Source: Anaeromyxobacter sp. Fw109-5
GTDB taxonomy: Bacteria > Myxococcota > Myxococcia > Myxococcales > Anaeromyxobacteraceae
Assembly: GCF_000017505.1 (NCBI RefSeq)
Contig: NC_009675.1
Span: 372,001 to 436,000, forward strand
Reading direction: 5' to 3'
Length of the DNA stretch: 64,000 bases
Shown here: piece by piece, positions 1 through 64,000 of the stretch
Position numbering within the stretch: the stretch's first letter is position 1
How the letters are laid out: each line of letters opens with the position of its first letter
Translations under genes and position numbers: made by a program
Notes under the pieces: generated by a model
The model's database searches: none
Told to the model about the DNA's origin: nothing
The model's input: only the letters and a program-made list of their open reading frames with translations

Positions 1-2
1 TG

Positions 3-128
3 ACGCCGCCAGGCGTGCGCTGCCGGCCCTCGGACCTCGTCGCGGGCTTCTCGCTCGCGCGCCTCCCCCGCGCGCCGGCGGCGCTCGCCGCCGCGCGCGT
101 CGCCGCGCTGCTCGACGGTGAAGCCTGA
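3..128 (+). CDS. C-terminal end of a protein cut by the window edge
   Basis: This reading frame is open from the left edge and ends with TGA at 126-128. About 41 residues are visible, ending in Ala-Ala-Leu-Leu-Asp-Gly-Glu-Ala. Third codon positions are nearly all G or C, as in the certain genes here, which supports coding. No domain can be recognised from so short a tail. Its stop codon abuts the stop codon of the convergent gene that follows (TGATCA at 126-131), so the two genes have no spacer and no separate terminator. Confidence 0.55.
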   Translation, partial: TPPGVRCRPSDLVAGFSLARLPRAPAALAAARVAALLDGEA

Positions 129-668
129 TCAGAACTCCACGCCCACCCGGCCGAGCATCCCGAGCGCGGGCTCGCCGCTCGGGGTCCCCGGCAGCCCCCA
201 GCGCGCGAGCCCCCACACGCCGAGGCGCAGCGGGAAGGCCGGGATCTTCAGCGACACGCCCGGCCGCGCGCCGTAGAAGGTCGACCACTCGCCGGCGACC
301 GCCGCGCCGAGGTCCTCGCGCGAGCGCAGGCTCGCGGCGCCCAGCTCGCCGAGGAGCTCGAGCCGCAGGAGCGGCAGCACGTCGAAGGCGAGACCGGCGA
401 GCCCGCTCGCGTCGTAGCGCTCGAGCCGGGAGCCGTCGAAGTACCCGCCCGCCGCCGCTCCCACCGCGAGCGAGCCCACGCGCAGGAGGACGGTCCCGCC
501 CAGCTGGCCCATCTGCGCCAGCGGCTCGTTCGACCCCGGCGCGCGCTGCACGCCGAGCTGCTCGGCGCCGAGGGTGGCCTCGAGCCCCAGAGACACCGCC
601 GCCCGGGCCGTCCCCGCCCGAGCGAGCGTCGCCATCGCCACCACCACCACCACCGTCCGGACGTGCAT
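129..668 (-). CDS. Small outer-membrane beta-barrel-like protein
   Basis: A 179-residue protein with a cleavable signal peptide: residues 1-23 hold Met-His-Val-Arg, a Val/Ala-rich core and an Ala-rich end. The mature part alternates hydrophobic and Gly-rich segments and ends in Gly-Val-Glu-Phe. A terminal Phe after beta-strand-like sequence is typical of outer-membrane barrels folded by Bam. The ATG at 668 is chosen because GGAGGAG lies about 7 bases upstream and the signal peptide begins there; the longer open frame upstream has no such signal. Role unknown; it may be a porin-like or structural envelope protein. The barrel is inferred from sequence texture, not from a family match. Confidence 0.65.
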   Translation of the reverse strand: MHVRTVVVVVAMATLARAGTARAAVSLGLEATLGAEQLGVQRAPGSNEPLAQMGQLGGTVLLRVGSLAVGAAAGGYFDGSRLERYDASGLAGLAFDVLPLLRLELLGELGAASLRSREDLGAAVAGEWSTFYGARPGVSLKIPAFPLRLGVWGLARWGLPGTPSGEPALGMLGRVGVEF

Positions 669-788
669 GCGCTCTCCTCCCCGGGTGATCGGGCGCCTCA
701 CCCAAGCTGCGCACCGCGCGGCACCCGGCCGACTCCGCACCGGGGGAACGACCGGGCGAGAGAGCGGGTGCCGCGCTAGATCCGGCCC

Positions 789-1352
789 GTGATCCTCCGC
801 TCCGCCACCGACCCCCGCTGGCTCCCCGTCGCGCTCGCCGAGCTGCGCGCCACGCTCGCCGACCACGCCCACTGCGAGAAGAAGGCGGCCGCGAGCGCGC
901 TGAAGCTCGTCGCCGATCACGCCGATCGGCCCGATCTCGTCCACAGCCTCGCGCGGCTCGCGCAGGAGGAGCTGCAGCACTTCCTCGCCGTGCTCGCCGA
1001 GATGGCCCGCCTCGGCGTGCCGCTCCCGTCCGACGAGGGGGACCCGTACGCCCAGGCGCTCCTGCGGCGCGTCCGCGGCGGACCGGGGCGCCTCGCCGAC
1101 CGGCTCCTCGTGGCCGCGCTCATCGAGGCGCGCAGCTGCGAGCGGCTCGGGCTGCTCGCCGCCGCGCTCGAGGACCCGCGGCTGCGCGAGCTGTACGCGC
1201 GGCTCGCGCAGTCGGAGGCGGGGCACGAGCGGCTGTTCGTCGAGCTCGCGCGGCGTCACGGCGCGGGCGACGTGGAGGCGCGCCTCGCGGAGCTGGCCGC
1301 GGACGAGGCCCACATCGTCGCGGGTCTCCCGCTCCTGCCGCGCATTCACTGA
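789..1352 (+). CDS. miaE: tRNA-(ms2io6A)-hydroxylase MiaE
   Basis: A 187-residue ferritin-like diiron monooxygenase that hydroxylates the isopentenyl side chain of 2-methylthio-N6-isopentenyladenosine at tRNA position 37. The repeated Glu/His ligand pattern of the family is visible: His-Cys-Glu-Lys-Lys near residue 28, Glu-Glu-Leu-Gln-His near 60, Glu-Ala-Arg-Ser-Cys-Glu near 115, and Glu-Ala-Gly-His-Glu near 145. The length is slightly below that of enterobacterial MiaE. It uses a GTG start. It is a single gene with no partner; the MiaA/MiaB enzymes that make its substrate are not in the window. Confidence 0.88.
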   Translation: MILRSATDPRWLPVALAELRATLADHAHCEKKAAASALKLVADHADRPDLVHSLARLAQEELQHFLAVLAEMARLGVPLPSDEGDPYAQALLRRVRGGPGRLADRLLVAALIEARSCERLGLLAAALEDPRLRELYARLAQSEAGHERLFVELARRHGAGDVEARLAELAADEAHIVAGLPLLPRIH

Positions 1353-1545
1353 CCGCGTCCTCCGCGGGGGTCCCGGTCCGGAGCCGGCGAGCCCGCGCAC
1401 CGGGAGCGGCGAGGCGAGCGCCGATGCGCGAAACGGTCGCATCCGTCGTGGTCCTGCCATTCCGCGCTCGGGCGGGGGACGCTGCGAAACGGCGCGGCGC
1501 GCTCGTTCCGCTCGCCGCGACGGTCGAGGACCGGAGGAGGCTCGA

Positions 1546-2589
1546 ATGAAGGCGCTCGTCTATCACGGACCCGGCAAGAAGGCCTGGGAGGAGAAGCCGA
1601 AGCCGACGATCAAGGGACCCACCGACGCGATCGTGAAGGTCCTGAAGACCACCATCTGCGGCACCGACCTCCACATCCTGAAGGGCGACGTCCCGGCGGT
1701 CACGGACGGGCGGATCCTCGGCCACGAGGGCGTCGGCGTGATCGAGGAGGCGGGCCCGGCCGTCACGAACTTCAAGAAGGGTGACCGGGTCCTGATCTCC
1801 TGCATCACCTCGGACGGCAAGTGCGAAGCCTGCAAGAAGGGGATGTACTCGCACTGCGCGAACGGCGGCTGGATCCTGGGGCATCTCATCGACGGGACGC
1901 AGGCCGAGTACGTCCGCGTCCCGTACGCCGACACCAGCCTGTACGCGGTGCCCCGCGGCGCCGACGAGGGCGCGCTCGTCATGCTGAGCGACATCCTCCC
2001 CACCGGCTTCGAGGTGGGCGTGCGCAACGGCGCCGTGAAGCCGGGCGACAGCGTGGCCATCGTCGGCGCCGGTCCGATCGGGCTCGCCGCGCTCGTGACG
2101 GCGCAGTTCTACTCGCCCGCCGAGCTCATCATGGTGGACCTGGACGACAACCGCCTCGAGGTGGCGAAGCGCCTCGGCGCGACGCGCGCCGTGAACAGCG
2201 GCGACGGCAAGGCGGTCGAGAAGGTCATGGCGCTCACCGGCGGCAAGGGCGTGGACGTCGCCATCGAGGCGGTGGGCATCCCGGCGACGTTCGACGTCTG
2301 CCAGGACATCGTCGCGGCCGGCGGGCACGTCGCGAACGTCGGCGTGCACGGCAAGAGCGTCTCCCTGAAGCTCGAGAAGCTCTGGATCCACAACGTCACG
2401 ATCACGACCGGGCTGGTCGACACGAACACGACGCCCATGCTCCTCAAGACCGTCGTCGCGGGACGGCTCGCCCCTCGCGAGCTCATCACGCACGAGTTCG
2501 CGCTCGACGACGTGATGAAGGCCTACGAGACCTTCGGGAACGCCGCGAAGGAGCGAGCGCTGAAGGTCCTCATCCAGGCCGCGGGCTGA
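1546..2589 (+). CDS. Zinc-dependent alcohol dehydrogenase (MDR family)
   Basis: A 347-residue medium-chain dehydrogenase/reductase that oxidises an alcohol or reduces an aldehyde with NAD(P). Catalytic zinc ligands fit Cys38 (Cys-Gly-Thr-Asp) and His60-Glu61 (Gly-His-Glu-Gly). A cysteine-containing loop follows at about residues 91-110 (Cys-Glu-Ala-Cys and Ser-His-Cys), where the family binds structural zinc. The Rossmann motif Gly-Ala-Gly-Pro-Ile-Gly lies near residue 172, followed by the acidic Asp-Leu-Asp expected for NAD preference. A GGAGGAGG site precedes the ATG. The physiological substrate cannot be read from the sequence. The downstream convergent gene is hisC, separated by a hairpin. 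Confidence 0.88.
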   Translation: MKALVYHGPGKKAWEEKPKPTIKGPTDAIVKVLKTTICGTDLHILKGDVPAVTDGRILGHEGVGVIEEAGPAVTNFKKGDRVLISCITSDGKCEACKKGMYSHCANGGWILGHLIDGTQAEYVRVPYADTSLYAVPRGADEGALVMLSDILPTGFEVGVRNGAVKPGDSVAIVGAGPIGLAALVTAQFYSPAELIMVDLDDNRLEVAKRLGATRAVNSGDGKAVEKVMALTGGKGVDVAIEAVGIPATFDVCQDIVAAGGHVANVGVHGKSVSLKLEKLWIHNVTITTGLVDTNTTPMLLKTVVAGRLAPRELITHEFALDDVMKAYETFGNAAKERALKVLIQAAG

Positions 2590-2595
2590 CGGGGC

Positions 2596-2638
2596 GCGCG
2601 CGGACCCGCCCCGCGGACGGCGGGGTCGGTCCGCGCGG
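2596..2638. terminator. Hairpin between convergent genes, probable bidirectional terminator
   Basis: GCGCGGACC at 2598-2606 pairs with GGTCCGCGC at 2628-2636. A further GC-rich inner stem (CCCGCC with GGCGGG) extends it. It lies between the stop codons of the alcohol dehydrogenase (+) and hisC (-). There is no T-run, so termination is inferred from position and stem strength. Confidence 0.5.
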
Positions 2639-2649
2639 AGGGATCGCCC

Positions 2650-3693
2650 TCACCTCGTCCCGGCCGCCGCCGCGAGCAGCGCATCGTTCTCGGCGGGCGT
2701 CCCCACGGAGATCCGGATGCACCCCTCGAGCCCGGGGTAGTGGTCCTGTCGCCTCACCAGGATCCCCCGCGCGACGAGCCCGTCGAACGCCGCCTTCGCG
2801 TCCGGCGTGCGGACGAGCAGGTAGTTCGCCGCGCTCGGGTAGGGTCTCCACGTCGGGTGCGCGGAGAGCCCGGAGAAGAGCCGGGCGCGCTCCGCGCGGA
2901 TCCGCTGGTGGATGGGTGCGAAGGCGGCGGGCGCCTCGAGCGCGGTGAGCAGGATCGCGCCCGTGTGCGCCGGGATGCAGAACGGCGGCACGAGCGCGCG
3001 CACGATCGAGGCGACCCGCGGCGCGCCGAGCAGGTAGCCCGCGCGGATGCCGCCCAGGCACCAGGACTTGGAGAAGGTGCGGAGGATCGCGACGTTCGGG
3101 TTCGCGCGCGCGAGCGGGCGCGCGTCGGTGCCCGCGAAGGCGTGGTACGCCTCGTCCACCACGAGCAGCCAGTCGCGCTCGCGCGCGCGGGCCGCGAGCC
3201 GCTCGACGTCGCCGGACTCGAACAGCCGGCCGGTGGGTGCGTGCGGGTTCGGCAGGAAGAGCACGCCGGGCGGGCCGTCCATCGCGGCGAGCAGCGCGTC
3301 CGCGGGGAGGGCGAAGTCCTCCCCGAGCGGGACGGAGCGGTACGGCGTCGCGGCGGCGACCGCGCCGCCCTTGTAGTACGGGAACGCCGGCACGGTATCG
3401 AGCACCGAGCGCGCGCCCTGCGCGAGCGCCAGCACGAGGAGGTTCGAGCCCGGGGCGACGACGATCCCCTCCTCGGGCCACTCCTCGTGGCGCGACAGGG
3501 CAGCGCGCACGTCCTCGGCGTGGAGCTCGGGGTAGCGGTTCCACGAGAGCGCCGCGAGACGGGCGAGGGCGCGGGCCTTGAGCTCCGGCGGGAAGTCCTC
3601 TGGGCTCTCGTTCTGATCCAGCTTCACGCGCGCGTCGACCTTCGCGTACGGGTAGTCGGCGACGGCGGCGAGGTGCGGCTTGAAGGCGTTCAC
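2650..3693 (-). CDS. hisC: Histidinol-phosphate aminotransferase family protein (HisC-like)
   Basis: A 347-residue fold-type I PLP aminotransferase. HisC converts imidazole acetol phosphate and glutamate to histidinol phosphate. Visible family marks are Lys-Leu-Asp-Gln-Asn-Glu-Ser-Pro near residue 22, the Asn-Pro-His-Ala-Pro-Thr-Gly motif, Val-Asp-Glu-Ala-Tyr, and the PLP-lysine motif Phe-Ser-Lys-Ser-Trp. The GTG at 3693 gives the usual short N-terminus (Val/Met-Asn-Ala-Phe-Lys-Pro); the frame stays open for 64 more codons upstream but would overlap the neighbouring promoter region. It stands apart from any his operon, so a related role (for example aromatic amino acid transamination) is possible. 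Confidence 0.8.
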   Translation of the reverse strand: MNAFKPHLAAVADYPYAKVDARVKLDQNESPEDFPPELKARALARLAALSWNRYPELHAEDVRAALSRHEEWPEEGIVVAPGSNLLVLALAQGARSVLDTVPAFPYYKGGAVAAATPYRSVPLGEDFALPADALLAAMDGPPGVLFLPNPHAPTGRLFESGDVERLAARARERDWLLVVDEAYHAFAGTDARPLARANPNVAILRTFSKSWCLGGIRAGYLLGAPRVASIVRALVPPFCIPAHTGAILLTALEAPAAFAPIHQRIRAERARLFSGLSAHPTWRPYPSAANYLLVRTPDAKAAFDGLVARGILVRRQDHYPGLEGCIRISVGTPAENDALLAAAAGTR

Positions 3694-3883
3694 GGCGCCG
3701 AGGGTAGCACAGCGCCCCCTCCGGTCCGGGCTGTCGGCCGGCCCGGCGGCCCCGTCGGGAATACCCGACACGGCGCCGCGGAACCCCGCGGAACGCCGCC
3801 GCGAAGAGGTGGCAGAGCCCGTGCAGATGAGCGAGGGTGGGTGGCCGGACGGACGGCCCCGGGACGAAAAAGGAGACATGGTC

Positions 3884-4198
3884 ATGACGAAGAACTCGAA
3901 GGTCCCTGCTCTCGTTGGCGCCGGCGTCGGTCTCGCCCTCTTCCTCGCAGTGGCGCTCCTGCCCGCGCTCCTCTACGGCGGCTACGCGGGCGTGATGCTG
4001 GCCGGCGGAATCTTCGGCACGCCGGTGAGCGCCTCCTTCGCCGCGCGCGCGCTCATCATTTTCGGGATGGTGCTCGGCGTCACCGCGGTCGGCTCGCTCT
4101 TCGCGGTCGCCGGCGCCGCCGCGGGCGCGGCCGTCGGCGCCCTCATCGGCCTCGCCCCCGCCGAGGCGAAGAAGGCCGCCGAGAAGGCGAAGGCGTAG
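3884..4198 (+). CDS. Small Ala/Gly-rich membrane protein
   Basis: A 104-residue protein with three hydrophobic segments (about residues 9-27, 29-50 and 55-88, the last Ala/Gly-rich) and a Lys/Ala tail. Two ATGs are in frame, at 3878 and 3884. The second is preferred because the AAGGAG site at 3870-3875 leaves only 2 bases to the first but 8 to the second. No family is recognised. Gly/Ala-rich helices of this kind pack tightly, so it could be a small oligomeric envelope protein, but no function can be assigned. A strong hairpin terminator follows. Confidence 0.7.
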   Translation: MTKNSKVPALVGAGVGLALFLAVALLPALLYGGYAGVMLAGGIFGTPVSASFAARALIIFGMVLGVTAVGSLFAVAGAAAGAAVGALIGLAPAEAKKAAEKAKA

Positions 4199-4241
4199 CG
4201 GCCGGTCGAGCGGAACCGAAGCTCGATACCGTCCGACACCC

Positions 4242-4276
4242 GGCCCCGGATCCGCGAGGATCCGGGGCCTCGTCGT
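4242..4276 (+). terminator. Intrinsic terminator hairpin, adjacent to the intron insertion site
   Basis: Perfect 12-bp stem: GGCCCCGGATCC at 4242-4253 and GGATCCGGGGCC at 4258-4269, with a GCGA loop, followed by TCGTCGT. It ends the small membrane protein gene. The group II intron begins directly after it at about 4277. Insertion just past terminator stems is the known habit of bacterial class C group II introns. Confidence 0.75.
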
Positions 4277-5524
4277 GTGTGCCCAGCATGGGCGTGATCA
4301 GAAAGCCAGACGCGGGACGGCGACCGCCTACCGGACGTCCGTGGGCCACGACGGCGCGAAGGGCCGAACGAGCAGGAGGGTGGAACGACCGTGAGCCTCG
4401 AACGCGCCAAGCACCAGAAGGCCAGGCAACTGGCGCTGCCGCTGGAGACGAGGGGTGAAGCCCCGCGGTGCCAGCGGAGCGGTGAAGCGCGGTCGGCGGT
4501 GGACGGAGACGGACGCCCGGGAACGGACCGCCTGATGGAAGAGGTGGTCCAGCGCGGCAACGCCAAGGCGGCGCTGAAGCGCGTGAGGCAGAACAAGGCA
4601 GCCCCGGCATCGACGGGATGACCCTGCTGGAACTGCCGGAGCATCTGGCCGAGCACCCGTTCGCCATGACGCCGGCCTCGAGGTAGCGCCGAATCAACCC
4701 CAGCATCCGCTTGTCCGCGATCCTCCCCGCCAGCTTCCCCATCAGTGGTGATGGAGAGGCACGAGGGGACGCCGCAAGGCGGGCCGCTCTCGCCGCTCCT
4801 CGCGAACGTGCTCCTCGACGAGGTGGACAAGGAGTTGGAGAACGCGGGCACGCGTTCGTGCGCTACGCCGACGACTGCAACGTGTACGTGCGGTCCCGGC
4901 GGGCAGGCGAGCGGGTGATGGAGACGCTCTACGCGCGGCTCCGGCTACGGGTCAACGAGGCGAAGAGCGCGGTGGCGCGCCCGCAGGACCGCAAGTTCCT
5001 CGGTTACAGCTTCTGGTACGCCAAGGGAGGAGAGGTCAGGCGGCGCATCGCGCCGAAGGCCCTTGAAGCGATGAAGGACCGGGTCCGGGAGATCACCGCC
5101 CGGAACGGTGGCAGGTCCATGGAGCGGGTGATCGAGGAGCTGCGGGGCTACCTCGCCGGCTGGAGGGAGTACTTCCGGCTGGCGGACACGCCGCGCGTGC
5201 TCAGCGACCTCGACGAGTGGATCGGGCACCGCGTGCGCGTGGTTCACCTCGAGCAGTGGAAACGGGGCACCACCGTATACCGGGAGTTGCGGGCGAGAGG
5301 CATGGGCCCGGTCTCCGCGGCGAAGGTGGCAGTCAACGCCCGCCGCTGGTGGAAGAACGCGACCATGGCGATCCACGTCGCGCTGCCCACGAGCTACTTC
5401 GACCGAGCAGGAGTCCCGAGGCTGGCCCGCTGACCTCAACCGCTCGAACCGCCGGATGCGGACCCGCACGTCCGGTGGTGTGGGAGGGGAGTAGCCGGGA
5501 ACACCGGCCACCCCCTATCCCGAT
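4277..5524 (+). mobile_element. Degraded group II intron with rearranged maturase gene
   Basis: The 5' end GTGTGCCCAGCATGGGCG fits the GUGYG consensus of bacterial group II introns. Near the 3' end, about 5446-5484, is a domain V-like hairpin: a CCGCCGGATGCGG strand, a GACCC turn, then CCGCACGTCCGGTGGTGTG. A domain VI-like hairpin follows, and the element ends near CCCGAT at 5519-5524. Between them lies a broken reverse transcriptase/maturase gene. Total length is about 1.25 kb against roughly 1.8-2 kb for intact relatives, so several hundred bases are lost. It sits right behind a terminator hairpin. The intron class is not settled from sequence alone; ends are inferred to within a few bases. 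Confidence 0.8.
4391..5433 (+). pseudogene. ltrA: Group II intron reverse transcriptase/maturase, inactivated
   Basis: The N-terminus from GTG 4391 reads as a normal LtrA-like protein (Met-Ser-Leu-Glu-Arg-Ala-Lys). A missing G at about 4597 shifts the frame before the expected Gly-Ile-Asp-Gly-Met-Thr. Sequence resumes in another frame to Leu-Ala-Glu-His (4656). About 4657-4742 is inverted: its reverse complement encodes MGKLAGRIADKRMLGLIRRY and Leu-Glu-Ala-Gly-Val-Met-Ala-Asn-Gly, a piece that belongs on the + strand. The stretch before it (RT core, roughly 100 residues) is gone. Coding resumes at 4745 (Val-Val-Met-Glu-Arg, Gly-Thr-Pro-Gln-Gly-Gly), has a second missing G near 4842, then keeps Tyr-Ala-Asp-Asp, the X/maturase domain and the C-terminus intact to 5433. 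No HNH endonuclease domain is seen. Confidence 0.9.
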
Positions 5525-5595
5525 TCCGAGGGCGTCCGCACTGTCGCCTCTCGCGCCGTCGCGGTAAGAACCGCACCTCACCGAAGGAGGATCCC

Positions 5596-6036
5596 CTGCA
5601 GCTCGCCCTCGTCCTGCTCGCCCTCATCGCCGGCGCCGTGGTCCCCGTGCAGGCCGGCGTGAACGCCACCCTGGCTCGCCACGCGGGCCGCCCGGAGTGG
5701 GCGGCGTTCGTGAGCTTCGCGGTCGGCCTCGCCGGGCTCGCGGCCTACGTCGTCGTGCTGAGGGTCCGCCCGCCGCCGCTCGCCGCGCTCGCGGCCGCCC
5801 CGCCCTGGAGCTGGACCGGCGGGCTCCTCGGTGCGTTCTACGTGACCGCGATCGTGATCCTCACGCCGCGGATCGGCTTCACCCTCGCGCTGGCGCTCAC
5901 GCTCGCCGGGCAGATGATCGCGGCGCTCGCGCTCGACCACGCGGGCGCCCTGGGGCTCGCGACGCGCCCCGTCACCGCCCCGCGCCTCGTCGGCGCGGCG
6001 CTGCTCTTCGCCGGCGTCCTGCTGATGCGCCGCTGA
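5596..6036 (+). CDS. YdcZ/DUF606-type DMT membrane protein
   Basis: A 146-residue integral membrane protein with about five hydrophobic helices, of the short DMT (drug/metabolite transporter) family YdcZ. The conserved N-terminal pattern Ala-Gly-Ala-x-x-Pro-Val-Gln-Ala-Gly-Val-Asn-Ala is present at about residues 13-24. No ATG, GTG or TTG starts the conserved N-terminus. CTG at 5596 is in frame and lies 5 bases after a perfect AAGGAGG (5584-5590), so CTG is proposed as start; the alternative GTG at 5638 would cut off most of helix 1. The substrate is unknown. It lies just downstream of the intron remnant and is not part of an operon. Confidence 0.72.
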   Translation: MQLALVLLALIAGAVVPVQAGVNATLARHAGRPEWAAFVSFAVGLAGLAAYVVVLRVRPPPLAALAAAPPWSWTGGLLGAFYVTAIVILTPRIGFTLALALTLAGQMIAALALDHAGALGLATRPVTAPRLVGAALLFAGVLLMRR

Positions 6037-6111
6037 TGAGGTCGTGAAATCGATCCCCGGACCGGGCCGCGGCGACCGCGGGGACCACGGCCGCTGACGG
6101 CGCCCGCTCGC

Positions 6112-7215
6112 TCACCCGAGCGCCGCGTCGACGGTCTCGCGCAGGTAGCGCGCCGCCAGCGCCACGGTGCGCGGGCCGCCCCCGGCGCTGCGCGCCACGT
6201 ACGGCGCGACCTCCATCACGTCCCCGCCCGCCAGCCCCACCTCGCGCCCGAGGCGCGCGACCAGCGCGGAGACGAACTCGGGCGCGAGCCCGCCCGGCTC
6301 GGGTGTGCCCGTCGCGTCCGCGAACGACGCGTCCGTCCCGTCGATGTCGTTCGAGAAGTAGACCGCGGAGACGCCGGTGGCCCGCACGTGCGCGACGATC
6401 GCCTCGAGCGCCGCGGCGGGATCGGCGCGGACCTCCTCCGCCCAGAACTGGCGCACCCCCAGCGTCGACTCCCAGTGCGCCCGGTCGTGCCCCGAGGCGC
6501 GCGTGCCGACCTGGACCAGCCGGCCGCCGCGCCCGAGCAGGTCGTTCGCGTGATACGACCAGGTGGCGAAGCAGGTGCGGATGCCGAGCCGCTCCGGGAG
6601 CAGATCGGTGTGCGCGTCGACCTGGACGATCCCGATCCCCGCGCGGACCGAGGCGAGCGCCTTCACCACCGGCCACGCCGCGGAGTGATCGCCTCCCAGC
6701 GCGAAGACCCGCGCGGCCGGGTTGGCGGCGAGGACGAGCGAGAGGGCGCGCTCGGCGATCGAGAGCGGCGAGACGGGCCAGGCGGCGCGCTCGGCCGGCT
6801 CGAGGTCCGGGTAGAGGGCGCGGGCGGTCGCGGCCCGCTGCGCGTCCGAGAGCATCTCGTCCTCGAGGAGCTGCGGCACCACGAACACGTCGCCGAGATC
6901 CACGAGGCCGGCCGCGCGCGCCCGGGCCGGCCAGCCGGGGTCTTCCTCCAGCAGCCTCGCGCGGATGGCCGACGGTCCGAGGTTCGCGCCGCGCTGGAAC
7001 CCGCCGCCCGCGTCGGAGGGGATCCCGAGCAGCACCGCGCGCGCGCCGGCGGCGCGGGCCAGCTCCTCGCGCCAGCGGGCCCGCACGATGGCGTCGTCCG
7101 CCGCCCCGTAGAGCCGGCGCTGGAGGGCGAGCTGCTCCGCCTTCCCGGTGGAGACGAGGTGGACCCCGCCGCCGGCGGGTCGGAGCAGGCGCCCGAGGGC
7201 GTCGATCGCGTTCAC
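6112..7215 (-). CDS. Arginase/agmatinase/formimidoylglutamase family hydrolase
   Basis: A 367-residue binuclear-manganese ureohydrolase. All metal-binding motifs are visible: Gly-Gly-Asp-His-Ser near residue 174, Asp-Ala-His-Thr-Asp near 200, and Ser-Asn-Asp-Ile-Asp-Gly-Thr-Asp near 289. The family hydrolyses amidino C-N bonds in arginine, agmatine, formiminoglutamate or guanidino acids; which one is used here cannot be told. It is longer than classical agmatinase because of an N-terminal extension before Gly-Ile-Pro-Ser-Asp-Ala-Gly-Gly-Gly. GTG start. No hut or speA gene lies nearby, so the pathway stays open. Confidence 0.82.
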   Translation of the reverse strand: MNAIDALGRLLRPAGGGVHLVSTGKAEQLALQRRLYGAADDAIVRARWREELARAAGARAVLLGIPSDAGGGFQRGANLGPSAIRARLLEEDPGWPARARAAGLVDLGDVFVVPQLLEDEMLSDAQRAATARALYPDLEPAERAAWPVSPLSIAERALSLVLAANPAARVFALGGDHSAAWPVVKALASVRAGIGIVQVDAHTDLLPERLGIRTCFATWSYHANDLLGRGGRLVQVGTRASGHDRAHWESTLGVRQFWAEEVRADPAAALEAIVAHVRATGVSAVYFSNDIDGTDASFADATGTPEPGGLAPEFVSALVARLGREVGLAGGDVMEVAPYVARSAGGGPRTVALAARYLRETVDAALG

Positions 7216-7273
7216 GCGGGTAGGTTAGCCCGGCGGGCTCGCCGCCGCAGCGCGCTTCGTGCCGGCCGGCGCG

Positions 7274-8866
7274 TCACGGCCGGTGGGCGCGCACGAGCTC
7301 GACGAGCGTGCGCACGCCGAAGCCCGTCCCGCCCTTCGCGACGTAGCCGCGCTCCTTCGGGGCGTGGGAGGGGCCCGCGATGTCGAGGTGCGCCCAGGGG
7401 ACGTCCTTCACGAACGCGTGGAGGAAGTGCGCGGCGGCGATGGCCCCGCCCCAGCGCTCCCCGGTGTTCTTCAGATCGGCGCGATCGCTCTTCAGCTGCT
7501 CCTTCAGCGACTCGGTCATGGGCAGCCGCCAGAGCTCCTCGCCGGAGGCGCCCGCCGCGGCGAGCAGGCCGTCCACCGCCGCGCCGTCCGGGCCGAAGAG
7601 GCCGGCGGTGGTGTGGCCGAGGGCCACCATGCAGGCGCCGGTGAGCGTCGCCACGTCGACCATCAGCGCCGGGTTCCACGTCTGCGCGGCCCAGGCCAGC
7701 ACGTCCCCGAGCACGAGCCGGCCCTCCGCGTCGGTGTTGGTGATCTCGACGGTCTTGCCCGCGTAGGAGACGAGCACGTCGGAGGGCTTGTAGGCCTTGC
7801 CGCCGGGCATGTTCTCGCAGGCGCCCAGGACCGCGTGCACCGGGAACGGCGGCGCGAGGCGGGCGACGACGCGCATCGCGCCGAGGACGGCCGCCGAGCC
7901 GGCCATGTCGGTGTTCATGGTCACCATGCTCTCGGTGGGCTTCAGCGACAGGCCACCCGAGTCGAAGGTGATGGCCTTGCCGACGAGCACGACCGGCGGC
8001 TTCTTCGCCGCGGCGCCCCTCGGGATCCAGCTCAGGGTGACGAGCCGGGCCGGCTCGGAGGAGCCGCGGGTCACGCCGAGGAACATGCCCATGCCGAGCG
8101 CCGCGATCTCCTTCGGGCCCCGCACCTCGACGGCGAGCCGCGCCTCGCGCGCGAGGGCCTCGGCCTGCTCCGCGAGGAGGGTGGGGGTGCAGTCGGCAGG
8201 CCCCAGGTTGACGAGGTCCCGCGCCCAGGCCACGGCGGCGCCGATCTCGCGCGCGAGCTCGAGCGCGTCCCTCAGCTCGGCCCGCCGCTCCGCGCCGGCG
8301 GGCACCGCCACGGTGAGCTCGGCGAGCGGGGTCCGCCGCGCGTCGTCCTCGCTCTTGTAGCGCTCGAAGGCGTAGGCGCCGAGGAGCGCGCCCTCGGCGA
8401 GCGCCCGCGCCGCCCCGGCGACGTCCTCGACGCCGTCCTCGGGGAGGGCGACGGCGAGCGCGCGCGCGCCCGCCTTGGCCGCGGCGCGCGCGGCCTTGCC
8501 GGCCGCGTGGCGGAGCGGCTCGAAGCCCGTCGACGGCCACGCCTCCGCCTTGCCGCGAGGGCCCATGCCGAGCAGGAGCACCCGGCCCGCGGGCGCGCGC
8601 CCCAGCGTCGGGAGCGAGAGCTCCTGGCCGGCCTTCCCCGCGAAGCGCTCCGCCTTCACGGCCGCCGCCAGGGCGCCGCCGAGCAGCGCGTCGAGGGCCT
8701 TCACCCGACCGCGCCCGCCGGCCCGGACGTCCTCCTCGTAGACCGGCAGCGCGAGCGCGTCCGCAGCGAGCTCGATCGCGGGGGTCCCCGCCGCCTTCAC
8801 CGAGGGCTGCTTCCTCGCCGTGGCCTTGCCCGTGCGGGCCTTCGCCGTCGCCTGCTTACGCGCCAT
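7274..8866 (-). CDS. pepA: Leucyl aminopeptidase PepA (M17) with basic N-terminal extension
   Basis: A 530-residue cytosolic zinc/manganese aminopeptidase that trims N-terminal residues from peptides. The M17 signature Asn-Thr-Asp-Ala-Glu-Gly-Arg-Leu lies near residue 360, and the metal-site segment Thr-Phe-Asp-Ser-Gly-Gly-Leu-Ser near 285. The first 28 or so residues are an unusual Lys/Ala/Thr/Arg-rich stretch (starting Met-Ala-Arg-Lys-Gln) before the normal N-terminal domain. The ATG at 8866 is preceded by GAGGAG about 6 bases upstream, so the extension looks genuine. E. coli PepA also binds DNA; whether this basic tail does is speculation. Confidence 0.92.
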   Translation of the reverse strand: MARKQATAKARTGKATARKQPSVKAAGTPAIELAADALALPVYEEDVRAGGRGRVKALDALLGGALAAAVKAERFAGKAGQELSLPTLGRAPAGRVLLLGMGPRGKAEAWPSTGFEPLRHAAGKAARAAAKAGARALAVALPEDGVEDVAGAARALAEGALLGAYAFERYKSEDDARRTPLAELTVAVPAGAERRAELRDALELAREIGAAVAWARDLVNLGPADCTPTLLAEQAEALAREARLAVEVRGPKEIAALGMGMFLGVTRGSSEPARLVTLSWIPRGAAAKKPPVVLVGKAITFDSGGLSLKPTESMVTMNTDMAGSAAVLGAMRVVARLAPPFPVHAVLGACENMPGGKAYKPSDVLVSYAGKTVEITNTDAEGRLVLGDVLAWAAQTWNPALMVDVATLTGACMVALGHTTAGLFGPDGAAVDGLLAAAGASGEELWRLPMTESLKEQLKSDRADLKNTGERWGGAIAAAHFLHAFVKDVPWAHLDIAGPSHAPKERGYVAKGGTGFGVRTLVELVRAHRP

Positions 8867-8985
8867 CCGGTCTCCTCGCGAGAAGCTCGCCGCCCCGCCG
8901 TCGAGGGCGGGCGGACTGTGGGTGCCGGCGTCGTTTAGCACGAGCCGCCCCGCGGCGCAGGGTCACGTGCGGCCTGGCGGCGCCG

Positions 8986-10833
<1,848 letters not shown>

Positions 10834-10959
10834 TCGGGCCGGGATTGTACTCCACGGGCCGTGTCACGCTCGGACGGCCGGAGGTGATCAGGCGCCATTC
10901 CCCTACACGCCGTCGCTCCACTCCAGAGCCCGTCGCGGGCGCGCGGACTCCGGCGCGCC

Positions 10960-12126
10960 TCACGCCGCCTTGCCGTGGGAGGAGATCGCGTCGAGCAGGG
11001 CGCGCTCGAGCCGCTCCGCGACGTGGCTCCACAGGAAGCCCGCCGCGACCCGCTCGCGACCGCGCGCGCCCATGACGCGCGCGCGCTCCGGTTCGGCGAG
11101 GAGGCGCCGCAGGGCCTCCGCGAGCGCGTCCGCGTCCCCTGGCGGCACGAGGAGTCCGGTCTCGGCGTCGCCCACGATCTCCGGCACCGCCTCGTGCGCG
11201 GTGCCGACGCACGGCACGGCGCAGGCCATCGCGTCGAGGAAGGCGAGGCCGAACGGCTCGCGCAGGGTGGGCAGGGCGAACACCGTCGCCTGCGCGAAGA
11301 GCGCCGGCAGCTCGTCGAGCTCGACGGGGCCGAGCCAGTGGGCGCCCACGGGGAGCGGCGGCGCCGCGGGCGGGCCCGCCACCAGCAGCCGCGCCCGCGG
11401 CTCCGTCCGGCGCAGCCGCGCGAACGCCTCCGCGAGCACGTGCCCGCCCTTGCGGGGGAAGTCGCGTCCGACGAACAGGATCGTGCGGCCGTCGTCCTGG
11501 CGCGGCGCTGCGCCCGGGAAGACGTTCGCGCCGGCTCCCACCACGCGCACGCACGCGGGGTCCACGCCGTAGTCGGAGACGAGCGAGCGCGCGACGTTCG
11601 CGCTGAAGGTCGCGAGCACGCGCGCGCGCCGATAGAGGGCGGTCTCGCGCGCCAGCCAGCCCTCGCCGTAGTCGAGCGGCGCGGCGAGCCCGGCGGCGGG
11701 ACAGGGCGGGCCGCGCATCGCGAGCGCGCGGGTGTGATCGAGCAGGAGCGCGTACGGAAAGGGGGCCGGGAGCCCTGGCGCGAAGAGCGCGCCGTTCTGC
11801 AGCACGAGGCGGGGCGGAGGGTCGAGCGCGCGCAGGGCCTCACCGGCACGAAGAGAGTGCCGGTCGAACGCAAAGGGGGTGTTCCAGCGGTGCTCGAGCG
11901 CGCTGCGCCCCACGCCGAACCGCGCCGCCGCGGCGGCGAGCGTGAGCGCGACGGCGGGCCGCGGGCGGAGCCGGCCCGTGACCGGGTGGCGGGGCTCGAG
12001 GTCGCCCGTCGCCTCGACCAGCCGGACGTCGTGGCCCCGCGTACCGAGGGCGCGCGCGACCTGGTCGGTCACGCCGCTCTGCGCGCCGTAGTGCACGTAC
12101 GCGATGGACAGCCTGTCGCTGCGCAA
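10960..12126 (-). CDS. Glycosyltransferase family 4 protein
   Basis: A 388-residue GT-B fold transferase that moves a sugar from a nucleotide donor to an acceptor at the cytoplasmic membrane. The C-terminal donor domain shows Phe-Val-Gly-Arg-Asp-Phe-Pro-Arg-Lys-Gly-Gly near residue 215 and the GT4 motif Glu-Pro-Phe-Gly-Leu-Ala-Phe-Leu-Asp-Ala-Met-Ala near 290. The N-terminus reads Ile-Ala-Tyr-Val-His-Tyr-Gly-Ala-Gln-Ser-Gly. It starts with TTG at 12126 with GGGGGGAGG just upstream. The sugar and acceptor are unknown; it lies alone upstream of the kinase gene on the same strand. Confidence 0.85.
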   Translation of the reverse strand: MRSDRLSIAYVHYGAQSGVTDQVARALGTRGHDVRLVEATGDLEPRHPVTGRLRPRPAVALTLAAAAARFGVGRSALEHRWNTPFAFDRHSLRAGEALRALDPPPRLVLQNGALFAPGLPAPFPYALLLDHTRALAMRGPPCPAAGLAAPLDYGEGWLARETALYRRARVLATFSANVARSLVSDYGVDPACVRVVGAGANVFPGAAPRQDDGRTILFVGRDFPRKGGHVLAEAFARLRRTEPRARLLVAGPPAAPPLPVGAHWLGPVELDELPALFAQATVFALPTLREPFGLAFLDAMACAVPCVGTAHEAVPEIVGDAETGLLVPPGDADALAEALRRLLAEPERARVMGARGRERVAAGFLWSHVAERLERALLDAISSHGKAA

Positions 12127-12297
12127 GAGCCTCCCCCCGGGAGGAAAGCTGCGCTCCGGGAGGAGGGAGGGGAACCCCGGCGCGGGCGGGGCTGCGAGCG
12201 ACGCGAGCGCGCGGGGGCGCAGCTCCCCCTTCTCAAGCCGGGGGGTCGGCGGCGCGAGTCGCGACGCAGCGGCTGCTCGCGGATCGCGCCCCGTCGT

Positions 12298-12666
12298 TCA
12301 GACGCCCGCCGGGCGCTCGCCGTGGCGCGCCGTCACGACCGTGTGGATGCCGCCCCGGACGGCGAAGTCGCCCACCACCTCGATCCAGCGCGGCGCGATC
12401 GCCTGGACGATGTCGTCGCAGATCCGGTTCGTCACGGCCTCGTGGAACGTCCCCTCGTCCCGGAAGCTCCACAGGTACAGCTTCAGGCTCTTCAGCTCGA
12501 CGCAGCGCTCGGCCGGGACGTAGCGAAGCCGGATGGTCGCGAAGTCCGGCTGCCCGGTTACCGGGCACACGCAGGTGAATTCCGGGCACTCCATCGCGAT
12601 CTCGTAAGGCCGGTCGGGTTTCGGGTTCGGGAAGGTCTGGAGGTCTCGAGCGGGCTTCGTCGGCAT
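12298..12666 (-). CDS. queF: NADPH-dependent 7-cyano-7-deazaguanine reductase QueF
   Basis: A 122-residue unimodular QueF (T-fold) that reduces the nitrile preQ0 to preQ1 in queuosine synthesis for tRNA. The catalytic pair is visible: Cys34 in Cys-Pro-Val-Thr-Gly-Gln-Pro-Asp and Asp41. The QueF motif Glu-Leu-Lys-Ser-Leu-Lys-Leu-Tyr lies near residue 57, and His-Glu after Gly-Thr-Phe near 75. The length fits the short Bacillus-type form. A small hairpin (12681-12696) lies just before the start; no preQ1 riboswitch consensus was seen. queC, queD and queE are not in the window. Confidence 0.94.
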
Positions 12667-12680
12667 GGCGTGGGTCTCTT

Positions 12681-12696
12681 CGGGCTTAGGAGCCCG
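12681..12696 (-). promoter_or_regulatory. Leader hairpin in front of queF
   Basis: CGGGCT (12681-12686) pairs with AGCCCG (12691-12696) around a 4-base loop. In the queF mRNA this 6-bp hairpin ends about 14 bases before the AUG, next to a weak GAAGAG ribosome site. It could hide or expose the site, but it does not match either preQ1 riboswitch class, so regulation is only a possibility. Confidence 0.3.
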
Positions 12697-12874
12697 GGGC
12701 TACTTCCTTGGCCTGGACTGTCGGGATTTCGAGGCCGGCACTGGAAAGTCTACAGGTGGCGGGGGGGGTCACCGAGCCAAGCCCCTGTAACCCCGACCGT
12801 GAGGGCGAGGCAAGCGGATTGCTAGTGGGATGGGGACGGGCACGCCACGCCGAATCGCCACCACCGGAGGGAGC

Positions 12875-13072
12875 ATGAAGGCCAACCGCCGCCGCCGTTC
12901 CGAGAAGAGCAACGCCCCCCGCCGGCTCGTCACCACCCTCGGCGAGCTGATCTCCGCCGCCTACGAAGCGGTCCCGGGGATGGGCGATCAGCGCCTCGAG
13001 CGCGCCCTGGAGCTGCTGACGCACTCACCCCTGGCGCGTCACATGTACCCCCACGTGGAGTTCGTCCGCTAG
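12875..13072 (+). CDS. Small conserved-looking protein with basic N-terminus
   Basis: A 65-residue protein. Residues 1-18 are basic (Lys-Ala-Asn-Arg-Arg-Arg-Arg-Ser-Glu-Lys); residues 19-55 look like two amphipathic helices (Leu-Val-Thr-Thr-Leu-Gly-Glu-Leu-Ile and Leu-Glu-Arg-Ala-Leu-Glu-Leu-Leu). The ATG at 12875 follows GGAGGGAG, and a strong terminator closes the unit, so this is a real monocistronic gene. No function is recognised. The basic arm suggests nucleic-acid contact, but that is inference. Confidence 0.7.
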   Translation: MKANRRRRSEKSNAPRRLVTTLGELISAAYEAVPGMGDQRLERALELLTHSPLARHMYPHVEFVR

Positions 13073-13154
13073 CCGCCTCCCCCTGCGCGGCGACGGCGGC
13101 TCCGACTGCGACTGGAGCCCCGCGCCTCGTGCGGCCGACGAGGGACTTCACACG

Positions 13155-13189
13155 ACCGGGCCCGGCCACCGCCGGGCCCGGTGCTTTTT
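13155..13189 (+). terminator. Strong intrinsic terminator
   Basis: Perfect 11-bp stem ACCGGGCCCGG (13155-13165) with CCGGGCCCGGT (13172-13182), 6-base loop, then GCTTTTT. It ends the 65-residue protein gene. Confidence 0.9.
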
Positions 13190-13217
13190 CGGGACCCGGA
13201 GCCTTGGGTCCGGAGCC

Positions 13218-14969
13218 TCAGCCGGCGACGGCCGCCCAGAGCGCGAGGAACAGCAGCACGAGCGCCTCCCCGGTGATGAACCCTGAGGCGAGCGGGGTCG
13301 CGTACACGTCCTCCGTCCGCGGCGACAGCCGGCGCCAGAGGTCCTGGGCGACGCCGCCGATCACCATGGGCACCACCGCGAAGCCCGGGATGAGCGCGCC
13401 GAGCCCGATGGCCGTCGGGGAAGGGACGTAGCGGCCGAAGCGCGGGCTCGCCTCGAGCAGCGTCAGGACCACCCCCGCGACGAGCGCGACGACGAGCGCC
13501 ACGAGCGCGCTCGACGGGAGCGCGCCGAAGCCCTGCGACAGCAGCTCCGCGAACCCGGCCCACTTCACGGAGATGGGCGAGGTGAGCCCGCCCTCACCCC
13601 CGATGCCGTACTTGGCGCGCACCGCCGGGTAGGCGACGGCGACCGCCGCCGCGCCGATGGGGACGCCGATGAGCTGCAGGTAGGTGAGGTGCCGGTTGGT
13701 CGAGCCGACGATCTTGCCAGCCCGGTAGTCCTGCATGAGGTGCTCGCCGTTCGCCGCGACCGCGCCGCTCATGCCGGAGCCCACCATGTTGATGGGCACG
13801 TGACCTGGGGCGAGCACGGCGAACACCGCCTGCATCACGTTCGCCATGGCCGAGATGGGTGCCCAGTTCGTCTCGCCGAGCACGCGGATGCCGACGAGCA
13901 TGAGGACGATGGAGAGCAGCACCGAGACGGCGGAGAGCCAGATCGGGAAGCCGAGCGAGATCTTCTGCACCGCGGCGAGCACCACGGCGCACCCGAGGGC
14001 GCCCCACACCACCCAGCGCATCGGGAAGTCGCCGCTCGTGTCGGCCTCCTTGCCCGACAGCCCATGGAACGTCTTCGCGATCACCTTCCACTTCAGGACG
14101 AGGGCGGTGAGGCCGCCCGCCACCATGAGCCCGGTCGCCGGCCACATGATCCAGCGCTGCAGGATGGCGTTGAACGTGAGCTCCGGCACGAGGCCACGCG
14201 CGAAGAGCCGGTCGGGCGCGACGATCCAGCCGAGCAGCATTCCGAGCCCCATCGAGAGCGTCACGCGGAGGCCCACGAGGATGCCCGCCCCGAGCGACAG
14301 GACGCCCACCTCGCTCCCCAGCCGCAGCGCCTCGGCGTGCGGCGTGAGGAAGCCGAACGCGATCGTGTCGGGGATCCACTTGAACCCCTGGCGCAGCACC
14401 GTGAACCCGACCGAGATGGCCCCGCCGATCCCGAGCGCGGCGACGCGCGGGCCCGCCTGCTTCGGCCCCTCGTCGAGCACGAGCAGCGTCTCGCCGGCGG
14501 CGGTGCCGTCCGCGAAGGGGAGGTTCTCCTGGTCGATGTAGTGCTTGCGCAGCGGCACCGCGAGCAGCACGCCGAGGAGGCCGGAGGGGGCGAGCCAGGC
14601 GAAGATCTGGAGGCTCGAGAGGTGCAGGTTCATGAGCCCGCGCTGGTTCAGCATGTCGATGGCGGCGAGCACCACCGCCATGAAGCCCACCCCCGAGGCG
14701 GCGGCGGTGCCCGCGGTCTGGACGAGGTTGTTCTCGAAGCGGGTGCCGCGGCGGCCGGTGAGCTTGCCGATCAGGGTGATGACGATGAAGCCGAGGAAGG
14801 CGCTCACCACCGACATGTTCGGCCCGTAGCCGATGCGCAGGACCACCGTCGGCTCCGCGGCGCCCATCAGCGCGGCGACGAGGATCGCGATGGCCACCGC
14901 GCGGGCGGTGAGCTCGCGCTTCGGCGCCACGAGGTTCGGGAGGTCGGTCGAGGGAGAGAGCTCGCGCAT
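13218..14969 (-). CDS. OPT family oligopeptide transporter
   Basis: A 583-residue polytopic membrane protein with about 14-16 hydrophobic segments. Typical family features are the N-terminal Glu-Leu-Thr-Ala-Arg-Ala-Val-Ala entry into the first helix, the Pro-Phe-Ala-Asp-Gly-Thr-Ala-Ala-Gly-Glu motif near residue 160, and the Asn-Gly-Glu-His-Leu-Met-Gln-Asp-Tyr-Arg-Ala-Gly motif near 410. OPT proteins import small peptides or metal chelates (peptide or iron-siderophore) in symport with protons. The ATG at 14969 begins just before the conserved entry; the frame upstream is open but has no helix or ribosome site. Single gene; substrate not predictable. Confidence 0.88.
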   Translation of the reverse strand: MRELSPSTDLPNLVAPKRELTARAVAIAILVAALMGAAEPTVVLRIGYGPNMSVVSAFLGFIVITLIGKLTGRRGTRFENNLVQTAGTAAASGVGFMAVVLAAIDMLNQRGLMNLHLSSLQIFAWLAPSGLLGVLLAVPLRKHYIDQENLPFADGTAAGETLLVLDEGPKQAGPRVAALGIGGAISVGFTVLRQGFKWIPDTIAFGFLTPHAEALRLGSEVGVLSLGAGILVGLRVTLSMGLGMLLGWIVAPDRLFARGLVPELTFNAILQRWIMWPATGLMVAGGLTALVLKWKVIAKTFHGLSGKEADTSGDFPMRWVVWGALGCAVVLAAVQKISLGFPIWLSAVSVLLSIVLMLVGIRVLGETNWAPISAMANVMQAVFAVLAPGHVPINMVGSGMSGAVAANGEHLMQDYRAGKIVGSTNRHLTYLQLIGVPIGAAAVAVAYPAVRAKYGIGGEGGLTSPISVKWAGFAELLSQGFGALPSSALVALVVALVAGVVLTLLEASPRFGRYVPSPTAIGLGALIPGFAVVPMVIGGVAQDLWRRLSPRTEDVYATPLASGFITGEALVLLFLALWAAVAG

Positions 14970-15105
14970 GCGGGGCGAGACTCTAACCTCGGGTCCGGGA
15001 ACGGGCCAACCGAACGGGGGGCAGGGGTCGTGAATCGATCTCCGGACCGAGCCAGGTGGACGAGACGCGAGCGACGACGCGACGGGACGCGGATCGGCCG
15101 CCGCC

Positions 15106-16743
15106 TCAGGGCGCGGCGCGCTCGAGCGCGGCGGCGGGGATCTCCCTCGAGCGCGCAGGGATCGCGCCCAGGTCCGGCTGGGCGCGCCGCCGCCCCCCGG
15201 CGCGCGGGCCGGCCGCGACCGGCGAGTCGCCGCCGGTCCCTCGCAGCGGCAGGTAGAGGTGGTAGGGCCCGTGCCGCTCGGCGAGCCGGTAGTGGCCGGC
15301 GATCTCGGCGACGACCGCGGGGCCGAGGTTCCCGCGGGCGTACCACCCGCGCGCGGCCGCCGAGTCGAGGTCCTGGAGGAGGACCACCGCCGGGAACTCG
15401 TCACGCCGGAGCCCCTCGAGGAGCGGCCCCGCGAGCGAAGGGTCGCGCTCGGCGGCGAGCCGGAGCATCCAGGGGTCGAGCACGAACGGCCGCATGCCCG
15501 CGACGAGGGGCAGGAGCGGATCCTCGGACACGACCACGCCGGGCGGGAGGGCGGCGACCACGGCGCGCGCCTCGGCGAGCCGCGACCCGGCGAGGTCCGC
15601 GCGAGCCATCCCCGCCGCGACGACGACCCCGAGCGCGCACGCCACCGGCGCGAGCCCCCGCGCGATGCGACGCTCGGTGCCCCGGGCGCGCCACGACGCG
15701 CCGAGCGCGAGCGCCGCCGCCACCTCCGCCTCCGCGAGGTGGTTCGCGTCCGTGCCCGGCGAGGCGAACACCACGAGCGCGCCCGCGAGCGCGGCGGCGA
15801 GCCAGAGGACGGGGAGGAGGCCCGGGCCGGCCGCGCCGCGCCGCGCGGCGCGCAGGTGGTGGCGCGACCCGGCGAGCGCGGCGGCGAGCGCGGCGCCGAG
15901 CAGCGCGATGGCAGCGGGATCGGCCACGGCGAGGTGGTGGGCGAGCCGGTAGGGCGCGGCGAGCGCGTCGCGCAGCCGCGCGCCGCCCGAGGCGGTCGCC
16001 GCCAGGATCTCCATGAAGCGGCCCCCGGAGAGCGCGTCGGTGATCGCCACCACCGCGATGCCGCCGGCCGCCACCGCTCCTGCGAGCGTCGCGGCCGCGC
16101 GCCGCTCGCGGCGGACGAGCAGCCAGGCGAAGGCGGCGGCCGGCGCGGTCAGCGCCGTGGGCTTGGAGGCGAAGCCGAGCACGAACAGCGTGGCCGCGAG
16201 CGCGACCGCCCTGCGCGAGGGGCCGCCGGCGAGCGCGGCGAGGCCGAGCGCACCGAGCGCGACGGGCAGGAGGTCGAAGCGGACGGACGAGAGGGCGTAC
16301 TGCGTCGCGTAGGTGCCGAGCGTGAGCACCCCGAACGCCGCCGAGACCGGGGCCGTCACCCCCACCCGCCGGAGCAGGACGTACGCGGCGACGACCGTGA
16401 GGAGCCCGACGGCGAGCGAGAGCGCGTACCCCGCGGTCACGAGGTCGAGCCCGGCGACCCGGAGGCCGGCGTGGGCGACGAAGGCGAGCGGGAACCAGCG
16501 CGTTCCGCCGTAGCCGACCGCCGGATCCAGCAGCGGCCGGTACAGCAGGCCTTGGGCGAGGTCCTCGGCGAGGGCCATCCACGCGCCGGAGACGTGGTTC
16601 AGGGCGTTGCCGCTCGCCCACGAGGCCGGGAGTCGCGCGGCGGTGGTGACGGCCAGCGCCGCCGCAGTGAAGTAGAGCAGGAGGTTCCCGCGGCGCATCA
16701 CCTCGACGCTGTGCGCTCGGCGGGGCAGGGGCGAGTCCGTCAC
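15106..16743 (-). CDS. Polytopic membrane protein, PMT/ArnT-like glycosyltransferase (GT-C)
   Basis: A 545-residue protein with about 10-11 transmembrane segments in the first 340 residues and a soluble C-terminal domain (Pro-Leu-Leu-Pro-Leu-Val-Ala-Gly-Met and Tyr-His-Leu-Tyr-Leu-Pro-Leu). This architecture resembles GT-C enzymes that use lipid-linked sugars outside the membrane, but the Asp/Glu pair of the first loop is not clearly recognisable, so the activity is uncertain. GTG start at 16743, four bases after the stop of the flippase gene, suggests translational coupling; an internal ATG before Arg-Arg-Gly-Asn-Leu-Leu is the alternative. It likely works with that flippase in envelope polysaccharide assembly. 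Confidence 0.62.
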   Translation of the reverse strand: MTDSPLPRRAHSVEVMRRGNLLLYFTAAALAVTTAARLPASWASGNALNHVSGAWMALAEDLAQGLLYRPLLDPAVGYGGTRWFPLAFVAHAGLRVAGLDLVTAGYALSLAVGLLTVVAAYVLLRRVGVTAPVSAAFGVLTLGTYATQYALSSVRFDLLPVALGALGLAALAGGPSRRAVALAATLFVLGFASKPTALTAPAAAFAWLLVRRERRAAATLAGAVAAGGIAVVAITDALSGGRFMEILAATASGGARLRDALAAPYRLAHHLAVADPAAIALLGAALAAALAGSRHHLRAARRGAAGPGLLPVLWLAAALAGALVVFASPGTDANHLAEAEVAAALALGASWRARGTERRIARGLAPVACALGVVVAAGMARADLAGSRLAEARAVVAALPPGVVVSEDPLLPLVAGMRPFVLDPWMLRLAAERDPSLAGPLLEGLRRDEFPAVVLLQDLDSAAARGWYARGNLGPAVVAEIAGHYRLAERHGPYHLYLPLRGTGGDSPVAAGPRAGGRRRAQPDLGAIPARSREIPAAALERAAP

Positions 16744-16747
16744 GGGG

Positions 16748-18226
16748 TCATGACTCCGACGGAGCCACGGCCGTGCGAGCGCGCCGCGTCGAGAAGAGCG
16801 AGAGCCAGCCGGCCGGCAGCCAGCCGCGCGCCCAGGACAGCCCGAGGTACGCGAGCGCGAAGGCCCCGCACGCGGCGGCGAGGCGCACCGCCGGCGGCGC
16901 CGCGTGGAGGGCGCGCATCGTCACCCAGGCCGGCGCCATCGCGAAGGCGGTCGCGGCGAGCTGACGAGCGAGCGACCGCATGGGCAGCACGCGGGAGAGC
17001 GGCACCTCGAACAGCCGCGCCGCCCGGTGGAGCATCACCACCCGCGCGACGGCCTCCGCAAAGGTCCAGCCCGCGAGCGCGCCGATCGGCCCGGCCACCC
17101 GCAGCCCGCCGAGCACCAGCGGGACGGTGGCCCCGAGCTTCGCCACGGACAGCGCGAGCATGTAGCGGTTCTGGGCGCGCGCGCGCATCACGCCGTCGAG
17201 CGGGAGCGCGGCGAGCGCCACGGAGAGGATGCCGATCCTGAAGATCGGGACCGCGTCGAGGTAGCGCGCCGAGAAGAAGAGCTCGATGAGCGCGGGCGCG
17301 ACGACGCCGAGGAGCCCCACGAGCGGCAGGAAGGCGAACGCGAGCTGGAGCACGGCCTCGTGGAACAGCGGCAGCCCCGCTCGCGCGGGCCGGCCAGCGC
17401 CTTCCACCTCCGCGAGGCCGATCTGGAGCAGCTCGGAGACGGGCGTGTAGAGGATGTCCACCACCGGCAGCTGGAAGGTGCCGACGCTGTAGACGGCGAA
17501 CGCCGCGGCCGAGACCGCGGCCGCCACGGCGTACTGGTGGAACTGCTGCTGGGGGACGATGAGCAGGAAGGCCGCGCCGAACGGCAGGGCGTAGGCGGCC
17601 TGACGGCGGAGGGCGCTCGCCGAGAACCGCAGGCCGTGCGCCCGCGCCAGCGTCACGAAGGTCCACGCGGCGCGGAGCAGGTGCGCCACGGTGATGCCCG
17701 CGAAGACCGCCTCGACCGAGCCCCCCAGCAGCGCGCCCGCCAGGATGGCCGCCCCGCGCACCACCTCGGTGACGAGCCGGGCCACCGCCGCCGCGCCGAT
17801 CCGGCCGGAGGCGTTCCACGCGATGTCGAGCGGGGCGCCCGCGATCTGGAGCGCCGTGAAGGCCGCGATCCACGGCACGGCGCGCGTCAGCTCCGGGTTG
17901 TGGAACTGCCGGTCGACGAGCGGCGCCCCGGCGAGCACGAGCGCGGCCGCGAAGGCGCCGAGCACGAGGTGGAACCACAGCGCCTGCGCGACGTGCGCGT
18001 CGCGGTCGGCCGGCTCGCGCGGCACGAAGTAGTAGAGGCTCATCGTCATGCCCATCGGCAGCACGAGCGCGAGCGTGTTCATGAGGAGCCAGGCCTGCTT
18101 GAACGTGCCGTAGGACTCCGGCAGGAGCACGCGCGCGAGCACCATCGGCACGGCCAGGGTCAGGACGGCGCCGGCGAGGCGGGCGACGAGCAGCGGGCGG
18201 GCCCGCGTCAGGATCGAATCGGACAA
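16748..18226 (-). CDS. Wzx-type polysaccharide flippase (MOP superfamily)
   Basis: A 492-residue membrane protein with 12-14 hydrophobic helices. The N-terminus has the MOP pattern: Leu-Ala-Val-Pro-Met-Val-Leu-Ala-Arg-Val-Leu-Leu-Pro then Glu-Ser-Tyr-Gly-Thr-Phe. Such proteins turn undecaprenyl-linked oligosaccharides across the inner membrane. TTG start at 18226 with GGAAGGA 7 bases upstream. The next gene starts almost at its stop codon. Specificity cannot be told; no polymerase or chain-length gene is adjacent. Confidence 0.82.
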   Translation of the reverse strand: MSDSILTRARPLLVARLAGAVLTLAVPMVLARVLLPESYGTFKQAWLLMNTLALVLPMGMTMSLYYFVPREPADRDAHVAQALWFHLVLGAFAAALVLAGAPLVDRQFHNPELTRAVPWIAAFTALQIAGAPLDIAWNASGRIGAAAVARLVTEVVRGAAILAGALLGGSVEAVFAGITVAHLLRAAWTFVTLARAHGLRFSASALRRQAAYALPFGAAFLLIVPQQQFHQYAVAAAVSAAAFAVYSVGTFQLPVVDILYTPVSELLQIGLAEVEGAGRPARAGLPLFHEAVLQLAFAFLPLVGLLGVVAPALIELFFSARYLDAVPIFRIGILSVALAALPLDGVMRARAQNRYMLALSVAKLGATVPLVLGGLRVAGPIGALAGWTFAEAVARVVMLHRAARLFEVPLSRVLPMRSLARQLAATAFAMAPAWVTMRALHAAPPAVRLAAACGAFALAYLGLSWARGWLPAGWLSLFSTRRARTAVAPSES

Positions 18227-18585
18227 CGAGCGTTCCTTCCGCCGCGAGGAGCCATCGGGCAGGGGCGGGCGGTGACCCCCAGGCGCGCCCGGTGGAGGGC
18301 GCCGCCGCCGCCTCGTGCGCGGCCGGACCTCACGGTGCGCAGTGACGCGCCCGAAGGCGCGTGCCCGGTTGGAAGGAGGCGGTACGCGAATCCGCCCGCT
18401 CGCCCGTCGTGCCGGCGCCCGCTCGAACGTCTGGCGCCCCCGCGGCAGAGCCCCGGTGCTCCGAGGCGCCCGGGGAGGAGCGGGCTGGCTGCCGGGCGAG
18501 CTTCAGGCCGAGCGCCGCCGCGCTGCTCCGCCCTCACCGCGGAGCGCCGGGCGCGAGGTCCCGGCGCGCGGCGCGGCGGGTCGCC
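18227..18585. other. Intergenic region without recognised gene
   Basis: About 360 bases between the flippase start and the stop of the esterase-like lipoprotein gene. Open frames exist on both strands but have no ribosome site, no homology I recognise and shifting composition. The right part presumably holds the flippase promoter. Nothing else is identified. Confidence 0.5.
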
Positions 18586-19665
18586 TCACGGCCCGACCGA
18601 GCTCCACGCGGGGTCGTCCTCCACCTGCTGGCGCAGCCACTCGTCGAGCCTCACGCCGCCGGCGGTGAAGGAAGCGGGCGCGCCGAGGAGGGTGTGGCTC
18701 GAGCCGGGGACGAGGAACGTGCGCGCGTTCGGGAGCGGCGCGATGACCGCCGTCGTGAGCCGCAGGAGGGCGTCCTCGAAGCGCGCGGGCTCGAGGAGGA
18801 CGAAGCTGCGGATGACGGAGTCGCGGGTCGAGGAGAGCAGGGAGAGCCGGTCCTGCGGGTACTTGCCCGACAGGACCGGGAAGACCGCCGAGAGATCCTC
18901 GAGGCAGGCGGTGCCGCAGAGCGGAAGGAGCACCTCGTCGAGGCGCCAGCTCACGAACCACGCCGCGCGCACCGCCGGCGAGAGGTCGTCGCGGACGAGC
19001 GGCGGCCCGGAGTCGTCCACGAGGTAGCCGCGGGCCTGCGGCCAGCGGCGGCGCACGGCGTCGAACGTGATCAGCGCGCCGAAGCCGCCGGCGGACGCGC
19101 CGCTCACGACCACCTTCGGCGGCGCCCCCAGGTTCGCGTCGAGCCAGTCGATCGCGCGGGCCACGTTCACGCGGCCCTTGTGGTGCCAGCGGCGCGGCGC
19201 GCCCGGGTAGCCCTGGATCTCGTCGCCCGCGTGGACGTCGCCCGTGCAGTACGGCACGAACACGAGCGTGTAGCGCGCGAAGGGGTTGCCGGGCGCCGCG
19301 CGGTCCAGGACCGTGCCCGGGACGTCAGCCGCCCGGGCGGCGAACTCGGCGCTTCCGAACGGTCCGGGCTTGGCGAGCCCCAGGGTGAAGCAGGTGAGCG
19401 CGTCCCAGCACGCCCCCCCGCCGTCCAGGAAGAGGAGGACCTCGTCCCCGTCGCCCCGGTTCACGGCGATGCCGGTCTGCGAGCCGTCGCCGCAGGCGGT
19501 CCCCGGCACGTCGATCCACGTCCAGGTGTTCCGCGGGAGCGCCTCCGCCGGCGCCTCCGCGCCCGCCGTGTCCTCGCCGCCGCACGCGCCCAGCGCGGCG
19601 ACGACGGCGAAGGCGAAGGCCACGAAGGCCGCTCGCGGGCGGAAGGGCCTCTCGGGTCGCCACAT
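18586..19665 (-). CDS. Pectinacetylesterase-family serine hydrolase lipoprotein
   Basis: A 359-residue exported protein. The signal peptide ends in a lipobox (Ala-Leu-Gly-Ala-Cys near residue 27), so the mature protein should be lipid-anchored. The alpha/beta hydrolase shows Phe-Leu-Asp-Gly-Gly-Gly-Ala-Cys-Trp (oxyanion region), the nucleophile motif Gly-Ala-Ser-Ala-Gly-Gly-Phe-Gly near residue 188, and a likely catalytic His in Gly-Ser-Ser-His-Thr near the C-terminus. These are features of the pectinacetylesterase/Notum family, which removes ester-linked acyl groups from polysaccharides or proteins. The true substrate in this organism is unknown. Single gene. Confidence 0.78.
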   Translation of the reverse strand: MWRPERPFRPRAAFVAFAFAVVAALGACGGEDTAGAEAPAEALPRNTWTWIDVPGTACGDGSQTGIAVNRGDGDEVLLFLDGGGACWDALTCFTLGLAKPGPFGSAEFAARAADVPGTVLDRAAPGNPFARYTLVFVPYCTGDVHAGDEIQGYPGAPRRWHHKGRVNVARAIDWLDANLGAPPKVVVSGASAGGFGALITFDAVRRRWPQARGYLVDDSGPPLVRDDLSPAVRAAWFVSWRLDEVLLPLCGTACLEDLSAVFPVLSGKYPQDRLSLLSSTRDSVIRSFVLLEPARFEDALLRLTTAVIAPLPNARTFLVPGSSHTLLGAPASFTAGGVRLDEWLRQQVEDDPAWSSVGP

Positions 19666-19735
19666 GGTGACCTACGGTGGGCGCGGCGCGCGCGCGCGGC
19701 AACGTGGCGCGGAGACGCGCCAACGCCCGGTCCGC

Positions 19736-20722
19736 TCAGAAGGTCAGGACGAGCTTGCCGAAGCTCTCGTTCCGCTCCATGCGCTCGTGCGCCTCGCGGG
19801 CGCGCTCGGCGGGCAGCACCAGGTCCACGACCGGCTTCACCGCGCCCGCCGCGACGAGCGGGAGGACGTCGCGCGCGAACGCCTGGGTCGCGGCGATCTT
19901 CTCCTCGAGCGGCCGCGGGCGCAGCACCGTGCCGACGATGGCGCCGCGGGCCCGCATGAGGAGCCCCAGATCGAGCTGCGCCTTCGGGCCGCCCATGGTC
20001 CCGATCACCACGACGCGCCCGCCGGAGGCGAGCGCGGCGAGGTTCTCCGCCGCGTAGGGTGCGCCCACGAAGTCGAGCACGAGCGGGCAGCCCCGCTTGC
20101 CGGTGAGGCGCCGGACCTCCTCCGCGAACCTCGGCTCGTCCTTCGCGACCAGGATCCCGTGATCGAGCCCGAGCGCGCGCGCCCGCTCGAGCTTGTCGGC
20201 GGTGCGAGAGGTGCCGATCACCGTCGCGCCCGCCGCCTTCGCGATCTGGAGCGCGGCGGTGGAGACGCCCGAGCCGATGGCGTGGACGAGGACCGGCCAG
20301 CCGGGACGCAGCCCGCCCAGCGTGAAGAGCGCGTCGTGCGAGGTGACGCACGCCTCCGGGATGGCGGCCGCGTCCTCGGAGGAGAGCGCGTCGGGGATCC
20401 GCACGAGCATCCGCTCGTGGGCCACCGCGAGCTCCGCCTGTGCCTCGCCGGAGGCGATGGCCATCACGCGGTCGCCCGCCTTCCAGGCGGTGACGCCCGC
20501 CCCGACCGCGGCCACCTCGCCCGCGAGCTCGAGGCCGGGGATGTCCTCGCGCGTGCCGGGCGGCGGCGGATAGAGGCCGCGGCGCTGCAGCAGATCCGCG
20601 CGGTTCAGCGCCGCCGCGCGCACGCGGACGAGCACCTCGCCGCGCGCCGGCGCGGGATCGGAGGTCTCGGCGAAGCGCACGATCTCGGGACCGCCCTTGC
20701 CGTCGAACAGGACCGCCTTCAT
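19736..20722 (-). CDS. NAD(P)H quinone oxidoreductase, PIG3 type
   Basis: A 328-residue MDR protein without zinc. The N-terminus Met-Lys-Ala-Val-Leu-Phe-Asp, the segment Ala-Ala-Leu-Asn-Arg-Ala-Asp-Leu-Leu-Gln-Arg near residue 38, and Ala-Ile-Gly-Ser-Gly-Val-Ser near 150 (nucleotide-binding turn) are typical of the PIG3/Qor group, which reduces quinones with NADPH. GAGGAGGG precedes the ATG. The ATG overlaps the TGA of the preceding small gene (ATGA at 20719-20722), so both are probably co-translated. Confidence 0.86.
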   Translation of the reverse strand: MKAVLFDGKGGPEIVRFAETSDPAPARGEVLVRVRAAALNRADLLQRRGLYPPPPGTREDIPGLELAGEVAAVGAGVTAWKAGDRVMAIASGEAQAELAVAHERMLVRIPDALSSEDAAAIPEACVTSHDALFTLGGLRPGWPVLVHAIGSGVSTAALQIAKAAGATVIGTSRTADKLERARALGLDHGILVAKDEPRFAEEVRRLTGKRGCPLVLDFVGAPYAAENLAALASGGRVVVIGTMGGPKAQLDLGLLMRARGAIVGTVLRPRPLEEKIAATQAFARDVLPLVAAGAVKPVVDLVLPAERAREAHERMERNESFGKLVLTF

Positions 20723-21150
20723 GCAACCCTCCTCATGCCGGGCGCGCCGAAGTGACCTGCGGGCGCGCCGAACGGAGCCTCGAAGCTTGCGCCGTCCGCG
20801 TCGCGCGCCACGACGGCGCGCCCCGGCTCGACGTGCGCGAGAGGATACCGATCGGCGCGCGGGACCGCGACCCGCTCGTCGTCGGGCGGGCAGGCGGAGG
20901 TGGGATCGAGGCCCGCGAGCGCGTCGAGGGGAACGATGGCGACGGCGAGGGAGTAGCCGTTGTACGTGCCGTCCCACCACATCGACAGCTCCGCCGGCGC
21001 CGTGGCCGCCCGCGCGGCGAGCTCGAGGAGCGCCGCCCGGAAGGCACGGAAGGGCGCGGTGTCGGTGCGAGGGTCGAGCCCCTCGGCCGACGCCCCGGCG
21101 TAGCGCGCGCGGAGGTCCTCGAGGGCGAAGCGGAGGATGCGGGCCTGCAC
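20719..21150 (-). CDS. Hypothetical protein coupled to quinone oxidoreductase
   Basis: About 143 residues if the GTG at 21150 is the start; the frame is open further up to 21255. No family is recognised. The centre (Leu-Ser-Met-Trp-Trp-Asp-Gly-Thr-Tyr-Asn-Gly-Tyr-Ser) is hydrophobic and aromatic, and the C-terminal third is rich in Gly, Ala and Pro. No signal peptide or membrane helix. Its stop overlaps the start of the PIG3-type reductase, so a role linked to that enzyme is possible. Confidence 0.6.
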   Translation of the reverse strand: MQARILRFALEDLRARYAGASAEGLDPRTDTAPFRAFRAALLELAARAATAPAELSMWWDGTYNGYSLAVAIVPLDALAGLDPTSACPPDDERVAVPRADRYPLAHVEPGRAVVARDADGASFEAPFGAPAGHFGAPGMRRVA

Positions 21151-21196
21151 GAGGCGAGGATGGCGCCCGGCGCGGGCGCGTGCAGGGGATTCTTGG

Positions 21197-22525
21197 TCAG
21201 GTCCCGTCGCGAGCGGCCCCGGTGGGCTCGCGGGCGGCGACCTCGCGACGCGCACTCCACCACGCCCAGGCGGCGGCGGCCGCGAGCGCGCCGTACTCGA
21301 CGACGAGCGCCCATCGCGGCACGGCCCACGGCGCGCCAGGAGGGCGATGCCACACCACGTCCGTCGCCTGGATGGAGAGGGTCCAGACGAGGAGCGGCAG
21401 CGTGGCGCGCGCGACCAGGAACGGCGTGAGCCAGACGAGATACCAGGGGTAGACGAGGGGTGCGCAGAGGAGCGCCGCGCCGAGCGGCCAGGCCCACGCG
21501 GCGGGCGACGTCGCGGGGAGCCGCGCCCGCGCCCAGGCCGCCACCGCGAGCCCCGCGCCGACCGCCAGCGCTCCCGCGATCGCGGGCGTCGACGCCGCGG
21601 CGGCCGCCTGGAAGACCGGGCCGTTGAAGCGGAAGCGCTGCACGATCGCGGGCACCGAGCCGAGCGCGGGATCGCCGCCGAGCCAGAACGGCAGGTACAG
21701 CGCCGCGAGCACGGAGAGGCCCACCGCCGCGTCCCGCAGCGAGACCCTGCGCCAGAGGAGCGGCGCGAGGACGACCGGCAAGGGCTTCACCGCGAGCGCG
21801 AGGACGAACGCGACGCTGCCGGCGAGCGTGCGCCGCCGCGCGAGGGCGAGGGCCGCGAGCGCGACGAGGAGCGCCCCGAGCGCGTCCACGTGGCCCTCGC
21901 GCGCGATCTCGAACGCGACGAGCGGGTTCCACAGGTAGGCGAGGATCCAGGCCGGGCCGGCGCCGACGGCGAGGAGCCAGCGCCAGAGCGCGAGCGCGAG
22001 GAGCGCCTCGCACGCGACGAGGGCCGTCTTCACGGCGAGGGCCGTCTCGCCCGGCGTGGTCGCGAGGAGGAAGAAGAGCTGCGCCGCCGGAGCGTACGGG
22101 CTCGGCACGTCGGGGTTGTTCACCGGCCAGCTCTCCGCCGTGCGGAGGTGGGCGACGGACGGGTCGGCCGGGAGCACCGCGTACGGGGAGAGCCCCGCGC
22201 GCACCGTGCGCGCGTCCCACACGTACCGGGTCATGTCGGCGTCGGGGTGGGTCGGCGCGAGCAGGAGCGGGAGGCGCCACCCGAAGGCGAGGAGCGCCAG
22301 CGCGACGAGCGCGCGCGGAGAGGGATGCCGGCCCCGCGCGAGCGCCATCATGGCGAGCAGATAGCCCGCGCTCGCGAAGCCCACGAGGACGAAGAACGCC
22401 GGCGTCCCCCGCCCCGGGTCCCGCGCCGCCAGGGCGACGAGCGAGGCGAGGATCGCCGCCCCGGCGGCCCAGAGCGACCACGGGCGGACCAGGCGATCCG
22501 CGGGCTCGCGTTCCCCGAGCCTCAT
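21197..22525 (-). CDS. Membrane glycosyltransferase, GT87/DUF2029 type
   Basis: A 442-residue protein with about 11-12 transmembrane helices. The first large loop carries Pro-Asp-Ala-Asp-Met-Thr-Arg-Tyr-Val-Trp-Asp-Ala-Arg, the Asp-rich site expected in GT-C enzymes, followed by Gly-Leu-Ser-Pro-Tyr. These resemble polyprenyl-phosphate-mannose-dependent transferases of GT87. The ATG at 22525 is proposed; a GTG at 22606 in the same frame would add 27 residues. A fragment of a GT2 gene lies directly upstream, which suggests the pair once made and used a lipid-linked sugar. Confidence 0.75.
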   Translation of the reverse strand: MRLGEREPADRLVRPWSLWAAGAAILASLVALAARDPGRGTPAFFVLVGFASAGYLLAMMALARGRHPSPRALVALALLAFGWRLPLLLAPTHPDADMTRYVWDARTVRAGLSPYAVLPADPSVAHLRTAESWPVNNPDVPSPYAPAAQLFFLLATTPGETALAVKTALVACEALLALALWRWLLAVGAGPAWILAYLWNPLVAFEIAREGHVDALGALLVALAALALARRRTLAGSVAFVLALAVKPLPVVLAPLLWRRVSLRDAAVGLSVLAALYLPFWLGGDPALGSVPAIVQRFRFNGPVFQAAAAASTPAIAGALAVGAGLAVAAWARARLPATSPAAWAWPLGAALLCAPLVYPWYLVWLTPFLVARATLPLLVWTLSIQATDVVWHRPPGAPWAVPRWALVVEYGALAAAAAWAWWSARREVAAREPTGAARDGT

Positions 22526-22621
22526 GGCGCGCGCCGCGCCGTCGCCGCGCGGGAGCTCCCACGAGGCGACGAGCGCCGCGGTGCGGGGCGCACGTGCGGG
22601 TTCCACGCGCAGGAGCGCGGG

Positions 22622-22707
22622 GAGGCGGAGCGGCCGAGGGCGAGACCGATGGAACCGGCCTCCTCGTACGTCGGAATCACGACCGCGACCCGCACGACCG
22701 CGGACAC
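22622..22707 (-). pseudogene. N-terminal remnant of a GT2 glycosyltransferase
   Basis: From a GTG at 22707 the frame reads Val-Arg-Val-Ala-Val-Val-Ile-Pro-Thr-Tyr-Glu-Glu-Ala-Gly-Ser-Ile, the start of a GT2 (dolichyl-phosphate-mannose-synthase-like) enzyme. The similarity stops after about 22 residues and the rest is unrelated, running into the GT87 gene. The donor-binding Asp-x-Asp part is absent, so only the first strand survives, probably after a deletion. Confidence 0.5.
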
Positions 22708-22849
22708 TACCAGACGGGAAGCCTCGGCCAGCGCCTCGAGAGGATGGCGTTCACACCTCGGGTGCGTCCCGGCCGGGCCGTGCCGAGCGCCGCCGCCGCG
22801 ATCGTCGGGATGAGCAGCTCGCCCGGAGAGTGCCTGCGGCGAACGCGGC

Positions 22850-23647
22850 CTATCTCACCGCGCCGTCCACCCCCACCACCACGTCCGTCAGCGGCAGCTT
22901 CTTCCCGCTCGCCGCGACCGCGTGGCGCGCGGCCATGGCGATCCCGCCGCAGCAGGGGACCTCCATGCGCGCGACCGTGACGCTCCGCACGTCGGACTGC
23001 GTGAGGATCGCCGTGAGCTTCTCGGCGTAGAAGTCGTTGTCGTCGAGCTTCGGGCACCCCACCACGATGGCCCGTCCGGCGAGGAGCTCGTCGTGGAACC
23101 CGGCGTAGGCGAAGGGCACGCAGTCCGCCGCGACGAGCAGGTCCGCGCCCTGGAAGTAGGAGGCGGTCACCGGGACGAGGTGCAGCTGGACCGGCCACTG
23201 CCCGAGCCGGCTCTGCGCCGAGGCCATCCCTGCGGCGACGCGCTGGGGACCGGCGGGCCGGGGCGTGAGCGTCCGCGGGCGCGAGCCGGGGCAACCTCCG
23301 CCCGCCGAGGGAGCGGGGTCCGAGACGATGGAGAGCCGCGGGCGCGCGGGCGCGGGCGGCGCGACGGCCGCGAGCGCGGGCGGGGCGGGCTCCTGCGCGG
23401 GAGCGCGAGCGCGAGCGAGGTGCGCCTTCACCGCCGCCTCGTCGAAGTCCGCCGCCTCGCGCTCGATCACGGTGATCGCGCCCTGCGGGCACTCGCCCAG
23501 GCAGGCGCCCAGGCCGTCGCAGAGCACGTCCGCCGAGAGGCGCGCCTTCCCGTTCACGAGCGCGATGGCGCCCTCGGCGCAGGAAGGGATGCACTGCCCG
23601 CAACCGTCGCAGCGGGCCTCGTCGATCTGCACGATCTTCCGGATCAT
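22850..23647 (-). CDS. 4Fe-4S ferredoxin-domain protein with C-terminal Cys-Cys-Gly-Gly domain
   Basis: A 265-residue protein. Residues 1-60 hold two [4Fe-4S] sites: Cys-Asp-Gly-Cys-Gly-Gln-Cys-Ile-Pro-Ser-Cys and Cys-Asp-Gly-Leu-Gly-Ala-Cys-Leu-Gly-Glu-Cys-Pro. An Ala/Pro-rich linker follows (about 80-145). The C-terminal domain has Ala-Asp-Cys-Val-Pro-Phe-Ala-Tyr, Val-Val-Gly-Cys-Pro-Lys-Leu-Asp-Asp and Val-Pro-Cys-Cys-Gly-Gly. This family is often seen next to hybrid-cluster protein genes in anaerobes (known); no such gene is visible here. It is probably an electron-transfer or redox-sensing protein in the cytoplasm. The ATG at 23647 begins the first cluster domain directly. Confidence 0.82.
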   Translation of the reverse strand: MIRKIVQIDEARCDGCGQCIPSCAEGAIALVNGKARLSADVLCDGLGACLGECPQGAITVIEREAADFDEAAVKAHLARARAPAQEPAPPALAAVAPPAPARPRLSIVSDPAPSAGGGCPGSRPRTLTPRPAGPQRVAAGMASAQSRLGQWPVQLHLVPVTASYFQGADLLVAADCVPFAYAGFHDELLAGRAIVVGCPKLDDNDFYAEKLTAILTQSDVRSVTVARMEVPCCGGIAMAARHAVAASGKKLPLTDVVVGVDGAVR

Positions 23648-23846
23648 CCGTCGCCTTATCCCATGTCGGGCGCCCGCCCGGTAGTCGGAGGACGCTTCCG
23701 CTGGCGGCGCAGCTGCCGCGCGCCTGCACGCGAGTGGAACCCGCGCCGGCGCGCGAGGCTTCCCGACCGGCCGGTGGCCTGGCGCCCCGGCCGAAAACTG
23801 GCCGGCGACGCGGGCGGAGGCTACCCATCCCAAAGGGCGATATCGC

Positions 23847-24605
23847 GTGACCAAGACGGCGGAGATCACGGTCGAGCAGCTGGTGCGCGCAGGCCGCGTG
23901 CTCTTCGGGGCGTCGTTCGCCCCGGAATCGTCGACCTGGCGCCCGGCGCTGCGCGACGCGTACCGGCGCCGGGCGCTGGAGACGCATCCGGACAGGGCGC
24001 GCGCGCTCGGCCGGACCGAGGCGGAGCTCGCGCGCGAGTTCGGGAGGGTCGCCGACGCGTACCGGCTCCTGTCCGCGCTCGCGGCCGCGACCCCGGCGCG
24101 GGTGGCTCCGCGGCGTGGCTCCGCTACCGCGCGAGCCCCCGTCCGGCCTTCCCAGCCGCCGCGCGCCGCGCCCCGAGCCGCCCCGCCACCGCCCGTCGCG
24201 TCCGCGCGCCACGGCGGCCTGCCGCGGCGCCGCCTGCGGCTCGCCGAGTTCCTCTACTACTCGGGGCGCGTCCCCTGGTCCGCGTTCGTCGCGGCGATCG
24301 CGTGGCAGCGCGCGCAGCGCCCTCCGCTCGGCCGCATCGCCGTGGACCTCGGCTTCCTCGCACGGGAGGACGTCGGCGCCATCCTGGCCCGCCGCCGGGC
24401 CGACGCCGCGACCGCGGAGCGGTTCGGCGAGTACGCGCTGCGCCGCGGCTTCCTCACGCGGCTGCAGCTCCTCGCGGCCGTCGGCCGGCAGGGGCGGCTC
24501 CAGCGACGAATCGGCGAGTACTTCGTGGAGAGCGGCTGGCTCGACCTCCGCGCGCTCGACGCGGCGCGGGCCGAGCTGCTCGGGCACAACGCGCGGTTCA
24601 GGTGA
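23847..24605 (+). CDS. J-domain protein with C-terminal GspE/PilB-N-like repeats
   Basis: A 252-residue protein. Residues 10-75 form a J-domain with the His-Pro-Asp motif (Thr-His-Pro-Asp-Arg-Ala), which stimulates DnaK ATPase. A Pro/Ala/Arg-rich linker (80-125) follows. The C-terminal 120 residues contain three related units: Leu-Gly-Arg-Ile-Ala-Val-Asp-Leu-Gly-Phe-Leu, Phe-Gly-Glu-Tyr-Ala-Leu-Arg-Arg-Gly-Phe-Leu and Ile-Gly-Glu-Tyr-Phe-Val-Glu-Ser-Gly-Trp-Leu. They resemble the small N-terminal domain of secretion/pilus ATPases. There is no Gly/Phe region or zinc finger, so it is not DnaJ itself. GTG start with AAAGGG upstream. Confidence 0.72.
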   Translation: MTKTAEITVEQLVRAGRVLFGASFAPESSTWRPALRDAYRRRALETHPDRARALGRTEAELAREFGRVADAYRLLSALAAATPARVAPRRGSATARAPVRPSQPPRAAPRAAPPPPVASARHGGLPRRRLRLAEFLYYSGRVPWSAFVAAIAWQRAQRPPLGRIAVDLGFLAREDVGAILARRRADAATAERFGEYALRRGFLTRLQLLAAVGRQGRLQRRIGEYFVESGWLDLRALDAARAELLGHNARFR

Positions 24606-24621
24606 TCTCGGGCATGCAGCC

Positions 24622-25218
24622 TCACGCGCGCCGGCACACGAGCAGGAGGTCCCCCTCCTCGGGCATCGCCACCACCTCGCCGAGCGCGAGGCCGTAGCGC
24701 GCGGCGAGCTCCGCGAGCCCCTCCAGCTCGCGCACGCCGAGCGCGGGGTCGTGCGCGCGGAGCTGGGCATCGAGGCGCGCCAGCCGGCCCTCGAGCGGCG
24801 CGCCGCGCCTGCGGAACGGCCCGTAGACGACGAGCGGTCCGCCCGGCGGGAGGACGCGGGCGGCCCCGCGCGCGAGCGCCTCCGCGCACTCGGGCGGCGC
24901 GACGTGGAGCACGTTCACGCACAGGACGGCGTCGGCCGGGCGCGCCTGCCACGCCGGGAGGCGGACGTCGTAGGCGAGCGGCGCGAGCAGGTTCGCGAGC
25001 CCCGCCTCGGCGGACCAGGCGCGGATGCTGGCGCGCGCCTCGAGGTCCGGATCGGACGGCTGCCACTCGAGCGCGGGGAACGCCCGGGCGAGGTGGACCG
25101 CGTGCTCGCCCGTGCCGCTGCCGAGCTCCAGCACGAGGCCGCGCGCGGGGAGGATGCGGCGGAGCGCCGAGGCGATCGCCTCGCGGTTTCGCAGCGCGGC
25201 GGCGGCGGTCCGCTTCAC
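24622..25218 (-). CDS. Class I SAM-dependent methyltransferase, DUF938 type
   Basis: About 198 residues. The start region Arg-Asn-Arg-Glu-Ala-Ile, the SAM-binding motif Leu-Glu-Leu-Gly-Ser-Gly-Thr-Gly-Glu-His, Gln-Pro-Ser-Asp-Pro-Asp and Asn-Val-Leu-His-Val-Ala-Pro are characteristic of the DUF938 group. The substrate is unknown. GTG at 25218 is preferred because homology begins there; the frame extends to 25266. Convergent with the J-domain gene with only 16 bases between the stops. Confidence 0.78.
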   Translation of the reverse strand: MKRTAAAALRNREAIASALRRILPARGLVLELGSGTGEHAVHLARAFPALEWQPSDPDLEARASIRAWSAEAGLANLLAPLAYDVRLPAWQARPADAVLCVNVLHVAPPECAEALARGAARVLPPGGPLVVYGPFRRRGAPLEGRLARLDAQLRAHDPALGVRELEGLAELAARYGLALGEVVAMPEEGDLLLVCRRA

Positions 25219-25334
25219 CCGGGCATCATGAACGCGCCGGCTCGCGCGGGCGAGCGCCGCGTCCACGCGGGTCGGCCGGGCGCCGTCGCTCGCGCACGGG
25301 TCGGGGAAGCGCTAGAAGGGCCGAGGGAGGGTTC

Positions 25335-26546
25335 ATGACGACGCCTCGCCGCGCGACCCGGGCAGGGGCGCCCGCGCGCCCTGCGCTCTGCGTTCCGCTC
25401 GCCCTGGCCCTCGCGCTCGTGGCGTCGCTCGCGCTGGGGGCCTGCGCCGGCCGGCGGGGAGGGGCGGAGCCCGCGCCGGCGCGGCAGCGCTTCGAGCTGC
25501 CGGGACACGGCGCGTTCGAGGTGACGGTCCCCCAGAGCTGGAAGGCGACCACCGGCGAGGGCGAGGAGCCGATGCCCCTCACGGTCCGGCTCCAGCCGCG
25601 CGAGCCGGAGCGACCGCCCTTCATCGTGCTGCTCACGCCCTTCTGGAACCCGCGTTCGCCAGGGGGTGCCGCGCCCGAGGCGCCCGCCGCGCCGGACGAG
25701 CTCGGCGCCGACGCCCAGGGTGACACCGCCCAGCTCCTCGCGGAGCTCGCGCGCCGCAAGGCCCTCGCCACCAGCGCCGAGAAGGAGATCGCGCTGCAGG
25801 AGCTGCGCGGCGAGGCGGGCGTGCACGGCTACTGGTTCGAGGCGACCGACAGGGCGCTCGCCGGCAAGGAGCCGGGCGAGGGCGAGTGGCGCCACCTGCT
25901 GCAGGGCGCCGCCGCCGTGGGCGACATGATCCTCGCCTTCACCCTGCTCGACAACGGGCCAGGACCGCAGCGCGAGGCGGTGCTCGAGCTCGTCCGCAGC
26001 GCGCGCCAGCTGAAGGCGACGCCCGCGGAGCGAGGTGCGCCGGCGGACGACGGGCCGATGCGCTTCACGCCCGACCCGGACGCCGAGACCGAGCCGCTCT
26101 CGGTGGCGTACCCCGGCCGCTCGTTCGCCGTGCTGGTGGACCTGCCCGGCTTCGAGATGTTCGCCCCCCGCCCGGCCGAGGGCGGCGAGGGCGTGCTCGT
26201 CCTCGGGCAGCACCCGGCGCTCGGCCTCGTCGCGTCGGTGACGCTGCGCGACGCGCAGGGGGCCGCCGACGCCCGGGCGTGCCGGGAGAGGACCCTCGAG
26301 CGGATCCGCAGGAGCGCGCCCGAGCTGAAGGAGCTGGCGCTGGCCGAGGCCGACGGCGCGGCGCGCGCCGCGTACGTCCTCGACGAGCTCCGCGGCCGGA
26401 GCATCCGCCAGCAGCACGCGCACCTCTTCCTCTGGCGGGAGGACGTCTGCGTCAACGTGCAGGTCTCGAAGGCCGACCCGGAGCCGGAGGACCCCGGCCG
26501 CATCGAGGCGATTCTCGCCTCGGTCCGGTTCGGCGCTACCTTGTAG
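25335..26546 (+). CDS. Hypothetical lipoprotein
   Basis: A 403-residue protein with a long signal sequence and a lipobox (Leu-Ala-Leu-Gly-Ala-Cys, Cys at about 36). The mature part seems to hold two similar halves, each starting with an exported beta-rich segment (Phe-Glu-Val-Thr-Val-Pro-Gln-Ser-Trp near 60; Pro-Leu-Ser-Val-Ala-Tyr-Pro-Gly near 255), reminiscent of PsbP/Mog1-like folds, though this is tentative. ATG preceded by GGGAGG. The next gene begins 7 bases after its stop, so both form one transcript. Confidence 0.7.
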   Translation: MTTPRRATRAGAPARPALCVPLALALALVASLALGACAGRRGGAEPAPARQRFELPGHGAFEVTVPQSWKATTGEGEEPMPLTVRLQPREPERPPFIVLLTPFWNPRSPGGAAPEAPAAPDELGADAQGDTAQLLAELARRKALATSAEKEIALQELRGEAGVHGYWFEATDRALAGKEPGEGEWRHLLQGAAAVGDMILAFTLLDNGPGPQREAVLELVRSARQLKATPAERGAPADDGPMRFTPDPDAETEPLSVAYPGRSFAVLVDLPGFEMFAPRPAEGGEGVLVLGQHPALGLVASVTLRDAQGAADARACRERTLERIRRSAPELKELALAEADGAARAAYVLDELRGRSIRQQHAHLFLWREDVCVNVQVSKADPEPEDPGRIEAILASVRFGATL

Positions 26547-26553
26547 CGAGCCC

Positions 26554-27321
26554 ATGGAAAAGCACAGGCAGACGTTCGGCGTTCACACGTACGAGGTGGA
26601 CGCCTTCGGCACGGTGGCGATCGCCGCCCTCTCGGGCTACCTGCAGGAGGTGGCGGGGCAGCACGCCGCCGCGCTCGGCGTGGGGCTCGAGGTGCTCATG
26701 CCGCGCGGGCTCACCTGGGTCCTCGCGCGGCAGCGGATCGAGAACCCCGTCCCCATCGTCCTCGGCGACCGGCTGGAGATCGAGACCTGGCCCGCGGGGA
26801 TCGACCGGCTCGCCGCCCTGCGCGACTTCGTGGTGCGGCGCGCCGACGGCACCGAGGTGGCGCGCGCGACGACGCAGTGGTTCGTGCTCGACCTCGAGAG
26901 TCGCCGGCCCGTGAAGCCCGCGGAGGTGCTCGACCCGCGCTTCCAGCGCGAGCTCTTGCCGCCCATCCTGCCGCTCGCGCCCGGGAAGCTGCCGGAGCTC
27001 CGGAGCTGGGAGTTCCAGAAGCGCTTCCACGTGCGCTACGGCGACATCGACGTGAACATGCACGTGACGAACACGAGCTACCCGACCTGGGCGCAGGAGG
27101 TCGTGCCGCGCGAGGTGTTCCGCGGCCAGCGGCTCGCGTCGGTGGAGGTGCACTTCCTCGCCGAGGCGCACTACGGCAGCGCCATCCTGTCCCGCCTCGC
27201 CTCCACCGGCGAAGGCGCCTTCGCCCACGCCATCGTGCGCGAGGAGGACGAGAAGGAGCTCGCGCGGCTCGCCACCCGCTGGGTGCCGCGCGCAGCGCCG
27301 GCCGTCCCGGGCGCGCGCTGA
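26554..27321 (+). CDS. Acyl-ACP thioesterase (FatA/FatB type, double hotdog)
   Basis: A 255-residue protein that releases fatty acids from acyl carrier protein. Two hotdog halves are visible: an N-terminal one (Tyr-Glu-Val-Asp-Ala-Phe-Gly, [24 protein letters not shown], Trp-Val-Leu-Ala-Arg) and a C-terminal one (Val-Arg-Tyr-Gly-Asp-Ile-Asp-Val-Asn-Met-His-Val-Thr-Asn). The second carries the Asp-x-Asn-x-His catalytic motif of plant-like bacterial thioesterases. It follows the lipoprotein gene closely. A GACCCC hexamer array starts 5 bases after its stop. Confidence 0.86.
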   Translation: MEKHRQTFGVHTYEVDAFGTVAIAALSGYLQEVAGQHAAALGVGLEVLMPRGLTWVLARQRIENPVPIVLGDRLEIETWPAGIDRLAALRDFVVRRADGTEVARATTQWFVLDLESRRPVKPAEVLDPRFQRELLPPILPLAPGKLPELRSWEFQKRFHVRYGDIDVNMHVTNTSYPTWAQEVVPREVFRGQRLASVEVHFLAEAHYGSAILSRLASTGEGAFAHAIVREEDEKELARLATRWVPRAAPAVPGAR

Positions 27322-27326
27322 GGCGG

Positions 27327-27409
27327 GACCGCGATCGCGACCCCGACCGCGAGCCCGACCTCGACCTCGACCCCGACCCCGACCCCGACCTCGACCCCCG
27401 ACCGCGACC
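27327..27409 (+). repeat. Hexanucleotide array A (GACCCC/GACCGC/GACCTC)
   Basis: About 14 tandem six-base units, mostly GACCCC with GACCGC and GACCTC variants, starting 5 bases after the thioesterase stop codon. It is non-coding as far as can be seen. Confidence 0.85.
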
Positions 27410-27603
27410 TTGTCATTCATCACATCGGCTCGTCCTGGACTCGGGACGAGGTGCCGACCGCGCGACCGCGGTGGGCAGGCGCGAGGGAGCACTACGAGCC
27501 AGGGAAGCCGGCTACGAGGGGCCGGAGAGGCGGCGTCGCCGCGCGTCCGCCGCGTCGCCGCGCCGCGCTGCGGTCGGCTTAGCTCCCGTTCCGCCGTCCG
27601 CGG

Positions 27604-28179
27604 TCACGTTGCGTACAAGCCCTGCTGAATGGCAGCTGGGGCGGTGCCGGCATGCCCCGTCCGCTCGGAGACGCTCTCACGCCGGAAGCGATCCATGTGC
27701 TCGCGCCCGTAGGTCTGTTCGGCGTGCAACATGTTGTGGGACTTGCAGGCGACCCGGAGGTTCTCGACCGTCGAGGGTCCGCCCAGGGCCTGCGGCTGGA
27801 TGTGGTCGAGCTCCAGCTGCCAGCGGCTATTGCAGCGCCGCCCATCCGGAGCGACCCACGCGCAGCGTCCGCCGTCGCGCTTCCAGACCTCGCGCCGCAC
27901 TATCGCCGGGATCGTGCTCGTGGGCGCGGCGGGCTCGGCAGAGGGCCGTGGGTCCCGGTCCGCCTTCCGCTGCCGCTGCGGGAGGACCGCGCCCTTGCGC
28001 TTGCCGTGCTTCTCGATGGCGCAGCGGATGGCCTCGCCCCTTCGCCGTCCACGCGGCGCGCCGGACGCGCAAACCGTGCCCTGCCTGCGCTCGCGAGGAG
28101 CGTGCTCTCGACGTGCCGCGGACGTCGGAGCCCGTTTCGCCTCGAACCTCGTCAAGAGCGCAACGTTCACCCACCGCAC
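27604..28179 (-). pseudogene. C-terminal HNH endonuclease fragment
   Basis: The conserved part, about residues 90-165 of this frame, reads Val-Trp-Lys-Arg-Asp-Gly-Gly-Arg-Cys-Ala-Trp, Arg-Arg-Cys-Asn-Ser, Leu-Asp-His-Ile-Gln-Pro, Asn-Leu-Arg-Val-Ala-Cys and His-Asn-Met-Leu-His-Ala-Glu: a zinc-bound HNH nuclease domain. In family relatives it is the tail of a 300+ residue protein. Here the N-terminal part is missing or scrambled and the region is flanked by hexanucleotide arrays, so it is most likely a decayed gene. A short functional HNH protein cannot be excluded. Confidence 0.6.
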
Positions 28180-28724
28180 CTGGGACTCGCGTGGCTCGCA
28201 AGAGCTGTCGCTGGAGATAGCAGGAACTATAAGTGAATGCCGCTAGACAGTTGCGCGACCTTCCTCGGACCTGCTCCGCCCGCTCCCCAGTCCTCGCGTC
28301 GACGGCGACGAAGACCCGCCCGAGTGACGCGCGAGGCGCGCCCGGAACCGAGCGCTTCTCCCCTCGATGCCCGAGCCCCGTCGGCGTACGGGCGACGGCA
28401 CACGACCTGCCCGAATGCGCGTGCTGTCGCCGTGGGATGTGATGAATCGAGAGGCCCCGACCCCGACCCCGACCGCGACCGCGACCGCGACCGCGACCGC
28501 GACCGCGACCGCGACCCCGACCGCGACCGCGACCCCGACCGCGACCCCGACCCCGACCGCGACCGCGACCGCGACCGCGACCGCGACCCCGACCGCGACC
28601 CCGACCGCGACCCCGACCCCGACCGCGACCGCGACCGCGACCCCGACCGCGACCGCGACCGCGGTCACCCGGAGCGAAGTCGCTGAAGACACGTCGAGCA
28701 GCGCAGAGCCTAGACTGGTCCGCC
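28180..28724. other. Non-coding region around hexanucleotide array B
   Basis: About 545 bases between the HNH fragment and spmB. The left part (28200-28260) is locally less GC-rich than the surroundings. The right part is dominated by array B. Reading frames here on both strands are made of repeat-encoded Thr-Ala/Thr-Pro, Asp-Arg/Asp-Pro or Val-Ala/Val-Gly and have no ribosome site, so no gene is called. Confidence 0.6.
28456..28662 (+). repeat. Hexanucleotide array B (GACCGC/GACCCC), about 34 units
   Basis: Roughly 34 tandem six-base units of only two kinds, GACCGC (majority) and GACCCC, in an irregular order. It is the longest array in the window, with almost no other point variation. It lies downstream of spmB and upstream of the HNH fragment. 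Confidence 0.92.
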
Positions 28725-29264
28725 CTAGCCCGCTCCGAACACGAGCCGCACCGCGACCACCGCCGCCGCGAACCCGGCGAGGTCGGCGAGGAGCGCGGCG
28801 GGGAGGGCGTGGCGGTAGCGAGATACGCCGATCGCCCCGAAGTAGACCGCGAGCACGTAGAAGGTGGTCTCGGTCGAGCCGGCCATCACCGACACGAGCC
28901 GGCCGGCGTAGCCGTCCGGGCCCTCGGCGCGGAGCACGTCCGCGACGACGCCCAGGGCGCCGCCGCCGGAGAGCGGCCGCACGAGGACGAGGGGGACCAC
29001 GCTCGCCGGGACGCCGGCGGCCTCGGACAAGGGGGCGAGGAGCGCGGCGAAGGAGTCCATCGCCCCGGAGGCGCGCAGCATCCCGAGCGCGACGAGGATC
29101 GCGACGAGCGAGGGGATGATCCGCACGGCGGTCTCGAACCCCTGCTTCGCGCCGTCCACGAAGGCGGGGTAAACCTTCACGCCGCGGGCGAGCGCCACCG
29201 CGGGGACGCCCGCGAGGAGCAGCGGGATCGCCCAGATCGAGAGCGCGTCGAGGGCGGTCTTCAT
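28725..29264 (-). CDS. spmB: SpmB-like nucleoside-recognition membrane protein
   Basis: A 179-residue membrane protein with 5 or so helices. Typical features are Val-Tyr-Pro-Ala-Phe-Val-Asp-Gly-Ala-Lys-Gln-Gly-Phe near residue 35, Arg-Pro-Leu-Ser-Gly-Gly-Gly-Ala-Leu-Gly near 100 and Ser-Thr-Glu-Thr-Thr-Phe-Tyr-Val near 138. In Bacillus SpmA/SpmB affect spore core dehydration; in non-endospore-formers their role is not known and a transport function is assumed. ATG at 29264 with GAGGGGG upstream. spmA lies upstream on the same strand, separated by 220 bases that contain a dispersed repeat. Confidence 0.85.
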   Translation of the reverse strand: MKTALDALSIWAIPLLLAGVPAVALARGVKVYPAFVDGAKQGFETAVRIIPSLVAILVALGMLRASGAMDSFAALLAPLSEAAGVPASVVPLVLVRPLSGGGALGVVADVLRAEGPDGYAGRLVSVMAGSTETTFYVLAVYFGAIGVSRYRHALPAALLADLAGFAAAVVAVRLVFGAG

Positions 29265-29293
29265 GGCGACACCCCCTCGCATCGAGCTGCTGC

Positions 29294-29462
29294 GGCGCAC
29301 GCTGCCTGCCTGCGGGGGGCGGACTCCTCCCTGCGCTGCTCGACGTGCCTTCCAGGCACGCCTGCGCTGCTCGGTGGTCGTGTGCCCCGCTCTGGCCCGT
29401 TCATCCCGAGCGTAGCGCCCAGGGCGCGAAGTCGAGGGACGGCATCGTGTGCCTCGCAACGC
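29294..29462. repeat. Composite dispersed repeat, copy 1 (between spmA and spmB)
   Basis: The left part (from GCACGCTGCCTGCCTGCGG) resembles the outer arm found at 55983. The right part holds a REP-like core: arm CCCGTTCATCCCGAGCGTAG (29396-29415), palindromic centre CGCCCAGGGCG (29416-29426), arm CGAAGTCGAGGGACGGC (29427-29443), followed by ATCGTGTGCCTCGC, as after the other copies. Confidence 0.8.
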
Positions 29463-29484
29463 TCGACGCAGAGGGGTGGCGCCA

Positions 29485-30090
29485 TCAGCACGGCTCGCCC
29501 TCCGCCGGCGCGGCCTCGGGCGTGGCGCGGGCGAGGAGCTTCGCCGTCAGGATCGCCGCGGTCGCCCCGCACACCGAGGCGAGGATCGTCGCCCCCAGGA
29601 TCTCGGCGGGCGCGCGCGAGCCGGCGGCGGCGCGGAGCGCGATGACGCTCGCCGGCACGAGCTGCACGGAGGCGGTGTTCATGGCGCAGAAGAGCGCCTG
29701 CGCGTTCGAGGCGGTGCCCGGCCGCGGGTTCAGGGTCTCGAGCGCCTGCATCGCCTTCACGCCGAAGGGCGTCACGGCGTTGCCGAGCCCGAGCAGGTTC
29801 GCCGACAGGTTCATGAGCATGGCGCCCATGGCCGGGTGCTCCGGCGGCACCTCGGGGAACAGCCGGCGCATGACGGGTCGCGCCGCGCGCGCGAGCGCCC
29901 GCACGAGGCCGGCCTCCTCCGCGACGCGCATCAGCCCCAGCCAGAGCGCCATGGCGCCGGCGAGCCCGATCGAGAGGGTGACCGCCTTGCCGGCCGACTC
30001 CATCGCGGCGGGGGTGAGCGCGGCCATCCGTCCGTTCACCGCGGCGGCGACCACCGCCACGGCCACGAGAACGGTCCAGATGACGCCCAT
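29485..30090 (-). CDS. spmA: SpmA-like nucleoside-recognition membrane protein
   Basis: A 201-residue membrane protein with about 6 helices. Family features: Asn-Gly-Arg-Met near residue 20, Leu-Trp-Leu-Gly-Leu-Met-Arg-Val-Ala-Glu-Glu-Ala-Gly, and the motif Asn-Leu-Ser-Ala-Asn-Leu-Leu-Gly-Leu-Gly-Asn-Ala near 105. It is the partner of SpmB. The ATG at 30090 starts Gly-Val-Ile-Trp-Thr-Val; the longer open frame upstream overlaps the divergent lipoprotein gene and is rejected. Confidence 0.86.
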   Translation of the reverse strand: MGVIWTVLVAVAVVAAAVNGRMAALTPAAMESAGKAVTLSIGLAGAMALWLGLMRVAEEAGLVRALARAARPVMRRLFPEVPPEHPAMGAMLMNLSANLLGLGNAVTPFGVKAMQALETLNPRPGTASNAQALFCAMNTASVQLVPASVIALRAAAGSRAPAEILGATILASVCGATAAILTAKLLARATPEAAPAEGEPC

Positions 30091-30166
30091 GCCGCGGATG
30101 GTGGCACGCCGGGTCCCCGAGGCGAGTTTTTGGTAGAACGCCCCTGTCCGAGGAAGGAACCGCCCC

Positions 30167-31699
30167 ATGAGATCGCATCGCCTCGCCACCGGCGTCCTCG
30201 CCGCGCTCGCCCTCTCCGTCACCGCCTGCCCCGAGCAGCGCGGGGGCCAGGCGAAGCCGCCGCGCCCCCCGCGCGGCGAGCTCGCCGCGGGCGCCGCGGC
30301 CCTGCCCGACGCGCTCAGCGTCCCGCGCCCGCCCGGGCCGGAGTGGTTCGGCCTGTACCTCGTCGGCAAGAAGGCGGGCTTCACGAAGGTCCAGCTCTCC
30401 CGCGAGCTGCGCGACGGCCGCGACGTGCTCGTCGGCCGCAGCGAGACGCTCGTGCGCGCGACCGTCGGCGGCAAGACCGTGGAGCGCAGGGCGGAGGAGG
30501 AGCGCGTCTACGAGGCCCGCCACCAGGGCCCGCTCCTGGCGGTGCGCTCGGTGTGGGCGGGCGACGGGGGCGACCGCACCGTGTCGGGCACCTGCGCGCG
30601 CGCGGTGTGCAAGCTCGTCGAGGAGACGGCCGCGGGGCGGCAGGAGCGCACCGTCGAGGGCGTCACGGAGACGGCGGAGCTCGCGGACGGCGTCCGGCTC
30701 GCCGCGGCCCGCCGCGGCGCGGTGCGCGGCCGGCAGCTCGATCTCGAGAAGCTGCGGGTGAAGGAGATGCAGGACGTCTTCCTGAGGCGCGAGACGATCG
30801 CGGGCGGGGGCGTCCAGGAGCAGGTGTCGGTGGTCGCCGAGTCCGAGGCGGGCGACCGGCTCGCCGCGGAGTACCGCGTGGCGGACGACGGCCGGATCGT
30901 GGAGATCCGGCTCGGCGAGGCCATCGTCGCCCGGCCCGAGCCCGAGGACGTCGCCCGCAGCCTCGAGCAGGTGGATCTGTTCGCGCTCGCGCGCGTCGCG
31001 GTCCCGCGCCCGCTCCCCCGCACCGTGCCCACCACCATCACCTTCCGGCTGGCGGGGCTTCCGCCCTCGTTCCAGAAGGGCGACGCGCGTCAGCGCTTCG
31101 CCCGCGGCCGCTCCGGCGAGACCGTGCTCAGCGTGACGGCGCGCCGCCCGCTCGCGGCCGACCCCGCCAGGGACACGCCGCTCGCCCTGGCCAGGAAGGG
31201 CGCGAGCGCCGACGACCTGGCCGCGACGCCTCAGGCGGACGCCGACTCCGCGGCGATCGCCGCGCTCGCGAAGAAGATCGCGGGCGACGCCCCGGGCGCG
31301 TACGCCGCGGCCCAGCTGCTCGCCGACGACGTGTACCGCCGGCTGGAGAAGGCGTACGGGGCGAGCCACGACCGCGCGAGCGAGGTGCTCGCCGCCGGCC
31401 GCGGGGATTGCACGGAGCACACCGTGCTGCTCGTGGCCCTGGCGCGCGCGCTCGGCATCCCCGCGCGCCCGGTGCACGGGCTCGTGTACGCGCGCTACGA
31501 GGACGGGCAGGACGCGCTCTACTGGCACGCCTGGGCGGAGGTGCGGAGCGCCGGCGAGTGGATCGCGATGGATCCGACCTTCGGGCAGCCGGTGGCGGAT
31601 GCGACCCACGTGGCCCTCGGGGTGGGGACGCAGGTGGACACGGTCGGGCTCCTCGGCGCGCTGAAGGTCCTCGGGGTGGAGGTGAAGGCCGGGAGGTGA
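30167..31699 (+). CDS. Transglutaminase-like lipoprotein
   Basis: A 510-residue exported protein with a lipobox-like Val-Thr-Ala-Cys (Cys at about 21). The C-terminal third is a transglutaminase-core papain-like fold with a complete triad: Cys in Gly-Arg-Gly-Asp-Cys-Thr-Glu-His near residue 413, His in Tyr-Trp-His-Ala-Trp-Ala-Glu-Val near 455 and Asp in Met-Asp-Pro-Thr-Phe-Gly near 475. Such domains act as proteases or amidases on peptides, peptidoglycan or proteins. The N-terminal 270 residues resemble a beta-rich domain without assignment. Divergent from spmA. Confidence 0.82.
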   Translation: MRSHRLATGVLAALALSVTACPEQRGGQAKPPRPPRGELAAGAAALPDALSVPRPPGPEWFGLYLVGKKAGFTKVQLSRELRDGRDVLVGRSETLVRATVGGKTVERRAEEERVYEARHQGPLLAVRSVWAGDGGDRTVSGTCARAVCKLVEETAAGRQERTVEGVTETAELADGVRLAAARRGAVRGRQLDLEKLRVKEMQDVFLRRETIAGGGVQEQVSVVAESEAGDRLAAEYRVADDGRIVEIRLGEAIVARPEPEDVARSLEQVDLFALARVAVPRPLPRTVPTTITFRLAGLPPSFQKGDARQRFARGRSGETVLSVTARRPLAADPARDTPLALARKGASADDLAATPQADADSAAIAALAKKIAGDAPGAYAAAQLLADDVYRRLEKAYGASHDRASEVLAAGRGDCTEHTVLLVALARALGIPARPVHGLVYARYEDGQDALYWHAWAEVRSAGEWIAMDPTFGQPVADATHVALGVGTQVDTVGLLGALKVLGVEVKAGR

Positions 31700-31804
31700 C
31701 CCGCCGCGGCGATGCGCTATCATCCCGGCCCCTCGCGCGAGAGGGCGCCCATCCCGGGCGCCGTGCCCCTGCCGCGGGCTCGCGACTCGAGGGACGGAGG
31801 CCGC

Positions 31805-32209
31805 ATGAACGGGCTCGACCACGTCGCCATCCTCGTCGCCGACCTCGACGCCGCCATCCGGCTCTACCGGGACGTCTACGGCCTCGAGCTCGCCGAGGTG
31901 GAGGAGGTCCCGACCGAGAAGGTGCGCGTCGCGATCTTCGGCCACGGCGCCGGCCGCATCGAGCTCGTCTCGCCGAGCGGGCCGGACAGCCCGATGGCGA
32001 AGGCGATCGAGAAGCGCGGCGAGGGGCTGCACCACGTCTGCCTCGAGGTGCCGGACATCGAGCAGGCGATGGCGGCGCTCCGCGCGCAGGGGGCCCCGCT
32101 GCTCGACGAGAAGCCGCGCCCGGGCGCCGGCGGGTCGAAGGTCGCCTTCGTCCATCCCAAGGGGAGCCGCGGCGTCCTGGTCGAGCTGAAGCAGGGCGGC
32201 GGCTACTAA
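31805..32209 (+). CDS. mce: Methylmalonyl-CoA epimerase
   Basis: A 134-residue vicinal-oxygen-chelate enzyme that interconverts (2R)- and (2S)-methylmalonyl-CoA between propionyl-CoA carboxylase and the B12-dependent mutase. The two glyoxalase-fold halves show metal ligands Asp-His-Val-Ala at the N-terminus (His6), Arg-Ile-Glu-Leu near residue 52, Leu-His-His-Val-Cys near 77 and Val-Leu-Val-Glu-Leu near the end. Its length is that of the family. The mutase genes are not nearby. A dispersed repeat follows the stop directly. Confidence 0.92.
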   Translation: MNGLDHVAILVADLDAAIRLYRDVYGLELAEVEEVPTEKVRVAIFGHGAGRIELVSPSGPDSPMAKAIEKRGEGLHHVCLEVPDIEQAMAALRAQGAPLLDEKPRPGAGGSKVAFVHPKGSRGVLVELKQGGGY

Positions 32210-32213
32210 TCGG

Positions 32214-32343
32214 CGCACGATCCCGGGCCTGCGGCGGGCGTCCTCGCTCCTTGCGCCTGCGGCGTACGGAAGCAGTACGCCTCGGCGCGCGTCGCTGCGG
32301 TAGCCCGCCTCGGCTCCGGTCTCGTGCGCCTCGCCGCTCCGAG
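32214..32343. repeat. Composite dispersed repeat, copy 2 (short form)
   Basis: GCACGATCCCGGGCCTGCGG and GCGTCCTCGCTCCTTGCGCC, then the small hairpin GCGTAC...GTACGC (32262-32280), then CTCGGCGCGCGTCGCTGCGG and CCCGCCTCGG, then TCTCGTGCGCCTCGC. The same outer sequence occurs at 55982-56196, but there two REP-like cores fill the places that are short here. Confidence 0.85.
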
Positions 32344-32389
32344 CGGCGCGGGGCTCCCCGCGCACCCGCGGCGCGCTCCGTGATCGGGG

Positions 32390-32419
32390 TTGACCGTCCG
32401 CGGGAACGCGTGTTGTATC
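32390..32419 (+). promoter_or_regulatory. Probable housekeeping promoter for the outer-membrane protein gene
   Basis: TTGACC (32390-32395) followed after 17 bases by TTGTAT (32413-32418), or after 18 by TGTATC, in a locally AT-richer stretch, about 40 bases before the ATG of the TIGR04551-like gene. This is one of the few clear sigma70-like patterns in the window. Confidence 0.5.
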
Positions 32420-32457
32420 ACCGCGTTTCGACTTCGCCTCCTGCAAGGGGTCACCGC

Positions 32458-34299
32458 ATGTCCCGTCTCCTCGCCGCGCTCGCGGCTTTCCTCCTCATCG
32501 CCGGCGCCGCGCGCGCGCAGGACGCCAAGAAGGCGGAGGAGTCGAAGGACGCCGCCGTGCCGGCCGCGGAGCTGCCCCCCGAGACCCGCGCCGCGATCGA
32601 GCGCGAGGTCGCGCGGCTCAAGGAGGAGCTCCGCGACGAGGTGCGCGCGGAGATCCAGGGCGCCCAGGCGGCGGCGGAGTTCATGGGCGCGGTGGCCGAG
32701 GGCCCCAAGCTCGAGTTCCTCGAGCTCGACGGCTACTACCGCGTGCGCGGCCACCTCTTCGACGACTTCGATCTCGGCCGCCGGGCGGACGCGACCGGCC
32801 ACTACATCTTTCCCGTCCCGCTCAAGAACCCCGACCCGCTGACGGGCGCCTCCGCCGGGCGCGCGACGATCGCCACGGCGAACATGCGCCTCCGGCTCGA
32901 GCCGACGATGAACGTGTCCGAGCTCGTCCGCGTGCGGGCGCAGATCGACGTCCTCGACAACTACGTGCTCGGCTCGTCGGCGAGCCGGCTCTTCGACGAC
33001 CCGGCGAGCCCGTACGCGGTGCCGTTCTACGGCTCGACCCGGCAGCTCTACCCGGGCGACCCCACCGCCGACCGCGATCCCGTCCTGCCGAAGCGGGTCT
33101 GGGGCGAGGTGCAGACGCCGGTGGGGCTGCTGAGCTTCGGGCGGATGCCGTCGGAGTGGGGGCTCGGCGTCCTCACGCACGCGGGCGGCGGAGTGGACGA
33201 CGACTACGGCGACACGGTGGACCGCATCCAGTTCGCGCTCCCCCCGGTCCAGACGCCCATCGGCGCCCTGACGCTCGTCCCCATCCTCGACTTCGAGGCC
33301 GAGGGGGCGCTGCGCGCGGATCCGCGCTTCGGCACCGGCATCGGCCAGCCGTTCGACGCGGAGTCGTCCGACGACGCTCGCACCTGGTCGCTGAAGGCGG
33401 CGCGGGTGGACACCGACGACGAGATCCGGCGCAAGCTCGAGCGGAACGAGTCCTCGTTCAACTTCGGCGCGTACTACAGCTACCGCTCGCAGGACGACGT
33501 CGTCCCGGCGTGGCTCGCGGAGGGCTACGGCGCCGACCTCGATCCCCCCTCCGCCGTCGCGCTGGGCAACCGCGACACGTCCGCCCACGTTCTCGATCTG
33601 TGGGCGCGGGTGCTCACCTCGCGCTGGCGCGTGGAGGCGGAGGCGGTCGGGGTCTACGGCGAGGTCGGCCAGGTGTTCACGGTCGGTCCCGCCCCCTCCT
33701 ACGCCGTCACCGGCGTGACGTCGGTCGATCTGCGCCAGTGGGGCGGCGCCCTCCTCACCGAGTACAAGGCGATCCCGAACAAGGTCACGCTCGGAGGCGA
33801 GCTCGGCGTGGCGAGCGGGGACGACGCGCCCGGCTTCGGCAACGTGCCGAGCCGAGCCAACCCGGACTTCGCCTACGGCGTGCTCGAGGGGCCGCAGTTC
33901 GACCCGGACGGCGGCGCGACCGACCAGAGCATCCGCAACTTCCGCTTCAACCCCGCGTACCGGGTCGACCTCATCCTCTTCAGCCGCATCCTCGGCCAGG
34001 TGACCGACGCCTGGTACCTGAAGCCCAAGATCCGCTGGGACATCTTCCCGGGCCTGGCCTTCGACGGGCAGCTCGTCTATTCGCAGGCGATCAACAGCGA
34101 GTCCACCCCCAGCGCGATCGGGCCGGGCACCGGCTCGCGCCCGCTGGGCCTCGAGCTCGACGGGACGTTCACGTACACCTCGGGCGCCGGCTTCCAGGCC
34201 TACGCGCAGTACGGCATCCTGCAGCCCTTCGACGCCTTCGGCCCGGGGGACCTCTCCCGTCCGCAGATGCTCGCCGTCGGGCTCGTCGCCAAGTTCTAG
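32458..34299 (+). CDS. Porin-like outer-membrane protein, TIGR04551-like
   Basis: A 613-residue protein with a 20-residue signal peptide ending Ala-Arg-Ala. Residues 25-75 form a charged helix (Glu-Arg-Glu-Val-Ala-Arg-Leu-Lys-Glu-Glu-Leu), likely a periplasmic coiled coil. The rest is beta-rich with many amphipathic strands and ends in Leu-Val-Ala-Lys-Phe, with the terminal Phe used for barrel assembly. Phrases such as Phe-Gly-Arg-Met-Pro-Ser-Glu-Trp-Gly-Leu-Gly fit the myxobacterial family TIGR04551 (recalled, not searched). Substrate or role unknown. A bidirectional terminator follows. Confidence 0.75.
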   Translation: MSRLLAALAAFLLIAGAARAQDAKKAEESKDAAVPAAELPPETRAAIEREVARLKEELRDEVRAEIQGAQAAAEFMGAVAEGPKLEFLELDGYYRVRGHLFDDFDLGRRADATGHYIFPVPLKNPDPLTGASAGRATIATANMRLRLEPTMNVSELVRVRAQIDVLDNYVLGSSASRLFDDPASPYAVPFYGSTRQLYPGDPTADRDPVLPKRVWGEVQTPVGLLSFGRMPSEWGLGVLTHAGGGVDDDYGDTVDRIQFALPPVQTPIGALTLVPILDFEAEGALRADPRFGTGIGQPFDAESSDDARTWSLKAARVDTDDEIRRKLERNESSFNFGAYYSYRSQDDVVPAWLAEGYGADLDPPSAVALGNRDTSAHVLDLWARVLTSRWRVEAEAVGVYGEVGQVFTVGPAPSYAVTGVTSVDLRQWGGALLTEYKAIPNKVTLGGELGVASGDDAPGFGNVPSRANPDFAYGVLEGPQFDPDGGATDQSIRNFRFNPAYRVDLILFSRILGQVTDAWYLKPKIRWDIFPGLAFDGQLVYSQAINSESTPSAIGPGTGSRPLGLELDGTFTYTSGAGFQAYAQYGILQPFDAFGPGDLSRPQMLAVGLVAKF

Positions 34300-34320
34300 G
34301 CGGGCACGCCCCGAGGCACG

Positions 34321-34354
34321 AACGCCCGGCCAGCCTCCTCGGCGGCCGGGCGTT
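34321..34354. terminator. Bidirectional terminator between convergent genes
   Basis: AACGCCCGGCC (34321-34331) pairs perfectly with GGCCGGGCGTT (34344-34354) around a 12-base loop, with AA before and TT after the GC stem, so it can serve both the outer-membrane protein gene (+) and osmC (-). Confidence 0.85.
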
Positions 34355-34380
34355 TCCACGTGCGGCGGCGGGGCGGCGTG

Positions 34381-34785
34381 CTACCCGGCCACGACGGTCT
34401 GGACCTCGAAGCGCGGCTGGGCCTGGATCGCCTTCTTCACGGCGCACTGATCCGCGACGCGGACGAGCGCCTCCCGGTACTTCTCGGGAAAGCTCGGGGG
34501 GACCTCGATGTCGAGCTCGACGCGCGCGAGCACGCCGGTCTCCGGATCGAAGTGGTTGCGCTGCCGGATGCGGATGCCCTCCGTGGGCAGCTCGCGCTTC
34601 TGGCAGAAGCCGGCGACGTAGATGCCGGCGCAGGTGCCGATCGCCGCGAGGAACAGGCCGAAGGGCGAAGGGGCGCTGTCCTCGCCGCCGGCCGACGCGG
34701 GCTGATCCGTGCGGATCACGTGCTTGCCGATCTGGGTGTCGATCTTCTTGTTGCCTGGGAGGGTGACGACCATCTCGCTCGCCAT
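34381..34785 (-). CDS. OsmC family peroxiredoxin-like protein
   Basis: A 134-residue OsmC/Ohr-fold protein. The two conserved cysteines are present: Cys52 in Ala-Ile-Gly-Thr-Cys-Ala-Gly and Cys114 in Asp-Gln-Cys-Ala-Val-Lys-Lys. Relatives reduce organic hydroperoxides with thiols; others in the YhfA/OsmC branch have unknown substrates. There is an extra Cys at 61. ATG at 34785 with GAGGAG about 10 bases upstream. Single gene, convergent with the outer-membrane protein. Confidence 0.85.
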   Translation of the reverse strand: MASEMVVTLPGNKKIDTQIGKHVIRTDQPASAGGEDSAPSPFGLFLAAIGTCAGIYVAGFCQKRELPTEGIRIRQRNHFDPETGVLARVELDIEVPPSFPEKYREALVRVADQCAVKKAIQAQPRFEVQTVVAG

Positions 34786-34913
34786 CGGGGCGGTCTCCTC
34801 GGGGTCTGGGTCCGAAACCGTTCGGCGCATGCTCGCGCCGTCCAGGGGTGTGAGCCAGCAGAAGCCTCGGGGATTCCGGGGGAAGTGCGGGTGTGCTAGC
34901 GTCGCCGCCCCCG

Positions 34914-36317
34914 ATGAGTGCCAAGACGAAGTCGAAACCGGTGTCCCGCGCCGCGCTCGCGGGCGAGGCCGACCCGCGCCTCGTCGCGCTCTCCGTCTCG
35001 ATCCAGGACGACGGCGCGCTGTACGCGGAGGACATCCGCGGCAGCCAGGCCCACGTGACCATGCTCGCGGAGCAGGGCATCGTGCCGAAGGCGTCGGCGC
35101 GCCGGATCGTGGCCGCGCTCGACCAGGTCCGCGCGGAGTTCGCGGCCGGCAAGATCCGCCTCGATCCCGCCCTCGAGGACGTGCACACCCACGTCGAGCG
35201 GCGGCTCGGGGAGCTCGTCGGCGCGGACGCCGGCTACCTCCACGCGGGCCGCAGCCGGAACGATCAGGTCGCGCTCGACGAGCGGCTCTTCATCGTCGCC
35301 GCCTGCGAGCGCTGCGACGCCGCCCTGGGGCGCCTGCAGCGCGCGCTCGTCGCCCGCGCGCGCGAGCACGAGAAGACGATCCTGCCCGGCTACACCCACC
35401 TGCAGCGCGCGCAGCCCGTCTCGCTCGCGCACCACCTCCTCGCGCACGTGGAGGCGTTCGCGCGCGACCGCGACCGGCTCGCTGACGTGCGGCGCCGCGC
35501 GGCGGTGTCGCCCCTCGGCTCGGGGGCGCTCGCGGGGACGACGCTGCCGCTCGACCGCGAGGCCACCGCAAAGGCGCTCGGGCTCGCGGGCGTCACGCAG
35601 AACTCGCTCGACGCCGTCTCGGACCGCGACAGCGCCATCGAGCTCCTCTTCGCCTGCGCGCTCGCGGCGGTGCACCTCTCCCGCGTCGGCGAGGAGATCG
35701 TGCTCTGGACCACGAAGGAGTTCGGCTTCATGACGCTCGCCGACGCCTTCGCCACCGGCTCGTCGCTCATGCCGCAGAAGAAGAACCCGGACGTGGGCGA
35801 GCTCGCGCGCGGCCGCGCCGGGCGCGCCATCGGCGATCTCGTGGCGCTGCTCGCGATCGTGAAGAGCCTGCCGCTCTCGTACAACCGGGACATGCAGGAG
35901 GACAAGCGGCCCCTCATCGGCGGCCCCGACGCGCTCGTGCTCACCGCCGACGCCGTCGGCGGCGCGATCGAGACCGCCACGTTCCACGCCGACCGGATGG
36001 AGGAGGCGCTCGGCTCCGGCGAGGCGCTCGCCACCGACGCGGCCGAGTACCTGGTCGAGCGCGGCGTGCCGTTCCGCGAGGCCCACGAGGCGGTCGGCAA
36101 GGCGGCGGCGTTCTCGTCCGCCGAGGGGCGGCCGCTCGCGAAGCTCACCGCGGACGAGTGGCGCCGCTTCCACCCGGCGTTCCAGAAGGACGTGCTCCGC
36201 TGCTTCGACGCGCGGAAGAGCCTCGCCCGCCGCGAGCTCACCGGCGCCCCCGGGCCGAGGCAGGTGGCGCGCCAGCTCGCGCGCTGGGAGAAGGCGCTCG
36301 CGAAGGAGCGGCGGTGA
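34914..36317 (+). CDS. argH: Argininosuccinate lyase
   Basis: A 467-residue homotetrameric lyase that splits argininosuccinate to arginine and fumarate. Signature [11 protein letters not shown] near residue 282 and Thr-His-Leu-Gln-Arg-Ala-Gln-Pro near 160 are intact, as is His-Ala-Gly-Arg-Ser-Arg-Asn-Asp near 107. The first 10 residues are basic. ATG 34914 is preferred over an in-frame GTG at 34893. It is the first gene of a long operon leading into lysine synthesis; argG and argF are elsewhere. Confidence 0.94.
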
Positions 36318-36610
36318 GCCGCCTCGCCGCCCTCGCCGCGGGCTGCCTCCTCGCAGCGTGCGGAGTGAAGGCGCCGCCGCGGCCGCCGGAGCCGGAGCGC
36401 GGCGATACCTCGACCCCGTCCCCGCCCGCGACCCCGCCCGCGACCCCGCCCGCGACCCCGCCCGCGACCCCGCCCGCGACCCCGACCGCGACCCCGACCC
36501 CGACCGCGACCCCGACCGCGACCCCGACCGCGACCCCGACCTCGACCCCGTCCGCGACCGCGTCCGCGACCCCGACCTCGACCCCGTCCGCGTCGACTCC
36601 CTGCCCATGA
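36314..36610 (+). CDS. Small LptM-like lipoprotein with hexanucleotide-encoded tail
   Basis: A 98-residue protein between argH and lysA. GTG start overlaps the argH stop (GTGA at 36314-36317), and its TGA overlaps the lysA start (ATGA at 36607-36610). Signal sequence with lipobox Leu-Leu-Ala-Ala-Cys-Gly-Val-Lys (Cys at about 16) and then a Pro-rich segment. In many proteobacteria a small lipoprotein of the LptM/LppL type sits beside lysA or dapF and helps LPS export. From residue 33 on the protein is only Thr, Pro, Ala and Ser, produced by GACCCC/GACCGC repeats, so the tail is probably a repeat expansion. Confidence 0.75.
36409..36600 (+). repeat. Hexanucleotide array C, inside the LptM-like gene
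   Basis: A tandem array built on GACCCC, GACCGC, GACCTC and GTCCGC, with a 12-base higher-order unit (GCGACCCCGCCC) repeated about five times at 36428-36482. It is read in the frame that gives Ala-Thr-Pro-Pro and Thr-Ala-Thr-Pro. Confidence 0.9.
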
Positions 36611-37875
36611 ACCACTTCCAGCGCAAGAAGGGCGTCCTGCACGCGGAGGCGATCCCGCTCGAGCGGCTCGCCGAGCGGTACGGCACGCCGCTGTACGTCT
36701 ACTCCACGGCGACCCTCACCCGGCACTGGAAGGTGCTGCACCGCTCGCTCGCCGGGATCCGCCACGTCGTCTGCTACGCGGTGAAGGCGAACGCGAACCT
36801 CGCGCTGCTCGCGCGCTTCGCGAAGCTCGGCTCCGGGTTCGACATCGTCTCGGCGGGCGAGCTCTACCGCGTCCTCAAGGCCGGCGGCGACCCGCGCAAG
36901 GTGGTGTTCAGCGGCGTCGGCAAGCGCGACGACGAGATCGCCTTCGCGCTGGAGTCGGGGGTGCGCGTCCTCAACGTGGAGAGCGCCGGCGAGCTCGCGC
37001 GCATCTCGATCGTGGCCCGCCGCATGGGCGTGCGCGCCCCCATCGCGCTGCGGGTGAACCCCGACGTGGACCCGAAGACGCACCCCTACATCTCGACCGG
37101 GCTGCGCGAGAACAAGTTCGGCGTCTCGGTGGACGAGGCGCGGCGGCTCTACCCGCTCGCCGCCAAGGACGAGGCGCTCCACGTCATGGGGATCGCCTCG
37201 CACATCGGCTCGCAGATCACCACCGTGAAGCCGTTCCTCGACGCCATCGACCGCGTGCTGTCGCTCGCGCGCGAGCTCGAGAAGCAGGGCATCCCGCTCG
37301 CCCACCTCGACGTGGGGGGCGGGCTCGGCATCCGCTACAAGGACGAGGACCCGCCGCACCCCGACGAGTACGGCGCGGCCATCCGCAAGGCGCTCGCCCG
37401 CTGGAAGGGCGAGGTGCTCCTCGAGCCGGGCCGCGTGCTGGTGGGCAACGCTGGCGTGCTCGTCACGCGCGTGCTGCACGTGAAGCGGAGCGGCCGGAAG
37501 ACGTTCGTGGTGGTGGACGCGGCGATGAACGACCTCGTCCGGCCCGCCATCTACGACGCCCACCACGACATCGAGCCCGTCGGCCCTCCGAGGGAGGGCG
37601 AGCGGGAGGTCGTGGCCGACGTCGTGGGGCCGATCTGCGAGTCCTCCGACTTCCTCGCCCGGAAGCGCCGCATGCCGGAGCCCGTACCGGGCGACCTCCT
37701 CGCCGTCCGCTCCGCCGGCGCCTACGGCTTCTCGATGTCCTCGAACTACAACGCGCGCCCGCGGGCGGCCGAGGTGCTCGTGGACGGCGACCAGGCGCTC
37801 CTCGCGCGCCGGCGCGAGACCTACGCGGACCTGGTCCGCGGCGAGGAGCCGTCCCCCTCGCCCGAGAGGGTATGA
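36607..37875 (+). CDS. lysA: Diaminopimelate decarboxylase
   Basis: A 422-residue PLP enzyme (alanine-racemase-like TIM barrel) that makes L-lysine from meso-diaminopimelate. The PLP lysine is Lys60 in Tyr-Ala-Val-Lys-Ala-Asn. Also visible are His-Ile-Gly-Ser-Gln-Ile near 199, the PLP phosphate loop Gly-Gly-Gly-Leu-Gly-Ile near 237, Glu-Pro-Gly-Arg near 275 and Cys-Glu-Ser-Ser-Asp near 344 with the active-site Cys. Start overlaps the preceding lipoprotein stop. Followed by dapA after a spacer with a possible promoter. Confidence 0.95.
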   Translation: MNHFQRKKGVLHAEAIPLERLAERYGTPLYVYSTATLTRHWKVLHRSLAGIRHVVCYAVKANANLALLARFAKLGSGFDIVSAGELYRVLKAGGDPRKVVFSGVGKRDDEIAFALESGVRVLNVESAGELARISIVARRMGVRAPIALRVNPDVDPKTHPYISTGLRENKFGVSVDEARRLYPLAAKDEALHVMGIASHIGSQITTVKPFLDAIDRVLSLARELEKQGIPLAHLDVGGGLGIRYKDEDPPHPDEYGAAIRKALARWKGEVLLEPGRVLVGNAGVLVTRVLHVKRSGRKTFVVVDAAMNDLVRPAIYDAHHDIEPVGPPREGEREVVADVVGPICESSDFLARKRRMPEPVPGDLLAVRSAGAYGFSMSSNYNARPRAAEVLVDGDQALLARRRETYADLVRGEEPSPSPERV

Positions 37876-37928
37876 GCCGGGGCGGTCTCGCGCGGCCGGC
37901 CGCCGCGCGCCGCCCGCGCCCCGCCCCG

Positions 37929-37957
37929 TTCCCGGGCACGTGAGGATCGGATACATT
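37929..37957 (+). promoter_or_regulatory. Possible internal promoter before dapA
   Basis: TTCCCG (37929-37934), 17 bases, TACATT (37952-37957), followed by a short AT-rich run and the GGAGG site of dapA. It lies in the 118-base lysA-dapA gap, the largest gap in this operon. Weak evidence only. Confidence 0.3.
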
Positions 37958-37993
37958 TTTCGCCCTCTCTCTTCCGCCGGAGGTCAACGCCGC

Positions 37994-38881
37994 ATGCCGC
38001 GTCTCGAAGGCTCGATGGTGGCCATCGTCACCCCGATGAAGGACGGCGCGGTGGACCTCCGCGCGTTGCGCGAGCTGACCGAGTGGCAGATCGCGGAGGG
38101 CACGGACGGCATCGTCCCCTGCGGCACCACCGGCGAGGGGGCGACGCTCACCGCCGCCGAGCGCGCCGAGGTGATCCGCGCGGTCGTGGAGGTCGCTCGC
38201 GGCCGCGCCCTCGTCGTCGCGGGCGCCGGCTCGAACGCGACGCACGAGGCCATCGAGGGCGTGAAGGCGGCCAAGGCGCTCGGCGCCGACGCCGCGCTGG
38301 TGGTGACGCCCTACTACAACAAGCCGACGCCCGAGGGGCTCTACCGGCACTACACCGCGATCTGGGAGGCGACCCGCTTCCCGGTGGTGGCCTACAACGT
38401 GCCGGGCCGCACCGCGGTGGACATGGGGCCCGACACGGTCGCGCGCCTCGCCAAGGCGGGCGCCATCGTCGGCATCAAGGAGGCCACCGCGAGCATGGAC
38501 CGGCAGGTCCAGCTCGTGGAGCGGATCGGCAAGGACGCCATCGCCTACCTGTCCGGCGACGACTTCACCGTGGTGCCCTACATCGCCTGCGGTGGCCACG
38601 GGGTCATCTCCGTCATCTCCAACATCGCGCCGCGCGCCATGAAGGACCTCGTCGTCGCGGCGCGGCTGGGCGATTTCGCGCGCGCGCTCGACCTGCAGGT
38701 CCGCATGGCCGAGCTGAACCGGGTGATGTTCGTCGAGACGAGCCCCGGACCGGTGAAGGCCGCCGTCGCCCTGCTCGGGCGCGCCGGGCCGGAGCTGCGG
38801 CTGCCGCTCGCCCCCGTGTCGGAGGCGAGCCTCTCGAAGGTGCGCGAGGCGATGACGCGCTTCGGCCTGAAGCTCGCGTGA
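37994..38881 (+). CDS. dapA: 4-Hydroxy-tetrahydrodipicolinate synthase
   Basis: A 295-residue class I aldolase that condenses pyruvate and aspartate semialdehyde, the first committed step of lysine/diaminopimelate synthesis. The Schiff-base lysine is Lys162 (Val-Gly-Ile-Lys-Glu-Ala-Thr), Tyr134 lies in Ala-Tyr-Asn-Val-Pro-Gly-Arg-Thr, and Gly-Thr-Thr-Gly-Glu occurs near residue 44. ATG 37994 has GGAGG about 10 bases upstream and gives the normal N-terminus. dapB follows after 32 bases. Confidence 0.95.
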
Positions 38882-38913
38882 CGGGCCGGCCGCCCGCGCT
38901 GGAGGACATGCGA

Positions 38914-39720
38914 ATGGTGAACGTGGTCGTGACCGGCGCCGCCGGGCGGATGGGGACGCAGATCGTCCGGCTCGTCGCGGCCGCCGAGGGGCTGAAGCTC
39001 ACGGGGGCGGTGGAGCGGCCCGGCCACGCCGGGCAGGACGCCGGCGCGCTCGCGGGCATCCCGCCGCTCGGCGTCGCGGTGGTGGACGATCTCGCCGGGG
39101 CGCTCGCCGGGGCCGACGTGGTGATCGACTTCACGAGCCACGAGGCCTCCGCGCGGAACGCGGAGCTCTGCGCGGAGAAGGGCGTCGCGCTCGTCATCGG
39201 CTCGACCGGCTTCACGCCCGAGGCGAAGGCCCGCGTCGCCGCCGCCGCCGCGAGGATCCCCGTCGTCTTCTCGCCCAACATGAGCGTGGGCGTGAACGTG
39301 CTCTTCGAGCTCGTCCGCCAGGCCGCGAAGGTGCTGGGCGACGCGTACGACGTGGAGATCGTCGAGATCCACCACAAGCGCAAGCGCGACGCGCCCTCCG
39401 GGACGGCGGTGGCGCTCGGCGAGGTCGCCGCCGGGGCGCTGGGGCGCGATCCCGCCGACGCGCTCGCCTACACGCGCCACGGCATCCTCGGCGAGCGCCC
39501 GCCCTGGCAGATCGGCGTCCAGACGCTGCGCGGCGGCGACGTCGTGGGCGAGCACACCGTCTACTTCTGCGGAGAGGGCGAGCGGCTCGAGCTCACCCAC
39601 CGCGCGACGAGCCGCGAGCAGTTCGCGCGCGGGGCGGTGCGGGCGGCGGGCTTCATCGCCGGCAAGCCGGCGGGGCTCTACGACATGGCGGACGTGCTCG
39701 GGCTGCGGAGCGCGCGGTGA
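38914..39720 (+). CDS. dapB: 4-Hydroxy-tetrahydrodipicolinate reductase
   Basis: A 268-residue NAD(P)H reductase for the second step of the pathway. N-terminal Rossmann motif Val-Thr-Gly-Ala-Ala-Gly-Arg-Met-Gly, the catalytic segment [15 protein letters not shown] near residue 150 (His, Lys and phosphate loop) and Asp-Phe-Thr near 71 are present. Of two in-frame ATGs (38908, 38914), the second has 8 bases to GGAGG and is preferred. The stop overlaps the GTG of the next gene. Confidence 0.95.
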
Positions 39721-40469
39721 GGACCTGCCGCTTCCGGCACCGGGGGCAGGAGCGCCACGGCGCCGTCGAGGGTGCCGAGGTCCGGCCGCTCACGGCCGCG
39801 CCCTGGGCGGGCGGGCTGCCGGAGGGCCGGGGCATCCCGCTCGCGGAGGTGACGCTGCTCGCCCCGGTCGAGCCCTCCAAGATCGTCTGCGTCGGCCGGA
39901 ACTACCGCGCCCACGCGCGCGAGCTGGGCAACGAGGTGCCGGCGCAGCCGCTCCTGTTCCTCAAGCCGCCCTCCGCCGTGATCGGCCCGCAGGAGGCGAT
40001 CCGCTGCCCGGAGCAGTCGAGCGAGGTGCACCACGAGGCGGAGCTCGGGGTGGTGCTCGCCCGGCCGCTGTCGCGCGCCACCGCCGCCGAGGCGCGGGGG
40101 GCGGTGTTCGGCTACACCTGCCTGAACGACGTCACCGCGCGCGACATCCAGCGGGAGGAGAAGCAGTTCACGCGCGCGAAGGGGTTCGACACGTTCTGCC
40201 CGGTCGGGCCGTTCGTCGAGACCGCCCTCGACCCTCTCGACCTGCCCGTGGTGTGCCGGGTGAACGGCGCCGAGCGGCAGCGCGGCTCGACGCGCGACAT
40301 GACGTTCGACCCGTTCGCGCTGCTCGCCTTCATCTCGCAGGTGATGACGCTGCTCCCCGGCGACCTCGTCGCGACGGGGACGCCCGAGGGCGTCGGGCCC
40401 ATCCGCCGCGGGGACTGGGTCGAGGTGGACATCGCCGGGATCGGGGTCCTCCGTAATCCGGTGGTGTGA
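39717..40469 (+). CDS. Fumarylacetoacetate hydrolase family protein
   Basis: A 250-residue protein of the FAH superfamily, whose members cleave or decarboxylate beta-keto acids with Mg2+. The core motif Val-Gly-Arg-Asn-Tyr-Arg-Ala-His-Ala near residue 61, the metal ligands Glu-Val-His-His-Glu-Ala-Glu-Leu near 103, and Ala-Thr-Gly-Thr-Pro-Glu-Gly-Val-Gly near 220 are intact. Substrate cannot be predicted (acylpyruvate hydrolase or oxaloacetate decarboxylase are common). GTG start overlaps the dapB stop (GTGA), so it is co-translated with lysine enzymes. Confidence 0.85.
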
Positions 40470-40496
40470 CCCGGCGCAGCGTGTTAGGCCAGGCGC

Positions 40497-40988
40497 ATGC
40501 GCGCCTACGTGGGCGTCGGCACGAACCTCGGTGATCGCTGGGGGCACCTCGCGCACGCGGCGAAGGCGCTCCGGGCCGAGCCGCGGATCGCGCTGCTGCG
40601 CGGGTCGCGCGTCTTCGACACCGCGCCGATGGGCCCCGCGCAGCCGCGCTACCTGAACGCCGTCCTCGAGCTCGAGGTGGACCTGCCGGCCGGAGCGCTG
40701 CTCGAGGCGCTCCAGCGCGTGGAGCGTCGCTGCGGCCGGCGGCGCAAAGGCGTCCGCTGGGCAGCGCGCACGCTCGACCTCGACCTCCTGCTCCTCGACG
40801 ACGAGGTGGTCCGCACGCCCGCGCTGGTCCTGCCGCACCCGGGGATCCTGACCCGCAGGTTCGTGCTCGCCCCGCTCGCCGAGCTGTGCCCGGACCGTAT
40901 CGTCCCGGGCACCGGGTGCACCGTCGCGCGGCTCCTCGGGGACGCCCCCGCGGCGGACGTGGTGCCCGTGGGGATCTACCCGCTGTGA
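40497..40988 (+). CDS. folK: HPPK, 6-hydroxymethyl-7,8-dihydropterin pyrophosphokinase
   Basis: A 163-residue kinase that transfers pyrophosphate from ATP to the pterin in folate synthesis. Visible features: Val-Gly-Val-Gly-Thr-Asn-Leu-Gly-Asp-Arg at the N-terminus, Tyr-Leu-Asn-Ala-Val near residue 49, Arg-Thr-Leu-Asp-Leu-Asp-Leu-Leu-Leu near 90 with the two catalytic Asp, and Leu-Pro-His-Pro near 111. It has normal length. Its stop lies within a GTGA, so the next gene may begin there. folP and folB are elsewhere. Confidence 0.93.
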   Translation: MRAYVGVGTNLGDRWGHLAHAAKALRAEPRIALLRGSRVFDTAPMGPAQPRYLNAVLELEVDLPAGALLEALQRVERRCGRRRKGVRWAARTLDLDLLLLDDEVVRTPALVLPHPGILTRRFVLAPLAELCPDRIVPGTGCTVARLLGDAPAADVVPVGIYPL

Positions 40989-41008
40989 TCACGATCCCCG
41001 ACCTCACG

Positions 41009-41872
41009 ATGACCCCGCTCCGCGCCCTCCTCACGCTGTCCCTCGCCACCGCGCTCGCCGGGTGCGAGCGCGAGCCGAAGACCATCGTGGCGGCGCCGGC
41101 GGATCCGCCCCGCTCGACGCGCGCGCCCGCCGAGCCCGCGGACGCGCCGCCTCCCGCCCCGGGCGCGCCCGACGGTGCGCGCGGGGCCCCCATGACGCCC
41201 GCTCCAGGCGCGCCAGGACAGGGGCTGCCCTCCTCGGCGGAGCTCCTCGCGCAGGTCGAGGCGATGAAGGGGCAGCTCGCCTCGGCGCCCAAGTCGCTCG
41301 AGATCCTGCTCGCCCTCGGGAACCTGTACTTCCAGGAGCGCCGCTACCCCGACGCCATCGGCTGGTACGACCAGGCGGTCGCGCTCGCCGAGCCGGTCTG
41401 GAAGGACTACCTGGCGCTGCCGGCGGCGGCCCGGGAGAAGGAGCCCGCGGCCGCGGTGAAGCAGGCCTGCACGCGCACGGAGCAGCGGGGGTTCGAGGCG
41501 CTCGCGAAGGAGGCGTCGGCGCGCGCGCGGAAGAAGGACGTCGCCGGCGCCGGCTACTGCTACCGCGCCGCGCTCGAGCCCTCCATCGGCGTGCGCATCC
41601 AGCGCGCCAACGCGAGGCTCCTCGGCGGCGACGAGCGGGGCGCCATCGCCGACCACGAGGCGCTCCTCGCGCGCGTCCCGGACCAGCCCGACGCGCTGTA
41701 CTTCCTCGGCCTCGCGCTCGCCGAGACGGCGCGCGGGGACGTCGCCCAGCTCGAGCGGGCGCGGGCGCTGTGGAAGCGCGTCGCCGAGCTCCAGCCGAAC
41801 GGCCCGTACGCGGACGACCTGAAGCTCGCGACCGCCGAGGTGGAGCGGCGCATCGCGGCGGCGAGACGTTAG
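41009..41872 (+). CDS. TPR-containing lipoprotein
   Basis: A 287-residue protein with a signal peptide and lipobox (Ala-Leu-Ala-Gly-Cys, Cys at 18). Residues 25-75 are Pro/Ala-rich. From about residue 95 there are TPR-like helices: Leu-Ala-Leu-Gly-Asn-Leu-Tyr-Phe-Gln-Glu-Arg-Arg-Tyr-Pro-Asp-Ala near 105 and Leu-Tyr-Phe-Leu-Gly-Leu-Ala-Leu-Ala-Glu near 230. It probably mediates protein contacts in the envelope. An in-frame GTG at 40985 overlapping the folK stop could also be the start; the ATG at 41009 gives a more usual signal peptide. Last gene of the operon. Confidence 0.75.
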   Translation: MTPLRALLTLSLATALAGCEREPKTIVAAPADPPRSTRAPAEPADAPPPAPGAPDGARGAPMTPAPGAPGQGLPSSAELLAQVEAMKGQLASAPKSLEILLALGNLYFQERRYPDAIGWYDQAVALAEPVWKDYLALPAAAREKEPAAAVKQACTRTEQRGFEALAKEASARARKKDVAGAGYCYRAALEPSIGVRIQRANARLLGGDERGAIADHEALLARVPDQPDALYFLGLALAETARGDVAQLERARALWKRVAELQPNGPYADDLKLATAEVERRIAAARR

Positions 41873-41875
41873 AGC

Positions 41876-42027
41876 GGGGGCTGCGCCCCCGCCCCGCCGA
41901 CGGCTGACCGCCGCCGTCGGGGCCCCACCCCTGCTCGCCGGGTCCCGTGCGCCATCGCGAGCGGCTTCGCCGCCAGCGCGATGGCGCCCCGGCGGACTCG
42001 CTTCGCTCGTCTGGCGTTTTCTGCGCG
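41876..42027. repeat. Cluster of intergenic stem-loops after the lysine operon
   Basis: Three hairpins follow one another: GGGGGCTGCGCCCCC (41877-41891); an 11-base-looped GC stem around CGACGG/CCGTCG; and CGCCATCGCG (41950-41959) with CGCGATGGCG (41977-41986), whose loop holds a second stem GCGGC-TTC-GCCGC. The first two probably end the operon transcript; the third looks like an interspersed palindrome. Confidence 0.55.
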
Positions 42028-42061
42028 CAACGCCTGGCCCGGCCCGCTAGAACGGTCGGCC

Positions 42062-42667
42062 ATGCCGAAGCTCTACTACGTGCCCCGCACCCGCGCCGCG
42101 CGCCCCCGCATCGTCCTCGAGGAGCTCGGGATCCCCTACGAGCTCGTCCGCCTCGATCCCGGGAGCGGTGAGACCCGCACGCCGGAGCACCTCGCGCGCC
42201 ATCCCCTCGGGCACGTGCCCGTGCTGGAGGACGGCGAGGTCCGCCTGTTCGAGTCCGGTGCCATCTGCTTCTGGCTCGCGGAGCGCTACGGGGAGGGCAG
42301 GCTCCTCGCGCCCCCCGGATCCCCCGCCCGCGCGCTCGCCTACCAGTGGCTGTGCTTCGCGCTCTCCGAGCTGGAGCCACCGCTCGCGCCCCTCGCCGCC
42401 GAGCTGAAGAAGCCCGAGCCGGAGCGGGACCGCGCGCGCGTCGAGGAGGGCAGGGCGAGGTTCCACGCCGCGGCGCGCGCGGTGGACGCCGCGCTCCCCG
42501 GCCGGGAGTTCCTCCTCGGGTCGGAGCTCTCGGTCGCGGACGTCGTCGTCGCCGCGGTGCTCTCCTACGGGAAGTTCCTCGCCGGCCTCGAGGGCCTGCC
42601 GGCCGCCGAGGCGTACGTGCTCCGGCTGCGCAGTCGCCCCGCGTGGAAGCGCGCGATGGCGGACTGA
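42062..42667 (+). CDS. Glutathione S-transferase family protein
   Basis: A 201-residue protein with an N-terminal thioredoxin-like domain (Tyr-Val-Pro-Arg-Thr-Arg-Ala near residue 6, cis-Pro in His-Val-Pro-Val-Leu near 53, Glu-Ser-Gly-Ala-Ile near 66) and an all-helical C-terminal domain with Asp in Leu-Ser-Val-Ala-Asp-Val near 160. Members conjugate glutathione to electrophiles or serve as isomerases or reductases. The activating residue is not certain. Stand-alone gene. Confidence 0.85.
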   Translation: MPKLYYVPRTRAARPRIVLEELGIPYELVRLDPGSGETRTPEHLARHPLGHVPVLEDGEVRLFESGAICFWLAERYGEGRLLAPPGSPARALAYQWLCFALSELEPPLAPLAAELKKPEPERDRARVEEGRARFHAAARAVDAALPGREFLLGSELSVADVVVAAVLSYGKFLAGLEGLPAAEAYVLRLRSRPAWKRAMAD

Positions 42668-42688
42668 GGGAACGGTCGAGCCGGGCGG

Positions 42689-43306
42689 TCAGCGCCGCGG
42701 CGGTATCCGCTCCGCGCAGCGCAGGCACAGCTGCGCCTCTCCGCGCCGCTCCACGTACGGCTCCAGGACCAGATCCCCGCAGGCCTGACACGGCACCGTC
42801 CGGAACGACGGGGCGCCCTCCTCGAGCTCCATGGGGAAGATCGGGCTCGTCGAGAAGAGGTGGTCGTCCTCGCAGTCGAGGACGAACGCGAGGATCGGCT
42901 CCAGCACCTCGCGGGGCACGGGCGCCCAGGGCTCCCCGGCGGACCGGACGGCGCGGAACCACGCGCTCGACTCGAGCGCCTCGCCCACCGCGGCGCGCAG
43001 CGCCACGCGCACGGCCCGGCGGCGGCGCTGGTCGAGGAGCGTCAGGCCCAGCTTGCCGTGGGGCAGGCGCACGATCCGGTCCTTCCCGAACGTGCAGCCC
43101 GTCGCGACCTGTACGCCGTCGGCGAAGCCCTGCCCGTAGTGATCGCTCGTCACCTCCACCATGGCGAACAGCTCGCGCTCCACCGCGCGAGGCACTGCGA
43201 GGGCCCGGAGCGCGGCGTGGCCGGCGCGCACGCCCAGGGTGAGCGGCGGGCAGGGATGCCCGTGCAGCAGCTCTCCGCACTCGAGCTCGCATTTGACGTC
43301 CGTCAT
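42689..43306 (-). CDS. FmdE domain protein with C-terminal zinc ribbon
   Basis: A 205-residue protein. Residues 5-140 match the FmdE (formylmethanofuran dehydrogenase subunit E) domain: Leu-Leu-His-Gly-His-Pro-Cys-Pro-Pro-Leu-Thr-Leu-Gly, Val-Thr-Ser-Asp-His-Tyr-Gly-Gln-Gly-Phe and Ala-Thr-Gly-Cys-Thr-Phe-Gly-Lys. The C-terminus is a TraR/DksA-like zinc finger (Cys-Gln-Ala-Cys then Cys-Leu-Arg-Cys). In bacteria FmdE domains occur outside methanogenesis, often near molybdenum or formate enzymes; none is visible here. Function unknown; metal or cofactor handling is plausible. Confidence 0.82.
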   Translation of the reverse strand: MTDVKCELECGELLHGHPCPPLTLGVRAGHAALRALAVPRAVERELFAMVEVTSDHYGQGFADGVQVATGCTFGKDRIVRLPHGKLGLTLLDQRRRRAVRVALRAAVGEALESSAWFRAVRSAGEPWAPVPREVLEPILAFVLDCEDDHLFSTSPIFPMELEEGAPSFRTVPCQACGDLVLEPYVERRGEAQLCLRCAERIPPRR

Positions 43307-43391
43307 CGGTCGAGAGGCCTCCGCCCATGGGAGCCGCGGGGCCGGCGACCGGTGCAATTGACGGATCCCCCTTCGCACGGGACGATGGCGC

Positions 43392-44054
43392 ATGCACGTG
43401 GCCAGCGCCCGTAGCTCGCAGCCCTCTCCCGTCGAGAAGACCGGCAGCGCACGCGCCGGACGCGCCGCGCTGGTCGCCGCGCTGCTCGCGCTCGCCCTCT
43501 CCGCGGTCGGGCCGAAGGATCGGCTCACCTGGCTCATGGAGGTCGCGCCGGTGCTCGTGGCGGTCCCGGTGCTGGTCGCCACGAGGCGCGTCTTCCCGCT
43601 CACGCCGCTGCTGTACGTGCTCCTGGCGGTGCACGCGGCGATCCTCTGCCTCGGCGGGCACTACACCTACGCCGAGGTGCCGCTCGGCTTCTGGGTGAGG
43701 GACGCGCTGGGGCTCGCGCGCAACCACTACGACCGGCTCGGCCACCTCGCCCAGGGCTTCGTCCCGGCGCTGGTGGCGCGCGAGGTCTTGCTGCGCACCT
43801 CCCCGCTGCGGCAGGGCCGCTGGCTCTTCGTCCTCGTCACCGCCGTGGCGCTCGCGATCTCCGCGCTCTACGAGTTCGTCGAGTGGGGCGCCGCCCTCGC
43901 GCTCGGCCAGTCCGCCGACGCGTTCCTCGGGACGCAGGGCGATCCCTGGGACACGCAGTGGGACATGTTCCTCGCGTTCCTCGGGGCGATGGCCGCGCAG
44001 CTCGCCCTCGGCCGCGCGCAGGACCGGCAGCTCGAACGCCTCGGGCGTCGCTAG
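43392..44054 (+). CDS. DUF2238-like integral membrane protein (YjdF type)
   Basis: A 220-residue membrane protein with about 6 helices. Motifs of the DUF2238 family are visible: His-Tyr-Thr-Tyr-Ala-Glu-Val-Pro near residue 89, Arg-Asn-His-Tyr-Asp-Arg-Leu-Gly-His near 110, Tyr-Glu-Phe-Val-Glu-Trp near 158 and Gln-Gly-Asp-Pro-Trp-Asp-Thr-Gln-Trp-Asp-Met near 180. The conserved His, Asp and Glu in membrane helices suggest metal or lipid chemistry, but no function is known. Convergent overlap of 4 bases with the aldolase gene. Confidence 0.82.
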   Translation: MHVASARSSQPSPVEKTGSARAGRAALVAALLALALSAVGPKDRLTWLMEVAPVLVAVPVLVATRRVFPLTPLLYVLLAVHAAILCLGGHYTYAEVPLGFWVRDALGLARNHYDRLGHLAQGFVPALVAREVLLRTSPLRQGRWLFVLVTAVALAISALYEFVEWGAALALGQSADAFLGTQGDPWDTQWDMFLAFLGAMAAQLALGRAQDRQLERLGRR

Positions 44055-44776
44055 CCGCGCGCCGGCTTCCCCGCCGCGGCGAGCACCTTCGCGATCGCCT
44101 CCGCGGAGAGCGGCTCGCACCGCCCGGCGAGCCGGGCCACGAGGGCCACACGCGCCACGCGCTCGAGCGTCTCCATCCGGTCGAACGCCTCGCCGAGCGA
44201 GCGGCCCAGCGCGAGGGCCCCGTGGCGCTCCAGCAGCACGACGTCGTGGCCCGCCCAGAGCGGCGCGAGCGAGCCGGGCACCTCGTCGGTGCCGGGCGTC
44301 GCGAACGGCGCGACGGCGATCTCACCCAGCGTGACCGCCGCCTCCGGCACGAGGTCGTTCGGGGGCGGGAGCCCCGCGACGGTGAGCGCCACCGCGGTGA
44401 TCGGGTGGGCGTGCACGACCGCCGCGACGTCCGCCCTCGCAGCGTAGGCGGCGAGGTGCATGCGCAGCTCGGTGGAGGCGCGGCCTTCTCCGGAGACCAC
44501 CGCGCCGCGCCCGTCCACCACGACGAGGTCGGCCGGGGCGAGGTAGCCCTTGTTCGCGCCGGAGGGGGTGACGAGGAAGCGGTCCTCCCCGAGGCGGGCG
44601 GAGACGTTGCCCTCGCCGGCGCCGATGAGGTCGCGGGCGTGCAGGCGGCGGCAGGTCTCCACGATCGCATCGCGGAGCGCGCGCTCACCGGAGACGGCGG
44701 GGACGCGGGCGGCCCGCGGCGAGCCGCGCGCCTTCGTGCGGCGGGAGGAGAGGGCGGCGCGGCGGCGGGGGCTCAC
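44051..44776 (-). CDS. Class II aldolase (fuculose-phosphate aldolase-like)
   Basis: A 241-residue zinc aldolase of the AraD/FucA family. Features: Ala-Gly-Glu-Gly-Asn-Val-Ser-Ala-Arg near residue 55, Thr-Pro-Ser-Gly-Ala-Asn-Lys-Gly near 71, catalytic Glu in Ala-Ser-Thr-Glu-Leu-Arg-Met-His, metal ligands His-Ala-His-Pro near 119, and His in Leu-Glu-Arg-His-Gly near 188. GTG start overlaps the kdsD stop (GTGA), so both are co-translated. The substrate may be a pentulose or hexulose phosphate or a related aldol; the pairing with an arabinose-5-phosphate isomerase hints at C5 sugar-phosphate metabolism. Confidence 0.85.
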
Positions 44777-45807
44777 AGGATCTTCGCCGCGAGGAGGTCC
44801 TGCACGTCGAGCAGGCCGACCGGACGGCCCTCGTCGTCCACCACCGGGACCTGGTCGATGCGCGCCTGCCGCAGCACGCGCGCGGCGTCCACCACGAGCG
44901 CGTCGGGGCGCACGGTGCGCGGGTTGCGTCCCATGGCCGCGGACACCGGGCGGGTGAAGTCGGTCTCGCCGTGCTCGACCAGGCGGCGCAGGTCGCCGTC
45001 GGTGAAGATGCCGACCAGCTTCCCGGCCGCGTCGACGACGCTCGTCGCGCCGGGGCGGCCGGGCGTCTCGGTCATCCGCGCGACCGCGGCGGAGAGGGGC
45101 TGGTCCTCGCGCACCACCGGGTTCGACTCGGCGCCGCGCATGAGCTCGCGGACCTTCATGAGCCCGCGCCCGAGCTTCCCGCCCGGGTGGAAGAGCGCGT
45201 ACTCCTCCTTCTCGAACGGCCGGTTCGCGAGGACCGTCATCGCGAGCGCGTCGCCCACCGCGAGGAGCACCGCGGTGGAGGCCGTCGGCGCGAGCCCCAT
45301 GGGGCAGGCCTCCGCGACGTCGCCGATGACGAGGGCCAGGTCGGCGGCGCGGGCGAGCGGGTTCACGCGGTCGCGCGTGACCGCCACGACGCGCGCGCCG
45401 ATCTTCTTGAGCGCCGGCAGGAGGCGGAGGAGCTCCTCCGTCTCGCCGGAGTTCGAGAGGGCGATGACGACGTCGTCCCGGGTGATCCGGCCGAGGTCGC
45501 CGTGCGCTGCCTCGGCGGGGTGCACGTAGTGGGAGGGCGTTCCGGTGGAGGCGAGGGTGGCCGAGATCTTCTGCGCGACGAACCCGGGCTTCCCCATCCC
45601 GGTGACGATGACGCGGCCGCGGCAATCGAGCACCCACCGGACGGCCTCGGCGAAGCGCTCGTCGAGCCGCACCGCCGCGATGGCGCGCGACTCGGCGTCG
45701 AGCACCGTGCGTCCGTACTCGAGGAGGGGGCGATCGCCGCGCGCGCTGCGTGGCTTCGCGCGCGCGCGGGGGAGGCGAACCACACGGGCCTTCGGTCGGC
45801 TGGCCAT
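44773..45807 (-). CDS. kdsD: D-arabinose-5-phosphate isomerase (KdsD/KpsF/GutQ)
   Basis: A 344-residue isomerase that makes arabinose 5-phosphate from ribulose 5-phosphate for KDO in LPS. N-terminal SIS domain (Val-Thr-Gly-Met-Gly-Lys-Pro-Gly near 68, Ser-Asn-Ser-Gly-Glu-Thr near 118, Met-Gly-Leu-Ala-Pro-Thr-Ala-Ser-Thr near 168, His-Pro-Gly-Gly near 207) and two CBS domains (about 225-340). It has an extra basic N-terminus of about 24 residues rich in Arg, Lys and Ala. Divergent from transaldolase. Confidence 0.93.
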
Positions 45808-45897
45808 GTCAGTGGCCGCGGATATAGCACTTCCGCGCCCCTTGCGGCACCGCGCGCCGGTGCGCTATGGGACGCGCTCCTCGGGAGGGATCCAACC

Positions 45898-46545
45898 ATG
45901 CAGTTCTTCATCGACTCCGCCGACGTCGGCGAGATCAAGAAGGCGCTCGCCCTCGGCCTGTGCGACGGCGTGACGACCAACCCCTCGCTCGTCGCCAAGA
46001 CCGGCCGGTCCTTCGACGACGTCCTGAAGGAGATCGTGGCGCTCGCCCCGGGCCCCATCTCCGCCGAGGTCACCGCCACCGACGCGGAGGGGATGCTCCG
46101 AGAGGCCCGCGCGTACGCGAAGTACGGCGACCAGGTCGTCATCAAGATCCCCCTCATCGTCGAGGGGCTCCGCGCGGTGAAGGTCCTCTCGCAGGAGGGC
46201 GTGAAGACGAACGTCACCCTCTGCTTCTCCGCGGTGCAGGCGCTCCTCGCCGCGAAGGCGGGCGCCACCTACGTCTCGCCGTTCGTGGGCCGGCTCGACG
46301 ACATCTCGCAGGACGGCATGCAGCTCATCGCCGACATCCTGGAGATCTACCGGAACTACGACTTCGACACGAAGGTGCTCGTCGCCTCGGTGCGCCATCC
46401 GGTGCACGTGCTCGAGGCGGCGCGCCTCGGCGCGCACGTGGCCACCATCCCGTTCGGCGTCATCGAGCAGCTCGCGAAGCACCCGCTCACCGACGCCGGC
46501 CTCAAGAAGTTCCTGGCCGACTGGGAGAAGGTGCCGAAGCGGTAG
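45898..46545 (+). CDS. tal: Transaldolase, small TalC/Fsa-type
   Basis: A 215-residue transaldolase of the short class. Catalytic Lys83 lies in Val-Ile-Lys-Ile-Pro-Leu; Asp6 in Phe-Ile-Asp-Ser-Ala-Asp; Thr-Thr-Asn-Pro-Ser near 26. It links the non-oxidative pentose phosphate pathway to glycolysis. GGGAGG precedes the ATG. The neighbours kdsD and class II aldolase also act on pentose phosphates. Confidence 0.93.
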
Positions 46546-46701
46546 CCGGCCTGCCGACCGCCTTCCTCGCCGCCTCCCGGGCGAGCGAAGCGCCGCTGCC
46601 CAGCCCTGCCTTCCGCCGCCCGGCCCGCTCCCGGGCGGCTGTCGTGCGCTCCCCCGATGCGCATGGTTCCCCAGCCGCGCGAGGCCGCGGCGGGAGGAAT
46701 C

Positions 46702-46911
46702 ATGCCTTCGCTCGTCCGTCCGTGGATCGCGCTGCTCGCCGCCTTCGCGCCGGTGCTCGCGCTCGCCCAGCAGGATCCGGCAGCCGCGACCAGCGCCGGG
46801 TTCGGCTGGGTCTGGATCGTGGCCGGGGCGGCGATCGTGATCGCCCTGTTCTGGCTCGTGTTCGCCGGGCGCCGCGGCCCGGGCTCGACGCCGCCCGCGC
46901 GCCGCCCCTGA
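46702..46911 (+). CDS. Small membrane protein
   Basis: A 69-residue protein with a signal-like first helix (residues 5-22, Leu-Leu-Ala-Ala-Phe-Ala-Pro-Val-Leu-Ala-Leu-Ala) and a second transmembrane helix (about 35-54, Trp-Val-Trp-Ile-Val-Ala-Gly-Ala-Ala), ending in a basic Pro-rich tail. GGGAGGA precedes the ATG. No function is recognised. Confidence 0.6.
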   Translation: MPSLVRPWIALLAAFAPVLALAQQDPAAATSAGFGWVWIVAGAAIVIALFWLVFAGRRGPGSTPPARRP

Positions 46912-46929
46912 CCGCCGGCTCGTGGCCGT

Positions 46930-47376
46930 TCAGGCCAGCGTCACCCGGAACAGCCGCCGCTCCACGTCGTGCAGCATGGCGGCGAGGTCCTCCCGCCGCA
47001 GGCGCGCCCCCTCGGCGTACTCCTTGAGCCCGAGGCACTTCTCGGTCACGAGCCGCACGAGCAGGTGGAGCGCCGCCGCCTCCGCGGGCGTCTGCAGGCG
47101 GTGCGCGTCGGCGGCGAGGTGACGCTCGACACCCTCGAAGTCGCGCACGAGATCGAGCCGGGCGACCTCGAGGGCGAAGCGCAGGACGTCGTCGCGCGGC
47201 CGCTCCGCCGCGCCGGCCGCCCACCGCGCCCGCAGCTCGTCCGAGACCCACTCGACGAAGGGCGGCGGCCACGCCTCCAGCTCCCGGGCGAGCTCTCCGG
47301 CGAAGCGCTCCAGCACGTAGGCCTTCACCGGCTGCCGCTCGCGGTCGTACAGGTGGTCCCAGCGGCGATCGCGCAC
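46930..47376 (-). CDS. Hypothetical helical protein
   Basis: A 148-residue soluble protein, mostly helical and charged, starting with GTG before Arg-Asp-Arg-Arg-Trp-Asp-His-Leu-Tyr. Conserved-looking aromatic/acidic stretches (Trp-Pro-Pro-Pro-Phe-Val-Glu-Trp-Val) occur near residue 38. No domain recognised. The next gene upstream on this strand is a lipase-like hydrolase 74 bases away. Confidence 0.6.
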   Translation of the reverse strand: MRDRRWDHLYDRERQPVKAYVLERFAGELARELEAWPPPFVEWVSDELRARWAAGAAERPRDDVLRFALEVARLDLVRDFEGVERHLAADAHRLQTPAEAAALHLLVRLVTEKCLGLKEYAEGARLRREDLAAMLHDVERRLFRVTLA

Positions 47377-47450
47377 GGATCGAGTGTACCGCGGGCGGGC
47401 TCCGGCGCGGAGGGCCCGCGGCGCGTCGCGAGGATCGAACGGCGCCGGCG

Positions 47451-48284
47451 TCACGCCGCGTCGGAGCCGGACACGGCGCGCGCGCCGTTCTCCGCCGCCC
47501 GGCCCCCGCGCATGGCGGTGAGCGGGCCGCGCACGAGCGGCGCCTGGTCCTCGCCCGTCCGGATCTCGCGGAGGATCGCCTGGTACACGCGCTTGCTCGT
47601 GAGGAAGGAGCGGTGCTCCCCGCGGACCTCCACGTTCACGAGGTGCGGGAGGCCGTGCGTGTCGAGCACGGCGCTCGGGTAGGGCGCCCAGCCGTCCCGG
47701 CGCGACCAGATCGACGCGAGCCGCACCTGCGCGGGCCAGGGACCGTCTCGCAGGCGCTCGAGGAAGGCGCTCCCCGGCATCATCTGCCACACCGAGCGTG
47801 AGACCCCGCCGAGCGGCAGGCCGAGGTAGGCGAGCGGCGTGCCGTGGTGCGGGGTCCCGAGCGTCACGACCGCGCGCGTGCGCCGCCAGCCGCCCAGCCG
47901 CTTCACGTAGTAGGCGGCGACGAGCCCGCCCTTGGAGTGGCCGACGATGGTGAGCGGGCCCATGCCCGGGTTGCGCGCGTAGATGCGCTCGATCTTCGCG
48001 CGGACGAGATCGGCCACGTCGTCGATCCCGCGCGTGTTGAAGGTGCCGCCGAAGCCGCCGAGGTGGAGCGAGAAGACCCCGTAGCCGTCGCGCCGGAGCC
48101 GCGCCTCCAGGATGTCGAAGGTGCGCCGCGAGGCGAAGAACCCGTGGAGGAGGAGCACCGGTCGCGGGCAGCGCGAGAAGTCGGTCCGCTTCTCGATCCG
48201 GTCCTGGGTTCCCGGCAGCTCCAGGGCCGCCGCGATCTCGTCCACCCGCCGCGCCGCTCGCCGGATGACCCGCAGGACCTTCAT
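47451..48284 (-). CDS. Alpha/beta hydrolase, lipase-like
   Basis: A 277-residue hydrolase with oxyanion motif Leu-Leu-His-Gly-Phe-Phe near residue 48 and nucleophile elbow Gly-His-Ser-Lys-Gly-Gly near 117, characteristic of triacylglycerol lipases and PGAP1-like esterases. Later, Gly-Thr-Pro-His-His-Gly-Thr-Pro near 147 and a His in Gly-Glu-His-Arg near 232 (likely catalytic). No signal peptide is evident, so it may be intracellular. GGGAGG lies 7 bases before the ATG. Substrate unknown. Confidence 0.82.
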   Translation of the reverse strand: MKVLRVIRRAARRVDEIAAALELPGTQDRIEKRTDFSRCPRPVLLLHGFFASRRTFDILEARLRRDGYGVFSLHLGGFGGTFNTRGIDDVADLVRAKIERIYARNPGMGPLTIVGHSKGGLVAAYYVKRLGGWRRTRAVVTLGTPHHGTPLAYLGLPLGGVSRSVWQMMPGSAFLERLRDGPWPAQVRLASIWSRRDGWAPYPSAVLDTHGLPHLVNVEVRGEHRSFLTSKRVYQAILREIRTGEDQAPLVRGPLTAMRGGRAAENGARAVSGSDAA

Positions 48285-48476
48285 GCGGAGCACCTCCCGC
48301 CAGCAATGTAACGCGCCTTTCGGGCGGCGGCAGGGGGGCGCACCGGGCAAGCGTGTCTCCGGACCGCATGACGCGGCGGTGGCCTCGGAGCGCGACCCGG
48401 GAGGCGCGCCGGCCAGGCGCCTTGAGGGATCCGAGACGGCGCGATAAGACTCGGGATTCCCCGCGGAGGTCACCGG

Positions 48477-49493
48477 ATGCTCGTCGTCATGAAGCCCCAC
48501 GCCAGCGAGGGGGAGATCGCCGCGGTCGTCGAGCGGATCGCCTCCCTCGGGCTCACCGCCCACCCCATCCCGGGCGCGCAGCGCGTCGCCATCGGGATCA
48601 CCGGCAACAAGGGCGGCCTCGAGGCGGAGCTCTTCGAGACGATGCCGGGCGTGCAGGAGGCGCTCCGCGTCTCGCAGCCCTTCAAGCTCGTGTCGCGCGA
48701 GGTGAAGGCGGACGACACGGTCCTCGACGTCGGCGGCGTCCCGCTCGGCGGGAACGCGCTCGCCATCATGGCGGGGCCGTGCTCGGTCGAGTCCCGCGAG
48801 CAGCTGCTCGAGGCGGCGCACGCGGTCCGCGCCGCAGGCGCGCGCTTCCTCCGCGGCGGCGCCTACAAGCCGCGCACGAGCCCCTACGAGTTCCAGGGGC
48901 TCGCCGAGGAGGGCCTGAAGCTGCTCGCCCTCGCGCGCGAGGAGACCGGCCTCAAGGTGGTGACCGAGGTGATGGACGTCGAGACGCTGCCGATGGTGTC
49001 CGAGTACGCCGACGTCCTCCAGATCGGCGCCCGGAACATGCAGAACTTCTCGCTCCTGAAGCAGCTCGGCGAGCTCCGCAAGCCGGTGCTCCTGAAGCGC
49101 GGCCCCTCCGCCACCGTCAAGGAGTGGCTCATGGCCGCCGAGTACGTGGTCTCGCGCGGCAACTACCAGGTGGCGCTGTGCGAGCGCGGGATCCGCACGT
49201 TCGAGACCATGACGCGCAACACGCTCGACCTGAACGCCGTGCCGGTGCTGAAGGCGCTCACCCACCTTCCCGTGGTGGTGGACCCGTCGCACGGCATCGG
49301 CCTGCGGGCCCACGTCGCCGCCATGGCGCGGGCCGGGGTCGCCGCCGGCGCGGACGGCCTCATCGTCGAGGTCCACCCGCACCCGGAGAAGGCCCTCTCC
49401 GACGGGCAGCAGTCGCTCACGCCGCGCGAGTTCGAGGAGCTCATGCGGCAGGTGCGCGTCATCGCCGGCGCGGTCGGCCGCGCCATCGCCTGA
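48477..49493 (+). CDS. aroF: DAHP synthase (type I-beta), first copy
   Basis: A 338-residue 3-deoxy-7-phosphoheptulonate synthase with an N-terminal ferredoxin-like regulatory domain (residues 1-70, Leu-Val-Val-Met-Lys-Pro) and a TIM-barrel catalytic domain. Active-site motifs: Ala-Gly-Pro-Cys-Ser-Val-Glu near 99, Lys-Pro-Arg-Thr-Ser-Pro-Tyr near 132, Leu-Lys-Arg-Gly near 208, Asp-Pro-Ser-His near 264 and Glu-Val-His near 303. It condenses PEP and erythrose 4-phosphate, the start of aromatic synthesis. The regulatory domain mediates feedback by Tyr/Phe in relatives. A very similar gene follows after 17 bases. Confidence 0.95.
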
Positions 49494-49510
49494 CCTGAAG
49501 GGAGCCGCGC

Positions 49511-50533
49511 ATGTTCGTCGCGATGAAGCCGCACGCGAGCCCGGCCGAGTTCCAGGCGGTGCTCGAGAAGATCCGCTCGCTCGGCCTCACCCCGCAGCCG
49601 ATCACCGGGACGGAGCGCAAGGTGGTCGCCGTGATCGGCCACACCACCGGCCTCGATCCGGACGACCTGTTCGGCTCCATGCCGGGCGTGGCGGAGGCGC
49701 TGCGGGTGTCGCAGCCCTTCAAGCTCGTCTCGCGCGAGGTGAAGGAGGAGGACACGATCATCGACGTGGGCGGCGTCACGCTCGGCGGCAAGGCCATCGC
49801 GGTCATGGCCGGCCCCTGCTCGGTCGAGTCGAAGGACCAGATCCTCGAGGCGGCCCACGCCGTGAAGGCGGCGGGCGCGACCTTCCTGCGCGGCGGCGCC
49901 TTCAAGCCGCGCACCAGCCCCTACGAGTTCCAGGGGCTGCGCGAGGAGGGGCTGAAGCTGCTCGCGCTGGCGCGCGAGGCCACGGGCCTCAAGGTCGTCA
50001 CCGAGGTGAAGGACACCGAGACCCTGCCGATGGTGGCGGAGTACGCCGACGTGCTGCAGGTCGGCGCCCGCAACATGCAGAACTACTCGCTGCTCGAGCG
50101 GCTCGGCGCGGTCGAGAAGCCCATCCTCCTGAAGCGCGGCCTCTCCGCCACCCTGAAGGAGTGGCTCATGGCGGCGGAGTACATCGTCTCCAAGGGGAAC
50201 TTCCAGGTCGCGCTGTGCGAGCGCGGCATCCGGACCTTCGAGACCATGACCCGCAACACCCTCGACATCAACGCCGTGCCGGTCCTGAAGGCGCTCACGC
50301 ACCTGCCGGTGGTGGTGGATCCGTCGCACGGCATCGGGCTCCGCCCGCACGTCCCCGCCATCGCGCGGGCAGGGATCGCCGCCGGCGCGGACGGCCTCAT
50401 CATCGAGGTCCACCCGTGCCCGGAGAAGGCGCTCTCCGACGGCCACCAGTCGCTCACGCCCGCCGAGTTCGAGGAGCTCATGCGCCAGGTCCGGGTGATC
50501 GCCGGCGCGATCGGCCGGCCGGTCGGCGCCTGA
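49511..50533 (+). CDS. aroF: DAHP synthase (type I-beta), second copy
   Basis: A 340-residue paralogue of the preceding protein with the same two-domain layout and all catalytic motifs (Ala-Gly-Pro-Cys-Ser, Lys-Pro-Arg-Thr-Ser-Pro-Tyr, Leu-Lys-Arg-Gly, Asp-Pro-Ser-His). By eye the catalytic domains are about four-fifths identical; the N-terminal regulatory domains differ more. GGGAGC upstream. The divergence of the regulatory domain suggests different feedback control in the two copies (inference). Confidence 0.95.
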
Positions 50534-50587
50534 CGGCCACTCCGAGCCGCCACTTGCCAACCCACGATCGTGTCTTACGGTCGTGGC

Positions 50588-50800
50588 ATGAGGCACGCGC
50601 TCCAAGAGCCGGCGGGCGAGGATCCCCGCGACCTGAGGCTACCGAACGGCTGCATCCTGTGCGGCGGGGATCTCGACGTGCGGGTGTCCGACGGCGAGGC
50701 CCGGAGCTTCTGCGCCCGCTGCCGCTGGATCAGCCGTCCGCACATGCAGCGGCACGCGGACGGGATCCACGTCGTCCACCCGGCCGGGGGGCTCGCGTAG
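50588..50800 (+). CDS. Small zinc-ribbon protein
   Basis: A 70-residue protein with two CxxC pairs: Cys-Ile-Leu-Cys near residue 23 and Cys-Ala-Arg-Cys near 43, typical of a zinc ribbon. No other domain. ATG at 50588 is chosen; a GTG at 50570 is in frame. A perfect palindrome CACGATCGTG (50563-50572) lies 15 bases upstream and could be an operator. Convergent with trpA. Function unknown. Confidence 0.6.
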
Positions 50801-50819
50801 AGGCAGCCCCGGCGAGGCG

Positions 50820-51662
50820 TCAGCGCCGAAGCGCCCGCTTGAGCGAGCGCACGAAGCGGGTGACGCGCGCGCCGCGCGCCGCGCGGGAGCCGCCCTCGGC
50901 GACGCGCTGCACGATGGCGCTCCCGACCACCACCCCGTCCGCGAGCGGTCCCAGCTCGCGCGCCTGCGCGGGCGAGGAAACGCCGAAGCCGATCACCACC
51001 GGCACCGGGCTCTTCGCGCGGATGGCGGCGACCGCCGGCGCGATCTCCGCCGCGACCGCCCGCCGGGCGCCGGTCACTCCGGTCACGGAGACGAAGTAGA
51101 GGAACCCGGTGGCGGCGCGGGCCGCGGCCTCGACGCGGGCCGCGTCGGAGGTGGGCGCGAGCAGGAACACGGTGCGGATCCCGCGCGCGGCGAGGACGGG
51201 GGCCACGTCGCCGGCCTCCTCGGGGAGGAGATCGGGGACGATCACCGCGTCCACCCCGGCGCGAGCGCAGCCCTGGGCGAACCGGTCGACGCCGCGGGCG
51301 AGGATCGGGTTCAGGTAGCCCATGAGCGCGATGGGCACGTCCGAGCGCGCGCGCACCGCCGCGGCCACCTCGAGCACGCCGTCCGGCGTCGTGCCCGACG
51401 CGAGCGCGCGCTCCGCGGCGTGCTGGATGGTGGGGCCGTCCGCCATGGGATCGGAGAAGGGGACGCCGAGCTCGAGCAGGTCGGCGCCGCCCTCGACGCA
51501 GGCGAGCGCCATCGCCCGCGAGGTGGCGAGGTCGGGATCGCCGCCCATCACGTACGTCACGAGCGCCGCCTCGCCCCGGGCCCGGCAGCGCGCGAACGCC
51601 GCCGCGATCCGATCGGTCGGGGGCGCCGCCGCGGCCGGTGCGCTGGCCTTCGCCGTCTTCAT
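50820..51662 (-). CDS. trpA: Tryptophan synthase alpha chain
   Basis: A 280-residue TIM-barrel subunit that splits indole-3-glycerol phosphate. Catalytic Glu in [11 protein letters not shown] near residue 64 and Asp in Val-Ile-Val-Pro-Asp-Leu near 145; phosphate loop Ile-Gly-Phe-Gly-Val near 224. N-terminus Ala-rich. Its ATG overlaps the trpB stop (ATGA), so the two subunits are coupled. Last gene of the trp operon. Confidence 0.95.
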
Positions 51663-52939
51663 CGTCCGCTCCTCTTGCGGCGCGGCGCCGCCGCTGGCGC
51701 CGGGCGCCTGGCGCGGCGGCGGGGCGCGGCCTTCCGGCCGGGCGCCGCTCGCGCCGCGAGCGCGCGGCGGACCTGGTCCACGTCCTTGTCACCCCGCCCC
51801 GACACGTTCACCACGAGGAGCCCCTCCGGCCCGAGCGCGCGGGCGACCTGCCGGGCCGCGGCGACCGCGTGCGCGGTCTCGAGGGCGGGGATGATCCCCT
51901 CCATGCGCGCGAGGTACTGCAGCGCCTCGAGCGCGTCGTCGTCGCTCGCCTGCATGAGCGTCAGCCGGCCGCTGTCGTTCAGGTGCGCCAGCTCCGGGCC
52001 GACCCCCGGATAGTCGAGGCCGGCGGAGATGGAGTGCGCCTCGCGGATCTGGCCGTGCTCGTCCTGCAGGACGTAGCTGCGCGAGCCGTGGAGCACGCCG
52101 GGCCGGCCCTTCGCGAGCGAGGCGCCGTGCCGGCCGGTCGCGAGCCCGTGGCCGGCGGCCTCGACCGCCACGAGCGTCACCCCGGGATCCTCCAGGAACG
52201 CCGAGAAGATCCCCATCGCGTTGGAGCCGCCGCCGACGCAGGCCACCACGGCGTCGGGGAGCCGCCCCGCGACCTCCAGGCACTGCCGCCGCGCCTCCGC
52301 GCCGATCACCGACTGGAAGTCGCGCACGAGGGCGGGGTACGGGTGCGGGCCGGCGACCGAGCCGATGATGTAGTGGGTGTCGCGCACGTTCGTCACCCAG
52401 TCGCGCAGCGCCTCGTTCATCGCGTCCTTGAGCGTGCGCGAGCCGGACTCCACCGGGACGACGCGCGCGCCGAGGAGCTGCATGCGGAAGACGTTCAGCG
52501 CCTGGCGCTCGACGTCGAGCGCGCCCATGAACACGTCGCAGGGCAGCCCGAACAGCGCCGCGGCGGTGGCGGTGGCGACGCCGTGCTGCCCCGCGCCGGT
52601 CTCGGCGATGATGCGGGTCTTCCCCATCCTCCGCGCGAGCAGCACCTGGCCGAGGGTGTTGTTCACCTTGTGCGCGCCGGTGTGGCAGAGGTCCTCGCGC
52701 TTCAGCAGGATCCGGCAGCCCCCCGCGTCCGCGCTCATGCGACGCGCCTCTCCGAGCGGGGTCTCGCGCCCGGCGAAGCGGGTGAGGAGCTCCGCCAGCT
52801 CGGCCTCGAAGGCGGGGTCCTCGCGCGCCGCGCGCCACGCGGCCTCGAGCTCCTCGAGGGCAGGGACGAGCGTCTCGGGGACGTAGCGCCCGCCGTACGC
52901 GCCGAACCGGCCGCGTGGGTCGGGGAGGGGGACCGTCAT
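51659..52939 (-). CDS. trpB: Tryptophan synthase beta chain with basic C-terminal tail
   Basis: A 426-residue PLP enzyme that joins indole and serine. PLP lysine Lys91 in His-Thr-Gly-Ala-His-Lys-Val-Asn-Asn; Glu in Ala-Glu-Thr-Gly-Ala-Gly-Gln-His near 113; PLP phosphate loop Gly-Gly-Gly-Ser-Asn-Ala near 235. The normal fold ends near residue 395; about 30 extra residues, rich in Arg, Ala, Pro and Lys, follow. Stop overlaps trpA start and its start overlaps the trpF stop (ATGA). Confidence 0.95.
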
Positions 52940-53556
52940 CGCGCTGCCTCCTTCGCCGCCTGGACGAACCGGCGGACCTTCTCCTCGTCCTTCACGCCGG
53001 GCATGAGCTCCACGCCGCTCGCGACGTCCACCCCGTACGGCCGCACCCTGCTCACCGCCTCGGCCACGTTCTCCGGGGTCAGCCCGCCGGCGAGGAACAC
53101 GCGCGCGGCGCGCGCCGCCTCGGCGGCGAGCTCCCAGTCGAGGGTGCGTCCGCTGCCGCCGAAGCCGGGCCCCGCCGCGTCGAGCAGGAACGCGCTGACC
53201 TCGTAGGCGGCGAGCGCCGCGAGCGCGCTCGGCCCGTCCACGCGGATCGCCTTCACCACCGGCACCGGGAGCGAGGCGCACAGCGCGGGCGGCTCGTCCC
53301 CGTGCAGCTGCGCGGTGCCCACGCCCGAGGCGGCGACGGCGGCGAGGAGCTCCTCCCGCGAGGCGTTCACGAACACGCCGAACGCCTCCACCTCGGGCGG
53401 CAGCTTGCGCACGATCGCGGCCGCGTCGGCGGGCGCGATGAAGCGCTTCGAGCGGGGCCAGAAGTTGAACCCGAGCGCGTCGGCGCCGTGGCGGGCCGCC
53501 GCCAGGGCGTCCTCGAGGCGGGTGATGCCGCAGATCTTGACCTTCACAGGAGGCAT
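52936..53556 (-). CDS. trpF: Phosphoribosylanthranilate isomerase
   Basis: A 206-residue TIM barrel with catalytic Cys in Val-Lys-Ile-Cys-Gly-Ile-Thr near residue 8, Asp in Phe-Leu-Leu-Asp-Ala near 127, and phosphate sites Leu-Ala-Gly-Gly-Leu near 155 and Asp-Val-Ala-Ser-Gly-Val-Glu near 178. ATG at 53556 with AGGAGG-type site upstream. The 44-base gap to trpC carries a short hexamer array; the end overlaps trpB. Confidence 0.95.
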
Positions 53557-53566
53557 GGCGACGAGG

Positions 53567-53600
53567 TGGTCGAGCGGGTCGGGGTCGGGGTCGGGGTCGG
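53567..53600 (-). repeat. Hexanucleotide array D between trpC and trpF
   Basis: About four GACCCC units on the transcribed (minus-gene) sense, directly after the trpC stop codon at 53601-53603, then Ser/Asp-codon-like sequence down to the trpF ribosome site. It is the shortest of the four arrays. Confidence 0.75.
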
Positions 53601-54380
53601 CTACGCCGTCATCTCGCGGATCAGCGCTCCCGGGTCCGCGGCCCGCACGAGGGCCTCTCCCACGAGCAGGTTCGCGGCGCCGGCGCGGCGCAGGCGGCGC
53701 GCGTCCTCGGGGCTGCGCACCCCGCTCTCGGCGACCCCGCGCACGCCGTCCGGGAGCCGGGGCAGGATCCGCTCGGAGGTGGCGAGGTCCACGGCGAAGG
53801 TGTGGAGATCGCGGTTGTTCACGCCGACGATCCGGGCGCCCGCGGCGAGCGCGCGGTCCGCCTCGGCCGCATCGTGCACCTCCACGAGCGCGGCGAGGCC
53901 GAGCGCCGAGCAGTCGTCGAGCAGCGCGCGCAGCGCGTCGTCCCCGAGGGCCGCCACGATGAGCAGGGCCGCGTCGGCGCCGGCCGCGCGCGCCTCGAGG
54001 AGCTGGTAGCGGTCGACGACGAAGTCCTTGCGGAGCAGGGGCACGCCGACCGCGGCCCGCACGGCGGCGAGATCCGCGAGCGAGCCGCCGAAGCCCGGGC
54101 CGTCGGTGAGGACCGAGATCGCCGCCGCGCCCGCGGCGGCGTAGCGGCGCGCCTGCGCGGGCGCGTCGAGCCCGGCGGCGATCGCGCCCGCGGACGGGCT
54201 CGCGCGCTTCACCTCGGCGATGATGCGCGCCGGCCCGCCGGGCAGCGAGAGCGCCGCCTCGAAGCCCCGGGGCGGCGGCGCCGCGCGGGCGCGCGCCTCC
54301 AGCTCGCCGTCGGGCTCGGCCGCCCGGCGCGCCGCGACCTCCTCCCGCTTGCGCGCCAGGATCCCCTCGAGGAAGGTCAC
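53601..54380 (-). CDS. trpC: Indole-3-glycerol-phosphate synthase
   Basis: A 259-residue TIM barrel. Catalytic Lys in [10 protein letters not shown] near residue 57, Leu-Arg-Lys-Asp-Phe-Val near 116, Glu in Val-Glu-Val-His near 165, Gly-Val-Asn-Asn-Arg-Asp near 189 and Ala-Glu-Ser-Gly-Val near 216. GTG start overlaps the trpD stop (GTGA). Confidence 0.95.
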
Positions 54381-55390
54381 GCCCCACCCCGCGTGACCGC
54401 GACGAGGCGGGCGAGCTTGTCGGACGCGGCGCCGCGATCGACGGCCTCCGCGCCGAGCCGCACCCCCTCGCGCAGGTCGGCGGCCGCGCCGGCCGCGACG
54501 AGCGCCGCCGCCGCGTTCGCGAGCGCGGCGTCGCGCGGCCCGCCCTGCTGGCCGGCGAGGACGTCCGCCAGGATGCGCGCGTTCCGGTCGGCGTCGCCGC
54601 CGGCGATCTCGGCCTCCTCGTGCCGGCGGAGGCCGAGGTCCTCCGGCACCATGGCGTAGCGCTCGCACTCGCCCGCGCGCACCTCGCACACGTGCGTCAT
54701 GCCGGTGACCGCGATCTCGTCGAGCCCCTCGCCGTGGACGACGAACGCGTGCGCGGCGCCGAGCGCGGCGAGCACGCCGCCGAGGATCGGCACCCAGCGC
54801 GGCTCGTAGACGCCCAGGACCTGGTAGCGCGCGCCGGCCGGGTTGGCGAGCGGCCCGAGCAGGTTGAAGACGGTCCGGACCCCGAGCTCGCGCCGGATGC
54901 CGGCCACCGCCTTGAACGCAGGGTGCAGGCGCGGCGCGAACAGGAAGCCGATGCCGACCTCCTCGATGGCGCGCTCCACCACGTCCTTCGCCGCGTCCAC
55001 GTCCACGCCCAGCGCGGCGAGCACGTCCGCCGAGCCCGAGCGCGAGGAGACCGCGCGGTTGCCGTGCTTCGCCACGGTCACGCCGGCGCCCGCCACGATG
55101 AACGCGGCGGTGGTGGAGATGTTGAAGGTGTGCCGCCCGTCGCCGCCGGTCCCGCAGGTGTCCACGAACACGTCCCGGTCCACGCGGATGGGGTCGACGC
55201 GGGCCCGCATCACCTCCGCCGCGCCGGCGATCTCCTCCACGGTCTCGCCCTTCAGCCGCAGCGCCGCGAGGAACGCGCCCACCTGCGCCGGCGTCGCGCC
55301 GCCGTCCGCGATCTCGTCCATCACCGCGGACATCTCCGCGCGCGCGAGGTCGTGGCGGTCGAGGAGCCGCGTCAGGGCCTGCTGGATCAT
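54377..55390 (-). CDS. trpD: Anthranilate phosphoribosyltransferase
   Basis: A 337-residue enzyme that joins anthranilate to PRPP. PRPP-binding motif Asp-Thr-Cys-Gly-Thr-Gly-Gly-Asp near residue 78, Lys-His-Gly-Asn-Arg near 106 and Asn-Leu-Leu-Gly-Pro-Leu-Ala-Asn-Pro near 175 are intact. It is not fused to trpG. ATG overlaps the trpG stop. Confidence 0.95.
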
Positions 55391-55968
55391 CGCGCCCTCC
55401 CGCCGTCGAGGCGGCGGAGCCAGTTGCCGAGGAGCCGCTTGCCCTCGGCGGTCAGGATCGACTCGGGGTGGAACTGGACGCCCTCCACGTCCAGCGCCCG
55501 GTGCCGCAGCCCCATGATCTCTTCCTCCTCGGTCCAGGCGGTGATCTCGAGGGCCGCGGGCAACGTCTCCCGCTCGACGACGAGCGAGTGGTAGCGCCCC
55601 GCCTCGAACGGCGACGGCAGCCCCGCGAACACGCCCGCCCCGGCGTGCAGGACCGGGCTCGCCTTCCCGTGCACGATGCGCGCGTTGCGGATCACCTTGC
55701 CCCCGAAGGCCTGGCCGATGGCCTGGTGCCCCAGGCACACGCCGAGGATGGGCAGCTCGCCCGCGAGCGCGGCGATGGCCTCGAGCGTCACGCCCGCGTC
55801 GTCCGGCGTGCACGGCCCGGGGGAGAGCACGAGGCCGTCCGGGCGGCGCGCCTGGATCCCCGCGACGTCGATGGCGTCGTTGCGGAACACCTCGACGTCG
55901 GCGCCGAGCTCGCCGAGGTACTGGACCAGGTTGAAGGTGAACGAGTCGTAGTTGTCCAGCAGGAGCAC
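55387..55968 (-). CDS. trpG: Anthranilate synthase glutamine amidotransferase subunit
   Basis: A 193-residue class I amidotransferase that supplies ammonia to TrpE. N-terminus [13 protein letters not shown]; oxyanion Ser-Pro-Gly-Pro-Cys near 51; catalytic Cys in Leu-Gly-Val-Cys-Leu-Gly-His-Gln near 78; His and Glu in Phe-His-Pro-Glu-Ser near 170. GTG at 55968 is the only suitable start; no clear ribosome site precedes it because the dispersed repeat begins about 13 bases upstream. Confidence 0.94.
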
Positions 55969-55980
55969 CCGCGCAGCACC

Positions 55981-56200
55981 GCCGCACGATGCCTGCCTGC
56001 GGCGGGCGTCCTCGCTCCTTGCGCCTGCGTCCCTCGACTCCGGCGCGCTGCGCGCGCCTACGCTCGGGACGAGCGGGGTATCGAAGGCGCCTCGGCGCGC
56101 GTCGCTGCGGTTGCCCGCCTCGGGCCCGTTCATCCCGAGCGTAGGTCCCGCGCTTGCGCGGGACCGAAGTCGAGGGACGGCCTCGTGCGCCTCGCGAGAA
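55981..56200. repeat. Composite dispersed repeat, copy 3 (long form, in the trp operon)
   Basis: The outer sequence is that of copy 2: GCACGATGCCTGCCTGCGG..., CTCGGCGCGCGTCGCTGCGG, CTCGTGCGCCTCGC. It holds two REP-like cores. One at about 56028-56070 is reversed (arms CGTCCCTCGACTC and CTACGCTCGGGA, centre a CGCGC palindrome). One at 56125-56181 is forward (arm CCCGTTCATCCCGAGCGTAG, centre GTCCCGCG/CGCGGGAC hairpin, arm CGAAGTCGAGGGACGGC). The two cores face each other in opposite orientation. It fills most of the 263-base trpE-trpG gap. Confidence 0.85.
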
Positions 56201-56231
56201 GCGAACGTGCCTCGCTGTCCGTTCCGGCCGC

Positions 56232-57713
56232 TCATCGCTCGCCCCTGCGCGGCCGGCGCCGGCTCGCCTTCGGCGTGCGCGCCGCCACGGTGCGCGCCGC
56301 CGGGGCCGGGGGCCGCGCGACGGCGTCGAGCACGCGAGACTCGGCCTGGGCCACCGCCGTGAACACCGCGCGCGCCTTGTTGAGGGTCTCCTGGTACTCC
56401 GCCTCGGGGTCGGAGTCGTACACGAGGCCGCCGCCCGCCTGGACCGACACGCGCCTGCCGCGCGCCATGAGCGTGCGGATGGCGATGCACATCTCCATGT
56501 CGCCGCCGCGGTCGAAGTAGCCGACCGCGCCGGCGTAGGGTCCCCGCCGCGCCGGCTCCAGCTCGTCGATGATCTCCATCGCCCGCACCTTGGGCGAGCC
56601 GGAGACCGTGCCGGCGGGGAAGCCCGCCCGCAGCACGTCCACCGCGCCGAGGCCGGCGGCGAGCCTGCCCTTCACCTCCGAGACGAGGTGCATGACGTGC
56701 GAGTACCGCTCCACGGTCTTGAGCGCGGTGACGCGCACGCTGCCCACCGCGGAGACGCGGCCGACGTCGTTGCGGCCGAGGTCCACGAGCATGACGTGCT
56801 CGGCGTTCTCCTTCGGGTCGGCGCGCAGCTCCGCCTCGAGCCGCGCGTCCTCCGCCGCGTCCCCGCCGCGCTTGCGCGTGCCCGCGATGGGCCGGAGCGT
56901 CACCTCGCCGTCCTCGAGCTTGATGAGCGTCTCGGGCGAGGAGCCGACGAGGGCGCGCTCCCCGTCCTTCAGGAAGAACAGGTACGGCGAGGGGTTCACG
57001 CGCCGCAGCGCGCGGTAGATCTCGAACGGCGGGACCGAGACCTCGGCGTCGAAGCGCTGCGAGAGCACGATCTGCTGGCAGTCCCCGGCCCGGACGTAGT
57101 CCTTCGCGCGCTCGACCGCGGCGAGGTAGTCGGGCTTCGCCACGCGGGGGACGAGCTCGGACGGCTTCGCGGCGCGCCGCGCCCGGCGGTCCTCGAGCGG
57201 GGCGGCGAGGAGCGCGAGCCGCGCCCGGATGCGCTTCACGGCGCGCGCGTAGAGCGCCCGGGGATCGTCGCCCTCGTCGCAGCGGACCTCGCAGATGACG
57301 TGCAGCGAGTGGCGCCGGTTGTCGAACGCCACCACCTCGTCGAAGTCCATGAGCAGCAGGTCGGGGAACCCGAGCTCGTCCGGGTTCGCGATCGGCACGC
57401 GCGGCTCGAACAGCTTCACCGCGTCGTAGCCGACGTGCCCGACCAGCCCGCCCGCGAAGCGGGGCGTGCCCGGGACGCGCACGGCCGTGTGCGTGGCGAG
57501 CGCGGCGCGCACCGCGGCGAGGGGGTCGCCGCGATCGCCGAGCTTGTGGCGCAGCACGCTCTTGGGGCCGGCGCCGAGGAAGCTGAACCGCGCGCTGCGC
57601 TCGCCGCCCTCGACCGACTCGAGCAGGAACGCCTGCCGCTCGCCGCGGGAGAGCTTCAGGAACGCGGAGACCGGCGTCTCGGTGTCGGCGTCGACCTCGA
57701 CGCGCACCGGCAC
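56232..57713 (-). CDS. trpE: Anthranilate synthase component I (5' end uncertain)
   Basis: A 493-residue chorismate-utilising enzyme from GTG 57713. Thr-Pro-Val-Ser-Ala-Phe-Leu-Lys-Leu (tryptophan-feedback site, Ser in the LLES-like segment nearby), Cys-Gln-Gln-Ile-Val-Leu-Ser-Gln-Arg, Ile-Ala-Gly-Thr-Arg-Lys-Arg-Gly and Gly-Ser-Pro-Lys-Val-Arg-Ala-Met-Glu are present. A Lys/Arg/Ala-rich C-terminal tail of about 25 residues follows. The frame upstream of GTG still encodes family-like residues (Pro-Asp-Leu-Asp-Ala-Phe-Leu-Ser-Leu) to a panD stop at 57795 but has no ATG/GTG/TTG; see findings. Confidence 0.93.
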
Positions 57714-57794
57714 GGCACGGCCGGGTCTGCACAGGGAGAGGAAGGCGTCGAGGTCGGGCTGGGGCCGGAGGTCACCGGCGCCAAAGAAACACCG

Positions 57795-58190
57795 TCATGC
57801 CGACACCCGCCGCGCCGGCCCAGCGATCTCGACCGCGTCGCTCTCGACGATCTTGTTCTTGCGGTCGACGAGGACCACGGTCGGCTTGAACCCGCGCGCC
57901 TCGGCCTCGTCCAGCTCGGCGAACGTCGCGAGGATGACGAGATCGCCCGGCTTGTTCAGGTGGGCGGCCGCGCCGTTGATGCAGATGACGCCGGAGCCGC
58001 GCTCGCCCTTGATGGCGTAGGTCTGCAGCCGCGTGCCGCGCGTGATGTTCCACACGTGGACGGCCTCGTACTCGAGGATCCCGGAGGCGTCGAGGAGGTC
58101 CTCGTCGATCGAGACGGAGCCCTCGTAGTCCAGGTCAGCGTGCGTGACCGTGGCGCGGTGAATCTTCGACTTGAAGAAGGTCCGGCGCAT
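57795..58190 (-). CDS. panD: Aspartate 1-decarboxylase
   Basis: A 131-residue pyruvoyl enzyme that makes beta-alanine for pantothenate. Self-cleavage site Gly24-Ser25 (Tyr-Glu-Gly-Ser-Val) is intact, as are Lys9 (Ser-Lys-Ile-His-Arg-Ala), Tyr58 (Thr-Tyr-Ala-Ile) and Asn-Gly-Ala-Ala-Ala near 72. It lies directly upstream of trpE on the same strand, probably in one transcript, although it belongs to another pathway. Confidence 0.94.
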
Positions 58191-58321
58191 GGCGAGTGGC
58201 GATCCTTATCCGAACGCGGGCGCCCCGCGCAAGGGTCCTGCGCGGGAGGCGGGCGCCTCACAGCCTGGGCCGCGGCGGCCATGGGGTCGGCAGGGCAGGC
58301 GGGCGCTCCCCGATCGCCCGA

Positions 58322-59083
58322 TCAGGCTGCGACGAACGAGCCCACTCCGCCCGGCGGGGCCTCCTGGTCGAAGAACTTCGGCTCGGTGACGAACGCGCGG
58401 ATCTCTCCGCGAAGCACGAGGTGCACGAGGAGCTGGTCGGCGGGGAAGGCGACCGGCGTCTGCGCCGCGAGGAGCTTCTTCGCTCCCGCGAGGGTGAAGG
58501 CGTATGCGTGAGTGCAGTGGTGCAGCCCGGCGCAGCGAAGATTCGGCGAGAAGGGTCTCGGGTGAAAGCGCAGGATCTCTCGCGGCCTCCACTTCATGAG
58601 CCGCAGCGCCGAGAGCACGACGTAGCTCGCCTGCTTCACGCGGTCGCGCCTGGTGACCGTCTCGAAGTTGGTGTAGCCGAGGTACAGGACGTCCCACGCC
58701 TCGGGCAGCTGCGAGAGCGCCGCCGTGAGCTGAGGAAGGTCGTCGTCGCGCGCGACGACGTCGTCCTCCAGGACGAGCACGCGGCTCCAGCCGTTCTCGA
58801 TCGCCTGCTCGTAGAGCTTCCGATGGGAGAGAGAGCACCCGACCTGGCCGGCGCCCAGGGCCCTGCCGTGACGATCCACCCTCCGGGCGCGCTCTGGCGC
58901 GTAGACGCCCTCGCGCGCGAGCCGATCGAGGTCGAGCTGCTGGCGATCGAAGCCGTGGAAGAACCGATAGTCGAGCCCCGTGAGGCGGGACGTGACGCGG
59001 GCCTGCCTCTCGAGGGCGCGAGGCAGGGTCACGACGAAGATGCGGTCGAACGTTCGGTTGAGGAGGTCGAACGAGGGATGCAC
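58322..59083 (-). CDS. Glycosyltransferase family 25 (LPS biosynthesis type)
   Basis: A 253-residue protein. Features of GT25: Ile-Phe-Val-Val-Thr-Leu-Pro-Arg-Ala near residue 15, Gly-Cys-Ser-Leu-Ser-His near 82 and the Glu-Asp-Asp motif in Val-Leu-Glu-Asp-Asp-Val near 102. Such enzymes transfer galactose or related sugars onto LPS or surface glycans. GTG start before His-Pro-Ser-Phe-Asp. The next gene upstream is a GT4, so the two may act on the same glycan. Confidence 0.84.
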   Translation of the reverse strand: MHPSFDLLNRTFDRIFVVTLPRALERQARVTSRLTGLDYRFFHGFDRQQLDLDRLAREGVYAPERARRVDRHGRALGAGQVGCSLSHRKLYEQAIENGWSRVLVLEDDVVARDDDLPQLTAALSQLPEAWDVLYLGYTNFETVTRRDRVKQASYVVLSALRLMKWRPREILRFHPRPFSPNLRCAGLHHCTHAYAFTLAGAKKLLAAQTPVAFPADQLLVHLVLRGEIRAFVTEPKFFDQEAPPGGVGSFVAA

Positions 59084-59153
59084 GGCTCCAATTGTCGCAT
59101 GCCCTGGCGGGGTTACGCTACCGAGGCGAGACCCGGGGCGGCCCTCCCACCGG

Positions 59154-60446
59154 CTACTCCACCCCCGGCGCTGGCGCCACTCGCCGGACCGGTGACCGCG
59201 GGGTCGGATCCGCGAGGACGCCGGCGAGCACCCGGCACATGCGGCGCGCCCAGGCCGAGTGGGAGAAGGATGCGGCGGCGGCGCGATGACCGGAGAGCGC
59301 GAGGCGGCGCGCGAGCGCGCGGTCGTCGAGCAGCCTCCGCAGCGCAGCGCCGAACGCGTCCGGCGTCGCCGGCGCGATGAGGCCGGTGGCGTTCGGGATC
59401 ACGAGGTTGCCGAGCCCGCCCACGTCGGTCGAGACCACCGCCGCGCCGGCGCACATCGCCTCGATGGCCGAGAGGCTCGTCCCCTCCGACCAGAGGCTCG
59501 GGACGGCCGAGATGTGCGCGCGCCGGTGCTCCTCGACCATCTCGTCGTGCGGTCGCTCGAGGACCTTCACGTTCGCTTGGCGCGCGGCGAGCTCGCGCAG
59601 CCAGGGCTCGCCTGGTCCCCGGCCGACGCAGCGGAACTGGACCTCGGGGTAGCGCGGGGCGATCTCGCGGAGCACGTCCGCCCACAGGAACGTGCCGCGC
59701 TTCATGACGAACCGGCGCGCGAACAGCACGGTGGTCGGCGCATGGAGGTCGCGCCACTTCGCCACCACCTCCGCGCGCGGGAGGAGGGTTCCGAAGTTGG
59801 GCACGTACTCGATGCGCCCACCCCACTCCAGCTGCGGGAACATGAAGCGCGTCACGTTCCCCACGTTCGTGTCCACCGCGACGGTGCGGGTCGTGCGGGT
59901 GACCATCCGAAAGTGCCGCCGCCTCCGACGGTGCCACACCCAGAGCTTCCGGACGTCGCGCACCCATCCCATGAGGCGCGAGCGCGGCCGCCGCTCGAAC
60001 GCGCCGTCGTCCAGGATCCCGTGGTGGAGGAAGACGCTGGGGTGGTCGGCCACGTCGGGCAGGTAGTCCTCGACGAACAGCAGGGTGACCGTGGGCCGCG
60101 CGCCGGCCTCCTCCCGCACGGCGCGCAGGAGCGGACCGACGTCCCGCGGGCGAGCCCAGCTGCGCGCCGAGAGCCCGGGGCGGACCTCGCGCGGCGCGAA
60201 CGGCGTGCGGGAGCGCTGCAGGAACACCACGTCGCCGCCCAGCCCCCGCGCCACCTCCGCGAGCGTCGCCGCGTACGTCTCGGTTCCGCCCGTCTGGATC
60301 TCTCCCGTGACGGGCGAGACGAGCACGTACCCCACCACGGCGATGCGGACCCCCGCCAGGGCGGGAAACTCCGCGCGCAGCGAGTCGGTCCAGCGCGGCG
60401 CGTCCGGCGGCGAGGGCGCGTCGCGCAGAGGCGAGGAGGGGGTCAC
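59154..60446 (-). CDS. Glycosyltransferase family 4 protein
   Basis: A 430-residue GT-B transferase. N-terminal domain has the donor/acceptor loop Thr-Gly-Gly-Thr-Glu-Thr-Tyr near residue 52; C-terminal domain has Phe-Ala-Arg-Arg-Phe-Val-Met-Lys-Arg-Gly-Thr near 245 and Ser-Glu-Gly-Thr-Ser-Leu-Ser-Ala-Ile-Glu-Ala-Met near 325. A basic helix (Trp-His-Arg-Arg-Arg-Arg-Arg-His) near 170 may bind the membrane. GTG start. Sugar unknown; paired with GT25. Confidence 0.84.
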   Translation of the reverse strand: MTPSSPLRDAPSPPDAPRWTDSLRAEFPALAGVRIAVVGYVLVSPVTGEIQTGGTETYAATLAEVARGLGGDVVFLQRSRTPFAPREVRPGLSARSWARPRDVGPLLRAVREEAGARPTVTLLFVEDYLPDVADHPSVFLHHGILDDGAFERRPRSRLMGWVRDVRKLWVWHRRRRRHFRMVTRTTRTVAVDTNVGNVTRFMFPQLEWGGRIEYVPNFGTLLPRAEVVAKWRDLHAPTTVLFARRFVMKRGTFLWADVLREIAPRYPEVQFRCVGRGPGEPWLRELAARQANVKVLERPHDEMVEEHRRAHISAVPSLWSEGTSLSAIEAMCAGAAVVSTDVGGLGNLVIPNATGLIAPATPDAFGAALRRLLDDRALARRLALSGHRAAAASFSHSAWARRMCRVLAGVLADPTPRSPVRRVAPAPGVE

Positions 60447-60489
60447 GTGGTCCGCGGCCTCGCGCGAGATGGCCGCCGGCCGCAGGGGC

Positions 60490-62484
60490 TCAGCGAGCCG
60501 CGAGCTGCCGGTCGATCACGGCCTTGATCTGGGCGAACGGCACGGCGCCCACGATCTTCTCGCCGTTCACGAACATGGTGGGCGTCCCCTGCGCGCCGAC
60601 CCGCGAGGCGAGCTGCTGGTCCTCCTGGATGCGCGCGCGCGCCTTGCCGCTCTGGACCGACGCCTGGAACTTCTTCGCGTCGAGCCCGATCTCGCGCGCG
60701 ATGCGGCCGTACGCGTCGGGCGAGAGCTCGCGCTGCGAGGCGAAGAGCTTGTCGTGCATCTGCCAGAACCTGCCCTGCTCGCGGGCGGCCTCGGCGGCCT
60801 CGGCGGCCGGGAGCGCCTGCTGGTGGAAGGGCAGCGGCTGGTGCTTCCACACCACCCGCACCTTGTCGCCGTAGGTGCGCTGCACCTCGTCGAGCGTGGG
60901 GCCGACGCGCGCGCAGAACGGGCACTGGAAGTCGGAGAAGAGGACGATGGTGACCGGGGCCTTGGGGTTGCCGCGGACGGGATCGTCCGTGCGGACGTCG
61001 ATCTTCTGGATGGGGCCGGGCGCGGGGGCCTGCGCCGCGGCGGGGACCGGCGCGGCGGGGGCGGCGGCCACGTTGGCGTCGCACGCGCGATCGTAGAAGC
61101 CCGCGTCGGGCCTGGCGCCGCCGAGCAGCGCGTCCGCCTTCTTCAGCTCCTCGTCCGCGACCGCCTTCATGCGGTCGAACGGCTGCGCGCCGACGAGCTG
61201 GCGGCAGTTGAAGAACAGGGTGGGGGTGCCGCTCGCGCCCACGGAGGCGCCGAGGCGCATGTCCTCCTGGATGCGGGGCTCGTGCTTCTTCGACTGGAGC
61301 GCCTGCTCGAGCTTGCGCGCGTCGAGGCCGATCTCCTTCGCGTACCGCGCCAGGCTGGCGTCGTCGAGCGCGCGCTGGTTCTCGAAGAGCTTGTCGTGCA
61401 GCTGCCAGAACTTGCCCTGCTCGCGCGCCGCCTCGGCGGCGAGGGCGGCCGGCATCGCCTGCTGGTGGAAGCCCAGCGGCTGGTGCTTCCAGACGACGCG
61501 GAGCTGGCCGGGGTACGCCTCCTCGAGCTGCTTCAGCGTGGGCTCCACGCGCGCGCAGAACGGGCACTGGAAGTCGGAGAAGAGGACCACCGTCAGCTTC
61601 GCGCTGGCCGGGCCGCGGGCCGGATCGTCGGCGCGGAGGGGCACCTTGCGGTAGACCGCGGCGGGCGCGGCTGCGGGCGCCTTGGGCGCGCCGTCCTGCG
61701 GGGCGGCCTGGCCCGTGGGCGTCGGGAGGTAGACCGGCCGGGACGAGGCGCTCTCCATGATCTTCGCGTAGACCCCGGAGGCGGGCGTGCCGCCCTGCAC
61801 GAGGGCCTCGGCCTTCTTCAGCTCCTCGGCGACCAGCGCGCGGAACGTCTCGAACGGCTGGGCGCCGGCCAGCTTGCGGCCGTTGATGAAGAAGGACGGG
61901 GTCGCGGGGGCGCCCACCGACTGGACCACCCGCTGGTCGCGCTGGATCCGGTCCTTGTGCTTGCCCGAGGCGATCGCCTCCTTCACCTTGGCGGCGTCGA
62001 TCCCGATCTCCTGCGCGGCGCGCTCGATGCTCGCGTCGTCGAGCGCGGGCGCGAGCTCGAAGAGCTTGTCGTGCATCGCCCAGAACTTGGCGTCGCCGCC
62101 CTGCGCGCGCGCCTCCTCGGCCGCGATCGCGGCGGGGAGCGCCCGCGCGTGGAACGGCAGCGGGTTGTGCCGGAACGAGAAGCGGAGCTTGCCCGGGAAG
62201 GCCTCCTCGAGCTGCTTCAGCGTCGGCCCGACGCGCTTGCAGAAGGGGCACTCGAAGTCGGACGACTCGACGATGGTGACGAGCGCGTCCGCGGGGCCGC
62301 GCAGCGGCGTGTCGTCGACGGGCACGCGGTAGACCGCGCTCGGGTCCTCCACCGGACGGGCGGGACGCTGCTGCGCCTGCCCGGAGGGCCGCGCGCCGCG
62401 GCCGCCGCCGTCGATGGCGCCCCGCGAGAAGAAGCCCACCGAGAACCCGATGACGAGGGCGATGATCCAGCTGACGTGCCTCAT
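60490..62484 (-). CDS. Membrane-anchored thiol-disulfide protein with three DsbA-like domains
   Basis: A 664-residue protein. Residues 5-20 form an N-terminal membrane anchor, the rest is periplasmic. Three complete DsbA/DsbG-like (thioredoxin_4) domains follow, each with a Cys-Pro-Phe-Cys site (79-82, 307-310, 521-524) and a cis-Pro loop (Thr-Pro at about 195, 420 and 634). Ala/Pro-rich linkers separate them (about 250-275 and 470-492). Domains 2 and 3 are more alike than domain 1. Domain 2 has an extra Cys in Phe-Phe-Asn-Cys-Arg near 427, and a Cys lies at about 468. TAGGAG precedes the ATG. Single proteins normally have one such domain. Confidence 0.87.
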   Translation of the reverse strand: MRHVSWIIALVIGFSVGFFSRGAIDGGGRGARPSGQAQQRPARPVEDPSAVYRVPVDDTPLRGPADALVTIVESSDFECPFCKRVGPTLKQLEEAFPGKLRFSFRHNPLPFHARALPAAIAAEEARAQGGDAKFWAMHDKLFELAPALDDASIERAAQEIGIDAAKVKEAIASGKHKDRIQRDQRVVQSVGAPATPSFFINGRKLAGAQPFETFRALVAEELKKAEALVQGGTPASGVYAKIMESASSRPVYLPTPTGQAAPQDGAPKAPAAAPAAVYRKVPLRADDPARGPASAKLTVVLFSDFQCPFCARVEPTLKQLEEAYPGQLRVVWKHQPLGFHQQAMPAALAAEAAREQGKFWQLHDKLFENQRALDDASLARYAKEIGLDARKLEQALQSKKHEPRIQEDMRLGASVGASGTPTLFFNCRQLVGAQPFDRMKAVADEELKKADALLGGARPDAGFYDRACDANVAAAPAAPVPAAAQAPAPGPIQKIDVRTDDPVRGNPKAPVTIVLFSDFQCPFCARVGPTLDEVQRTYGDKVRVVWKHQPLPFHQQALPAAEAAEAAREQGRFWQMHDKLFASQRELSPDAYGRIAREIGLDAKKFQASVQSGKARARIQEDQQLASRVGAQGTPTMFVNGEKIVGAVPFAQIKAVIDRQLAAR

Positions 62485-62635
62485 GTCGAAGCGTCTCCTA
62501 CGCGTGCGAGTGCGTGCCGCGCATCTATCACGAAATCCCGAGCACCGACAAACGGATGTGCCTCCGCGCGGGGCAGCGCGCGTCCCCCGGAACCGGCCGC
62601 GCGGCGGACCATTCCCGCGGCCGCGGGAGCGCTCC

Positions 62636-63673
62636 TCAGAACACCAGCGACGCGATGGCGAGCAGCTTCATCTCGCCGTCCGTCTCGCTCGTCTCCGCGC
62701 CGAGCCCGCGGCGGCGGTAGCGGTCCCAGCGGGCGGCGACGTTGAACACCGCGGACCCGTCGAGCACCTGGTAGCCGAGGCTCGCCTCGCCGGCCAGGAA
62801 CGTGTCGGCCTTGTTCCACATCTTCATGAGGTCGCCCTGGAGCGACAGCAGCACGGACGGCGGCAGGAGCAGCGTCCAGCGCAGCCGGCCCGCGCTCGCC
62901 GCGACGGGCACGTCCGACTCGGTCGCCCACGCCGCCGAGTGCTCGATGTGCGCGTCGCCGTGGTAGCGGACGAACGAGGCCTCCACCGGAGAGACGTAGT
63001 AGTAGAGGCGCATCGTGTCGCCGAGGAGCGGCAGGGAGCCCTCGAAGCACGGGAGCGTGGCGAGCTGCGCGAGCACGTTCACGCCGAGCGCGGGGTAGCG
63101 CCCGACCTCGAGGCGCCCGAGCACGAAGCGGAACTCGCGCCGGCCGATCATGAAGGCGCCCTCGATCTCGCCGTCCGACGGCAGGTAGACCTCGCTCTCG
63201 CCGCCGGTGAACATCCGCAGCCGGAGCCGCGCCGACTTGCCGAAGCCCTCGGACCACAGGCCGTCCGCCTGCGCGCCGAAGTACAGCAGCACGCCGGGGT
63301 TCTCGCGGTCGGGGTCGAGCTGCATCCCGCCGAAGCGGCCGGCCACGCCGCTCGCCATCGCGTAGCGCCAGTGGCCGATCGTCTCGTCGGGGTGCAGCGG
63401 CGCCGCCGGCGAGCCGGCGGGCGCGACGGGTGACTCGCCGATCGCGCCGCCCTGGAACGCGCCCGAGGCCGGCGCCGCGTGAGGCGGCGCCGGGCGCTGG
63501 GCCGGGGGCAGCCTCGGATCGAGCTGCGAGAGCGGCCGGGTGCCGGAGGGCGGCGGGGGGAGGGGGACGTCCCCCTCGTAGGCGGGCGGCGGCGGCGGCG
63601 GGGGGAGCGCCTCGTCCTGGGCGAGGACCGGCGCTCCGAACGCGAGGGCGATCGCGACGGCGAGGCGTCTCAT
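62636..63673 (-). CDS. Exported outer-membrane-type protein, hypothetical
   Basis: A 345-residue protein with signal peptide (Arg-Arg-Leu-Ala-Val-Ala-Ile-Ala-Leu-Ala-Phe-Gly-Ala-Pro-Val-Leu-Ala) and a long Pro-rich stretch (about residues 22-85). From about residue 100 it is beta-rich with many Gly and aromatic residues, ending in Leu-Val-Phe. This fits a beta-barrel or barrel-like surface protein. ATG at 63673 has GGGAGAG upstream. It probably forms a unit with the partial gene to the right. Confidence 0.68.
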   Translation of the reverse strand: MRRLAVAIALAFGAPVLAQDEALPPPPPPPAYEGDVPLPPPPSGTRPLSQLDPRLPPAQRPAPPHAAPASGAFQGGAIGESPVAPAGSPAAPLHPDETIGHWRYAMASGVAGRFGGMQLDPDRENPGVLLYFGAQADGLWSEGFGKSARLRLRMFTGGESEVYLPSDGEIEGAFMIGRREFRFVLGRLEVGRYPALGVNVLAQLATLPCFEGSLPLLGDTMRLYYYVSPVEASFVRYHGDAHIEHSAAWATESDVPVAASAGRLRWTLLLPPSVLLSLQGDLMKMWNKADTFLAGEASLGYQVLDGSAVFNVAARWDRYRRRGLGAETSETDGEMKLLAIASLVF

Positions 63674-63692
63674 GCTGGCTCTCCCACGATGG

Positions 63693-64000
63693 CTAGAAGC
63701 GGAAGGTCGCGCCGGCGCGCGCGAGGAGCGGGACCCCGGCCTCGGACGACAGCGGCGCGCCCCCGTCGACCTCCGCGAAGAGGCCGAGGACGCTCGTGAA
63801 GCGGAGCTCCGCCGCGACACCGAGGAGGAGCCAGCGCCACTCCATCGAGCGGTCGCGGGCGTTGGAGCCGTCGAAGGCGAGCCGGACCTGGATCGGGAGG
63901 GTCTGCAGCGACCAGCGGATGCCGGGGCGCAGCGCCCAGTGCGTGTCGGGATCGAGCCCCAGCACGACGCCGATCTCGGGCCGCAGGCCGGTGGACTCGA
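63693..64000 (-). CDS. C-terminal part of an outer-membrane-type protein, cut by the window edge
   Basis: The frame runs from the right edge (Glu-Ser-Thr-Gly-Leu-Arg-Pro-Glu-Ile-Gly-Val-Val-Leu-Gly) to a TAG at 63693-63695. About 102 residues are visible; beta-strand-like segments end in Ala-Gly-Ala-Thr-Phe-Arg-Phe, with the terminal Phe typical of barrels. It lies 19 bases upstream of the preceding gene on the same strand. The N-terminus is outside the window. Confidence 0.65.
   Translation of the reverse strand, partial: ESTGLRPEIGVVLGLDPDTHWALRPGIRWSLQTLPIQVRLAFDGSNARDRSMEWRWLLLGVAAELRFTSVLGLFAEVDGGAPLSSEAGVPLLARAGATFRF

Follow-up and report, generated by a model that had tools for sequence, protein, structure and literature searches.

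A layered palindromic repeat inside trpG of Anaeromyxobacter sp. Fw109-5 and the probable exchange of cassettes at its tip

Repeats of the window and the trpG copy

The window, a stretch of 64,000 nucleotides from the genome of Anaeromyxobacter sp. Fw109-5, contains three palindromic repeats, referred to below by position as the 29-kb, 32-kb and 56-kb copies. None of them is matched by an Rfam family at gathering score. The 56-kb copy is located in the trp operon, where the stop codon of trpE (56232-57713, reverse strand; stop at 56232) overlaps the ATG (56233-56235) of trpG (55387-56235, reverse strand), and the repeat begins a few codons inside the latter gene. An earlier note, made from the window alone, described two of the copies as separating genes that are normally adjacent. 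The description is correct for spmA and spmB, but trpE and trpG overlap and the repeat belongs to the 5' coding end of trpG.

The 56-kb copy (55981-56196, forward strand) is a palindromic element of a family designated A, and carries two REP-like cores in inverted orientation. The 5' arm of the outer element (55981-56029, forward) is followed by core 1 (56030-56076, forward), located at the tip of the palindrome in place of a 19-nt hairpin. The middle arm (56090-56123, forward) precedes core 2 (56124-56180, reverse), inverted relative to core 1 and located in the 3' arm, at the CTCCGG site, and the element terminates with CCTCGTGCGCCTCGCG (56181-56196, forward). The 32-kb copy (32211-32334, forward) is a core-free element of the same family, 3 nt past the stop codon of a VOC-family gene (31712-32209). 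It reads directly as 5' arm, 19-nt tip hairpin GCGTACGGAAGCAGTACGC (32262-32280, forward; type i cassette), middle arm, CTCCGG and 3' end. The outer parts were found where the earlier note had located them, and GCGTACGGAAGCAGTACGC and CTCCGG of the 32-kb copy correspond in the 56-kb copy to the two cores that it had termed reversed (56030-56076) and forward (56124-56180).

The 29-kb copy (29263-29486, forward) fills the interval between the spmA stop and the spmB start; in the relatives examined the two genes are adjacent, without the element. It displays 92-96% identity over approximately 134 bp to four other dispersed copies in Fw109-5. Its REP-like core (29396-29442, reverse) is missing from four paralogues. 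The earlier note took this repeat as a diverged copy of the outer sequence. The repeat is longer and belongs to a distinct sister family, B, which carries extra outer arms.

The trpG frame remains open across the entire 56-kb element, and the glutamine amidotransferase domain of TrpG begins at residue 90. The sequence VLLLDNY is preceded by 89 residues in Fw109-5, with 76 extra in-frame codons relative to A. terrae (13 residues), and by approximately 8 residues in two other genomes (G001 and G002). An intermediate number is present in A. soli, whose insert keeps a 19-nt stretch of the middle arm, GCGCCTCGGCGCGCGTCGC. The longer TrpG is a prediction and a start codon downstream of the repeat is also possible; we infer that the longer protein is made and functional. 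The case suggests that a repeat may considerably extend the N-terminus of a biosynthetic enzyme.

The outer element, its tip cassettes and the REP-like cores

A search of the whole Fw109-5 genome, a single contig of 5,277,990 bp, returned two other near-full-length composites (E values 4e-74 and 1e-62), those at 515 kb and 3961 kb being the other two-core copies, at least six full outer copies devoid of a tip core, and many cores standing alone or in partial form. Given these two composites and the additional outer copies, the 56-kb repeat is far beyond chance. Family A itself is a dispersed palindrome of approximately 124 bp, present in tens of copies in Fw109-5 and also in A. soli SG29 (G005) and A. 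terrae SG22 (G008), two element-rich relatives. In 21 core-free copies the element folds into a single long hairpin of 36 pairs, in which pairing holds in 98% of the cells. Two-sided changes are observed at 14 of these pairs, one of which is encountered as G-C, A-T and C-G, and the two-sided covariation cells amount to 52, versus 13.5 when shuffled and no more than 11 in slid controls. At 691 kb (G000:C1:691720-692167), four apparently identical units form a tandem array with a spacing of 108 bp. The outer element was matched in 11 of 195 sampled genomes of the phylum, all 11 originating from the same order, in which its distribution is sporadic. In some of these 11 genomes (G058 and G161), as in family B, additional palindromic arms, which vary from lineage to lineage, surround the outer element; with the cores counted in, the layering therefore reaches at least three levels.

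What occupies the tip varies between copies with the same arms and may be a hairpin of 19 nt, a cassette of 45 nt, a REP-like core or an entire HNH-endonuclease element. Cassettes of type i (the 19-nt hairpin, n=22), ii (n=11) and iii (n=3) are scattered over the tree of the arms, and the 14 cassette changes counted on this poorly resolved tree (23 of 33 inner branches open) are no fewer than the 12.3 obtained with shuffled labels. Neighboring tandem units can also carry different tips (three loci, L144, L170 and L189).

The cores vary in the same manner. The core motif is matched exactly 46 times in Fw109-5, 51 times in G004, 12 times in A. terrae and once in A. soli, an approximately 50-fold difference in load between genomes in which outer copies persist, A. 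soli keeping tens of them. A comparison at the same locus is provided at 515 kb, where the element consists of the arms and both cores in Fw109-5 and of the core-free form, with the 19-nt hairpin and CTCCGG, in A. terrae. The flanks of this locus are 91% and 87% identical between the two genomes, and the 50-nt 5' arms display a single difference, the GGGTG and GGCTCCTG variants being common to both. The addition of a small element into an older repeat, as proposed in the earlier note, is supported by this locus. The direction of the change is nevertheless based on two states without an outgroup, and the same picture would arise if A. terrae had lost its cores through conversion by a core-free copy. 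At 3961 kb, three cores are present in one Fw109-5 element, and the counterparts in A. terrae and A. soli are both degenerate and without cores. Core content also varies between genomes at 4442 kb, 1983 kb and 791 kb, with less certain junctions.

Most cores read CGTCCCTCGAC, in which CG is common to the adjoining sequence, and cores 1 and 2, as inverted copies, are predicted to pair together. A search for target duplications had been proposed in the earlier note; upon comparison by eye of filled and orthologous sites, no consistent duplication was found to flank either the cores or the outer repeat. The tip core takes the place of the 19-nt hairpin rather than splitting it, and recombination or gene conversion between copies is therefore at least as likely as transposition. 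Late addition of the cores and exchange at the tip are favored by these sequence comparisons, which do not indicate an enzyme and do not prove the direction of change at any single locus.

The interpretation preferred here, with a probability of approximately 0.7, is that family A is an older dispersed palindrome whose tip acts as a swap point, that the cores were added later, and that the 56-kb copy is a layered product lying in frame within trpG. Family A would already have occupied many sites, mostly just past stop codons, in the ancestor of Fw109-5, A. soli and A. terrae. The REP-like cores, of which solitary copies are also present in the genome, would have joined it later, at the tip, beside CCTGCG motifs and at the CTCCGG of the 3' arm. 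They would have arrived by recombination or gene conversion between copies following breaks at the tip, perhaps introduced by HNH enzymes or by hairpin nucleases.

Alternatively, the composites might form a lineage of their own, spread as complete units through transposition or gene conversion, without any recent insertion of cores in place. The nearly identical core stems of the 515-kb and 3961-kb composites and the many near-identical tip-core copies of G004 are in line with this explanation. The arms are however not grouped by cassette, and those of the 515-kb copy agree with the A. terrae orthologue, with which they share private variants, and not with the other composites. Such a separate lineage is possible but rather doubtful; the shared core stems do indicate that part of the spread consisted in the copying of whole composites.

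Position past stop codons and the remaining explanations

At 31 of 41 sites the 5' end of the element is located 0-10 nt past the stop codon of an open frame that has the same orientation and a length of 60 codons or more; the proportion is approximate, since these sites, judged independent, derive from search hits whose orthologues were merged by hand. Applied to the 3' end, the same test returned 3 of 34, and shifted positions gave 0-2 of 41 (Fisher p = 5e-9). The orthologous sites of relatives often display another sequence or a short 5' remnant right after the stop. As copies cluster in this manner, some of the same-locus pairs could result from independent insertions; the 515-kb pair, 45-46 nt from the stop, is less open to this reading.

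Such a position, in one orientation, together with the strong two-sided covariation, is also what would be expected if the elements were kept as RNA structures, i.e. as terminators or stabilizers of the upstream transcript, with selection on the hairpin rather than mobility accounting for both observations. No wobble bias toward the transcribed strand is apparent when pairs are predicted from both strands (GU 3, AC 4), and the same gene ends occur in relatives without the element. An apparent GU excess (24 versus 5 cells), a possible sign of selection at the RNA level, vanished to 3 versus 4 once both-strand pairs were used. Conservation as RNA is judged unlikely to be the explanation, and is in any case only a partial rival as it is compatible with mobility.

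An ancestral long composite, from which the core-free copies arose by deletion of the cores, is considerably less credible. Composites with two cores do recur with these at the same positions, and deletions between CCTGCG repeats are observed, for example in the 2392-kb copy. Against this, all core-free copies share an intact tip hairpin and CTCCGG, which independent deletions would not restore, and they far outnumber the composites in three genomes; cores moreover occur alone. The earlier note had reasoned that an invariable arrangement of cores and outer sequence would denote one long repeat; core-free, tip-core-only, arm-core-only and multi-core forms were found. Mobilization of the cores and of the outer repeat by RAYT transposases, also suggested in that note, is highly improbable: RAYT-like genes exist in all nine genomes of the genus (five matches in Fw109-5 and 14 in G004, at loci including L030, L211 and L219), but they are flanked by an unrelated GAGAGTAA-type repeat, lack the outer element, and have only sparse core-like matches nearby, away from the RAYT borders.

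An HNH-endonuclease element at palindrome tips and relation to known systems

Some family A copies of A. soli are split exactly at the tip by a stretch of 1.3-1.8 kb encoding an HNH endonuclease. The corresponding element, 1.3-2.1 kb overall, inserts into the tips of family A and of other palindromes, and its matches number 38 in Fw109-5, 16 in A. soli and 26 in A. terrae, several being fragments. Outside arrays, most loci with both ends identified display terminal repeats of the type ATTCGTCACA...TGTGACGAAT, bordered by direct repeats of 9-11 bp that are centered on the dyad of the palindrome: ACGGAAGCAGT in family A, GCCTTCCAGGC and GCCTTACAGGC in family B, and GGGCGCAGCCC or its complement in a third palindrome. 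Exceptions are a family B insertion without duplication (L303), a diverged duplication (L295) and two loci with little or none (L296 and L346). Most Fw109-5 copies are located within CGACC arrays, where a duplication is indistinguishable from the array. The five A. soli sites compared correspond in relatives to regions without the HNH element and, in four of the five, also without the palindrome. In the window, a decayed HNH element with terminal inverted repeats occupies 27410-28453 on the reverse strand (HNH match at 27616-28035). It is flanked by CGACC arrays at 27332-27410 and 28454-28663, a situation similar to that of most Fw109-5 HNH elements examined.

In Pfam, the proteins of the element are recognized by HNH models alone, and a sequence comparison with PDB chains returned no match. 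A full-length IscB match, as expected of IscB/HEARO, was not obtained: the IscB model scored 23.7 bits over the HNH stretch only, with a cut-off of 175. Tentatively, and with more doubt than confidence, the family may be viewed as an autonomous mobile element having an HNH nuclease as its sole protein, which would recognize palindrome tips as hairpins or cruciforms and insert with a dyad-centered 11-bp duplication; the nicking of tips would then drive cassette exchange and the layered growth of palindromes. No description of an element combining an HNH endonuclease, terminal inverted repeats, target duplication and a palindrome was found in the literature searched, to which most subscription journals were external, and its novelty is provisional. 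The same literature contained no paper on REP or intergenic repeats of Anaeromyxobacter and no occurrence of the core motif strings.

Precedents exist for REPs located in palindromes, for REPs lacking a transposase and for in-frame palindromes (PMC3733652; also PMC10969869). The present system is a variant of this kind, and adds to it an exchange point at the tip and the comparison of genomes at the same locus. Small REPs inside longer palindromes were described as GTAG-15 of A. variabilis, CGTC-1 of H. neapolitanus and GTAG-23 of T. roseum (PMC3733652). Core-free palindromes are abundant in Anaeromyxobacter, whereas they were not found in A. variabilis or H. neapolitanus, and the Anaeromyxobacter tip differs from these palindromes in accepting several cassette types, one locus being caught with and without cores. 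The CGTC REPs of the same study likewise lack a flanking transposase. In this superfamily the terminal CGTC tag is followed by an 8-9 bp stem almost always opening with complementary AT, in contrast to the Anaeromyxobacter cores, which have no AT after the candidate tag and variable stems. The REP-RAYT arrangement, in which the RAYT gene is flanked by the same REP, was not found in Anaeromyxobacter. Cores 1 and 2 resemble the paired inverted units of a BIME or REPIN, except that what separates them is the middle arm of an older repeat, one that occurs core-free. Like MITEs, family A is short, dispersed and non-coding with terminal inverted repeats (GGCGCACGA/TCGTGCGCC); unlike them, it is palindromic over nearly its whole length. 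No consistent target duplication was seen by eye. The trpG copy recalls the palindromic elements of Rickettsia, being a palindromic repeat in frame in a conserved protein gene, but it is the only copy established in frame, most others being located just past stop codons. The system bears on how REP-like repeats spread without a dedicated transposase and on how layered palindromes form. A candidate agent inserting precisely at tips occurs in the same genomes, and the question is testable in culturable soil bacteria.

Elsewhere in the window, a further CGACC/CGCCC array is located at 36375-36664, and a match to the group II intron family (Rfam RF00029, 42.6 bits) was recorded at 5447-5524.
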